Under the pieces are notes generated by a model. It was not told the origin of the DNA. It saw only the letters and a list, made by a program, of their open reading frames with translations, and did not search any database. Source: a virus. Taken from it: DNA of 36,896 nt. The stretch lies in IMG/VR virus record IMGVR_UViG_3300010373_000092, positions 1 to 36,896 of that record; one strand, given 5' to 3'. Both the position numbers and the translations under genes were made by a program. This document shows, one piece after another, positions 1-36,896 of this stretch; position 1 is the stretch's first letter, and every line of letters begins with the position of its first letter.

Positions 1-57
1 AGCGATCCGGCCGGCGACCGCCTTGACACGAACTCACACAGGAACCTGAACTCATGA
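1..57 (+). CDS. C-terminal end of a gene cut by the window edge
   Basis: Frame 1 is open from the first base and closes with TGA at 55-57, which overlaps the ATG of the next gene in an ATGA junction. The same 4-base coupling joins most genes of this operon, which is the main reason to believe this frame. Only 18 residues are visible, ending in NSHRNLNS, so no function can be given. Confidence 0.4.
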   Translation, partial: SDPAGDRLDTNSHRNLNS

Positions 58-485
58 AAATCTCCGACATGCTCCCGTCCAAGTACATCAAGCAAGGCGA
101 CGTGCCCCAGCCGATGCTGGTCACGATCCGCAAGCTGAGCCAGGCCGACGTCAGCCAGCAGAACGAATCCGAAGACCTGAAATGGACCGTCAAGTTCGAT
201 GAACTGGACAAGCCGATGGTCCTGAACTCGACCAACCTCAAGCGCACCGCCAAGGCGCTCGGTGACGACACCGATGCGTGGATCGGCAAGCAGATGGTGC
301 TGTACGTGGACGAGAACGTCGAGTTCGGCGGCGAAATCGTCGGCGGTCTGCGTCTGCGCGCACCGAAGGCCAAAGCGGGTGCGCCTGCCAAGGCACCGGA
401 ACCGGCTGGCAAGCGGGCTAATGCCACGGCGGAAGCCGAGGCAGCGTTGGCCGAGGGTGGTCCGGACGACGAAATCCCATTCTGA
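54..485 (+). CDS. Phage protein with SSB-like acidic C-terminal tail
   Basis: This 143-residue protein has a compact N-terminal region (about 1-105) rich in beta-type sequence. A low-complexity Ala/Pro/Lys linker follows (about 106-130), and the protein ends in PDDEIPF. A flexible linker closing with DDxIPF is the hallmark of bacterial and phage single-stranded-DNA-binding proteins, where the tip recruits replication and repair partners. The body does not show an OB-fold pattern I can assign, so it may be a divergent SSB or a different protein that mimics the tip. It sits four genes upstream of the exonuclease, which suits a role in recombination or replication. The start is coupled to the upstream stop by ATGA, with AGGAA about ten bases before it. 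Confidence 0.75.
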   Translation: MKISDMLPSKYIKQGDVPQPMLVTIRKLSQADVSQQNESEDLKWTVKFDELDKPMVLNSTNLKRTAKALGDDTDAWIGKQMVLYVDENVEFGGEIVGGLRLRAPKAKAGAPAKAPEPAGKRANATAEAEAALAEGGPDDEIPF

Positions 486-528
486 TCTGCGGAGCAAGGG
501 CGCAAGGACGCGCCACACTAACGAGGAT

Positions 529-702
529 ATGAACATGCCAAACGGCAACGGTAGAACATGGGAACAAACCAGCGGCGGCTGGGCGTCGCGTGAATCGACG
601 CCGGACGAGTTGAAGAAAGACGCGCTGATGCAGAAGTGGGCACATGGCTTGATGGACTACAAGACCGTGCTCAAGGAAATGCACAAGCAGAAGTTGGTCT
701 GA
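529..702 (+). CDS. Small conserved-type phage protein, 57 aa
   Basis: The frame opens with ATG at 529, preceded by ACGAGG at 521-526. That box sits very close to this ATG and is better spaced for the second ATG at 535, so the start may be six bases later. The protein is hydrophilic, with Trp-containing segments (RTWEQTSGGW) and a basic end (EMHKQKLV). I do not recognise the family. It ends one base before the next ATG, so it belongs to the same operon. The frame is also open further upstream, but that part overlaps the previous gene and is probably not translated. Confidence 0.6.
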   Translation: MNMPNGNGRTWEQTSGGWASRESTPDELKKDALMQKWAHGLMDYKTVLKEMHKQKLV

Positions 703-703
703 C

Positions 704-943
704 ATGCTCAAGCGATTACTGACATTCCTGTTCCCGCCATCGCGCTGGACCGGCTGCGATCCACCGACACGCGCGCAGCGGCTGGCGAACTACGAACTGC
801 GGCTGGGGCAGCATCGCGCCGAACAACGCATGCGCGCCGAGCGCGTCGACCAGCTGTTTGACGAACGCGCCAGCGTGCAGCCCAAGGTCACACCCAAGCT
901 GCCGCGTGACAATGTGGTGGCGATACGACGGAGAAAGGCATGA
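704..943 (+). CDS. Small basic phage protein, 79 aa
   Basis: The N-terminus is hydrophobic (MLKRLLTFLFPP) and is followed by a strongly charged Arg/Glu-rich helix-like region around residues 25-50 (QRMRAERVDQLFDERA) and a basic end (AIRRRKA). It starts one base after the stop of the previous gene, and its own TGA at 941-943 overlaps an ATG at 940. The short hydrophobic start could associate with the membrane but is too short for a confident transmembrane helix. The function is unknown. Confidence 0.6.
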   Translation: MLKRLLTFLFPPSRWTGCDPPTRAQRLANYELRLGQHRAEQRMRAERVDQLFDERASVQPKVTPKLPRDNVVAIRRRKA

Positions 944-978
944 ACGACATCAACGACGGCGGTCCTGCGTTGACATAG
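940..978 (+). pseudogene. N-terminal fragment of a gene split by the HNH insertion
   Basis: An ATG in an ATGA overlap with the preceding stop opens a frame reading MNDINDGGPALT before TAG at 976-978. From general knowledge, many phage and prophage proteins begin with a N-D-G-G-P-A-F/L motif and continue with a short linker into LRDYFAAKAMQG. That second motif is found about 500 bases downstream, in the same frame, in the fragment at 1447-1632. The segment between is the lower-GC HNH gene. The simplest reading is that these 11 codons are the original gene start, interrupted by the endonuclease insertion near 973. Confidence 0.6.
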
Positions 979-998
979 CGGTAATCAAGGAGTACATT
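970..998 (+). promoter_or_regulatory. Candidate sigma70 promoter for the HNH gene
   Basis: TTGACA at 970-975 is a full consensus -35 hexamer. After exactly 17 bases comes TACATT at 993-998, a four-of-six -10 match. Transcription would start near 1005, which is the ATG of the HNH gene, giving a leaderless or nearly leaderless message. The AAGGAG box at 987-992 would then serve only readthrough transcripts. The promoter lies at the left junction of the presumed insertion, as expected if the element brings or creates its own promoter. Confidence 0.45.
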
Positions 999-1486
999 CC
1001 CGGCATGACTACTTGTGCTTGGTGTGATAAAAAATCAGTTATTCGGCAAGGCCGAATCCTACTTTGTTCTCGGCACTATAGATTTCAGCAGATGCGGGGC
1101 AAAGCAAAGTCGTCAGGAAAATCTGTTCCTCCTTATGACGCTCTAGAGGTAATGGCAGACTCACTTGACAGGTTCCGTTGCCCAGCCTGCCAAAGAAAAA
1201 TGAACTGGCTAGCGTCTGATGGACAAACAACGGTTATTTCGTTGCAGCACGACAGAAGTGGCAAGGTTAGATTTCTTTGTCGGTCATGCAACACGAGGCA
1301 TGCAGGGATGCCGGAGGATTCGTTTTATGAGCTACCAAAACTTCATCGCTGGTGTCCACGCTGCAAAACAATAAAGCATAGGTCTGCATTTTATGCAGAT
1401 CGAAGCAGATCATCAGGCATCAAAACATACTGCAAGGAATGTTCAAATGAGTATCACACAGAGTGGATCAGAAAAAGCAAGTGAGG
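973..1486 (+). mobile_element. Presumed homing-endonuclease insertion (boundaries approximate)
   Basis: The stretch between the two halves of the split gene is clearly poorer in GC than its neighbours. The 60-base lines I counted at 1021, 1081, 1201 and 1321 are 42-48% GC, against 73% for the line at 1801 in the exonuclease gene. It contains only the HNH endonuclease gene and its candidate promoter. There is no room for a group I intron core of usual size, so an intronless (free-standing) homing endonuclease fits better than an intron. The edges are inferred from where the host-gene motifs stop and resume. Confidence 0.5.
1005..1484 (+). CDS. HNH-type endonuclease with zinc-ribbon domains
   Basis: This 159-residue protein starts at the ATG at 1005, with AAGGAG 12 bases upstream. 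It has three Cys/His clusters: an N-terminal CAWC...CSRH unit (about 4-26), a central CPAC...LQHDRSG...LCRSCNTRH core (about 63-105) and a C-terminal CPRC...YCKEC ribbon (about 123-150). The central LQHDRSG followed by CRSCN matches the His-centred beta-beta-alpha-metal fold of phage HNH endonucleases, with H in LQHD as the likely catalytic residue. Such enzymes are often free-standing homing endonucleases in phages. Base composition is AT-rich compared with the flanking genes, and the gene sits between two fragments of another phage gene. Assignment as HNH is fairly firm; its mobility is inferred from context. Confidence 0.75.
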   Translation: MTTCAWCDKKSVIRQGRILLCSRHYRFQQMRGKAKSSGKSVPPYDALEVMADSLDRFRCPACQRKMNWLASDGQTTVISLQHDRSGKVRFLCRSCNTRHAGMPEDSFYELPKLHRWCPRCKTIKHRSAFYADRSRSSGIKTYCKECSNEYHTEWIRKSK

Positions 1487-1632
1487 CGCTTACGCTGCGC
1501 GACTACTTCGCGGCGAAGGCGATGCAGGGGTATGTATCGTGCAATGAAGAAATCACATGGTCATTTTCGGAAATAGCTAACGATGCCTACAAGCAAGCCG
1601 ATGCCATGCTCGCGGCAAGGGGTAAGGCATGA
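1447..1632 (+). pseudogene. C-terminal part of the gene split by the HNH insertion, possibly still translated
   Basis: An ATG at 1447, with AAGGA eight bases upstream, opens a 61-residue frame. Its first 13 codons overlap the end of the HNH gene and are probably not ancestral. From about residue 15 it reads LTLRDYFAAKAMQG, then an AYKQADAMLAARGKA end, which is the recognisable body of a common small phage/prophage protein. Its stop overlaps the exonuclease ATG (ATGA), just as the N-terminal fragment at 940 overlaps the previous stop, so the two pieces together fill one normal operon slot. The good ribosome site suggests the C-terminal portion may be expressed as a shortened protein. Confidence 0.6.
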
Positions 1633-2411
1633 GCTTCGACGGCGAATCCGGTCACTGGTATACCCGCGACGGCGATCCTGCGTACATGACGAACGGGCGC
1701 GGCACGACACTGCGCGATGCGCGCAAGCTGCTGCTGGTCCCGTCAGTCACAACCGTGATGAATGTCGTCGCCAAGCCGGCGCTGACGAATTGGCTGGTGG
1801 ACCAGGGCATCATGGCCGCGCTCACGATGCCGCGCATCGACGGCGAGGCCGAGGCGGCCTACATCGCGCGCATCAAGCTCGACAGCCGTGCGCAGGCCAA
1901 GGCGGCGGCCGAAGAAGGGTCGCGTATCCACGATGCGATTGAATGCTACTTCGACAACCGGCAGTATCCGGCCAAGTATCACGAACACGTACAAGCGGCC
2001 CGACGGGAAATCGAACGCCTCTACCCCGGCGTCACCGACTGGATCGCGGAGAAATCCTTCGCACATCCGCTCGGCTTCGGCGGCAAGGTAGACCTGCATT
2101 CGCCATCGACCGGGATCGTGCATGACTGGAAGACCAAGGATGGCGACTTCAGCGACGGCAAGAAACTGGCGTATGACCAGAACGTGCAACTGGCGGCGTA
2201 TCAGGTGGGGTTAGGTCTAGTCGGCGGCAAAGATGGAGCCGACGACTTGTCTGGCCACAAGCAATGCGGCAACAGCTTCGTCTCGCGCACGCATCCGGGC
2301 GCCATCAGCAGCGTCGTGTGGACGCCGGAGCAGATTGCGAAAGGCTGGCGTATCTTTGAACTGGCCCTTGCGCTGTGCAAGGAAACGTCCGGCTATGACG
2401 GAGCATTCTGA
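1629..2411 (+). CDS. PD-(D/E)XK exonuclease (RecB/Cas4-like)
   Basis: This is a 260-residue protein with the ordered nuclease motifs of the PD-(D/E)XK superfamily. H101 lies in EEGSRIHDAIE. The GGKVDLHS segment carries D155, VHDWKTK carries D166 and K168, and a QLAAY motif at about 187-191 resembles the QxxxY motif of RecB/Cas4/lambda-exonuclease relatives. Phage members digest DNA ends, often to make single-stranded tails for recombination. Together with the SSB-like protein upstream and the helicase at the other end of the window it suggests a recombination or replication module. No recombinase (Bet/Erf/RecT) is visible nearby. The start is the ATG in an ATGA overlap with the previous frame. 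Confidence 0.85.
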   Translation: MSFDGESGHWYTRDGDPAYMTNGRGTTLRDARKLLLVPSVTTVMNVVAKPALTNWLVDQGIMAALTMPRIDGEAEAAYIARIKLDSRAQAKAAAEEGSRIHDAIECYFDNRQYPAKYHEHVQAARREIERLYPGVTDWIAEKSFAHPLGFGGKVDLHSPSTGIVHDWKTKDGDFSDGKKLAYDQNVQLAAYQVGLGLVGGKDGADDLSGHKQCGNSFVSRTHPGAISSVVWTPEQIAKGWRIFELALALCKETSGYDGAF

Positions 2412-2578
2412 TGAACGTCTGGCAATGCATCCCCTGCGGCAGCCAGTTGTGGCAGTTGTCCGGCACGCGTGCCATCTGCGCCAAATGTGGCCGCATGTCG
2501 GCGTCGATCGTGTTGAAGCTCGTGCCGGTCGAACCGACGGCGCAGACGGTGGAGAAGAAGGAGGTGACGCATGCGTAG
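2411..2578 (+). CDS. Small zinc-ribbon protein, 55 aa
   Basis: The ATG shares one base with the exonuclease stop (TGATG), so translation is coupled. The protein has CIPC at about 6-9 and CAKC at about 23-26, a four-cysteine arrangement expected to bind one zinc ion. A Glu/Lys-rich tail ends KKEVTHA. Similar tiny zinc ribbons are common in phage early operons and their roles are mostly unknown. It overlaps the next gene by eight bases. Confidence 0.65.
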   Translation: MNVWQCIPCGSQLWQLSGTRAICAKCGRMSASIVLKLVPVEPTAQTVEKKEVTHA

Positions 2579-3005
2579 CCCGGTTGCTGGTGAAACATGG
2601 GTACTAAATAGCGCCCCTGATCCATGGGGCGGCAAGCCGGAGGTCAAGGCGATTATCCTTGATGTAAAGCAGGGATGGGTTCGCTATTCGATCGGTGTTC
2701 CATTCACCGATGAACGCATGGAGGTAAAATTATTCACTGCTGTTTACCGCCCTCCTTTTGCAGACCAGACGCACATGATCCGCCGCAGCATCATCCCGCG
2801 CATTTTGATTCCTGCCGTGCTGCTGGCGGCGATCCTGGTAGGCCTGTTTGGGCGCCTGTTCGCAGCGACCCCGACGGCGATCCTCGTCTACAACGTGACC
2901 GCGCATCAGCCGTGCCGCCTGACGTATGCCGTGCGCGGCGATGGCAATGCGCTGCTGTGCGATGCGATCTATGCCAACACCTTCGACAAGGAGCCAGGAC
3001 AGTGA
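2571..3005 (+). CDS. Putative membrane protein with a soluble N-terminal domain
   Basis: This is a 144-residue protein. Residues 1-65 (from MRSPVAGETWVL) look like a small beta-rich soluble domain. A strongly hydrophobic segment at about 77-95 (ILIPAVLLAAILVGLFG) is a likely transmembrane helix, with basic residues before it (RRSIIPR). The tail of about 45 residues holds two cysteines (QPCRLTY and LLCDAI). An internal ATG at residue 69, just before the helix, could give a shorter product or mark an old gene fusion. GAGGTGACGC lies immediately before the ATG. The function is unknown. Confidence 0.6.
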   Translation: MRSPVAGETWVLNSAPDPWGGKPEVKAIILDVKQGWVRYSIGVPFTDERMEVKLFTAVYRPPFADQTHMIRRSIIPRILIPAVLLAAILVGLFGRLFAATPTAILVYNVTAHQPCRLTYAVRGDGNALLCDAIYANTFDKEPGQ

Positions 3006-3313
3006 CGCATGCAGACCAAACGGTGGATGTGAGTCGGGCGACAATTGAAAAAGTAATTCATATCGCGGGCTGCGAACGATGGGGCGCTGGTTTTATTGGA
3101 CAGGCGTACTTCACGGTTGCCGAGGTATTACTCGCCCTGCTCGACGCGAAAGAGAAGGCGGAACAGGACAACGCGCGGCTGCGGCAGGCGATTGAGCGGA
3201 AGGATATAGCTTTGCGCCTGCATTCACCATGCAACGGTAGGGTTACAAAAGATTGCAGAATTTGTGAGGCCATCGCCTACACCGGAAACGACGACACAGG
3301 AGAGATGACATGA
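3002..3313 (+). CDS. Small phage protein with a coiled-coil segment, GTG start
   Basis: The likely start is GTG at 3002, in a GTGA overlap with the previous stop and with AAGGAG at 2988-2993, eight bases upstream. The resulting 103-residue protein has a helical, charged stretch at about residues 40-68 (DAKEKAEQDNARLRQAIERK) typical of a coiled coil. A cysteine-containing end follows (CNGRVTKDCRICEAI), whose CxxxxxxxxCxxC spacing might bind metal. The frame is open further upstream, but that part overlaps the previous gene. The family is not recognised. Confidence 0.6.
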   Translation: MTHADQTVDVSRATIEKVIHIAGCERWGAGFIGQAYFTVAEVLLALLDAKEKAEQDNARLRQAIERKDIALRLHSPCNGRVTKDCRICEAIAYTGNDDTGEMT

Positions 3314-4377
3314 CCCCCGCCCCCAACCTGTTGGCCGATGCGCCGACACCAACGCAGCCGAGCGCCGAGAGTTTGTTGCGCGAGAAGTTTGAATATTTTT
3401 GCCGTAATCACTGCTCACCCGGCGCGAGAAGTAGCGAGTGGTACTGGTTCATCTACAAGTGTGCCGCGGCAGATGTTCGCGAACTCGACGCCGCCACGCA
3501 TGCCAGCGCACAGCAGGCAGAACCTGTTGCTTGCGACAACGACGAGAACCGCGCTGCTGTTGACGAAGCGTATGCGAAGTTTCACGCACAGCAGGCAGGA
3601 ACGCGCGTGACGGATGCGGATGTGGAGCGTGGATTGCATGATTGGTATCGCGGCGATGTATGGCGCACTGAATGTACCTACGAAGAGTCTGACCGTGTTG
3701 ACATGCGCCGCTGCCTCGAATCCTTCGCCGCCACCCTCGCGCAGCCGAATCCCACCCACACCAGCGTTCCCGCGCAGGGGGATGATGAGACGATGCGGAA
3801 GGATGGCTGCCACGGCCTCGATACGCCGGATCGCGTGCGGTTCTACGAGCATGACTTCTATCCGCTGTCGAACTTCTCGGCGTTCAACCTTGAATTCGCC
3901 AGCAGGGTTTTCCCTACGTCAGAGCACGCTTATCACTGGATGAAGTTTTCCGCATGGGGCGAGCCGTCACCAATTCTGCCAAAGGAAGCGGACAGTGTTG
4001 CTTACGCGATCAAGGACGCTGAATCTGCCCATCAAGCATTTAAGATTGCGGAGGCTCACAAAGCCAGCCGGCGCCCTGATTGGGATGACGTGAAACTCGA
4101 CGTTATGCGTCGCATTCTCCGTGCCAAGGTCAAACAGCACGAATACGTGCGCCGCAAGCTACTGGCAACCGGTGAGCGTGAATTGGTCGAAGATTCGTGG
4201 CGCGACGACTTTTGGGGCTGGGGACCGAACCGCGACGGAAAGAACATGCTCGGCAAACTGTGGATGGAAATTCGCGCAGAACTACGCGCCGCATCCAACC
4301 CCATCGCCAGCAGCGCAGAGGGGAAGGGCGCGAAAACCCCGCAGGGGAATGACCGAGGCAGTGGGGGTGGGACGTGA
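3310..4377 (+). CDS. NADAR (YbiA/DUF1768-like) domain protein with phage N-terminal extension
   Basis: This is a 355-residue protein. Residues about 176-328 match the NADAR/YbiA family: FYEHDFYPLSNFSAF, then FPTSEHAYHWMKF with E206, then RRPDWDDVKLDVM, and finally DDFWGWGPNRDGKNMLGKL. Family members are N-glycosidases or ADP-ribose-related hydrolases. YbiA cleaves riboflavin-pathway intermediates, and other NADAR proteins have been reported to remove ADP-ribose from guanine in DNA. Residues 1-155 are unlike the usual YbiA and contain two stretches typical of small phage proteins (a helical region near 20-60 and VTDADVERGLHDWY at about 101-114). The C-terminal 25 residues are low complexity. 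The start is an ATGA overlap. In a phage, reversal of a host ADP-ribosylation defence is an attractive inference, but it is not shown by the sequence. Confidence 0.85.
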   Translation: MTPAPNLLADAPTPTQPSAESLLREKFEYFCRNHCSPGARSSEWYWFIYKCAAADVRELDAATHASAQQAEPVACDNDENRAAVDEAYAKFHAQQAGTRVTDADVERGLHDWYRGDVWRTECTYEESDRVDMRRCLESFAATLAQPNPTHTSVPAQGDDETMRKDGCHGLDTPDRVRFYEHDFYPLSNFSAFNLEFASRVFPTSEHAYHWMKFSAWGEPSPILPKEADSVAYAIKDAESAHQAFKIAEAHKASRRPDWDDVKLDVMRRILRAKVKQHEYVRRKLLATGERELVEDSWRDDFWGWGPNRDGKNMLGKLWMEIRAELRAASNPIASSAEGKGAKTPQGNDRGSGGGT

Positions 4378-4577
4378 TCGAGCAGTTGTGCGTTACCGAA
4401 GGTGTGGCCGGAGTATGGCATTACCATCTAAGCCATCCTGAAAATTGGACGCGCGGGCTTTGTGGCGCGCAGACCATGCGGACGGCCATCAAGGTGGAAG
4501 ACTTCGGTAAGCCGTTTGGCGAGCATTTCTGGAAGCGCCCAACGTTTTGCGAAACCTGCCAAAGATTGAAATCATGA
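4374..4577 (+). CDS. Small phage protein with C-terminal Cys pair, 67 aa
   Basis: The start is GTG in a GTGA overlap with the NADAR gene, and the stop overlaps the next ATG. The protein has one central cysteine (LCGAQT) and a terminal FCETCQ, with several His/Trp residues (GVWHYHLSHPENW). This pattern of His and Cys suggests a small metal-binding fold, and I recall similar short proteins in proteobacterial phage early regions. No function can be assigned. Confidence 0.6.
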   Translation: MIEQLCVTEGVAGVWHYHLSHPENWTRGLCGAQTMRTAIKVEDFGKPFGEHFWKRPTFCETCQRLKS

Positions 4578-5119
4578 CCACGCCACTACTGGATCGCATG
4601 GCCGCATATATCCGAGGCAAGCAGTGTTATTGCCAAGGCGGCAAGGTTCGCTATTCCGACGAACATCAGTTTTGTCCGCGCTGCGAAATGCTCGCCGAAT
4701 ACGACGCCACCCGCCCCCAGCCCGGCATCCCGCCAGAGGGCGAGTCCGTGCTGGTGCCGAGGGAGCCGACCTACGACATGCTGCGAAAGGCTGAAAGCGA
4801 TCCGGAATGTCAAATTGATTGCACGCCAGGCGAAATCGCCATATGGCCGACGCAGGACGAGGCTCGATCGATCTACAAAGCCATGCTCGCCGCCGCCCCA
4901 TCCCCCGCCGTGGCGCAGTGCGCGCCGCAGGGTGAGGCGGTGCGGGCGCTGGTGGAGAAGTGGCGCACGTTAGCTGCTAACTTGGACCCATCGGTTACTG
5001 AGCAGGCAAAGATTTTTCTCCGTTACTGCGCCGACGAACTCGAAGCCGCATTAGGCCGCGAACTGGCAGGACAGGGGCGCGAGGCTACTTCAGCTTCGCC
5101 CGCAACGCCGCCTGGCTAG
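4574..5119 (+). CDS. Phage protein with N-terminal Cys cluster, last gene of the left operon
   Basis: The preferred start is the ATG at 4574 in an ATGA overlap, giving 181 residues. An earlier start at 4547 would overlap the previous gene by 31 bases. Cysteines at CYCQGG and FCPRCE (about 18-37) could form a zinc site. Two modular stretches follow: EPTYDMLRKAES...EARSIYKAMLAAAPSP and a C-terminal VRALVEKWRTLAANL...CADELEAALGREL. Both are familiar pieces of variable phage proteins that are reshuffled between genes. The final 35 bases overlap the end of the oppositely oriented gene at 5085. Confidence 0.6.
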   Translation: MTTPLLDRMAAYIRGKQCYCQGGKVRYSDEHQFCPRCEMLAEYDATRPQPGIPPEGESVLVPREPTYDMLRKAESDPECQIDCTPGEIAIWPTQDEARSIYKAMLAAAPSPAVAQCAPQGEAVRALVEKWRTLAANLDPSVTEQAKIFLRYCADELEAALGRELAGQGREATSASPATPPG

Positions 5120-5333
5120 CCGCATGCGCCTGCAATCGCGCCGTGTCGCCCTCGACCAGCGCGCGCACGATGGCAAGGTCGGCCGCCGCCAGTTGCGCCT
5201 TGATGGCTGCGTTGTAGTCGATGATCGCCTGCGTGGTAGCGGCTTCGTCTTCCGACAGCACACCGTCGATATCGTATTCCGTCTCGAACGACTCGCCCGT
5301 GACAGCGTTGACGCCGTGGCCTTTGACTTTCAT
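5085..5333 (-). CDS. Short protein after the tail fibre genes, possible tail component or chaperone
   Basis: This 82-residue protein starts at the ATG at 5333 in an ATGA overlap with the end of the upstream fibre gene. An upstream in-frame start exists but would overlap the fibre gene. It begins MKVKGHGVNAVTGESFETEY and continues as an Ala-rich, probably helical domain (AAIKAQLAAADLAIVRALV). A small gene directly after a tail fibre gene often encodes a fibre assembly chaperone or a minor fibre part; here this is inference from position only. It is the last gene of the late operon. Confidence 0.6.
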   Translation of the reverse strand: MKVKGHGVNAVTGESFETEYDIDGVLSEDEAATTQAIIDYNAAIKAQLAAADLAIVRALVEGDTARLQAHAASQAALRAKLK

Positions 5334-6772
5334 GCGTGAACCACTTTGAAAGGATAAACCCATGACCCGGTGTCAAAGGAGTTAGCCACGCTGGAGGATA
5401 TGATGAATTGAGTCAAATTAGCGCCTCCTGCGGTCCATAAAGTCCCGCACATTCTTACGTCAAAAGCAGATGTTCCTGCTTGGTTCTGCATGCCAAAGCT
5501 GTAGCAGCTTACGGCCCCGGTCGGGTCTTTAACCACCATTGCAAAACCGGACACACCCGATAGCAGCCCCGCTGGCATGATAGAAAATAGTGAAATAGAA
5601 CTTGATGTTGCCGCCGCTGTTGACGCTGAACCGGCAAGTCTCTGGCAAGAATAATGCCCCGGCGTCGTGTCAGAGTTCACATAAAAAGAATGACTGGATG
5701 ATGATCCAACACTGGCGTTTTTGAATGAGAAAAATAAAAGGTACATCCCATCCGTATTGAGGTCCAAGCCAGTCACAGTCAGCGTGGTTGATGCCGAACC
5801 TGCAACGACGCCCGGCAGCGCCACCAGCGCGCCGCCTGCGCCACCGCCGACGGTCCCCCACAAGGCGTCCGTTCCGTTGCTGACAACCGCCTGCCCGGTT
5901 GTACCGAGCGACAATGCCTGCCACAGGCTGGCGCCACGCCGGAGCAGCATGCCGCGCGTACTGCCAATCTCCGCATCCAGAATCGCGCTCAGCGAGCTAT
6001 CGACCGGCGCTGCTGCGCTGCCGGTAATGTTCGCCTTGACCGTGTGCGCCGCCATGTCGGCGAGGTTGGAATTGGCGACGATACCTGCAGGGATGTCCGC
6101 CCCCACCATCGCGCGAAACGTCGGCGTCGCCGCCGAGCCTGTCGTCGGACCTGCCAGCAGCGTGTTCGCTGTCTGCGTTGCCAGTGACGGCGCCAGCGTG
6201 CCGGACGTCGTGATCGGCGACCCGGTGACGGATGTGTTGAAGATGACGCCAGGCATCGTCAGGGCGACGGATGTGACGGTGCCTGTGCCGCCGCTGCCGC
6301 TTGCCGCCGCAGTAATCAACCCCTTGGCGTTGACCGTGATATTGGCGTTGGTGAAGCTGCCGACGTTGGCGTTGACGGTCGCGAGTGTCAGGGCTGCCGA
6401 GCCGGGGCCGGCTGCCGTGCCATCGCCGGTCAGCGCGGTGATCGCGTTGGGCGTCAGGCCCGGTATATCGGCTGCCACCAGCGCGCGAAAGGCAGGCGTG
6501 GCCGCTGCGCCCGTCGTAGGGCCTGCCAACACCGTATTGGCCGACTGTGTCAGAAATGCGCCCGTCAACGTGCCAGCGGTCGTGACCGGGCTGCCGCTGA
6601 CGGAGAAGACGCTGGCAGGCAGCGCGAGGGCGACGGACGTGACGGAACCCCCACCGGTGCCGGCGCCGGCCGGGAACAGCAGCGTGCCGCCCGGCGGATA
6701 GGTCGCCGCCGTCAGGTCGCGCCCGACCTGCGTCTGCGTCCACAGCGACGGGATGGGCAGCGGGTCGGCCAT
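5330..6772 (-). CDS. Second tail fibre protein with two long repeats
   Basis: This is a 480-residue protein. After a short N-terminus (PIPSLWTQTQVGRDLTAAT) come two homologous blocks. One is at about 39-106, starting GGSVTSVALALP and ending ALVAADIPG. The other is at about 161-232, starting GTVTSVALTMP and ending AMVGADIPA. Both are full of Gly/Thr/Ser beta repeats with a central AGPTTGxAATP core. A linker ending LLRRGASLWQAL leads into a C-terminal globular domain (about 310-480) with aromatic and Ser-rich sequence. Thr/Gly-rich triple-beta repeats with a distinct C-terminal domain are typical of receptor-binding tail fibres, in which the C-terminal part contacts the host surface. It sits directly after the long fibre gene and directly before the small gene that overlaps its end. 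Confidence 0.75.
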   Translation of the reverse strand: MADPLPIPSLWTQTQVGRDLTAATYPPGGTLLFPAGAGTGGGSVTSVALALPASVFSVSGSPVTTAGTLTGAFLTQSANTVLAGPTTGAAATPAFRALVAADIPGLTPNAITALTGDGTAAGPGSAALTLATVNANVGSFTNANITVNAKGLITAAASGSGGTGTVTSVALTMPGVIFNTSVTGSPITTSGTLAPSLATQTANTLLAGPTTGSAATPTFRAMVGADIPAGIVANSNLADMAAHTVKANITGSAAAPVDSSLSAILDAEIGSTRGMLLRRGASLWQALSLGTTGQAVVSNGTDALWGTVGGGAGGALVALPGVVAGSASTTLTVTGLDLNTDGMYLLFFSFKNASVGSSSSHSFYVNSDTTPGHYSCQRLAGSASTAAATSSSISLFSIMPAGLLSGVSGFAMVVKDPTGAVSCYSFGMQNQAGTSAFDVRMCGTLWTAGGANLTQFIISSSVANSFDTGSWVYPFKVVHA

Positions 6773-9700
6773 TTATGGCAGCGTCACATTCGACCAGCTG
6801 GCGCCATCGGTGCTGTATTGCAGCGCGCCGGAATGGCCACGCAGCCAGATACTGCCGAGCTTGATCGACTGGTCATCGGCCATCGTGATCGCGGCATTCC
6901 CGGTGCTGGTGAACGTTGCAGAAGTTCCGCCGCCGCCAGCCGTGGGAGCGCCGCCACCTGACCCGGCAAAGTTGATGCCGGTCTTCATCACGTTTTGGAA
7001 ATTGATACCCACGTTGGGGCCGGCGGTCGCAATGGCTGCGGAAGCCATCGTATTGCCCGCAGACCCGGCAATGATGGCTGTCGTGACAAACGTCAGGTTC
7101 AGGCTGGAAATGTTGCTGATGTAACCATTGATGGTGTGCGTCCCGTCCGTGATTTTCAGCTCCGTGCCAGCCGTCGTGTTGGCAACATAAGCGACCATGC
7201 CGCTGACCGATGTAACGGGGACAGTCTGCGATGATCCAACGGCAGCCACGGTAAACGTTCCCGTCGTCGTGGTGGAAACGCTGCCGCCATGCATGTTGAT
7301 GCCTACGCCGCCGGGAGCGATGCCATCCTCGCCGAACAAGATTCCAGTCCAGTTCTTTGGCGTCGTGCCAACACTGCCGTCTGTGGCTGCATTTGCATAG
7401 CCGATAGAAATGGCCCACTGCGCATGGAACTTGGTGAACCCGCTGGCCCCGGTATCGCCAGGCAGCCAATCCGGGAAAAACTCCAAGCCGGCAACCCAAG
7501 GGGTAGAATTTGGGCGATCGTCAATGAAGCCGAATTCCGACCACGCATTGCCATAGTTAACTTCGCCAACACGGCAAGTTCCCGAACCGAAACTATGAAT
7601 GACTCCGGTGTTGTCGCTGCTTGAAGAAAACAGATGGCACGGCGACCATGAGTTGAGCCACACGCCGCTACCGTCGCCTCCGTTGATACGGCGATAGTTG
7701 CCATACTGCTGGAGCATGATCTCGAAGCCGCTGGTGATGTTCTCCAGTGGAGTCGAAATAAACCGCGCTACGCCGTTGCCCGATGTGCCGCTATCGGTCT
7801 GGTGTACCAATAGCGCGCAGTTGGAATGACCTCCGCTGGAATCACTGTTGGTCATCGAAATGTTGATGGCATTGGATGTGTCGGGATAAGCCCCGGTCAC
7901 ACCAATGTCGACCTGCGTTGACACGCCGGACGAAGGCGTTGCCGTCCACTGATCGTGAACACCCGTATGAACCGTGTTGTTCGTGTACGTGTTGACGCCC
8001 GTCCACGTCTGCGAAGCCGCAAGCGTCGGCCCACCGCCGCTGCTGGGCGGGACGGCCCATGTGCCGTCGCCGCGCAGGAACGTGCTGGTGCCGCCCGGCA
8101 ACTGCAGCTTGGTCGGCTGGATGCCGCCGGCAAGATTGCTGTTCGTCACTGTGGCCGCGGCGATCATCGAGCCGGTGACAGCGCCAGTTCCGATCGCAAG
8201 CGTACCGCTAGTGGTGATCGTGCCACCTGTCAACCCGGCGCCGGCCGTGATTGACGTCACGGTGCCCGCGGCAGATGTGATCGGGTTTTCGATATAGCCG
8301 ATCCACTGCGTCTGCCCCTGCCGACGGATGAGGCGGATGATGTTGACGCCGGTCTGGCTCAACGTCGGCGCGCTGCCGCCGTTGGCCCATGTGATCGTTC
8401 CGGGCCAATTGTACAGCCACGTACCGGGGGCAGCGATTTCCAGCGTCAGTTCGCTGGCAAACCGCTGCCCGGTCGGCAGCGGCGATGTGTCGGCGAGCGT
8501 AATCGTCGTATCCGATGCCGGCGTGGAAATGACCTGGTAGTTGCCATTGGCCAAGTCGATCGTGACCGCGCCACCGCTGGTCAGCGTATAAATCTTCGAC
8601 CACGGCCCGCAGGTGCTGCGGAAAGCGGTCGCGCGCGCAATACCGTTGACCTGCAGGTATTCGATTGCCGTCGTCGTATCGATCGTGGTGTAGACCTGAT
8701 TGATGGCAAACTGCCCGGCATGCTGCGTCGGGATGGTCGACGACGGCGTGCCGCTGACCAACGATTCCATGTACGCCTGCACAGGTGCTGCGCCGCCAAA
8801 GATGTTGGCGACGCCGATGCGGAAGCTGGTACTGGATGACAGGTCAATGTCGATCGGCCCCAGTAACGCGCTCGTTGCCGTGCCGGCGCCATTGATGAAC
8901 TGCGCCGTGGTGCCGCTGGCTGTTACCGACGAAGCCCATGTGAAATGCGTGCTGTCGGCGTAGGTCGGCACCTGTCCGGCCGATGGGCTGTTGGTCGCCT
9001 GCAGCAGCGGCGGCGTCAGGGAGCCTGCAGTGACATTCGCGGCCGTCAGAAGCGTCCAGCCAACGCTGGTGGAATTGCCGCCAACGAATGTGCTCGCGGT
9101 AAGGATTTGGTTGGCTGCAGTCGGGTGTAAAATCTTGCTGGCAGGATCGCCCTTCACTACGCCCATGACTCCAGAACTAGCCAGCGGCTCATGCGTGTTG
9201 TAGGCCAACGAGCCGGGCGTTACGTACCCCTCAATAAGGGAAATCAATCCAGAGGTCGCCTCTACGCAAAGATCAATTGTGCCACTCGATGCAGACAACA
9301 GCGCTGCGCTGCCAGCAAATCGCAGCGTGTCCACTGGGAAAGTCGGCGTAGCTGCATCAATCAACTGGATCGAGTTCGTGCCGGGGAAGATGGAACCCTG
9401 CACCGCTGCGCCGCTGGCCATCGTGTTGCCAGCACTGCCCAGCAAAATCGTGTCGGTGTAGACGGTCAGGTTTAGACTGGTGATGTTCGTGACATGGCCG
9501 TTGATGATGTGTGTTCCATCGCTGATCTGCAAAGACGTTCCAACTGCGATGCCGGACGTAGACGTAACCGGAACTGTCTGCGTCAGATTGAGATCGGCAA
9601 TCATGAAGCTACCGGTCGTCGTTGTGTTGACCCCACCACCGCCGCCTGCAGGTACCGTAAACTGACCTAGTCCATTGAGGAATGCGTTACCGCTGCCTGA

Positions 9701-10465
9701 TCCAGTCCCCAATCGTGCCACGTTGAACGTGCCACTGTCGATCAACGACGCATTGGCGTGCCCGGTGTAACTGCCGGTGATAGACAGATTGCCGCTGGCG
9801 TCGAACGTGCCTAGGATTGAGCCGCCATACGCCTGCCAGCCCAGCGCCGGCAATGTCGGATCGTAGACCCAGCGCATGTCCCACGGATTCGCGCTGCCGC
9901 TGACGCCGAACGCGAACGCCGACTGTGACGTGGCGCCCCCGACAACCTTGATCGCCGCCGCGCCGTTCTGGCCTGCCGTGAACAGCGCCGTCGTGTCGGC
10001 CGGCAGCGTGAACCCGCCGAGCGCGCCAACGAGCGTGTTGGACAGCACGTTGTCGCCACGCAGGAAGTCTGCCGCGGTGCCGGAAAGGTCGAACGGGTTC
10101 TGCTGCTGGTCCTGCACGATCATCGTGAGCTTGTCGACCGCGTTCATCGTGCTGGTCGACAGGTTCGGATCGTTCGGCACCCAGTCGGTCAACTGCGTCA
10201 CCGGCACCGCGCGAGCAATGGTGATGTCCGTGCCGGCAGGTACAGCGACCGTCGTCTGCACCGTGCCGGTCCCGGCCGGGGAATTGAGCGTCGGCGACAC
10301 GGTGTAGTCGGTGCCCAGCACCAGATGCGTCACGACACTCGTAGCCACGACCGTCGTGCTGACGACAAGGTCGGTCTGCAGTTGGTAGGGCCACACCACT
10401 GCGAAGGCATTGGCGACATTATCGCCGGCATAGGTGATCGGTGCGTAGGAAGTCGAGATCGGCAT
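6773..10465 (-). CDS. Long tail fibre protein
   Basis: This 1230-residue protein has an N-terminus of the virion-attachment type seen in T7-like fibres: YAGDNVANAFAVVWPYQL, LGTDYTV, ARAVPVTQLTDWVPNDPN and an AVDKLTMIVQDQQQ helix (residues 1-125). A long Gly/Thr/Ser-rich shaft follows. It includes two copies of a domain containing TVPVTS, DGTHxINGxxxNI(T/S)SLNL and LGSAGNTMAS-type motifs (about 278-353 and 1067-1142). A globular region rich in aromatic residues lies at about 845-1060. The C-terminus (IKLGSIWLRGHSGALQYS) resembles other fibre ends. The start ATG lies one base after the upstream stop. No reverse transcriptase or template repeat is present, so diversification by a retroelement is not indicated. 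Confidence 0.8.
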   Translation of the reverse strand: MPISTSYAPITYAGDNVANAFAVVWPYQLQTDLVVSTTVVATSVVTHLVLGTDYTVSPTLNSPAGTGTVQTTVAVPAGTDITIARAVPVTQLTDWVPNDPNLSTSTMNAVDKLTMIVQDQQQNPFDLSGTAADFLRGDNVLSNTLVGALGGFTLPADTTALFTAGQNGAAAIKVVGGATSQSAFAFGVSGSANPWDMRWVYDPTLPALGWQAYGGSILGTFDASGNLSITGSYTGHANASLIDSGTFNVARLGTGSGSGNAFLNGLGQFTVPAGGGGGVNTTTTGSFMIADLNLTQTVPVTSTSGIAVGTSLQISDGTHIINGHVTNITSLNLTVYTDTILLGSAGNTMASGAAVQGSIFPGTNSIQLIDAATPTFPVDTLRFAGSAALLSASSGTIDLCVEATSGLISLIEGYVTPGSLAYNTHEPLASSGVMGVVKGDPASKILHPTAANQILTASTFVGGNSTSVGWTLLTAANVTAGSLTPPLLQATNSPSAGQVPTYADSTHFTWASSVTASGTTAQFINGAGTATSALLGPIDIDLSSSTSFRIGVANIFGGAAPVQAYMESLVSGTPSSTIPTQHAGQFAINQVYTTIDTTTAIEYLQVNGIARATAFRSTCGPWSKIYTLTSGGAVTIDLANGNYQVISTPASDTTITLADTSPLPTGQRFASELTLEIAAPGTWLYNWPGTITWANGGSAPTLSQTGVNIIRLIRRQGQTQWIGYIENPITSAAGTVTSITAGAGLTGGTITTSGTLAIGTGAVTGSMIAAATVTNSNLAGGIQPTKLQLPGGTSTFLRGDGTWAVPPSSGGGPTLAASQTWTGVNTYTNNTVHTGVHDQWTATPSSGVSTQVDIGVTGAYPDTSNAINISMTNSDSSGGHSNCALLVHQTDSGTSGNGVARFISTPLENITSGFEIMLQQYGNYRRINGGDGSGVWLNSWSPCHLFSSSSDNTGVIHSFGSGTCRVGEVNYGNAWSEFGFIDDRPNSTPWVAGLEFFPDWLPGDTGASGFTKFHAQWAISIGYANAATDGSVGTTPKNWTGILFGEDGIAPGGVGINMHGGSVSTTTTGTFTVAAVGSSQTVPVTSVSGMVAYVANTTAGTELKITDGTHTINGYISNISSLNLTFVTTAIIAGSAGNTMASAAIATAGPNVGINFQNVMKTGINFAGSGGGAPTAGGGGTSATFTSTGNAAITMADDQSIKLGSIWLRGHSGALQYSTDGASWSNVTLP
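7040..7265 (-). repeat. Distal copy of the duplicated fibre shaft domain
   Basis: This segment encodes a domain with TTTTGTFTVAA, SQTVPVTSVSG, DGTHTINGYISNISSLNL and AGSAGNTMAS. It is a diverged copy of the segment at about 9410-9635 in the same gene. The distal copy has a short insertion (AYVANTTAG). The copies are diverged enough to be an old duplication. Boundaries are approximate. Confidence 0.6.
9410..9635 (-). repeat. Proximal copy of the duplicated fibre shaft domain
   Basis: This encodes TTTTGSFMIAD, TQTVPVTSTSG, DGTHIINGHVTNITSLNL and LGSAGNTMAS, homologous to the distal copy at about 7040-7265. The two copies lie about 790 residues apart. Boundaries are approximate. Confidence 0.6.
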
Positions 10466-10466
10466 A

Positions 10467-12884
10467 TCAGCGTTTCCCTATGGCCGTGCGGAAGTTCGGT
10501 GCCTGCGGTGCCGGTATGTTACGCGATGTGGAAGGCTGCCAATAGAAGCCGTTGTGGAAGTCGGCTTGCGCCCGTTGCTGTGCCCGCATGCCATAGCCGG
10601 GGCTGAAGTAATCCTGCATGCGCTGGAAAATCAGGTGGTCGATCGCCGCCTTGGCATAGAACGGTTCGGGCGTCATGCCACGCAGCAACTGTGTCCCGGT
10701 CGCGCCGCGGTTGCCTTTGGTGAACAACTTCTCGAAATCCTCGATCGTCGAGACGGTCGGTCCCAACTGGTCGCCGAGGGCAAAGCCGTAGGGGTCGACG
10801 ACAGCCTTTAGCGTGTCGCCATATAGCCCCAGCGCGCCGCCCTGCACGAACGCGCGGCCGGCGAACTTGGGGTCGGTCATGTCCTGCGGATTCTTGCCGT
10901 TGGCCAATTCCTTCAACTGCACGCTGACGGCACCAAGGATGCTGGCGGTCGCGATGAACTCGGCCGCATAGAACGCCTTGCCCTTCAGTGTCGGAATCCC
11001 GGCCATGCGCCGCATGGCATTGCCGAACATCGCCAGCGGGAAGCCCTTGAACTGCAGCAGCGAGCGCATCAGTTCGCCGCCGACTGTGCCGCGGGCGAAG
11101 TTGGCTGCCCCCAGCGCCGCCTGGACTTTGGCCCGCGTGCGGTCGGTCGGCATCGGGACCACCGTGTCCACGTCCGACGCCATCGCACCGGTCAAGTCCT
11201 GCATCGCCTGTCGCCGCATGGAAGGCGTCAGCCCTTCGACGCGCCCGACGGAGTCCGGCGTCAGCATGCCGCGTTCGAGCTTGGCCTGCCGCCAAATCTG
11301 CCAGGTATCGTTCGTGATGCCGCGGCTGGCGATCACCGTTCCTTCCGGCACCGTCTCATGCTTGGCGACAAGGCTGCCCAAGTGTTCCATCATCACGCCG
11401 CCCATGCCGGTGCGGCGCACGCCGTCGACGAAATTTAGGCCGAACACGCGCAGCAGCGACGTCGCAATCTGCATCGGCATGCCGGCGTGCGTGACTTCCT
11501 CGGCGAAGCGATTGATGTGGCCCACCGTGGCCTCGATGCCCGCACCCTGGCTGCGCACGAACTGGCGATAGTCCGAACTCGTCCACGCTTTCATCTGGTG
11601 CAACCACGCCTTGATTTGCGGGATATTGTTCGCCCGCGCGATGGCACGCACGTTGGCCCCGTCGGACAGCGCGCTGATCGCGGATGACCCCAGTTTGAAC
11701 ATCATCAGTGCGCGCACATTCTGCGCCATGCGGGCAATCGTCGGGTTCGCCATCGGCCCCAGCTTGCCGCTGGCGATGTCGTAGGAAACCTGCGTCTTGT
11801 AGCGTTCGGCTGCGATCTTGTCCGGTGCCATACGCTTGGATTCGGCCTTTTCGGCCATGTCCAGCATCGTCTTGAACCCGGCGTCGGCGTTCGGTCCCCA
11901 TGTCTTCATCGCCGCGATGTCGCGCGCCATGCCATTGACGTGGCCGATCATCGCTTCGAGCATGCTGCCCTGCCCATACTTGGCCTGCATGTCCATCCAC
12001 GCATCGCCGTCTTTCAGGTGGATCACGCGGCGTTCCTGCCGGCGATTCTTCAATGCCGACTCACCCTGCTCGCCCGGCTCCAGATCACTTGCGCCATCGG
12101 TGCGGATCGAGTCGTGCGCCTTGGCGAGGAAGTCGCGCAACTGCCCGTCCGTCATCGGCGAGCCGTTCTCGTTGAAATAGGCGTCGCGGCGCAGGCGCGG
12201 AAGGAAGTCGCCGATGAATTCTTCCGTAGAAACCTTCGATGCCTTGTACCAGTCCCACCGCTGCGGCACGTAGCCGTAGGATAGCTTGCGGATCGCCCCG
12301 CCGGCTTCGTTGAACTGCTGGCGCAGGTTTTCAGCCACGTCCGCCCACGCTTTCCATGCAGCCTTGGCAGTCGGGTTGTGGCTGTCCTCGCCCATGCCCT
12401 CGCGGATCATGTCGCGCACGGCGGCGCGATTGGTCAGGAATCCGAAATACTTGCTGGTGACATCGGCCACCTGCTGCAACTGGCGCAGCGAATCCTTGAC
12501 AATGCCTTGCCTGACCTGCTCCTGCGCCCGGACATTCGCGCCGCGATCCTGATCCACGACCGCAATGCGGCGCAGTGCGGCGAAGCGGTTTTCCTTCGGC
12601 GCCTGAGCTTCCATGAAACGATGGTTGATGTCGTGCGCAACGATCTGCCGCGCTACGTTGATGGCCGCGCGTTTCTTCTCGAACACAATGTCCTCGGCCG
12701 CTTGCTTGGCCGCCGCCGCCATCTGTTCGCCCGGCGTCAGCTTGGCGTATTCGGGGTCCGACGAGGCCAGAATCTGCTTGGCCTTCCCGATACGCATTTC
12801 GATGCGCTGCAAATCCTTCGCGTTCAGCGTCTTGCCCATTCTCAGGGCCGCTGCGGTTACCGCACGGATACAGTCGTCACGCAT
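10467..12884 (-). CDS. Large internal virion (ejection) protein candidate, 805 aa
   Basis: The preferred start is the ATG at 12884, sharing one base with the preceding stop (TGATG); an earlier start would lengthen the protein by only six residues. The sequence is mostly charged helix, for example ERIEMRIGKAKQ-type stretches in the first 120 residues. A more hydrophobic segment lies near residue 650 (FIATASILGAVSVQL), and the C-terminus is rich in Pro and aromatic residues. I cannot assign an enzymatic domain. Position and size, as one of three consecutive large proteins between the gp14-like gene and the tail fibres, match the internal core proteins that podoviruses eject into the cell. The hydrophobic stretch could help form a channel across the host envelope. 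Confidence 0.65.
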   Translation of the reverse strand: MRDDCIRAVTAAALRMGKTLNAKDLQRIEMRIGKAKQILASSDPEYAKLTPGEQMAAAAKQAAEDIVFEKKRAAINVARQIVAHDINHRFMEAQAPKENRFAALRRIAVVDQDRGANVRAQEQVRQGIVKDSLRQLQQVADVTSKYFGFLTNRAAVRDMIREGMGEDSHNPTAKAAWKAWADVAENLRQQFNEAGGAIRKLSYGYVPQRWDWYKASKVSTEEFIGDFLPRLRRDAYFNENGSPMTDGQLRDFLAKAHDSIRTDGASDLEPGEQGESALKNRRQERRVIHLKDGDAWMDMQAKYGQGSMLEAMIGHVNGMARDIAAMKTWGPNADAGFKTMLDMAEKAESKRMAPDKIAAERYKTQVSYDIASGKLGPMANPTIARMAQNVRALMMFKLGSSAISALSDGANVRAIARANNIPQIKAWLHQMKAWTSSDYRQFVRSQGAGIEATVGHINRFAEEVTHAGMPMQIATSLLRVFGLNFVDGVRRTGMGGVMMEHLGSLVAKHETVPEGTVIASRGITNDTWQIWRQAKLERGMLTPDSVGRVEGLTPSMRRQAMQDLTGAMASDVDTVVPMPTDRTRAKVQAALGAANFARGTVGGELMRSLLQFKGFPLAMFGNAMRRMAGIPTLKGKAFYAAEFIATASILGAVSVQLKELANGKNPQDMTDPKFAGRAFVQGGALGLYGDTLKAVVDPYGFALGDQLGPTVSTIEDFEKLFTKGNRGATGTQLLRGMTPEPFYAKAAIDHLIFQRMQDYFSPGYGMRAQQRAQADFHNGFYWQPSTSRNIPAPQAPNFRTAIGKR

Positions 12885-14395
12885 CACCCTCTCCCGAAAC
12901 AAGCCGCAGCCACTTCGCCCAACTTGCCTTCGCTTTCCGCATCGCGCATGCCCTGCAGCGATTCCTGCAGCGACGTATTCGGGTCGACCGCTTCACCGGT
13001 TTCCGGGTGCTCGAACAGCTTGCCCGGATTGCGCGCCATGACCTCCTGCGCCTGCGCCACGGCTTCGGACAACTCCGGGTCGTCGGCTACCGTGCGCGCG
13101 GTCTGTTCGGCTTCGGCCTTGACGGCTTCCTCGATGCGGGCGGCGCGGGACAGGCCGGATGGCTTACTAGCCGCCCGATAATCAGACTCTTGCTTTGCCA
13201 GCGTATCTAAGCGCTCTTGTTCCGAATCCGACAACTCCCGTTCGACTTCAGTCGCCTGCAAATCACGTATCTGTTTTTGCCGCACAGCGCTTTGTATTTC
13301 CGGTGATGCTTCTGTTAGTGGAACAGTCCTTTCCTTCGGAACCACCTCCGGCTCAACAGGCGTGCCTGTGAGGTCGTCGTGCAGTTCGTTGACCGCAGAG
13401 TCCACCCCGCGTGCGCCAGCCGCTCTGGCGGCTTCCTGTGCGGGATTTGGCACGGTTTCGACCGGGCGCATCGCCGGCACCGGTTCGCCATTCAATTCGG
13501 CCTTCGTGGCGTCGATCACGTTCTGGATGTGGTCGTTGCGCGCCTGCCCGTCGACCGGGATATCGCCAAACAGGCCCGTCTCGACATGCGCGTTGTCCTC
13601 GGCCACATGCGCCGCGTCAACCGCCGCTTGCGGCACATTGCCGTGGTTGCGCCCCAGCCAGCCGAACGCCAAGCCCAGCACGGCATCGGCGGCCAGCGAC
13701 TGCCCATCCATGACGCGGTACTGCGCCGCCTGCGCCGGGTAGCCGGCGTCTTCCAGGATCGTGTGCGTCAGTGCGCGGCTGCCAGCCCCGGCCGCAAGGT
13801 TGATCGTGGCACCGGACAGCATCTTGACCGTCGTGCTGCCGCCCACGCCCATCGGCAGAAAGGCGCCCGCGCCGGTCATCAGGCCGTCTGCGGCGGCCAA
13901 CTGCTTGGCTGTGTGATCGTCCATTTCGGGGATCGACGCCTGATAGCGCGAGTATCCTTCCGTGCCGCCAGCCAAAGCAGCGCCGGCTAACGGACCTCCC
14001 ACCAACGTTCCACCCACGAAACGCAGTCCAACACTTGTGACGTTGTGCAACAACTGACCCACCCACCCTGTCGTTGCGGGGTCTGCCGCAAATTGCTTGG
14101 TCAGGTTCGACGCCGCCTCGCGCGGGTCTTCGCGCAACTGCGGCGAAATGGGCTTGGGCGGATCATCGAACGCCATATCCGGCGCCATGGCGCCCAACAG
14201 GATGTTTTGGCCACTGCCACTGTCGAAGGTCGGCGCCAGCGGCTCCAACGTCTTCATCGCGCCTTCGCCGATGCCGGACGCGATGCCGCTGGGCACGCCC
14301 GAATACCAATGCGGCTGCGGCGGACCCATCGGGCTGCCGCGATACAGCGCATCCATGGCCTGCGCATCTTCTTCGGGGAATAGGCCGAGGGGCAT
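12884..14395 (-). CDS. Internal virion protein candidate with Gly/Ala-rich hydrophobic region, 503 aa
   Basis: The N-terminal third has hydrophobic, Gly-rich stretches that could insert in membrane: LRFVGGTLVGGPLAGAALAG near 125, GLMTGAGAFLPMGVGG near 175 and LAADAVLGLAFGWLG near 240. The C-terminal half is acidic and probably a long helix or coiled coil (RDLQATEVERELSDSEQERL). This split between membrane-active and helical parts suits an ejection protein. It lies between the transglycosylase protein and the 805-residue protein, sharing one base with the latter. No enzymatic motif was found. Confidence 0.6.
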   Translation of the reverse strand: MPLGLFPEEDAQAMDALYRGSPMGPPQPHWYSGVPSGIASGIGEGAMKTLEPLAPTFDSGSGQNILLGAMAPDMAFDDPPKPISPQLREDPREAASNLTKQFAADPATTGWVGQLLHNVTSVGLRFVGGTLVGGPLAGAALAGGTEGYSRYQASIPEMDDHTAKQLAAADGLMTGAGAFLPMGVGGSTTVKMLSGATINLAAGAGSRALTHTILEDAGYPAQAAQYRVMDGQSLAADAVLGLAFGWLGRNHGNVPQAAVDAAHVAEDNAHVETGLFGDIPVDGQARNDHIQNVIDATKAELNGEPVPAMRPVETVPNPAQEAARAAGARGVDSAVNELHDDLTGTPVEPEVVPKERTVPLTEASPEIQSAVRQKQIRDLQATEVERELSDSEQERLDTLAKQESDYRAASKPSGLSRAARIEEAVKAEAEQTARTVADDPELSEAVAQAQEVMARNPGKLFEHPETGEAVDPNTSLQESLQGMRDAESEGKLGEVAAACFGRG

Positions 14396-14397
14396 CG

Positions 14398-17046
14398 CTA
14401 TTTCAGCCGGTAGGTCTTGCTGGCCATCTTCGGGAAATCCGGCTTCTTCGGCATCATGCGGTCGGGTACGTCAGCCTGATCGCTCGTCGGCTGTATGGCA
14501 CCGCTCGTCAGGTTGAATCGAACCGGCGTTCCGTCCTTGCCATACAGGGTCGACGTGCCATCGGACACGGCATAACTGCCGTCCGGCAACGAGGTCAGTG
14601 GGTAGGCGTTGGCGGGATAGTCCTTGGGGTCTAGTCCGTGCGCTGCCATCACCTGCGGCCATATGGCGGCCACCGAGTCGCTGAAACGATTGACGTCGCT
14701 GCCCTGCGGAATCAGCACGTCACGCCCGGCATACGTCGTGTGCGGCGCCACGGTGTTGACGGCCTCGTCCCAAACCTTCTGGTTCAGCACTTCGGACTGC
14801 TCGCCCGGTGGGATGCGACCGGCGTAGTAGGCCAGCGCCGCATTGAAGTCCTGTTCGCTCGACTTCTGGTTCGATCCGTAGGCTTGACCGACCTGTGTTT
14901 CCCACAGTTGCCGCAATCCCTTGCTGCCGCCAATCTCCGGCATCGGGATTTTCGTGTGCTTGCCTTCGGCCGCCTTGTCGCCCTTGTCGGGATTCAGGAT
15001 GCGATCGCCGGTCAGGATGATGCTGGCGGCATCCGGCTGTCCCGGAACCCAGTTCTGCGCCAGTTGCCCGGCGACTGCCGTCACCGGATTATTCGGTGCC
15101 AGTTGCCGCATCGCCGCGGCGTAGTGGTCCGGTGTGTCCATCTGCTGGGAAATGATCTGCAGGTACTGCCGCGCCTGCGGGGCCGGCGCCTTGTCCAATA
15201 TCTGACCCAGTTGCAACGCCTCGTCGTTCTGGAACGGCTTGTAAGGCAGGTTGTACTGTTTGGCGATCTGGTCGGCCTGTATCGCGCGCACCTGCAACTT
15301 GCCCACCAGTGCCTGCGGCGAGGAAAAGTCCAGTTGCTGCACATTGATGCCGCCCAACGTGGCAGCGGTCTTGATCTGGTCGTGTTCGCGCTGCAGGTCG
15401 ATGTGCGTGAATGCCTGGCTCAACTGGTTCAGCCGCTGCACGCCCTCGGCATAGCCATCGGTGCCAGGAACCAGCGACTTCTGCCGCGCATCGAGCAGTG
15501 CCTGCTGTTCGGCGTAGGGCAACCCTTTGCCGGCGCCCACGTCCGCGCCGAACTGCTGCCAGCCGACCTGATCGCTGTACATGCGCGTGGCTTCCGATGC
15601 CGGATACAGCGCCATGTAGTCCTGCAGCGACGGCGGGTTCTTGGCGTCCTCGCCGTTCTGCCACGCGCTCATCGTGTCTCGGATGCGCGCCTGCAGCGTC
15701 ATCTTGGCTTCGCTGTTGTCCTTGTGCATCAGCGTCTGCGCGTGCGCAAGCAGCGCCTGCCGCCCCTGCGGCGTCAACGCTTGAAAGTACGGCGGCATGC
15801 CGGCAATGTTCGGCGGCTCGCCCTCCGGCGGCGCGTTGGCGTAGCCGGCCGACTGCGCCATGTGCGAGGCCATCTGCTTGTCCATCGACGCCTTGACATC
15901 GCCCACGGTCATGCCGCCGAGCGCGTTCTGCTGCACGGTAGCCGCCGCATTCTTCGGGTCGTACTGCGCGACCAGCGAGGAAAACGGCATCGCATCCGGC
16001 GCCTTGAGCAGCGCACGCGCGCCGCCAAGGCCGAACTGGTGCGCTGCCAGAATCTCGCCCGGCGTCGGATCGCGACCGAGCGTCTTCTTCAAGCCCGCGA
16101 TGTTGTCGCGGGTGTATTGGATGCCGCCAGCAATCTGCGCAGCCGGGTCTGACGGATTGGCGCCGGGTGGCGCGTACTGTTTCCAGTTGTCATCGGTCTG
16201 CTGGAACAGGCCATAGGCGGAACTGCCGGCCGCATTCTTGATCGTGGGGGAGAACGTGCCGCCGGTTTCGCGACTGACGATGCCGAGCGCGATCTTCGGG
16301 TCGATGCCGGCCGACGCCGCCGCTGCGGCAATCTGTCCCTGCACGCTGCCCTGCGGCAACGGCTGCTCGCCCATCAGCATCGCCGCCGTGCCGCGCGGAT
16401 CACGTTGCACGTCCGACAGCGCCGCGGCTTCGGCAAAGCTGCCGCGCGCCTTCATTTCCATGTTGAAAGCATCCATCGGATGCAACCCGGCGATGCTCTT
16501 GATCGCGTCGACCGTGTCGTTCAGCATCGGTTCGTAGACGGACGGGTCTTGACTCACCAGCGATGCCGACGAATTGATGCGGCCGTCGATGCTGCTGACA
16601 CGCCACGCACGCGTGGTGCCGGTTTCCCAGTTGCGAGATTCGTGGAACAGCGCCAGTTCCATCGTCTTCAACTGCCGCGCCGCCATCTGCTTGACCTGCG
16701 GATTGGTCTGCTGGTCCAACACCTGCTGTGCCCACGGCTTGAACTTCTGTTCCATCATCGTGTCGGTGTAGCCGACACCGCTGGGGCCGACTTTCTGCTT
16801 GACATCATCGCCAATCTTCTCCAGGTCCATTTGCCCCTGGCCGAGATTGTTCATGAGTGTCGTGACATCGTTGGCATGCTGGCGCATGTAGTTGATGCGG
16901 TTGTAGTCCGCCGCCAGTTGCGATCCTTCATGCCCCAATTGCTCGACCGCTTCGCCCACAGCCGGCGTGAAATGCGCGCCCTGCGCATCGGGCGACGCCA
17001 ATGCCGGAGATACGTCGGTTTGCTGGTTGTAGACGAGGCTGGGCAT
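14398..17046 (-). CDS. Internal virion protein with lytic transglycosylase domain (gp16-like)
   Basis: This is an 882-residue protein. Residues about 235-345 form a soluble-lytic-transglycosylase (lysozyme-like) domain: AAAASAGIDPKIALGIVSRE with the catalytic Glu at about 260, then AAGSSAYGLFQQTDDNW, and later GEILAAHQFGLGGARALL. Such virion-borne enzymes open peptidoglycan locally during DNA ejection, as T7 gp16 does. In T7 the domain is at the very N-terminus; here about 230 residues of charged helical sequence precede it. The remaining 530 residues are helical with no recognised enzyme. The ATG shares one base with the preceding gene's stop. It is the only cell-wall-degrading domain I see in the window. 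Confidence 0.8.
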   Translation of the reverse strand: MPSLVYNQQTDVSPALASPDAQGAHFTPAVGEAVEQLGHEGSQLAADYNRINYMRQHANDVTTLMNNLGQGQMDLEKIGDDVKQKVGPSGVGYTDTMMEQKFKPWAQQVLDQQTNPQVKQMAARQLKTMELALFHESRNWETGTTRAWRVSSIDGRINSSASLVSQDPSVYEPMLNDTVDAIKSIAGLHPMDAFNMEMKARGSFAEAAALSDVQRDPRGTAAMLMGEQPLPQGSVQGQIAAAAASAGIDPKIALGIVSRETGGTFSPTIKNAAGSSAYGLFQQTDDNWKQYAPPGANPSDPAAQIAGGIQYTRDNIAGLKKTLGRDPTPGEILAAHQFGLGGARALLKAPDAMPFSSLVAQYDPKNAAATVQQNALGGMTVGDVKASMDKQMASHMAQSAGYANAPPEGEPPNIAGMPPYFQALTPQGRQALLAHAQTLMHKDNSEAKMTLQARIRDTMSAWQNGEDAKNPPSLQDYMALYPASEATRMYSDQVGWQQFGADVGAGKGLPYAEQQALLDARQKSLVPGTDGYAEGVQRLNQLSQAFTHIDLQREHDQIKTAATLGGINVQQLDFSSPQALVGKLQVRAIQADQIAKQYNLPYKPFQNDEALQLGQILDKAPAPQARQYLQIISQQMDTPDHYAAAMRQLAPNNPVTAVAGQLAQNWVPGQPDAASIILTGDRILNPDKGDKAAEGKHTKIPMPEIGGSKGLRQLWETQVGQAYGSNQKSSEQDFNAALAYYAGRIPPGEQSEVLNQKVWDEAVNTVAPHTTYAGRDVLIPQGSDVNRFSDSVAAIWPQVMAAHGLDPKDYPANAYPLTSLPDGSYAVSDGTSTLYGKDGTPVRFNLTSGAIQPTSDQADVPDRMMPKKPDFPKMASKTYRLK

Positions 17047-17570
17047 CAGCCGCCCATCCCGCCGTAACTGCCGTAGTTCAAACTGCGATAGTTGTAGTAA
17101 TTCGACGCGGCGCCCAGCGCGCTCGATGCCGCCCCGTAGTAGCCGGCCGTGATCGCGCTACCGGCATTCATGTCGGCCACCTTGGCCTGATACTCATCAA
17201 GGTTCGCGTTGGCGAGCATGCCATAGGCTTGCGTCTGTCCGCGGTAGCGCGTGTTGAGCGCGTCCACCTCCATGTTTCTTGCGGACTGATCCAGCACTTC
17301 GATATTGGTGCCGGTAAATCCGCCGCCGCCCTCCGCTGCCTGCGCGCGCATGGCGCCCATGCGTTGATCGTTCACGCGCCGTTGCGCCAGTTCATTGGCG
17401 CTCGCTGCGCCAGCCGCCGTGTTGGCGTTGGTCATGTTGACGGTGGCGTTGTAGCGCGCCGCCTGTTCCTGCGACTTGTACGACGCCGCCTGCGCATGGG
17501 ACGCGGAAATAGCACCTGCCGCAGCCACTGCCGCAGAGGCGGCCATCAGGACGATCGGAACAAAGGCCAT
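17046..17570 (-). CDS. Internal virion protein, T7 gp14-like
   Basis: This 174-residue protein starts with a hydrophobic helix (FVPIVLMAASAAVAAAGAIS). Ala/Gln/Asn-rich helical sequence follows (about 30-140), and the C-terminus is Tyr/Gly-rich (NYYNYRSLNYGSYGGMGG). The size, the hydrophobic N-terminus and the position directly before the transglycosylase protein match gp14-type ejection proteins of podoviruses, which are thought to form the outer-membrane part of the ejection channel. Recognition rests on architecture and gene order rather than a strong motif. Confidence 0.65.
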   Translation of the reverse strand: MAFVPIVLMAASAAVAAAGAISASHAQAASYKSQEQAARYNATVNMTNANTAAGAASANELAQRRVNDQRMGAMRAQAAEGGGGFTGTNIEVLDQSARNMEVDALNTRYRGQTQAYGMLANANLDEYQAKVADMNAGSAITAGYYGAASSALGAASNYYNYRSLNYGSYGGMGG

Positions 17571-17571
17571 G

Positions 17572-17997
17572 TCACACCACCTGAGCGTAAAGGTAACAGT
17601 CGTTGCCGTCAGGATCGAATCGGCGCATCAAGCCCTCGCGTTGAAAACCCAGCATATGCGCCCAACGAATCGCCGCAGGAAAGTTGCAAGCGATTGCCGT
17701 GTCGACCCTGCCTTCGTTGTGAAATCGCAGCCAGCGCGTGATCCCGCGCGTGAGAGGCACCATGCACCGTCGCGCGTCACCAGAAACCAGTGCCCACGCA
17801 CGCGCATAATTCTTCCACTGCGGGATGACCCCAACGCAGGCGATGATATCGCCGTGGCTGGTGGCCGTAAACGCTTGCCCGACCGCAGCCAGTGCCTCGC
17901 CATAGCCTTCCTCCCGCACGACACTGTGCAAGCGAATCTGCGCGTTCTGCAGCGTGATGGCCAACAAGTCCTGCGGCTGGAACGTGCGGATTTCCAC
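17572..17997 (-). CDS. GNAT-like phage protein, gp13/DUF2833-type
   Basis: This 141-residue protein starts with GTG at 17997, three bases after the nozzle gene stop. The fold pattern is that of an acetyltransferase-like protein: a strand-helix start (EIRTFQPQDLLAI), central strands (FTATSHGDIIACVGVIP) and a C-terminal HMLGFQREGLMRRF motif. That last motif is the usual GNAT end, in which a residue pair after LGF lies near the substrate. Phage proteins of this type sit between the nozzle and internal-core genes in T7-like genomes and may help core assembly rather than acetylate. I do not see a clear acetyl-CoA pyrophosphate loop (Q/RxxGxG/A), so catalytic activity is doubtful. Confidence 0.7.
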   Translation of the reverse strand: MEIRTFQPQDLLAITLQNAQIRLHSVVREEGYGEALAAVGQAFTATSHGDIIACVGVIPQWKNYARAWALVSGDARRCMVPLTRGITRWLRFHNEGRVDTAIACNFPAAIRWAHMLGFQREGLMRRFDPDGNDCYLYAQVV

Positions 17998-18000
17998 GGG

Positions 18001-20616
18001 TCAATTGTCCGGTTGTTCGTCGATGGTCACGGAAACGGCACAGATGGTAGCAGCAAGCGGCTGCTGGCAGCGAATGATGACGCTGCCATCGGTATCCCAG
18101 TCGCCGTCGAACGTGATGCGCGTGGTCGGGTCATCGGGCAAATTGCCGCTGAAAAGCGGCGGCGGATTGTCGTCCGGCTCGCCGGCCGGGCGCGTCTCGA
18201 TCACCTGCATCTGGTTCAAGTCGCGGCCGATTTCGACACCGAGGGTGTCATTGACGCGAACCGACGCCTGGATAACGCGCCGCGGCTTGCCCATCGCGCT
18301 GCCGGTCGGGTCGCCGCCTTCGGGGCGGAACGACTGCCACACGGACGGGGATTTAAGGCCAATCTGCACAACCGACGCCGGATAGGGCAGCGTGATCGGG
18401 CCGCCGTTGTAGGTCTGGTCCGGTGCCGCGGCACCATCGAGCAGCATCGACACGGTTCCGGTTTCCCACACACCGGGCGGGAAATCGATCACGGTAATCG
18501 ACATACGCCAGTCACCGCTGGCGATAGTGTCAAGGTTTGGCCACGGCGCGATGATAGTAGCCAGCACGTCAGTAGCGGAATTTACTGCCGTGATCTGCGC
18601 ACGCCCGCGCGTGGGCACTGGCACGGTCAGCCCCTTGCCGTTGACGCCGGTCGTGTCCCAGTCGTAGTCGATGTACCGGCCGACGTCGGTAACGGAAAAA
18701 ACGCCACTCCCGGCGGTGAAGGCCACACCTGTGGTTTGTTGCACCGTGGCGCCGCTGCCGGGTGTTAGCGTGGCGGAAATCGTGTTGTCGACCGTCAGGC
18801 CGCAATCGACATAGAACATGTCCTGCTGCCGCGCACCGGGCGCGTTCGCATCGAACGGCAATGCCATTTTTTCCACATTATAAAAATTGACATCAGCCAG
18901 CGGTCGGTTGACGACCATGTACAGGTCGTCAACGCTACCGTCTGCGCTCGGCACCGTGGCGGCACAATGCACGAAGGCATCCCCAGCAAGGTTATGCTCA
19001 TGCCAGCACTTGACCGCCTGTTCGGGATTGAACGTGAAAGCAGCGATATTGCCATTGCCCAGCACGCACCACACGACGTAGTACGGGAACTTGGCCCACG
19101 CCATATCGACGATGCCGCCCTCGGTGATGTGTTCGGCCAACGGCGTCAGATCCGTCGACTGATAGGCATCGGAGGTGAACACATACGAGAACTCGCGCAG
19201 CGCGCGGCCGTTCTGCTGCACGAATATCGTGCTAGTCTGCACGCGGATCGGCGCGATCTGGCGTCCGCCGTAGTTGGAATACGGGTCGATCTGGAAATTG
19301 GTCGGTCCGAACGGATCGGAAATCGACTGCGGGCTGATGACGAACTCGCCCCCCGTGGTGCCGACCAGCAGCGTCTTCTGCGGCGCCAGCCAGTTGATCG
19401 AGTTCAACTGGTCGCTCAATACCTGCGCGGTCAGCGCCGAATCCGTCAGCACCTGCCCGAACTGCAAGTCGGCGAAGTTGGCAAAGTCGCCCGACACGCT
19501 CATCCAGACACGATCGGTGCCGGCAAACACCAGCCGCTGCTTCCAGAACGTAACCAGGCGCGGCCAGCCGGCTGCCGTCGACCACGCGCCCAGCTCCCAG
19601 CGATAGCTTGGAACGGTCGTCAACGCGGCCGGGAATGACCGCAACACGGTGGCAGCCACATGCTGCGCATCGGAAAATGCCGTGATGACCGCCACCCCAT
19701 AGCCGCAATCCTTGTACGTCCACTGCACGCCGCGGCCGTAGTAGTGATTAGCCGTCGCCGGATTCGGCACGACATCCTGCGGACCATCCCACTGGTCGCC
19801 GTCGGTGGTAATGAGCGTGCTGCTGCCCGTCTCGACCCAGTCCAGTACGCCGCCACCGGGGACGGTGCCCGGCGCAACGGACTTCACCTCGTAGGTGTTC
19901 GTGCCACTGCGCTCCTGGTTGCCGACGACAATGCCGCCGCCAGTCGTGCGCTGGCCCGGATACCATTCCTTGAGTTGCGAAAAATCCTGCTGGTGGATAC
20001 GGATGAGGCTGCCGACCATACCTGCGGAAAACACGTCCGCCGTCGACGTGATAGCAATATGCGCGCCAACCGCCGCGCCGCCGGCAATGCTCATGCGCGT
20101 GGTCTGCACGCCGTTGCCGTCCTGCCACGGCCCGTCGACGAAGGCGAGCGGCAGCAGGGTCCAGTTCGATGCGCTGAAAAACGACAGGATTTGCGGCGCG
20201 TACTTCGGGTGCGCCAGGTATAGCTGGTCGACCGATTCGGCAAACGTCAGGGCCGGCGTGCCGTCGCTGTTGTACAGGTCGGCGCCCGCATAGGGCGTTG
20301 GGATCGTGAAAGGCACGCCACCGAACTCGACCAGCGCGCCGTTGAAGTAGAAGCGCGCCGTCAAGTCGTAGAATTCGATGAGATATGATTCGGTGCGCGA
20401 GCGCGAGAAGGGGATGAGCAGGCTCGGCAGCGTGCCGCCGATCTGACCGATCAATCGCGTCCCGCCGCGCTTGACCATCGGCCCCTGCACGGTCGGGATG
20501 AAATTGAGCATCGTCCGACCCGACTTCATGTACTGCGGCAGGTCGAAACGGCCGTCCATCAGTGGCGACAGCTCGCCATCGTTGAAGGACGACCAGGTGG
20601 CCGAGTAGGTGGCCAC
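18001..20616 (-). CDS. Tail nozzle protein (tail tubular protein B, gp12-like)
   Basis: This 871-residue protein starts with GTG at 20616. The N-terminus carries the family signature FNDGELSPLMDGRFDLPQYM at about 10-29, then NFIPTVQGPMVKRGGTRLI at about 38-56, which marks podovirus nozzle proteins. Further blocks typical of the family are the GRALREFSYVF region and the DLTPLAEHITEGGIVDMAWA segment. A Gly/Thr-rich beta C-terminal half is also present. The nozzle forms the distal end of the short tail and holds the fibres in place. Gene order (adaptor before it, gp13-like after it) agrees. Confidence 0.9.
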   Translation of the reverse strand: MATYSATWSSFNDGELSPLMDGRFDLPQYMKSGRTMLNFIPTVQGPMVKRGGTRLIGQIGGTLPSLLIPFSRSRTESYLIEFYDLTARFYFNGALVEFGGVPFTIPTPYAGADLYNSDGTPALTFAESVDQLYLAHPKYAPQILSFFSASNWTLLPLAFVDGPWQDGNGVQTTRMSIAGGAAVGAHIAITSTADVFSAGMVGSLIRIHQQDFSQLKEWYPGQRTTGGGIVVGNQERSGTNTYEVKSVAPGTVPGGGVLDWVETGSSTLITTDGDQWDGPQDVVPNPATANHYYGRGVQWTYKDCGYGVAVITAFSDAQHVAATVLRSFPAALTTVPSYRWELGAWSTAAGWPRLVTFWKQRLVFAGTDRVWMSVSGDFANFADLQFGQVLTDSALTAQVLSDQLNSINWLAPQKTLLVGTTGGEFVISPQSISDPFGPTNFQIDPYSNYGGRQIAPIRVQTSTIFVQQNGRALREFSYVFTSDAYQSTDLTPLAEHITEGGIVDMAWAKFPYYVVWCVLGNGNIAAFTFNPEQAVKCWHEHNLAGDAFVHCAATVPSADGSVDDLYMVVNRPLADVNFYNVEKMALPFDANAPGARQQDMFYVDCGLTVDNTISATLTPGSGATVQQTTGVAFTAGSGVFSVTDVGRYIDYDWDTTGVNGKGLTVPVPTRGRAQITAVNSATDVLATIIAPWPNLDTIASGDWRMSITVIDFPPGVWETGTVSMLLDGAAAPDQTYNGGPITLPYPASVVQIGLKSPSVWQSFRPEGGDPTGSAMGKPRRVIQASVRVNDTLGVEIGRDLNQMQVIETRPAGEPDDNPPPLFSGNLPDDPTTRITFDGDWDTDGSVIIRCQQPLAATICAVSVTIDEQPDN

Positions 20617-20618
20617 GC

Positions 20619-21248
20619 TTAGCTCTGCAACCGGCTTTGGATGAACGTGTCGTCAGGGATCGTCTCGGGCGGCAGTTCCATCGCGTTCGTCATGCGCGCC
20701 TCGCGCAACGACATCTGGTATTCCTGCCCGGCCGACTGCTTCTTCTGCCCCGATCCGGTTAACTGCTCGCACAGTTGCCATGCGATATAGCAGGCCAGGC
20801 ACTCGTTGAACGCGACATCGAACTGCGTGGCATCGATCACACGGCGGGAATACTGGATGCGCAGGGGCGCCGGCACGGACGTGTAGATCGTGCCGCTGAC
20901 GACGCGATACTGCTGCTGCCGCGCAAAGCCATAATCGGCAAGGCTCGCCGCCGGCATGCCGACGAAGATGCTACTGCCGTTGGATACGTCGACCAGCCGC
21001 AGGCGCAGGCAATCCGGCGGCAGCGGGAATGCCGTGGTGTACTCAAATAGCGGTGCGATTGTCGACGCCGGCAATTCGGCGTAGGTGAGATTGAATCCCC
21101 AGAAGTAGACCCGCTGCAACTTGTCGCGCAGCATGGGGTAGGCCCGATTGAGTGCGGCCGCCTTCGGCTCGTTGGCCGTTAGCGACAGGATCGTCTGCGC
21201 GCCGAGCTTGATAAGGGCGAGATTGCAGATGTCGATGTCGGATGCCAT
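20619..21248 (-). CDS. Tail adaptor (tail tubular protein A, gp11-like)
   Basis: This is a 209-residue protein. The start DIDICNLALIKLGAQTILSL, followed by AALNRAYPMLRDKLQRVYFWGF, is characteristic of podovirus adaptor proteins that ring the portal and connect it to the nozzle. The central part has LPPDCLRLRLVDV and QYSRRVIDATQFD, also typical. The gene ends two bases before the nozzle gene, the standard order for this pair. The ATG is at 21248 and no other start is needed. Confidence 0.88.
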   Translation of the reverse strand: MASDIDICNLALIKLGAQTILSLTANEPKAAALNRAYPMLRDKLQRVYFWGFNLTYAELPASTIAPLFEYTTAFPLPPDCLRLRLVDVSNGSSIFVGMPAASLADYGFARQQQYRVVSGTIYTSVPAPLRIQYSRRVIDATQFDVAFNECLACYIAWQLCEQLTGSGQKKQSAGQEYQMSLREARMTNAMELPPETIPDDTFIQSRLQS

Positions 21249-21257
21249 TGCGGCATA

Positions 21258-21905
21258 TTACGCGAAACGCTTATATTTGACAGCCACATTATCCCAGATG
21301 TACCGGAACGACTGGCCGGCCGTGGCCGTCGTTGGCAACGCCAGTGCACCCGTGGCGCTAAAGTTTGCACCGTGCACCACGGTGGTTGACGCCACGATGA
21401 ACGTCACGACTAATTCCCATCCGGAGGACAGATCACCATCAGTAGCGCCGATCGTCGTCGTGGCAATCGTTCCGGCATTGTCTGATGTGACAAAAATCAC
21501 CGATGGAAGACCAAGTCCGGCAGTAAATGTTCCGCCCAGCGTGTGATCGAGCGTGACCAGCGCGGGGTTGCCATAGAGATTGGCCACTGCGTCAGAAACA
21601 TTTGTCGTAGTTGCCAATGAAGCGACATCGGACAAGTCAGTCGAGGCCAACTGCCCCACTGTGATCGCGGCGCCGCTGGTAGATTGCTGCAAGACTTGGC
21701 TCGTACCGCCCGTGCCGGACAGGTCGGCGTTCGTGCCGCCGTAGGCCAACCCGATCTTCGTGCCATGCCATGTGCCGGTCGTGATCGTTCCAACCGTGAT
21801 GATGTTGGTCGAGCCACTGTCCAGCGCAATCGTGCCGGTCGCGTCGGGGAACGTGAAGGTTCGTGTGACGGTCAGACCGGAGAAATCCAGGTTGGCATTG
21901 GCCAT
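21258..21905 (-). CDS. Fibre-type structural protein encoded in the head region
   Basis: This 215-residue protein contains the tail-fibre-style repeat GTITTGTWHGTKIGLAYGG (about 42-60), followed by NADLSGTGGTSQVLQQSTSG and VGQLASTDLSD. Such segments usually form trimeric beta shafts. The C-terminal half (GATDGDLSSGWELVVTFIV and a YIWDNVAVKYKRFA end) looks like a small globular domain. It lies between the capsid genes and the tail adaptor rather than with the fibres. A head fibre, decoration protein or short side fibre would all fit; the sequence does not decide. Confidence 0.65.
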   Translation of the reverse strand: MANANLDFSGLTVTRTFTFPDATGTIALDSGSTNIITVGTITTGTWHGTKIGLAYGGTNADLSGTGGTSQVLQQSTSGAAITVGQLASTDLSDVASLATTTNVSDAVANLYGNPALVTLDHTLGGTFTAGLGLPSVIFVTSDNAGTIATTTIGATDGDLSSGWELVVTFIVASTTVVHGANFSATGALALPTTATAGQSFRYIWDNVAVKYKRFA

Positions 21906-21906
21906 G

Positions 21907-22119
21907 TCAGAACTCCACTACGACGGGAACCGTCACTGGGGTGAATGTTACCGTGGACTCACCAAGAAAAGTAAGCACCCCGGAAGGATTCGTATCGGTC
22001 CCGCTGCCGCCATAGATGGTAGGGCCAGGGCTGCCGATGAAAATCGACTGCCCCGGCGTTCCTATCTGGACGATGTTGTTCGGGTCCGTGCTGACGTAAA
22101 GCGTGTGGCGGCGCCCCAT
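21907..22119 (-). CDS. Small structural-region protein, 70 aa
   Basis: This is a beta-rich, Gly/Pro/Thr-containing protein (QIGTPGQSIFIGSPGPTIYG) ending in TVTFTPVTVPVVVEF, without charged helices. It is embedded in the tight late operon, one base before the 21905 start. It could be a minor decoration or attachment protein. The family is not recognised. Confidence 0.6.
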   Translation of the reverse strand: MGRRHTLYVSTDPNNIVQIGTPGQSIFIGSPGPTIYGGSGTDTNPSGVLTFLGESTVTFTPVTVPVVVEF

Positions 22120-22125
22120 GGCAAC

Positions 22126-22335
22126 TTAGGCCGGTGGGCCAAACCCGGTGAACGAGTCGGTCAGGACGAAGTCGTGCAGGTTTTCGATACAGCGGATCAA
22201 CTGGTTGCGCGTCAAGACCGTGGACTGGTTGTACACCAGTTCCACGTCCGAACCCACCAGCGTACCGCTGTTCGTCACCGTGACGTTGTACGGATTGTCG
22301 TCCTGGATGTTGATGCCCGCTGTCTGGTTCGCCAT
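22126..22335 (-). CDS. Small structural-region protein, 69 aa
   Basis: An AAGGAG box five bases before the ATG at 22335 gives a strong ribosome site that overlaps the stop of the previous gene. The protein has a beta-type first half (GINIQDDNPYNVTVTNSGT) and a helical second half (RNQLIRCIENLHDFVLTDS). The product is unknown; position suggests a minor virion protein. Confidence 0.65.
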   Translation of the reverse strand: MANQTAGINIQDDNPYNVTVTNSGTLVGSDVELVYNQSTVLTRNQLIRCIENLHDFVLTDSFTGFGPPA

Positions 22336-22344
22336 GACGACTCC

Positions 22345-22857
22345 TTAGCGGCTGAACTCATAACGCATGTACAGCGTGCCGGCCACCGTGGCGCCGGTCG
22401 TGGACACCGCGACGAGGTCATACCACTGCAGCGGGTCGCTAGATGCGCCGAGCAACTGCCAAACCCGCTGACCGCCGGTCGTCAGCGCCAGGTTGGTGAA
22501 CCGCTTGTTGGCCGGCGCCACCGCGCTGGAGCAGTCGATCGAGGTCGCAAACAGGTGCTCTGCCGCGGACGAGTAGTGCGCGCCCGCGTTGGGATACCAG
22601 ACGCCGAGCGACAGCGCACCCGCCGTCAGGGCGGTGGAACCGAACTCCACGATCTGCGGGATGTCAGACGAGAAGATACGGCAGAACCGGTATTGCGAAC
22701 CAGCCAGGTCCGTGCCAACCACCGGGATTCCGCAGGTGGCGATCTTGGTGTAGACGTAGGACAGGTCCTCGCCGGTCGGGTTGAAGTTGGCAGCCGGGTA
22801 TGCACCGTAGGGTCCGGTGAGCAGGGTGCCGAGGTTGTTGTTGATCGCAGCTGCCAT
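22345..22857 (-). CDS. Structural protein downstream of the capsid gene, possible decoration protein
   Basis: This 170-residue protein, with start at 22857, follows the major capsid stop by three bases. It is neutral, rich in Ala, Gly, Thr and aromatic residues, with likely beta strands (QIVEFGSTALTAGALSLGVWY and the terminal TVAGTLYMRYEFSR). Three central cysteines are present. Head decoration or stabilisation proteins commonly occupy this place, but no diagnostic motif was seen. Confidence 0.6.
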   Translation of the reverse strand: MAAAINNNLGTLLTGPYGAYPAANFNPTGEDLSYVYTKIATCGIPVVGTDLAGSQYRFCRIFSSDIPQIVEFGSTALTAGALSLGVWYPNAGAHYSSAAEHLFATSIDCSSAVAPANKRFTNLALTTGGQRVWQLLGASSDPLQWYDLVAVSTTGATVAGTLYMRYEFSR

Positions 22858-22860
22858 GGC

Positions 22861-23832
22861 TTAGCTCTCCGCCGAGTTGATTTGAATGCACTTGGGCTCT
22901 TGCAGCCGCGTCGCACCGATCATCATGGTGATCGACACCTGCCACGGGTAGCCGACGATGTCGGTACGCTGGCGGATGTCGGTCGTGATGTCCTGCCACA
23001 CGGCGCCGCGCATGCCGGACTTGACCCACGCCGGATTCTCGCGGTACGTGGTCGTGGCAAGGTCGCTGCCGGCAGCGATGGTCGGGCCGGGCAGGCGTTC
23101 GGAGTGGATGAAGCGGAAGCCCATGAACTTCGTGATCTTGCCGTCGACCAGCACCGGCGTTTCGTTAAAGTCCAGCGAAATCGCCTGCGCCTGGTTCAGC
23201 ATGTTGTCCAACTGCTGCGCGGACATGGCGACGTTCGGCATTTCCATGTCCAGGTCAACTTCGGCCGACAGGAATACCTCGCGCGCGCCGCGCAACTTCG
23301 GCACATTCATGCCGGTCGCGCTGCCTCCGGTGCCCGTCACCGGGTTGCCGGAGAAGCCGGACGAACCGCAGTTGACCGAGATGATCTGCGTGGACGGGAA
23401 CGGCACGGCCGTGGTCGGCGACACACCGCCACCGGCAATGCTGGTCGCCGTCTGCGCGGTGCCGAAGAAGTTGGCGATGAACGTGTCGTCCTTGCGGCGC
23501 TGCGCGGCAAACGACTGCGTGCGCGCAATCCAGCCGTCCGGGTCGATCGACACTTCCAGTTTCTCGAACGTGTCGGCGGCGTCATAGATGGCGAACGGCG
23601 TCGGGTAGACCCAGCGGCGGTTCTGCGGCGTGTCGGTGAAGGCGATCTGCTGCAGCCGCCCGGTCACCTGCGACATGCTGACGTAGCCGAACTGCTCGAC
23701 CGCGACCGCACCGGTGCCTTCCTCGCCGCGAATCTCGGACTGCTCCCACAAACGCGCGGGCATCTGCTGGACGAGGAATTCGACGTTATCGGTGAACTTG
23801 GTGATTGCAGCAGTCAGTGTGCTGTTGGACAC
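22861..23832 (-). CDS. Major capsid protein
   Basis: The chosen start is GTG at 23832, with GGAG at 23841-23844 eight bases upstream, giving 323 residues from VSNSTLTAAITKF. An upstream in-frame start lacks such a site. Features recalled from a family of podovirus capsid proteins are NVEFLVQQMPARLWEQ, then GAVAVEQFGYVSM, RRWVYPTPFAIYDAAD and DPDGWIARTQSFAAQRRKDD, and a C-terminal GMRGAVWQDITTDI segment. The gene lies directly after the scaffold gene, and a 173-base untranslated stretch precedes it, as is usual for highly expressed capsid genes. The fold should be HK97-like, but that cannot be seen directly. Confidence 0.85.
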   Translation of the reverse strand: MSNSTLTAAITKFTDNVEFLVQQMPARLWEQSEIRGEEGTGAVAVEQFGYVSMSQVTGRLQQIAFTDTPQNRRWVYPTPFAIYDAADTFEKLEVSIDPDGWIARTQSFAAQRRKDDTFIANFFGTAQTATSIAGGGVSPTTAVPFPSTQIISVNCGSSGFSGNPVTGTGGSATGMNVPKLRGAREVFLSAEVDLDMEMPNVAMSAQQLDNMLNQAQAISLDFNETPVLVDGKITKFMGFRFIHSERLPGPTIAAGSDLATTTYRENPAWVKSGMRGAVWQDITTDIRQRTDIVGYPWQVSITMMIGATRLQEPKCIQINSAES

Positions 23833-24005
23833 GGTATTTTCTCCGCGAAAGGGGACACAAGGGGATTGCCGCACGAGGGCGGTCTTACGGTGTTGCCTTG
23901 TGCCGGTCCAAGCGGATTACCGGCCTCTTGCCGTCCGGTCAAGTTCCCGCATTGCGCGGCTCGCCGATCGACGGAGCGCATGGTGCGCCCCGCCGTTTGT
24001 GTTTG
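23833..24005 (-). promoter_or_regulatory. Structured leader of the capsid gene
   Basis: This is the longest gap inside the late operon. On the transcribed strand a seven-pair stem can form between the complements of 23896-23902 (CCTTGTG on the plus strand) and 23856-23862 (CACAAGG). It encloses a four-pair hairpin from 23869-23872 and 23879-23882. The stem ends about ten bases before the GGAG ribosome site. It may stabilise or regulate the capsid message. There is no T-run, so it is not a classical terminator. I found no convincing promoter hexamers. Confidence 0.4.
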
Positions 24006-24932
24006 TCAAGTCTCCGGCATCTTCCTGAAATTCGACTTGATCGTGTTGCGCACCAACCCGGCATCCGCGGTCGAGGCAATCAGGCGGTTGTACTTGGCCT
24101 TGGCGGTCGCGTCGCCGCCATGCACACGCGCCATGAAGTCCTTGTTGTTGCGCAGTTCGGCCAGTTCCGCCGACGCGCGATTGGCCGTCATGCCGAAGCC
24201 CAGAGTCTGCTCGCTGGCGATGTCGCCCGAATTGTCCTCCGCAATCAGATGCCCGGCCATGTTGAGCAGGCGCAGGAATTTTTCTGCGCCGCTCGCGCGC
24301 ATTGCCGCCTGTGCTTCGTCCACGCTCATCCCGATCGCGCGCATCGCGCGGCGGTTGTGTTCGACTTCGGCCGGCGTGTTCTGGCCCCACTCGCGCTCCA
24401 ACTTCGCCTGCGCCGCGTTCTCGTCGCCAATCCACTTGGTCAATTGCTGCGACATCTGCTCCTGCGCGGCCTTGTTGTAGGCGGCAGCAGCCTTTTCCAC
24501 CTGCGCCTGCGTCAGCCCGGCTTCATGCAGGCCCGGCGCGAGCGCCTTGAACAAGGCAGGATCGGCGTCCTTGGGCGCCACGTACTTGTCCGCCGAGTCG
24601 GGGCGCCCAACCTTGCTGAAAAACTTGTCGACCTGAGCCGGGTCGTTCCAGTCCTTTGGAATCGCCACGCGATCGTCCGACAACGTGCGCTCCAGCTCGC
24701 GGTAGGATTTCAGCAGATTCTTGGGGTCATCGAATTTCTTCTTCTCCAGATACCCCAAGTCCTCGGTCGGCAAATCCTTGGCCCAGTCCGGCGCCTGCCA
24801 AGTGGCAGCCGGTGTTGCGGCAGGGTCGACGGCAGCCTTCACGCCTCCCGGCGTCTGGGCGGGTGTTGGAGTTGGGGTGGGTGCAGTATCGCCAGCCAAT
24901 GCGGCAGCAGCGGCGCTTTGTGTGTCAGTCAT
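24006..24932 (-). CDS. Scaffolding protein
   Basis: This 308-residue protein starts with an Ala/Thr/Pro-rich flexible region (about 1-45, including APTPTPTPAQTP) and continues as mostly charged helix. The DLGYLEKKKFDDPKNLLKSYRELE segment at about 57-82 is familiar from podovirus scaffolds, and VAIPKDWNDPAQVDKFFSKVGRP follows it. The C-terminus is basic (IKSNFRKMPET), where scaffolds bind the capsid. Position between portal and capsid genes supports the call. The ATG is coupled by ATGA to the previous gene. Confidence 0.85.
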   Translation of the reverse strand: MTDTQSAAAAALAGDTAPTPTPTPAQTPGGVKAAVDPAATPAATWQAPDWAKDLPTEDLGYLEKKKFDDPKNLLKSYRELERTLSDDRVAIPKDWNDPAQVDKFFSKVGRPDSADKYVAPKDADPALFKALAPGLHEAGLTQAQVEKAAAAYNKAAQEQMSQQLTKWIGDENAAQAKLEREWGQNTPAEVEHNRRAMRAIGMSVDEAQAAMRASGAEKFLRLLNMAGHLIAEDNSGDIASEQTLGFGMTANRASAELAELRNNKDFMARVHGGDATAKAKYNRLIASTADAGLVRNTIKSNFRKMPET

Positions 24933-25231
24933 TGCGGTTCCTCGTCAGTGTCCTGTGGCCATGGCATCAAGGCCAGTCTCGTTGCAACGTTTTCATCCAG
25001 CGCCAAGAGGGAGCGGATGCGGCCAAGCAACTTATGCTGGCCCACCACCTCCATCGTCGCCAACGCGTCGACCTTGCCCGCGGCGTCCATGCGCGTCGGC
25101 GGATCGTGCGCGCGACAGTATTTTGCCAAGTCCGCCATGACAAGGCGACCGGCTTCAGTCAGGTTGCCACGCGGGTCGCAAAGCAGTTGCCGCCATGCCT
25201 TCGCGGCAGTCGGCGCACGGCCTTTCGTCAT
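24929..25231 (-). CDS. Bbp19-like phage protein
   Basis: This 100-residue protein reads GNLTEAGRLVMADLAKYCRA near residues 23-42 and ends in a helical segment QHKLLGRIRSLLALDE. The pattern of an (L/V)xADLxxxC core and a late RxxLLxxI helix is like that of small proteins named after Bordetella phage BPP-1 Bbp19, which lie beside the portal gene. The role is unknown. It is joined by ATGA overlaps to both portal and scaffold. Confidence 0.65.
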   Translation of the reverse strand: MTKGRAPTAAKAWRQLLCDPRGNLTEAGRLVMADLAKYCRAHDPPTRMDAAGKVDALATMEVVGQHKLLGRIRSLLALDENVATRLALMPWPQDTDEEPQ

Positions 25232-26910
25232 TGCGGCAAGTTACCCGGCACCGTCGACCCGCCCGCGCGCTGCGCATCGGACAGGTTCTTGATCGCCTGG
25301 CTCGCAGGACCGGCCAGTTGTGCCATGTTGGTCAACTGCTGCTGCTGGATCGCGGCTTCCTCCTTGGCCTGCATCTCCTCTGGCGTGTTAAAGATCGCCG
25401 CCGGGGCGCCATTGGCATCGCCGATGATGTTGGCCATGCGCTTGGAATTGAACACCTGCGCCACGGATGGGTCGATCTGCATCAGCGGATCGACCTGCTG
25501 GATCGTCGCCGCGATCGACAGCGCCTTGGTCTTGCGCTGCGTGACCTGGATTTCCGACTCGTACACCACCTCCCACTCCAGCGCACCCAAGTCACGAATC
25601 TTCTTCGGCGGCGGCGGGAATTGGTTCGAACGGAACAGGATGTCGACCTCCCGCGTGGTCAGAGGGCCGAACAGTTCGCTTTGCTGCCGCCCGATCATGG
25701 GCGCGAGCAACTGACCCTTCTCTTGCGCGCGTTGCAGCGTTTCGGTCGCCGTCACGCCGGGCTGGCGGTCGGTCAAGATCGAGAAGATGTCGACGAGAAA
25801 CGCGCGGTTGACGATGTCGCCCACACGTTTTAAGAAATCCTGCCCGACCTCGAAATTTCCGCCGGTCATGAACGGCACCGCCAGCGGCTTGCCATCGGGG
25901 CTGAGCATGCCGTAGTTGAACGCATTGCTGCGCACATCGAACGCCTGCAGGCTGCCATCGTCGGCCAGAAGGATCGGCGGAGCAATGGCGCGCTGCGCCT
26001 GGCGGATGTAAAGTTTGGCCGCCTCGTTCAGCATCAGGATTTCCGGCAGCACGTCGCAACCAGGACCGCGGCCATAGGTTTCCTTGGGACTCACGCGGTA
26101 GCGCGGGAACAGGATCGGCTGCGTCGTGTAGCCACGCTCCTTGAGCAGGCAGCGTTCCTCCTTGCAAATCTGCAGCGACTTGAACGCCTTGCCCAGACGA
26201 CTTTTCGCGTTGTAGTCGGGGTCAGGATAGATGCAATGCAGAAACGTGAACTTCTGCGTCGGGTCGTTGCAGTCGCGGATGCCTTCGGGAAGACTGCCGG
26301 GATCAAAGATGCCACGGGTTTCGGCGTCTACTGCAGCCTTTGCAGTAAGTTGGTATTCCCTGTGGACACGATCGATAACCCCCGCAGAGTTCTCCATGCC
26401 AAACGTTTCGGCAAGGTGCATTGCACGATAACGCAATCCGAATCCAGGGACGTCATCGACGAGCAGAGGACCGTTGCCAAACGCCCCCGTTTGAGCAAAC
26501 GACTCATGGATCTGACTTTGGAAATTGGCAGTCGGCGCATAGCGTGCTCGAAAGAGGACATCGGTCATCATGTCCATGTATTGCATGATTTCAAGGTCGC
26601 GCTGCAGGCGCGGGTCGACCGGGCGCAGGCGCTGGTAGCGTGTGGATTGCGGGCACAGCATCGACTCCATCGCCGAGCAAAAATGCTCCAGCGCCAGCGG
26701 GGCGGTCGAGTCGAATACCTTGTTCGTGCGACGCTGGCCTTCGGCCCACTGCATGATGAAGTCGGAGTAGTTCGGCAGCACGCGCTCGCTGACTGCCTGC
26801 CACATCGTATTGAAATTGCCGCGCGCGCTGTACATCTGGCTCTGCAGCGCAATCGCGTCCTCGACACGGCTGTCGGTCGTCAGGTACGGCTTGGCGCGCG
26901 CCTTAGCCAC
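25228..26910 (-). CDS. Portal (head-to-tail connector) protein
   Basis: The start is probably GTG at 26910, overlapping the previous gene by eight bases and giving 560 residues from VAKARAKPYLTTD; the frame continues further up but overlaps that gene. Podovirus portal features are ARGNFNTMWQAVSERVLPNY near residue 30, then AMESMLCPQSTRYQRLRP near 75. The internal GRGPGCDVLPEILMLNEA motif near 295 and a MIGRQQSELFGPLTTREV stretch near 430 also fit. The C-terminal part is rich in Gln and Ala (EEMQAKEEAAIQQQQ). The portal forms the ring through which DNA is packaged and ejected. No good ribosome site precedes the GTG, so translation may be coupled. Confidence 0.88.
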   Translation of the reverse strand: MAKARAKPYLTTDSRVEDAIALQSQMYSARGNFNTMWQAVSERVLPNYSDFIMQWAEGQRRTNKVFDSTAPLALEHFCSAMESMLCPQSTRYQRLRPVDPRLQRDLEIMQYMDMMTDVLFRARYAPTANFQSQIHESFAQTGAFGNGPLLVDDVPGFGLRYRAMHLAETFGMENSAGVIDRVHREYQLTAKAAVDAETRGIFDPGSLPEGIRDCNDPTQKFTFLHCIYPDPDYNAKSRLGKAFKSLQICKEERCLLKERGYTTQPILFPRYRVSPKETYGRGPGCDVLPEILMLNEAAKLYIRQAQRAIAPPILLADDGSLQAFDVRSNAFNYGMLSPDGKPLAVPFMTGGNFEVGQDFLKRVGDIVNRAFLVDIFSILTDRQPGVTATETLQRAQEKGQLLAPMIGRQQSELFGPLTTREVDILFRSNQFPPPPKKIRDLGALEWEVVYESEIQVTQRKTKALSIAATIQQVDPLMQIDPSVAQVFNSKRMANIIGDANGAPAAIFNTPEEMQAKEEAAIQQQQLTNMAQLAGPASQAIKNLSDAQRAGGSTVPGNLPQ

Positions 26911-27109
26911 CGAGCAGGCGCGGCGTACCGGTAGTCGGTGCGGCAGGACTTTGACCGGCCAGCACGCTCGCGGCAGCACCGCGGCGGCTGCGGATCAATT
27001 CATCCTGCTGCTGGTTCATCGCCGCTTGGTCCAGTGTCGGTGGGGCTGGCGGCGGCGCTGGAGCGGCCGGCATGGCAGGAACCTTTGGACCTCCGAACAG
27101 ACCGCCCAT
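26903..27109 (-). CDS. Small Pro/Ala-rich protein between terminase and portal genes
   Basis: This is a 68-residue protein with a good AGGAG site six bases before the ATG. It begins MGGLFGGPKVPAMPAAPAPP, then runs into a DELIRSRRGAAASVLAG stretch and a Gly end. Short proteins starting with GLFG and carrying an RRRGxxSxL-type motif are widespread beside terminase or portal genes of podoviruses, though their role is not settled. It is probably a minor virion or packaging-related protein. Confidence 0.7.
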   Translation of the reverse strand: MGGLFGGPKVPAMPAAPAPPPAPPTLDQAAMNQQQDELIRSRRGAAASVLAGQSPAAPTTGTPRLLGG

Positions 27110-27133
27110 CTACGTCTCCTGTTCCACGTGAAA

Positions 27134-28567
27134 CTATCTCCCCAGCGGGTCGTCGTAGTCGACGGCCATGTTGTCATTGCGCATGCTGGGCGTCATCAGC
27201 CCCAGCGCGGCATACGGTACGCGCGTCCTGCGCGCCTGTCCAGCATGGTCGCGCTGCCTGCTTTCGCTGCCCGTGCGCATCGCATCGCAGAAATTGCTTG
27301 ACCAGTCATGCACCGGCTTGTCGCTGTAGGTGCGCCTGACCGGGTCCCACTTGCGATGGTAGTTGCGCATCGCCGCCAGCAGCGGTCCGCAGTGCGTCGT
27401 GTCGATGATGCAGGTTTTCAGGAAATGCTTGGTCTGGTCGATCGACCACGCAATGGAGTGCGTCACCGGGTTGACACGACTGCGGTAGTGGTAGTCCTGC
27501 GCGAACTTCTGCGCAAAGCTCGCCGCACCGCGGTTGCTGGCCTGCGGGTGAGCGGCATCGTGTGGGAAGATCATCGGCGTCGGGGCGTAGACGAACTTGC
27601 GATCGCGCGCGCGCTGGTTCAGTTTTTCGGCCAGCCAGTCGATACCCACGCCCACATCACTATCGCAGTCGATGATGCGCGTCTCGCGGCCCACCTTCTG
27701 CGTGAAGATGACCGCCATGTCATTGCCTTCGGTGGCGCCCAGGTCACTCCAGCACTCCACATCGAACCCCGGATCATGCGGACAGGGCGCGATGCGCGGC
27801 GGGTCCATCGCTTCCATGTCGGCCAGGATGCGGCTATAGATCGCGCCCGGAATGGCCGCATCGAAACTGCAGTAGTATTCCTGGTCGATCACACTTTGCG
27901 CTTCGTCGAGGCTTCCGCGTTCTGCAGCCAGTTCGCGCAACTCCTGCGCAATCTGTTCCTTCGTGAACAGCCCCGTGTCCTCGACCGTCAGCAACTCGCC
28001 AAACCATCCGTCCTGTACCCCCGCCTCGCTGATCGCGTAGCGATACATGTTCTCGAAATGGTTGTGCCCGAACGGCGTGCTGATGAACAACGCCCAACCG
28101 TTGTTTTCCTTTAGGATCGGCCGCAGGAAGGCCCATGCATTCGGGTCGGCACGGCTGTATTCGGAGAAGACGATTCCGGCAGGGCTACTACCAATGCCGG
28201 CACCGTAATTGTCGCTTCCCTTGACCTGCCACGTCGCATCATTGGCGCGGCATCGAATCAGCATGTCCGTATCGCGCTTCTCGAACAGTTTGTCGTGGAA
28301 CGCCTCGTCGATACGACGCTTGCCCGTGTGCGGGTTGACCGCGTCCCAGATCGCCGTTCGCGCCTGGTCCTTCATCGGCAACATGTGCCAGTAACTCGCC
28401 GGCCGGCGCATCATGCTCACCGCCGCCCAGCGCAGCGCCACATCATCCTTGCCATAGCGCCGATGCCACACCACTGCAGCACGCTTGCCGCCATTGTTCA
28501 GGTAGTGCCAAAGCCGATCCTGCCGAGGCCTGCACTTCCAGCCGCTCAGCAGTTCAATCTTCGCCAC
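27134..28567 (-). CDS. terL: Terminase large subunit
   Basis: This is a 477-residue protein from GTG at 28567, with an AGGGG stretch upstream and a 14-base overlap with the preceding gene. The ATPase half shows an unusual phage Walker A, WHRRYGKDD, at about 34-42. Walker B is AGIVFSEYS at about 130-138, with E136 as catalytic carboxylate, and the coupling motif is FISTPFGHNH. The nuclease half has ECWSDLGATEGNDMAVIF, carrying metal-binding Asp residues, and a second acidic patch around IIDCDSDVGVGIDW. The protein powers DNA packaging into the prohead and cuts the concatemer. The sequence alone does not show the packaging strategy. Confidence 0.92.
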   Translation of the reverse strand: MAKIELLSGWKCRPRQDRLWHYLNNGGKRAAVVWHRRYGKDDVALRWAAVSMMRRPASYWHMLPMKDQARTAIWDAVNPHTGKRRIDEAFHDKLFEKRDTDMLIRCRANDATWQVKGSDNYGAGIGSSPAGIVFSEYSRADPNAWAFLRPILKENNGWALFISTPFGHNHFENMYRYAISEAGVQDGWFGELLTVEDTGLFTKEQIAQELRELAAERGSLDEAQSVIDQEYYCSFDAAIPGAIYSRILADMEAMDPPRIAPCPHDPGFDVECWSDLGATEGNDMAVIFTQKVGRETRIIDCDSDVGVGIDWLAEKLNQRARDRKFVYAPTPMIFPHDAAHPQASNRGAASFAQKFAQDYHYRSRVNPVTHSIAWSIDQTKHFLKTCIIDTTHCGPLLAAMRNYHRKWDPVRRTYSDKPVHDWSSNFCDAMRTGSESRQRDHAGQARRTRVPYAALGLMTPSMRNDNMAVDYDDPLGR

Positions 28568-28757
28568 GACGCCCCTGCTGCACACGACACCGCTTCGCCG
28601 CATCATTCATGCACAGCACGATCCACTTCGGTATCTCGAACGCCGTGAAGTACGGCTGACCCTCCCACTGCATCGTCGCCGCCACGTAAGGCACGCCAGT
28701 CTCGCTGATACCAGCGGCCAGAACGATGTCACGATCGAGTTTCAACGATTCAGGCAT
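28554..28757 (-). CDS. Small protein upstream of the large terminase, 67 aa
   Basis: The first ATG is at 28757; the frame is open upstream from a TTG but that part crosses a T-rich tract and is probably not coding. The protein reads MPESLKLDRDIVLAAGISET, then a beta-type VPYVAATMQWEGQPYFTAFEIP and a basic end (KRCRVQQGRRGED). No clear ribosome site precedes the ATG. It overlaps the large terminase start by 14 bases, suggesting coupling. The function is unknown. Confidence 0.55.
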   Translation of the reverse strand: MPESLKLDRDIVLAAGISETGVPYVAATMQWEGQPYFTAFEIPKWIVLCMNDAAKRCRVQQGRRGED

Positions 28758-28893
28758 TTGATGCGACGCAGCATAAGTTGTCGGGAAAGTGCAAAAAAAA
28801 ATCAGGAAGCGCGGTCGTAGAGTCTCATCAAATCCCACCAAACCACATCACGCCAAAACCGGGGTATACCCTCCCCTTTCGGTCACGCTTGCG
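28758..28893 (-). other. Intergenic gap with a T9 tract and a weak hairpin
   Basis: This non-coding stretch lies between two small late genes. On the transcribed strand there is a run of nine T (plus-strand A-run at 28793-28801) without a GC-rich stem directly before it. An imperfect hairpin forms from a GGGG/CCCC pair around a short loop near 28860-28875. Neither is a convincing terminator or promoter. The T-run could favour transcriptional slippage. Confidence 0.35.
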
Positions 28894-29265
28894 TCAATGG
28901 GTCCCATCCAGCGGATTATCCTGCACCTTGAACACCTTATCCATGATGTCACGCGCCTGGTACGCTTCGGCAGCCGTGTCGAAATACTCGAACACGTAGT
29001 CATGCCCGCCTGTCATGCCCTGGCGCACGCTCACACCAGCAACCGACGGCAGGCTGCCATCGTACTGTGGCAGCAGCTTGCCTTCGGCCGTCGTCACTTC
29101 AATCCACAGCGCGCGCATGTCATCGGCGGTGGCCTGGTTGACCCAGATCGCGCGTGGTTCGATATGCAGCGCTCTCAAGCGATGCAGCTGTATGCGCAAC
29201 TGTATGTATGCCTCGCGCCCGCGACGTGCGCTAAGGCTCGCGTAGCGCCTCTGCGGCTGGTTCAC
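28894..29265 (-). CDS. Hypothetical protein between the terminase subunit genes, 123 aa
   Basis: It starts with GTG at 29265 in a GTGA overlap with the small terminase candidate. The N-terminal 45 residues are very basic and Arg-rich (QPQRRYASLSARRGREAY, then QLRIQLHRLRALH). The C-terminal part is acidic and probably folded (DYVFEYFDTAAEAYQARDIM). A basic tail next to packaging genes could bind DNA, but this is inference from charge alone. The family is not recognised. Confidence 0.6.
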   Translation of the reverse strand: MNQPQRRYASLSARRGREAYIQLRIQLHRLRALHIEPRAIWVNQATADDMRALWIEVTTAEGKLLPQYDGSLPSVAGVSVRQGMTGGHDYVFEYFDTAAEAYQARDIMDKVFKVQDNPLDGTH

Positions 29266-29738
29266 GGCTTGGGCAATTCCGGCGTCAGCAGCGTCGCAGT
29301 GGCGCGCAGGGTGGGGTCGTCGATGGTCACATGCAGGCGCAGGTCGGCGTCAACGGCGATGCGGTCGCCGTAGCGTTTGGGCCGCAACTTGCTAGCCGTC
29401 CATTTGAGCGCATCAATCGCCGTGCGTGCAGCTTGTGCGTCGGTACGCGTGCCATCCAGCAGTTCAGCAGCAACCGATTCGATCTTATCGGCGTGAACGT
29501 CGGCCCTGAACTCCATCGCGCGCGCGTACTGCGCCGCATTTTCGGGAGAGCTTTCAGCCCATTCGCGTATGCGCGTCTCTGAGCTCAGACCGAGATTCGC
29601 TGCAACCTGGCGCAAGCTTTCTCCAGCGCTGATGCGCTCTAGCGCTCGCTCTGCTGTGGCTGCGTCGAACATGCCTCGCATCGTCGTGCGCCGCGCGCGC
29701 GTTGTCAAGAGGCACGCAAAGGTCGCCAGGTAGCTCAT
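29262..29738 (-). CDS. terS: Terminase small subunit candidate
   Basis: The chosen start is ATG at 29738, with AAGGA four bases upstream, giving 158 residues. ATGs at 29681 and 29672, closer to the conserved part, are real alternatives. The conserved region has a helix-turn-helix start, TAERALERISAGESLRQVAA with NLGLSSETRIREWA. It continues as QYARAMEFRADVHADKIESV and DALKWTASKLRPKRYGD, the usual order in phage small terminases that bind DNA and form the recognition ring. It is the first gene of the 24.6 kb late operon, reading away from the control region. The first 19 residues from this start look unlike the family. Confidence 0.8.
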   Translation of the reverse strand: MSYLATFACLLTTRARRTTMRGMFDAATAERALERISAGESLRQVAANLGLSSETRIREWAESSPENAAQYARAMEFRADVHADKIESVAAELLDGTRTDAQAARTAIDALKWTASKLRPKRYGDRIAVDADLRLHVTIDDPTLRATATLLTPELPKP

Positions 29739-29779
29739 CAAATCCTTAACAATTGGGCTTTTGGGTATTTTGTGATTTT

Positions 29780-29805
29780 GCCTATATAAGCCGTATATAT
29801 TAGGC
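29780..29805. promoter_or_regulatory. Imperfect palindrome upstream of the late operon
   Basis: GCCTATATA at 29780-29788 faces TATATTAGGC at 29796-29805, an inverted repeat with a one-base length difference around a GC-containing centre. It lies about 45-65 bases before the small terminase ATG and includes TATATA stretches on both strands. It could be an operator or promoter element. Confidence 0.4.
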
Positions 29806-29882
29806 AAGCGTGACTATACGTATTACATCACGCGCGCTCGTACATGTGACGCTATCTCGATGTATTCTCAAAAAGTCCCAAA

Positions 29883-29917
29883 ACTACCGTTTGTCGCCTG
29901 ATTTACTACCGTTCGTC
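29883..29917 (+). repeat. Two direct repeats spaced 22 bases apart
   Basis: ACTACCGTTTGTC at 29883-29895 and ACTACCGTTCGTC at 29905-29917 differ at one base. Their 22-base offset is close to two helical turns, so a dimeric or paired regulator would bind the same face. The pair lies upstream of the accessory promoter. Confidence 0.55.
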
Positions 29918-29924
29918 TGCCAGC

Positions 29925-29968
29925 GTGCTATTGCTACTTGTGTTATTGCTACAATGTGCTATTGTCAC
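29925..29968 (+). repeat. Three iteron-like direct repeats over the accessory promoter
   Basis: GTGCTATTGCTAC at 29925-29937, GTGTTATTGCTAC at 29940-29952 and GTGCTATTGTCAC at 29956-29968 are spaced 15 and 16 bases apart. The second copy runs into the -10 box at 29950-29955 and the third covers the expected start point. That is a typical placement for repressor operators, and such arrays also occur at iteron origins. Confidence 0.55.
29947..29955 (+). promoter_or_regulatory. Extended -10 promoter for the accessory operon
   Basis: TGCTACAAT combines a TGn extension with TACAAT, a five-of-six match to the sigma70 -10 hexamer. No good -35 is present at 17 bases, as is normal for extended -10 promoters. 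Transcription would start near 29962, about 50 bases before the first accessory ATG. It overlaps the GTGYTATTGYYAC repeats. Confidence 0.45.
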
Positions 29969-29972
29969 ACAA

Positions 29973-30002
29973 CGGTCGGTTAGGACCGGATGACAGAGGG
30001 TA
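29973..30002 (+). promoter_or_regulatory. Leader element of accessory module 1
   Basis: A five-pair hairpin (CGGTC at 29973-29977 with GACCG at 29984-29988) carries the box CGGTTAGG at 29977-29984. A GAGGGTA ribosome-site-like box follows at 29996-30002, eleven bases from its GAGGG to the ATG. The same two boxes occur before the genes at 31848 and 33107. Confidence 0.5.
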
Positions 30003-30011
30003 TAACTCACC

Positions 30012-30272
30012 ATGAAACGTTACGAAGTTGTTAAATCTCGCTACTGGCTGAACTCGGTCACGATGGCTACGGCATCGTGCTACGGATCGGCGCCTTACAT
30101 GTCGGAGTCGGATAAGGCGAACTGGTCCATTGTCGAGCGCGGCTACACAGTGCGCGACAATGTGACCGGAACAGTCGGGCTGGGCCGGCAACCGTTCGCA
30201 ACCGAACGTGAGGTGCTGGATTTCATCGCATCGCGTCCGCAGATTTTCCGCCAGCGCGAGGTGACGCCATGA
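30012..30272 (+). CDS. First protein of accessory module 1, 86 aa
   Basis: The protein begins MKRYEVVKSRYWLNSVTMAT and ends SRPQIFRQREVTP. It has a mixed strand-helix pattern with aromatic residues and no recognised family; a small globular early protein is likely. It has its own leader (hairpin, CGGTTAGG and GAGGGTA boxes) and is coupled by ATGA to the next gene. The C-terminal REVTP is encoded by a junction sequence (GAGGTGACGCC before ATGA) that recurs at the ends of other genes in this region. Confidence 0.6.
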   Translation: MKRYEVVKSRYWLNSVTMATASCYGSAPYMSESDKANWSIVERGYTVRDNVTGTVGLGRQPFATEREVLDFIASRPQIFRQREVTP

Positions 30273-30466
30273 ATTCAGCTACCCTTTCAATCGACGCGCG
30301 GTGTGCTGAGTTGGCCGAAAGAGGGATGAGGATTGCCACGTTGTCGGAGCGATTCCAGCCGGTTGACGCGTTTCAGGATCGCGTTGCGCTGCGCAATCTG
30401 GCCAACCGCATCATCGCCTTGCGCACGCTTGAGGCAGCGCAGCAGGCGCAGGCGGTGCGGTCATGA
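30269..30466 (+). CDS. Small helical protein, 65 aa
   Basis: It starts and ends in ATGA overlaps. The sequence is almost entirely helix-forming and charged (CAELAERGMRIATLSERF, LRNLANRIIALRTLEAAQQA). It could oligomerise or bind a partner protein. No family is recognised. Confidence 0.55.
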   Translation: MNSATLSIDARCAELAERGMRIATLSERFQPVDAFQDRVALRNLANRIIALRTLEAAQQAQAVRS

Positions 30467-30735
30467 GCGCGTCCTTCACATGGACAACGACAACGTGCGA
30501 ATGCTGCGGCACCGAACAAGACATGCGCAACGGTATCGCGCGCGGTCAGTGTCGCCATTGCTATCACGGTCGTCTGAAAGGTTGGTCGTGGATGGGTCGC
30601 GAGACTTGCGGCTATGCGAACTGCGGCAACCGCGCTATTGCTGCCGCGCCTCGCGTTGGGCAATGCTGCGCCGCACATTACGAGCGCGCCCACCGCAAGC
30701 CATTCCCGCTGACTGCGCAGGTGGTGCGGTCATGA
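30463..30735 (+). CDS. Cysteine-rich zinc-finger-like protein, 90 aa
   Basis: The protein has CECC at about 12-15, CRHCYHG at about 30-36, CGYANCGN near 49-56 and QCCAAHYERAH near 67-77. With roughly nine cysteines and several histidines, it probably binds two zinc ions. The last cluster resembles the Cys/His ends of HNH-related or zinc-ribbon phage proteins, but a complete nuclease core is not visible. A role in nucleic-acid or protein binding is plausible. It is coupled by ATGA on both sides. Confidence 0.6.
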   Translation: MSASFTWTTTTCECCGTEQDMRNGIARGQCRHCYHGRLKGWSWMGRETCGYANCGNRAIAAAPRVGQCCAAHYERAHRKPFPLTAQVVRS

Positions 30736-30923
30736 GCCGCGCCAAACGCGAGAATTCGCCACGCAAGGTGTACGAGGTTCGGCACCAGTCCACTACGCCG
30801 CACCTGCAGTTATGGGGTTCGTACCTGTATGCCGACATGGCTGCACGCGTGGCCGAACGTTGCAACGCGGATGAAACGCTGCGCCAGTTCAAGCCGTTCA
30901 TTGTCCGCGAGGTGACGCCATGA
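30732..30923 (+). CDS. Small accessory protein, 63 aa
   Basis: The ATG at 30732 lies in an ATGA overlap; the frame is open upstream, but that part shadows the previous gene. The protein starts very basic (SRAKRENSPRKVYEVRHQS) and continues with an aromatic patch and a helix (LYADMAARVAERCNADETLR). It ends KPFIVREVTP, the same ending as the gene at 30012, so the two may share a C-terminal origin or only the junction sequence. Confidence 0.55.
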   Translation: MSRAKRENSPRKVYEVRHQSTTPHLQLWGSYLYADMAARVAERCNADETLRQFKPFIVREVTP

Positions 30924-31513
30924 CCGCGCAGAGCCCGTGTCCGTGGCACAGAGTCGGCAATTCGGTCTATGCCGCCAATGGTACGTGCATCACGGAGGCT
31001 CAATGGGGAGAGGTTGGGCACGTCGAGTATCCGAACAAGGCATCGGAAGCTACCGCTAACGCCGAATTCATCGTTCGCGCCTGCAATGCGCTGGACGAAA
31101 TTGAATGGCTGTGCGATGGCCGTGAAGATATCGACGGCAACGGCGGTCCGAATCTCGCCATGCAAATTCTGCAAGTTATACGAGGTGACGCCATGACCGC
31201 GCGCAACGACACAACGCAGCGGACGCCGGGGTTGTGGCGCGTCGAGTACGACAACGACACTGGGCCAGATGATGAAGGGTTTGACGAATGGTGGACAGTC
31301 TACGATGGCGAGCGCGTTGTCGGTTGGTTCTCGTCGGAGGAAGAGGCGCAAGCGATTGCCAGCGTTCCCACCCTGCGCGCGCAGAACGCGATGCTTCGCG
31401 CGGCGCTTGAGGCAATCGCTGCTGAGCCGTGGTCGCCGTACTGCGCGCACAAGTTGCAAGAGCTGGCCCGCGCCGCCCTGCAGCAGTCCGCGCCACAAGG
31501 GGAAGGTGCATGA
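30920..31513 (+). CDS. Probable fusion of two accessory genes, 197 aa
   Basis: The first 90 residues (CPWHRVGNSVYAANGTCITE, ANAEFIVRACNALDEIEWL) resemble variable phage proteins with ANAxxIxxACN-type helices. The second part starts at an internal ATG at 31193 (MTARNDTTQRTPGLWRVEY) with acidic and Trp-rich sequence and a helical end (AHKLQELARAALQQS). That ATG is preceded by the GAGGTGACGCC junction. In the neighbouring frame the preceding codons read KLYEVTP followed by TGA overlapping the ATG, exactly like other gene boundaries here. The single long frame therefore looks like a frameshift fusion of two ancestral genes, and the downstream part may still be initiated at 31193. Confidence 0.55.
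   Translation: MTAQSPCPWHRVGNSVYAANGTCITEAQWGEVGHVEYPNKASEATANAEFIVRACNALDEIEWLCDGREDIDGNGGPNLAMQILQVIRGDAMTARNDTTQRTPGLWRVEYDNDTGPDDEGFDEWWTVYDGERVVGWFSSEEEAQAIASVPTLRAQNAMLRAALEAIAAEPWSPYCAHKLQELARAALQQSAPQGEGA
31192..31221 (+). repeat. First copy of a 30-base perfect repeat at a gene start
   Basis: The 30 bases beginning CATGACCGCGCGCAACG are identical to those at 32805-32834. In both places they contain an ATG and encode MTARNDTTQR. This copy is the internal start of the fused gene, preceded by the GAGGTGACGCC junction. Confidence 0.8.
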
Positions 31514-31773
31514 GCGGCGACCTGGTGGCCGAAATGATCAATGCCGCTAGCCAGTCATGCGCGGACATGCGGTCGCGCATAGGAAGCGTGGCCTATGGGC
31601 CAATCGACGGCGGACGCGAAACGGTCACATTTACAATCGACGGCATTCCGCACGTTGGAACCTTGCGCGGTCGCAATGTGGATTTACTGATTGGATTCGG
31701 GGCTGAAAATGATGCGTCTGTCGCATTGCGCACGCTGCTTGATGGCGACGCGATGGAATTGCAGACCGCCTAA
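31510..31773 (+). CDS. Small accessory protein, last of module 1, 87 aa
   Basis: The ATG at 31510 is in an ATGA overlap. The protein has a helical start (SGDLVAEMINAASQSCADMR) and a beta-rich middle (RETVTFTIDGIPHVGTLRGR), followed by an acidic end (LRTLLDGDAMELQTA). The stop codon TAA lies inside the outer stem of the hairpin element at 31769. The function is unknown. Confidence 0.55.
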   Translation: MSGDLVAEMINAASQSCADMRSRIGSVAYGPIDGGRETVTFTIDGIPHVGTLRGRNVDLLIGFGAENDASVALRTLLDGDAMELQTA

Positions 31774-31841
31774 GACTGTCCCGACACCTGCCCAAGCGGG
31801 TGTCGTGGCGGCACGGTTAGGTGTCGATAACCAAGAGGGTA
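31769..31841 (+). ncRNA. Module-boundary hairpin and leader, copy A
   Basis: CCTAA at 31769-31773 pairs with TTAGG at 31817-31821. Inside, CGACACC at 31782-31788 pairs with GGTGTCG at 31799-31805. The element ends with CGGTTAGG (31814-31821) and is followed by GAGGGTA at 31835-31841, before the ATG at 31848. Copy B at 33007-33100 keeps the structure, with two compensatory pair changes. No T-run follows, so it is not a simple terminator. A processing site, attenuator or translation leader are possibilities. Confidence 0.55.
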
Positions 31842-31847
31842 TGAAAC

Positions 31848-32156
31848 ATGTCACGCATCACGATCAAAAACTTGCAGGCTTTGGCCGATCAGTTCAATCG
31901 AGAAACCGGCTCCCCGATGTCGTACTGGGCCGATGGCAAGCCGTCCGGTACAACGCGCAGCGCAATCAGTGTGGGTCACTACACGATCGACGCGGCGTAT
32001 GGTGGATACGCGTTGTCGTGTATCAGCAACGCGCAGGGTGGCGAGTGCATCATCCTGACCCGCGGCACCGCATCGGATCTGTACGAGCGCATGCACGCGT
32101 GGCTGGCGGGCTATCGCGCAGCGCGTGAGCAGTATTCGCAGCAGGTGGCGAAATGA
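31848..32156 (+). CDS. First protein of accessory module 2, 102 aa
   Basis: It reads MSRITIKNLQALADQFNRETG at the start and has a Tyr/Gly-rich beta middle (YTIDAAYGGYALSCISN). The end is a helix (ERMHAWLAGYRAAREQYSQQ). I recall broadly similar small proteins in phage early regions but cannot name a family. It is preceded by the GAGGGTA box eight bases upstream and the CGGTTAGG hairpin element, and coupled by ATGA to the pentapeptide gene. Confidence 0.6.
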   Translation: MSRITIKNLQALADQFNRETGSPMSYWADGKPSGTTRSAISVGHYTIDAAYGGYALSCISNAQGGECIILTRGTASDLYERMHAWLAGYRAAREQYSQQVAK

Positions 32157-32809
32157 TCGCCGTGCTTATGCAGATCAAGCGTTGGGACAATGGCGCAGTC
32201 CTGTTTGAAGGCCAGTTTGAGTCGATGCGCGATTGCGTGTTGGCCGCGCTGAAATCATCCGTTTCGCTGCGCTACGCCAACCTGAGCTACGCCGACCTGA
32301 GCTACGCCGACCTGCGCTCCACCAACCTGAGCTACGCCGACCTGCACTACGCCAACCTGCGCTCCGCCAACCTGAGCTACGCCAACCTGCGCTACGCCAA
32401 CCTGCGCTACGCCAACCTGCGCTCCGCCAACCTGAGCTACGCCGACCTGAGCTACGCCGACCTGAGCTACGCCAAGAACTCTGAAATGGCTGTTGCGATG
32501 ACTCGCATCCTGCCGGAAGGTGCGCTAATCGGCTGGAAGAAATGCCGCAATGGGGTAATTGTCAAGCTTCGCATACCAGAAGCGGCACCGCGCAGTCACG
32601 CGTTCGGGCGCAAGTGCCGCGCGGCGTTTGTGGAGGTGTTGGAAGTCATAGGCGCAGAGTTTGGCGTCACCAACAATCACGGGCCGAAAACTGAATACCG
32701 CGTAGGCGAAACCGTCAAGGCTGACAGATGGGACGAGGACTTCACGAGAGAATGCAGCCATGGCATCCACTTTTTCATCACGCGCGCCGAAGCGGAGACG
32801 TACTCATGA
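32153..32809 (+). CDS. Pentapeptide-repeat protein with a C-terminal DUF5758-like domain
   Basis: This is a 218-residue protein. After about 38 residues come 14 consecutive A(N/D)LxY/S-type pentapeptides (about 39-108), which should fold as a right-handed quadrilateral beta helix. The C-terminal domain has EGALIGWKKCRNGVIVKLRI, then GRKCRAAFVEVLEVIG and a CSHGIHFFITRAEAE end, the arrangement of the domain often fused to such repeats in phages. Some pentapeptide-repeat proteins mimic DNA and bind gyrase, but nothing here shows that activity. The repeats are nearly uniform at DNA level, so their number may vary between relatives. Confidence 0.8.
   Translation: MIAVLMQIKRWDNGAVLFEGQFESMRDCVLAALKSSVSLRYANLSYADLSYADLRSTNLSYADLHYANLRSANLSYANLRYANLRYANLRSANLSYADLSYADLSYAKNSEMAVAMTRILPEGALIGWKKCRNGVIVKLRIPEAAPRSHAFGRKCRAAFVEVLEVIGAEFGVTNNHGPKTEYRVGETVKADRWDEDFTRECSHGIHFFITRAEAETYS
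32267..32476 (+). repeat. Fourteen 15-base tandem repeats coding pentapeptides
   Basis: Units such as CTGAGCTACGCCGAC and CTGCGCTACGCCAAC follow each other without gaps. Variation is mainly at the AGC/CGC and GAC/AAC codons. Adjacent identical units indicate recent slippage or unequal recombination. Confidence 0.85.
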
Positions 32810-32834
32810 CCGCGCGCAACGACACAACGCAGCG
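32805..32834 (+). repeat. Second copy of the 30-base perfect repeat at a gene start
   Basis: It is identical to 31192-31221 and supplies the start codon and first ten codons of the gene at 32806. In this copy the ATG overlaps the stop of the pentapeptide gene (ATGA). Confidence 0.8.
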
Positions 32835-33006
32835 TTTCGAGACGGCGCGTAGCATCGTGCGCGAGCACTACGGCCTGACGCGCCAGCCGACGGACGTCGA
32901 GGTAAACGCGGAAGTGACGTCCATTCGGCGCAAGCGCGACCGCATGTCGCTGGATGACAGGGACGAACGGCTCTGCGTTCGCTTCGACTTAGCAGGGATT
33001 CTTTAG
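32806..33006 (+). CDS. Small accessory protein starting MTARNDTTQR, 66 aa
   Basis: The ATG at 32806 overlaps the pentapeptide gene stop. The first ten residues are shared with the internal start at 31193, after which the two sequences are unrelated. The rest is charged and helical (ARSIVREHYGLTRQPTDVEV, RRKRDRMSLDDRDERL), a composition that could bind nucleic acid or a protein partner. The hairpin element B begins directly after the stop. Confidence 0.55.
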   Translation: MTARNDTTQRFETARSIVREHYGLTRQPTDVEVNAEVTSIRRKRDRMSLDDRDERLCVRFDLAGIL

Positions 33007-33100
33007 CCTAAGACTGTCCCGGCGCCTGCGCACAGCGGACGCCGCGGCGGCACGGTTAGGTGCTGAACTGGCCACGCGCTGGCCACAACTGAGAGGGGTA
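33007..33100 (+). ncRNA. Module-boundary hairpin and leader, copy B
   Basis: CCTAA at 33007-33011 pairs with TTAGG at 33056-33060. The inner stem is CGGCGCC at 33020-33026 with GACGCCG at 33038-33044, with one mismatch. Two pairs that are A-T in copy A are G-C here, which is compensatory covariation. The CGGTTAGG box (33053-33060) is followed by a CTGGCCAC direct repeat (33068-33075 and 33079-33086). The GAGGGGTA box at 33093-33100 precedes the ATG at 33107. Confidence 0.55.
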
Positions 33101-33106
33101 ATTGTC

Positions 33107-33391
33107 ATGAACATTGCTGAAATTCGCAGGACGATTGACGAGTTGAACTGGACGCGCAACGACATCGCCGGCAGCACGCGCGAGGAATTCAAGCGCATGA
33201 ACATTCCCGCGCGATTGATGCCGCGCATTGATGCCGTGAAGGCCCTGGTTATTCCGGCACGCTTTGCCAAGGATATCCATGACGCATCCTATGCGGTCGA
33301 ACGCGCGGTTGCTGTGATTGGACGCTGGCACGATGCGCACGTAGCGGACGCACGTCCGGCACACTGGCCGACTTTGGAGGTAGCGCCATGA
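33107..33391 (+). CDS. First protein of accessory module 3, 94 aa
   Basis: It reads MNIAEIRRTIDELNWTRNDI and is mostly helical and basic, ending in a His/Trp-containing segment (VIGRWHDAHVADARPAHWP). GAGGGG lies eight bases before the ATG. No family is recognised; a small nucleic-acid- or protein-binding protein is possible. It is coupled by ATGA to the next gene. Confidence 0.6.
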   Translation: MNIAEIRRTIDELNWTRNDIAGSTREEFKRMNIPARLMPRIDAVKALVIPARFAKDIHDASYAVERAVAVIGRWHDAHVADARPAHWPTLEVAP

Positions 33392-33597
33392 CCTTCGACC
33401 AATGGCTAAAACGTCCGGTCTACGTTGCACAATGCAAAACCTGGCAGATTGCGGCCGAAACCAATCTGTGCGGATTCCTTATTCGCACATTGCCTGGCCA
33501 TCGCACGCGCACAGTGCAGCTGGCGCGCGATCTCCTGGCGTTGCATGTGCGCTATCGCCGATTCATGGCGCGCAACTTTCCTCCGGTGCGGTCATGA
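33388..33597 (+). CDS. Small basic accessory protein, 69 aa
   Basis: It starts in an ATGA overlap. The sequence has aromatic and Cys residues in its first half (FDQWLKRPVYVAQCKTWQ) and an Arg-rich helix at the end (RDLLALHVRYRRFMARNF). The high positive charge would allow DNA or RNA binding, but no motif confirms this. Confidence 0.55.
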   Translation: MTFDQWLKRPVYVAQCKTWQIAAETNLCGFLIRTLPGHRTRTVQLARDLLALHVRYRRFMARNFPPVRS

Positions 33598-33689
33598 CCG
33601 CCTCGCGCCGATTGACGTGGCTACTGGTGTTCTGGATTACGTTCGCGTTCGCGATCCTCGCGCGCGCCTGCCTGGAGTCGATGCCGTGA
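33594..33689 (+). CDS. Tiny membrane protein, 31 aa
   Basis: The ATG is in an ATGA overlap with the preceding gene, and the stop overlaps the GTG of the next. After a basic start (MTASRRL) comes one hydrophobic segment of about 18 residues (TWLLVFWITFAFAILARA), enough for a single transmembrane helix. Such small membrane peptides in early phage operons can affect the host envelope or block superinfection. This is inference from topology only. Confidence 0.55.
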   Translation: MTASRRLTWLLVFWITFAFAILARACLESMP

Positions 33690-33823
33690 CCACAAGAGTC
33701 CACCTCTATCACTGCATCGGCGGTCGCGTCATTGTCTCGGTCTACACGCGCGCCGGCACGCTGCGCTATCCGCCGTTCTTCCTGGACAAGGATATGCAAT
33801 GGCAGTCGATGCCATTTGCCTGA
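33686..33823 (+). CDS. Small accessory protein, 45 aa, GTG start
   Basis: GTG at 33686 lies in a GTGA overlap. The protein begins VTTRVHLYHCIGGRVIVSVY and is rich in aromatic and beta-branched residues, with a Pro/Phe patch (LRYPPFFLDKDMQ), so a small beta fold is likely. It is the last gene of module 3. The frame is open upstream but shadows other genes. Confidence 0.5.
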   Translation: MTTRVHLYHCIGGRVIVSVYTRAGTLRYPPFFLDKDMQWQSMPFA

Positions 33824-33838
33824 TTCACCACCAACAAC

Positions 33839-33846
33839 CGAAGGGG
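33839..33846 (+). promoter_or_regulatory. Leader box of accessory module 4
   Basis: CGAAGGGGTA ends eight bases before the ATG at 33855 and matches the GAGGG(G)TA boxes of the other three modules. This leader lacks a clear CGGTTAGG box or hairpin, so it is the reduced version of the element. Confidence 0.45.
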
Positions 33847-33854
33847 TAAATGTT

Positions 33855-34595
33855 ATGTCTGTAATCCGTGTTGAAAAATCGCACTATGAAAAGTTCGTCG
33901 ACCTGCTTGGACACGGCCTTGTTTCCGGCCTTGGCGTGCAGGAACCCGGCAAGATGTGCATAGAGGCCGCGTGGTGCTGCGCGCTGGGCCTGCCGCATGG
34001 CGACGATCCCGGCTGCGTCGGCGCTGCCGTGCGCGCCTACAAAATCCGCCTGAATGACGCGCGCTGGTCATCCAATGCGGCACGCGCAAAAGGCATGCTG
34101 CGCCTTGGCATTGCACAAATTGGTAGCGATACGCTGGATCAGAACGAGTTTCGGCACCGACTGGTCGAGACGCTTATCCGGCGCATTGTTCCGATTGCGC
34201 TGCGTGCTGCCGCATCGCGCAATCCGGCGCATGCAGACGCTCTCAATGATGCGGCATTGCGTTGCGAGCAGGAAGGAACGTGCGCGGCAGCAATCGCAGC
34301 ACGCGACGTGGCAAGAAAAGCCGCCGCCGCCGACGCCGCCGCCTACGCCGCCTACGCCGACGCCGCCGCCGCCGTCGCCGCCGCCGTCGCCGCCGCCTAC
34401 GCCGCCGACGCCGCCGCCGACGCCGCCGCCGACGACGCCGACGCCGCCGCCTACGCCGCCGACGCCGCCGCCGACGCCGCCTACGCCGCCGTCAACCGTG
34501 ATGAGGTCTTGTGTGTGGCTGCCGAAATGGCGCTGGAAATCCTCATCGACATGAAGTCGCCCGGTTGCGAATATCTGTATATGGCAGACCAGTGA
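33855..34595 (+). CDS. Phage protein with long Ala/Tyr/Asp repeat helix, 246 aa
   Basis: The chosen start is the ATG at 33855, after the AGGGGTA box. Residues 1-150 are a globular domain (EKFVDLLGHGLVSGLGVQEP, CIEAAWCCALGLPHGDDPGC). Residues about 156-214 are almost only Ala with regularly placed Tyr, Asp and Val (AADAAAYAAYAD-type), then a short C-terminal domain (NRDEVLCVAAEMALEILIDM) follows. The Ala region should be one long solvent-exposed helix, with Asp and Tyr on defined faces. I recall similar Ala-Asp-Tyr repeats in other phage proteins of unknown role. The coding DNA is a GCC-rich triplet repeat and may vary in length. Confidence 0.65.
   Translation: MSVIRVEKSHYEKFVDLLGHGLVSGLGVQEPGKMCIEAAWCCALGLPHGDDPGCVGAAVRAYKIRLNDARWSSNAARAKGMLRLGIAQIGSDTLDQNEFRHRLVETLIRRIVPIALRAAASRNPAHADALNDAALRCEQEGTCAAAIAARDVARKAAAADAAAYAAYADAAAAVAAAVAAAYAADAAADAAADDADAAAYAADAAADAAYAAVNRDEVLCVAAEMALEILIDMKSPGCEYLYMADQ
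34320..34491 (+). repeat. GCC-rich triplet repeat tract coding the Ala helix
   Basis: The tract consists of GCC codons interspersed with GAC, TAC and GTC, giving GCCGCCGACGCC-type units. It is open in other frames too. It is likely to expand or contract by slippage and could be hard to assemble correctly. Confidence 0.75.
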
Positions 34596-34792
34596 CGACG
34601 ACAAAGCCCAACCGCTTCCGCGCACGCTACGCACGCCGCAGGGAACGCGGCGACGTGTGTCGCAGCGTTTGGTTTACGCCGCAAACCGACGCCGTATTGC
34701 GCGCGTTGTGCGAGCGTACCGGCATGACGCACGAGCAGGCGATTGCGTCGGCGCTGCTCAATGCGAGTCTGCAGGGTCAGGCGTCGGGATAG
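34592..34792 (+). CDS. Small ribbon-helix-helix-like protein, 66 aa
   Basis: GTG at 34592 lies in a GTGA overlap with the Ala-repeat gene. The basic N-terminus (KPNRFRARYARRRERGD) is followed by RSVWFTPQTDAVLRALCERT and GMTHEQAIASALLNASL. A short strand followed by two helices is the pattern of ribbon-helix-helix DNA-binding proteins such as CopG or ParD types. It is the last plus-strand gene and overlaps the end of the helicase gene by 16 bases. It is a candidate regulator for the repeat-rich control region, without direct evidence. Confidence 0.6.
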   Translation: MTTTKPNRFRARYARRRERGDVCRSVWFTPQTDAVLRALCERTGMTHEQAIASALLNASLQGQASG

Positions 34793-36663
34793 CGTGTGTC
34801 CGCGTGCGAGGTATCGACCTTGGTGCGGATACCCTTGATCGTCGGCGCCTTCTCATAGCCGCCCTTGGCGAACCCGCGCGAGTGCAGCTCATCGCGCAGT
34901 TCGCCTTGCCGCAACGGCTGGTATCCGGTCGGCTCGACGTAGCTTCGATAACTGGTGTACAGCGTGCGGATGGTGGACTCGCACGGCGGCGCCGCACCGG
35001 TTTCGCAACAATCGGCAATCCATTGCCCGGTCATGTCCTGGTTGTCGAAATAGGCTGCCGATGCCTTGAGTACTGACGCGGGCGGATTGAGGCCATGCGA
35101 TTGCCAGTCGATCGCCCCGCACAGCATCCAGAACGCAATCCCGTCGCGCTCGGCCCACAGCTTCTCCGATAGGTGCATGTCCGGCACGGGTGGCAGGTGG
35201 TCGAAGGGCACGATCAGCAGGCGCCGCCGCATTTCGTTGCCCACGCTGCGCAGGCCCGGCGGATGGTTGCCCATGATGGTCAGTTTCAACTGCGGCAGGA
35301 ACTCAATCGACGCCGGCGCATAGGGGGCGCGGGCTGTGATGGTGTCCTCGCCGGTCAGTTCCTTGATGCGCGCCTCGTTCCAGCGTTTGCCTTGCTGTGT
35401 CTCGGCGGCATAGCCCAACCGCGCGCCGGCAAGGCGCACCAGGTCTTCGGCATGGGACGACCCGCCGGCCGTGCGTACCTGTTCGGTCAGCGATTCCATG
35501 GCGATTTTGCGCGCATACGTCCCCATGATGCGCGCCATCGTATTGAGCAGAGTTCCTTTGCCGGCGCCGCCACGGCCGTGGATGAACACGAACTTTTGTT
35601 CGCGCGTGAGGCCCGTCATGTTCATGCCGAACCAGCGTGCGAGGAAGCCTTGCAGCTCCGTGTCGCCGTCGGTTCCGTAGCGCAGGAATTCGGTGAACGT
35701 CGGGCATTCGCCGATGGGTGTGGCTTCGGTGCGCTTGAGGCAATAGTCGTCCAGCCGCACCGGCCGTATCGCGCCATTGGTCAGGTCCACCGCGCCGCCG
35801 GGCGTGTTGAGCAGCAACGGATTGGCGTCCCACTGCTCGGCCGATGCCGCATGCACGCGATCCGAACGCGCCAGGTTCTCGACCGCGGCACGGGCGCCGG
35901 CGGATTTGCAGCGCACGATGGCCGATGGCGTCGCGGCGCCTTGGTGCGCCTGTGCCTGCTCCGCGCACAACTGGCGCGCCATGTCGAACACCTGCAGCGT
36001 CGAATCTTCCTGCCAGCCTGCTGCGTCGCACCATTGCAGCCACTTGCCCCAGCGCGCGACATAGCGCAGGTTGGGGTGCGACGCGGTAAACGCTTTGGCC
36101 AGCGAATCGTCCGACAGCGGGCTGTAATCGTGGTCTGCCGACGGCGCCGGCTTCTCCTGCCGCCGCGTGCGCGCCTCGGTGATCGGCGTAACCGTCGCGG
36201 AAGCCGCCCCGTTGATCGCAGGCGCCTCGCGCGCGTCTTGCGGCTGCCCCACAGCAGGCTCCGGCGCGCGGGGCGCTACGGGCCGCAGGTGCTTCATCAG
36301 CCAGTGCCGTTTCAAACCCTTGGCTTCGGCCTCGGCCGGCGACCAACACTCGGCCATGCTCTCTGGTGCCACGACCTTGACGCGCGTAGCGTCCCAATCC
36401 TCGCGCCACGGTAGTGATTCGATCAGGTGGCGCACCACCTGCGGCAACGGGTTGGCGGCCCACACGATGCTGTTGCGCGTGGCCAAATGGCCGAGAAAAT
36501 AGTCCTTGAGGTCATACGTGCCGCCTTCCCAGCCCAGCACGGGGTTCTGTGGGAACATGCGCGCGGCAGCGTCGAAGTTGGCTTGGCCTTGGACCAGGAT
36601 CGCGCTGCCTTCGGGAAACTTGACGAGGGATTGCACGCCGAGCAGTGATTTCTGTTCGCTCAT
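34777..36663 (-). CDS. P4/D5-type SF3 helicase with a degenerate TOPRIM-like N-terminus
   Basis: The start is the ATG at 36663 in an ATGA overlap, giving 628 residues. The C-terminal half is a superfamily 3 helicase. Walker A is FIHGRGGAGKGTLLNT at about 359-374 and the Walker B region is RLGYAAETQQGKRWNEARIK near 416-435. Motif C and the Arg finger are KLTIMGNHPPGLRSVGNEMR plus RRLLIVPF at about 460-487. A D5-like domain lies before it. Residues 21-100 line up with the TOPRIM part of phage primase-helicases, but the usual VEGE is VQGQ and the usual DxD is replaced by WAAN, so primase-type metal binding should be lost. The protein is likely the replicative helicase; priming must come from elsewhere. 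Confidence 0.85.
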   Translation of the reverse strand: MSEQKSLLGVQSLVKFPEGSAILVQGQANFDAAARMFPQNPVLGWEGGTYDLKDYFLGHLATRNSIVWAANPLPQVVRHLIESLPWREDWDATRVKVVAPESMAECWSPAEAEAKGLKRHWLMKHLRPVAPRAPEPAVGQPQDAREAPAINGAASATVTPITEARTRRQEKPAPSADHDYSPLSDDSLAKAFTASHPNLRYVARWGKWLQWCDAAGWQEDSTLQVFDMARQLCAEQAQAHQGAATPSAIVRCKSAGARAAVENLARSDRVHAASAEQWDANPLLLNTPGGAVDLTNGAIRPVRLDDYCLKRTEATPIGECPTFTEFLRYGTDGDTELQGFLARWFGMNMTGLTREQKFVFIHGRGGAGKGTLLNTMARIMGTYARKIAMESLTEQVRTAGGSSHAEDLVRLAGARLGYAAETQQGKRWNEARIKELTGEDTITARAPYAPASIEFLPQLKLTIMGNHPPGLRSVGNEMRRRLLIVPFDHLPPVPDMHLSEKLWAERDGIAFWMLCGAIDWQSHGLNPPASVLKASAAYFDNQDMTGQWIADCCETGAAPPCESTIRTLYTSYRSYVEPTGYQPLRQGELRDELHSRGFAKGGYEKAPTIKGIRTKVDTSHADTRYPDA

Positions 36664-36725
36664 GGCATCGCATGCTCGCGGCGGATTTCGGACAGGACGA
36701 AACGCTTGCGGTCCTCGCGCGTCAT
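36660..36725 (-). CDS. Tiny basic protein before the helicase gene, 21 aa
   Basis: It starts at the ATG at 36725, with an AAAGGGG box a few bases upstream, in an ATGA overlap with the previous gene, and ends overlapping the helicase ATG. It reads MTREDRKRFVLSEIRREHAM, then Pro, a single charged helix. It may be a real micro-protein or a translational coupling device; its perfect fit in the overlap chain supports expression. Confidence 0.45.
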   Translation of the reverse strand: MTREDRKRFVLSEIRREHAMP

Positions 36726-36896
36726 AGCCGCCCCTTTCCGCGACCGCCGCCGCCCACACTGCGCAGCCAGTGCCGGTTATGGCACGGCTGGGGCGAAGTC
36801 CCGCGGCGTTGTGCGGCAGCCGCCACGTCGCCGTGCGCCCATACCACGGGCAGGCGTTCGAGTTTCAGGTGCTTGGGCAGCGGTCGCGGCTGCGCG
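36722..36896 (-). CDS. C-terminal end of a gene cut by the right window edge
   Basis: The frame is open from the window edge to TGA at 36724-36722, overlapping the ATG of the 21-residue gene. The visible 57 residues include LPKHLKLERLPVVWAHGDVA and a Gly/Arg-rich basic tail (GGGGRGKGRL). No family can be assigned from this part. Confidence 0.5.
   Translation of the reverse strand, partial: AQPRPLPKHLKLERLPVVWAHGDVAAAAQRRGTSPQPCHNRHWLRSVGGGGRGKGRL

Follow-up and report, generated by a model that had tools for sequence, protein, structure and literature searches.

A putative PacI-like HNH endonuclease family recurrently found within one small phage gene, whose folded domain is apparently spared

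The locus described here raises a simple question: is an HNH endonuclease gene lying inside a small phage gene a chance visitor, or does it belong to a family devoted to that gene? The stretch of DNA that was analyzed, hereafter the window, is a viral record 36,896 bases long; the phage has genes that include those for a head-tail connector, a capsid, and a D5-type primase. An earlier note made from the sequence of the window had proposed that an HNH insertion divides one conserved small gene, and the start fragment, the HNH gene, and the end fragment all lie where it placed them, between positions 940 and 1632 (Table 1). The division likewise stands, with the HNH located between GGPA and LRDYF both in the window and in its relatives, as does the lower GC content of the HNH gene (45% vs 62% for the window). 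A host remnant is indeed present on each side, but together the two amount to less than the whole gene, the linker being gone. Similarly, the ATGA coupling it described is found at both outer ends (940-943, and 1629-1632, where the stop of the C-terminal half overlaps the downstream gene), although it marks only several junctions and does not run throughout the operon. That both fragments share one frame proved meaningless, as the frame of the N-terminal remnant relative to the HNH is 0, 1, or 2 among relatives. The earlier note overlooked the recurrence of the split, its specificity to the HNH family, and the survival of the whole folded domain. In the window, the N-terminal remnant is a peptide of 12 codons, whereas the leader of the C-terminal half (MSITQSGSEKAS) is new and overprints, in the +1 frame, the last 38 nt of the HNH gene; native host sequence is certain from position 1495 (CTGCGCGACTAC). 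Elsewhere in the window, positions 3310-4377 of the same operon encode a NADAR-domain protein (PF08719, 1.9e-27), possibly tied to ADP-ribosylation counter-defence, and positions 32153-32809 encode a pentapeptide-repeat protein with a DUF5758 domain at its C-terminus.

Table 1. Features of the interrupted gene and its surroundings in the window.
Feature	Position	Strand	Remarks
Upstream neighbor gene, 79 aa	704-943	+	stop overlaps the host-gene start in ATGA 940-943
Host-gene 5' remnant, MNDINDGGPALT and stop	940-978	+	from ATG 940; fits the conserved GGPAFP leader as far as GGPA
Candidate sigma-70-like promoter	970-998	+	TTGACA-17-TACATT; left junction
HNH (beta-beta-alpha-metal) endonuclease gene, 159 aa	1005-1484	+	ATG 1005, stop TGA 1482-1484; zinc-type CxxC pairs and a C-terminal ribbon
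HNH residue H82	1248-1250	+	conserved
HNH residue N96	1290-1292	+	conserved
HNH residue H99	1299-1301	+	conserved
Shine-Dalgarno AAGGA	1434-1438	+	within the HNH ORF, 8 nt 5' of ATG 1447
Host-gene C-terminal half, 61 aa	1447-1632	+	ATG 1447 to stop 1632; contains LTLRDYFAAKAMQG
Right junction zone, GAG GCG CTT ACG	1483-1494	+	cf. EGMT of intact alleles
Folded domain kept, LRDYFAAKAMQG...AYKQADAMLAARGKA	1495-1632	+	
Downstream neighbor, exonuclease-like gene (PHROG 298)	1629-2411	+	synteny anchor for L082/L083 (gene whole) and L084 (gene absent)

The earlier note had also proposed looking for uninterrupted relatives and for related phages without the HNH gene at this site, and both exist. A search with the C-terminal part returned 584 relatives, and nearly all of the 80 that were kept are single ORFs; over all loci, 185 of 221 motif-bearing ORFs are uninterrupted, a count into which certain contigs enter more than once. 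The intact plan consists of a GGPAFP leader, which is missing in a few short relatives (L049, L059; loci are cited by L numbers), a variable linker (median 15 aa, range 8-38, in 178 intact alleles), and then GMTLRDYFAAKAMQG followed by AYxxADAMLxAR. It is evident that the host gene encodes a small phage protein of the phrog_2201 type, which is matched by the C-terminal half of the window (7.5e-16) and by 60 of 60 intact alleles; a search of the PubMed Central literature for the LRDYFAAKAMQG motif gave no match. Two viral contigs (L082 and L083) carry the gene whole together with the same downstream nuclease gene as the window and a near-identical gene further upstream, while a third contig with this synteny (L084) has no host gene at all. 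In the predicted structure of an intact protein, the leader and linker (residues 1-35) are of low confidence and the helical domain is confident from residue 36. According to this model, the break is just before the folded helical domain, with only the low-confidence leader and linker lost and the domain left whole. The LRDYFAAKAMQG domain is also fused C-terminally to other N-terminal parts (L043 at 5007, L048 at 5007, and L205), which suggests that it is used as a mobile C-terminal module.

The nuclease itself is modeled with a pLDDT of 90.5 (E77-82 E88-92 H93-100), yielding a beta-beta-alpha arrangement that includes H82, N96, and H99. These three residues as well as C59, C62, C92, and C95 are invariant among 18 sequences, and the H ending the first strand, the N and H within the helix, and the zinc CxxC pairs are the hallmarks of the HNH/beta-beta-alpha-metal fold. 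PacI is a rare-cutting HNH restriction enzyme. Its structure (PDB 3ldy) is the best solved fold match, covering HNH residues 1-111 (Foldseek prob 1.00; 17% identity) with a Z of 7.1, a range in which unrelated folds may also score; T4 Endo VII and other HNH folds give lower Z only. Unlike PacI, with which it has no sequence match, the window HNH carries an extra C-terminal zinc-ribbon domain resembling the Hpy99I ribbon. A PDB sequence profile search with the HNH gave no true relative and no Pfam model reached its cut-off (PF02945, 16.7 bits vs a cut-off of 23.6). One gene of MW202545 annotated as "PacI" matches the C-terminal ribbon and not the nuclease core, and it was not counted as evidence. 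DHHRN (Endo VII motif) homing endonucleases of the F-CphI type are characterized by a conserved D-H-H-R-N (DHDH, R, N) (PMC6083498). Common to both groups are the CxxC pairs around an H, the distal N, and matches to PHROG endonuclease (endonuclease VII), which in the window HNH involve the C-terminal ribbon only. However, the defining motif is absent from the window HNH family: QH(Y/D/N)R replaces DHDH, the middle R is unconserved, and the H and N alone are kept. With an incomplete DHHRN/EndoVII motif and no Pfam model at cut-off, HNH activity is not assured and is referred to here as putative.

The distribution of this family is highly biased. Exact-peptide searches with the window HNH alone gave no match in viral or genome contigs, and neither did a search for the pattern NDINDGGPA. 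Relatives were reached using a degenerate short motif from the HNH alone (eight contigs) and then by alignments from those, which added further copies, including one from a Castellaniella MAG; in isolated phages and plasmids, no HNH relatives were found. Altogether, the HNH-only searches yielded 22 distinct core copies, 21 of which are bordered by a host remnant at one end or both (at both in 16). Since 21 of 22 close relatives that were found by HNH alone sit within one gene family, the HNH is not a chance visitor. In L110, the sole core copy without a certain host remnant, the HNH closely resembles those of L108 and L109. In all three of these loci, the restart codon leads into another downstream gene (MLNPREQFEQEHFGISPAKVG...) rather than LRDYF, which suggests that the cassette became attached to a different gene. 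HNHs of more distant relationship (L241-L244) are located outside the host gene, with L242 and L243/L244 near host-family members, and host-family paralogues are also found near HNH copies, either one beside or two in tandem (L099 2719-2970, L243 3922-4409). Searches made without the HNH encountered a single occupied allele (L114 among roughly 185), and occupation is thus rare, at about 1%.

Comparisons of split and intact alleles place the junctions within conserved coding sequence. On the right side, both kinds of allele match from CTGCG(C/T)GACTAC (LRDY) onward and not before. For example, L114 and the intact L020 are identical at 127 of 130 bases to the right of this boundary with no similarity to its left, the same boundary applies to L107/L004 and L112/L149, and the HNH stop codon lies at, or a few bases from, it. 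In L098, L104, and L115, the right boundary is located at the second conserved motif DAML (ADAMLRAR) instead of LRDYF. On the left side, GGPA followed directly by LT (GCGTTGACA) is common to several copies, L109 matches the intact L050 through GCGT, and the members of an empty/occupied pair, L222 (whole) and L103 (split), are nearly identical upstream through GGPAFP. As is characteristic of homing genes, a fixed site is occupied in 21 of 22 copies and empty in relatives (L082/L083, L222, L010/L020).

Several observations further indicate that the element moves, because near-identical HNHs are joined to unrelated C-halves, similarities of the two are uncorrelated, and one split C-half equals an unbroken allele. 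L099 and L100 share 97% identity across 771 bp, a stretch that stops within LRDWFAGLAMQ and is followed by unrelated C-halves, and L239/L240 exhibit the same pattern in different contexts. Among 12 split copies, HNH similarity does not correlate with C-half similarity (Mantel r = 0.02, p = 0.47), and the C-half protein of L114 is identical to that of an uninterrupted allele. Such movement, independent of the flanking allele, is likewise typical of homing genes. On a poorly resolved C-half tree, the 16 split alleles require at least 14 changes between intact and split states. The several base differences between L114 and L010 are confined to the first 25 bases of the C-half, and this fits what a short co-conversion tract might leave behind. 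For the window C-half, the nearest intact allele is just 67% identical; presumably, either its insertion is not recent or the parent allele is unsampled.

The ribosome site that the earlier note saw within the HNH gene is present, but it was not newly gained here, since a restart is built into most HNH copies. Wherever a separate LRDYF-type C-half exists (16 of 16), its frame is +1 relative to the HNH. In 14 of 15 copies, the 3' end of the HNH gene contains a ribosome site and a start codon, vs about 3.9 expected (the sum of per-locus rates under random synonymous recoding of those codons), a figure that serves as a guide given that related copies are non-independent. For the window alone, an embedded restart arises in 64% of random synonymous recodings and is consequently unremarkable; it is striking across the family only. 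In most copies, the candidate restart is a GTG or ATG within NR(D/E) codons, while the window HNH, which is without the NR(D/E) tail, has its AAGGA-8-ATG at a more 5' position of the HNH gene. At the left junction, TTGACA occurs in 10 of 22 HNH copies vs 0.5 expected, followed after 16-18 bases by a -10-like hexamer. Copies with an in-frame fusion of HNH and host leader are without TTGACA. Such fusions to the N-terminal remnant occur in L105, L111, L115, L117, and L238, whereas most copies have a stop between the remnant and the HNH and retain a separate C-half ORF. When C-halves are compared to intact alleles, pN is well below pS (pN/pS including the intact branch). A near-palindrome (TATACCATTGGTATA) is also found just 5' of the HNH start (L099, about 2970-3000; L106, about 2960-3000) and could be an operator.

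Before considering a mechanism, several alternatives should be weighed. Next to no credence can be given to the view that the fragments are always separate genes or mere chance matches: a few short relatives do lack the GGPAFP leader, but the 185 uninterrupted alleles and the N- and C-terminal motifs flanking 16 HNH loci have already refuted it. HNH genes are frequently carried in introns and the two fragments in the window are by chance in one frame, as one might expect from a group I intron, an intein, or a translational-bypass cassette restoring one continuous protein. Yet Rfam gave no intron match (sub-threshold chance matches only), the insert is nearly all coding (970-1484) with no space for a group I core, the frame of the N-terminal remnant relative to the HNH varies, the linker is lost, and no intein motif was found. 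On these grounds, we have rejected all three readings as highly improbable.

It also seems quite unlikely that the small protein recruited the HNH to serve it as a functional domain, creating a nuclease-active allele rather than a parasite. The in-frame N-terminal fusions would be consistent with this, as would the in-frame fusions to the last codons of the gene in L104 and in L115 (MDKINDGGPA...HNH...ADSMLRARGEA), the latter being fused at both ends, but the stop and separate C-half ORF of most copies and the free shuffling of C-half alleles argue otherwise. Passive modular exchange, in which the HNH is ordinary cargo held by GGPA and LRDYF homology arms without any cutting, is conceivable, albeit unlikely. 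The same pattern could arise through recombination at the conserved motifs with no endonuclease at work, the breakpoints do lie in conserved coding stretches, and the gene is accessory (absent in L084), as in a mosaic region. It is nevertheless hard to reconcile ordinary cargo with 21 of 22 clade copies in the slot when about 1% of alleles are occupied, and dedication to a single slot is typical of homing nucleases (PMC2988022, PMC10448857).

We consider it probable that the window HNH represents an undescribed, PacI-like, homing-type family devoted to one small phage gene, i.e. a variant of "genes-in-pieces". The position of the insert, its recurrence, the uninterrupted alleles, the shuffling between alleles, the retained ORF, and the restart, all legible in the sequences, would be expected if a member of this family had taken the place of the variable linker in a conserved small phage gene of the phrog_2201 type, its ORF beginning beside the GGPA codons and ending at or within a few bases of the LRDYFAAKAMQG codons. 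The element would then spread between phages by recombination in these two conserved coding stretches, probably after cutting intact alleles. Damage to the host would be limited, as the leader and linker alone are taken, and the helical domain would presumably still be translated, in the +1 frame, from the start codon and ribosome site embedded in the HNH 3' end. Transcription and translation of the HNH may rely upon its own promoter-like sequence and start (the window and nine others) or, in the fused copies, upon the host start codon used in frame. Taken further, the family might constitute a homing cassette that is self-contained and spares its host: it would target coding sequence within one small gene widespread among phages, employ its own promoter or a hijacked host start, and encode in its 3' codons the ribosome site and start for the host folded domain, rendering insertion nearly neutral; this we offer tentatively, as it falls somewhat short of what we would call probable.

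Phage homing genes are known to escape harm by residing between genes or by being carried in self-splicing elements. The present family apparently embodies a different answer to host harm, in which a linker is the target and the element brings a dual-coded restart. About twenty natural alleles are occupied and about 185 are empty, and such a set could serve as a compact test system for the tolerability of selfish nucleases. Under this interpretation, an unannotated HNH family would gain a proposed function, and the patchy architecture of a very common phage gene would have a possible cause.

Among known systems, the closest in kind are the "genes-in-pieces" arrangements of mobE in nrdA of Aeromonas phage Aeh1 and mobA in gene 60 of T4, in which a phage gene is divided by a homing-type HNH gene into two parts that are translated separately, while related phages have the gene whole (PMC2988022). 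However, the Aeh1-type target is an essential enzyme requiring both halves, whereas here a small accessory gene loses its leader and linker and keeps its folded domain. In addition, T4 mobE and mobA are described as promoter-less cassettes (PMC2988022), unlike the promoter-like box in 10 of 22 copies here, and the C-half restart here is dual-coded in the nuclease. ShiLan, an HNH element in a mycobacteriophage methylase gene (PMC11855218), similarly involves overlapping frames and no intron or intein; there, the host is read through in frame with the HNH hidden in another frame, while here a stop is followed by a restart and the overlap comprises the HNH 3' end only. Nuclease genes at phage exchange boundaries (PMC10448857) and Skunavirus HNHs (PMC12724721) resemble this family as homing-type nucleases in recurrent slots marking breakpoints, but these are mostly free-standing between genes, whereas the slot described here is inside one small gene across unrelated phages. 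What sets the family apart is that a single small gene is targeted repeatedly in unrelated phages, that only leader and linker are lost, and that the restart is dual-coded.
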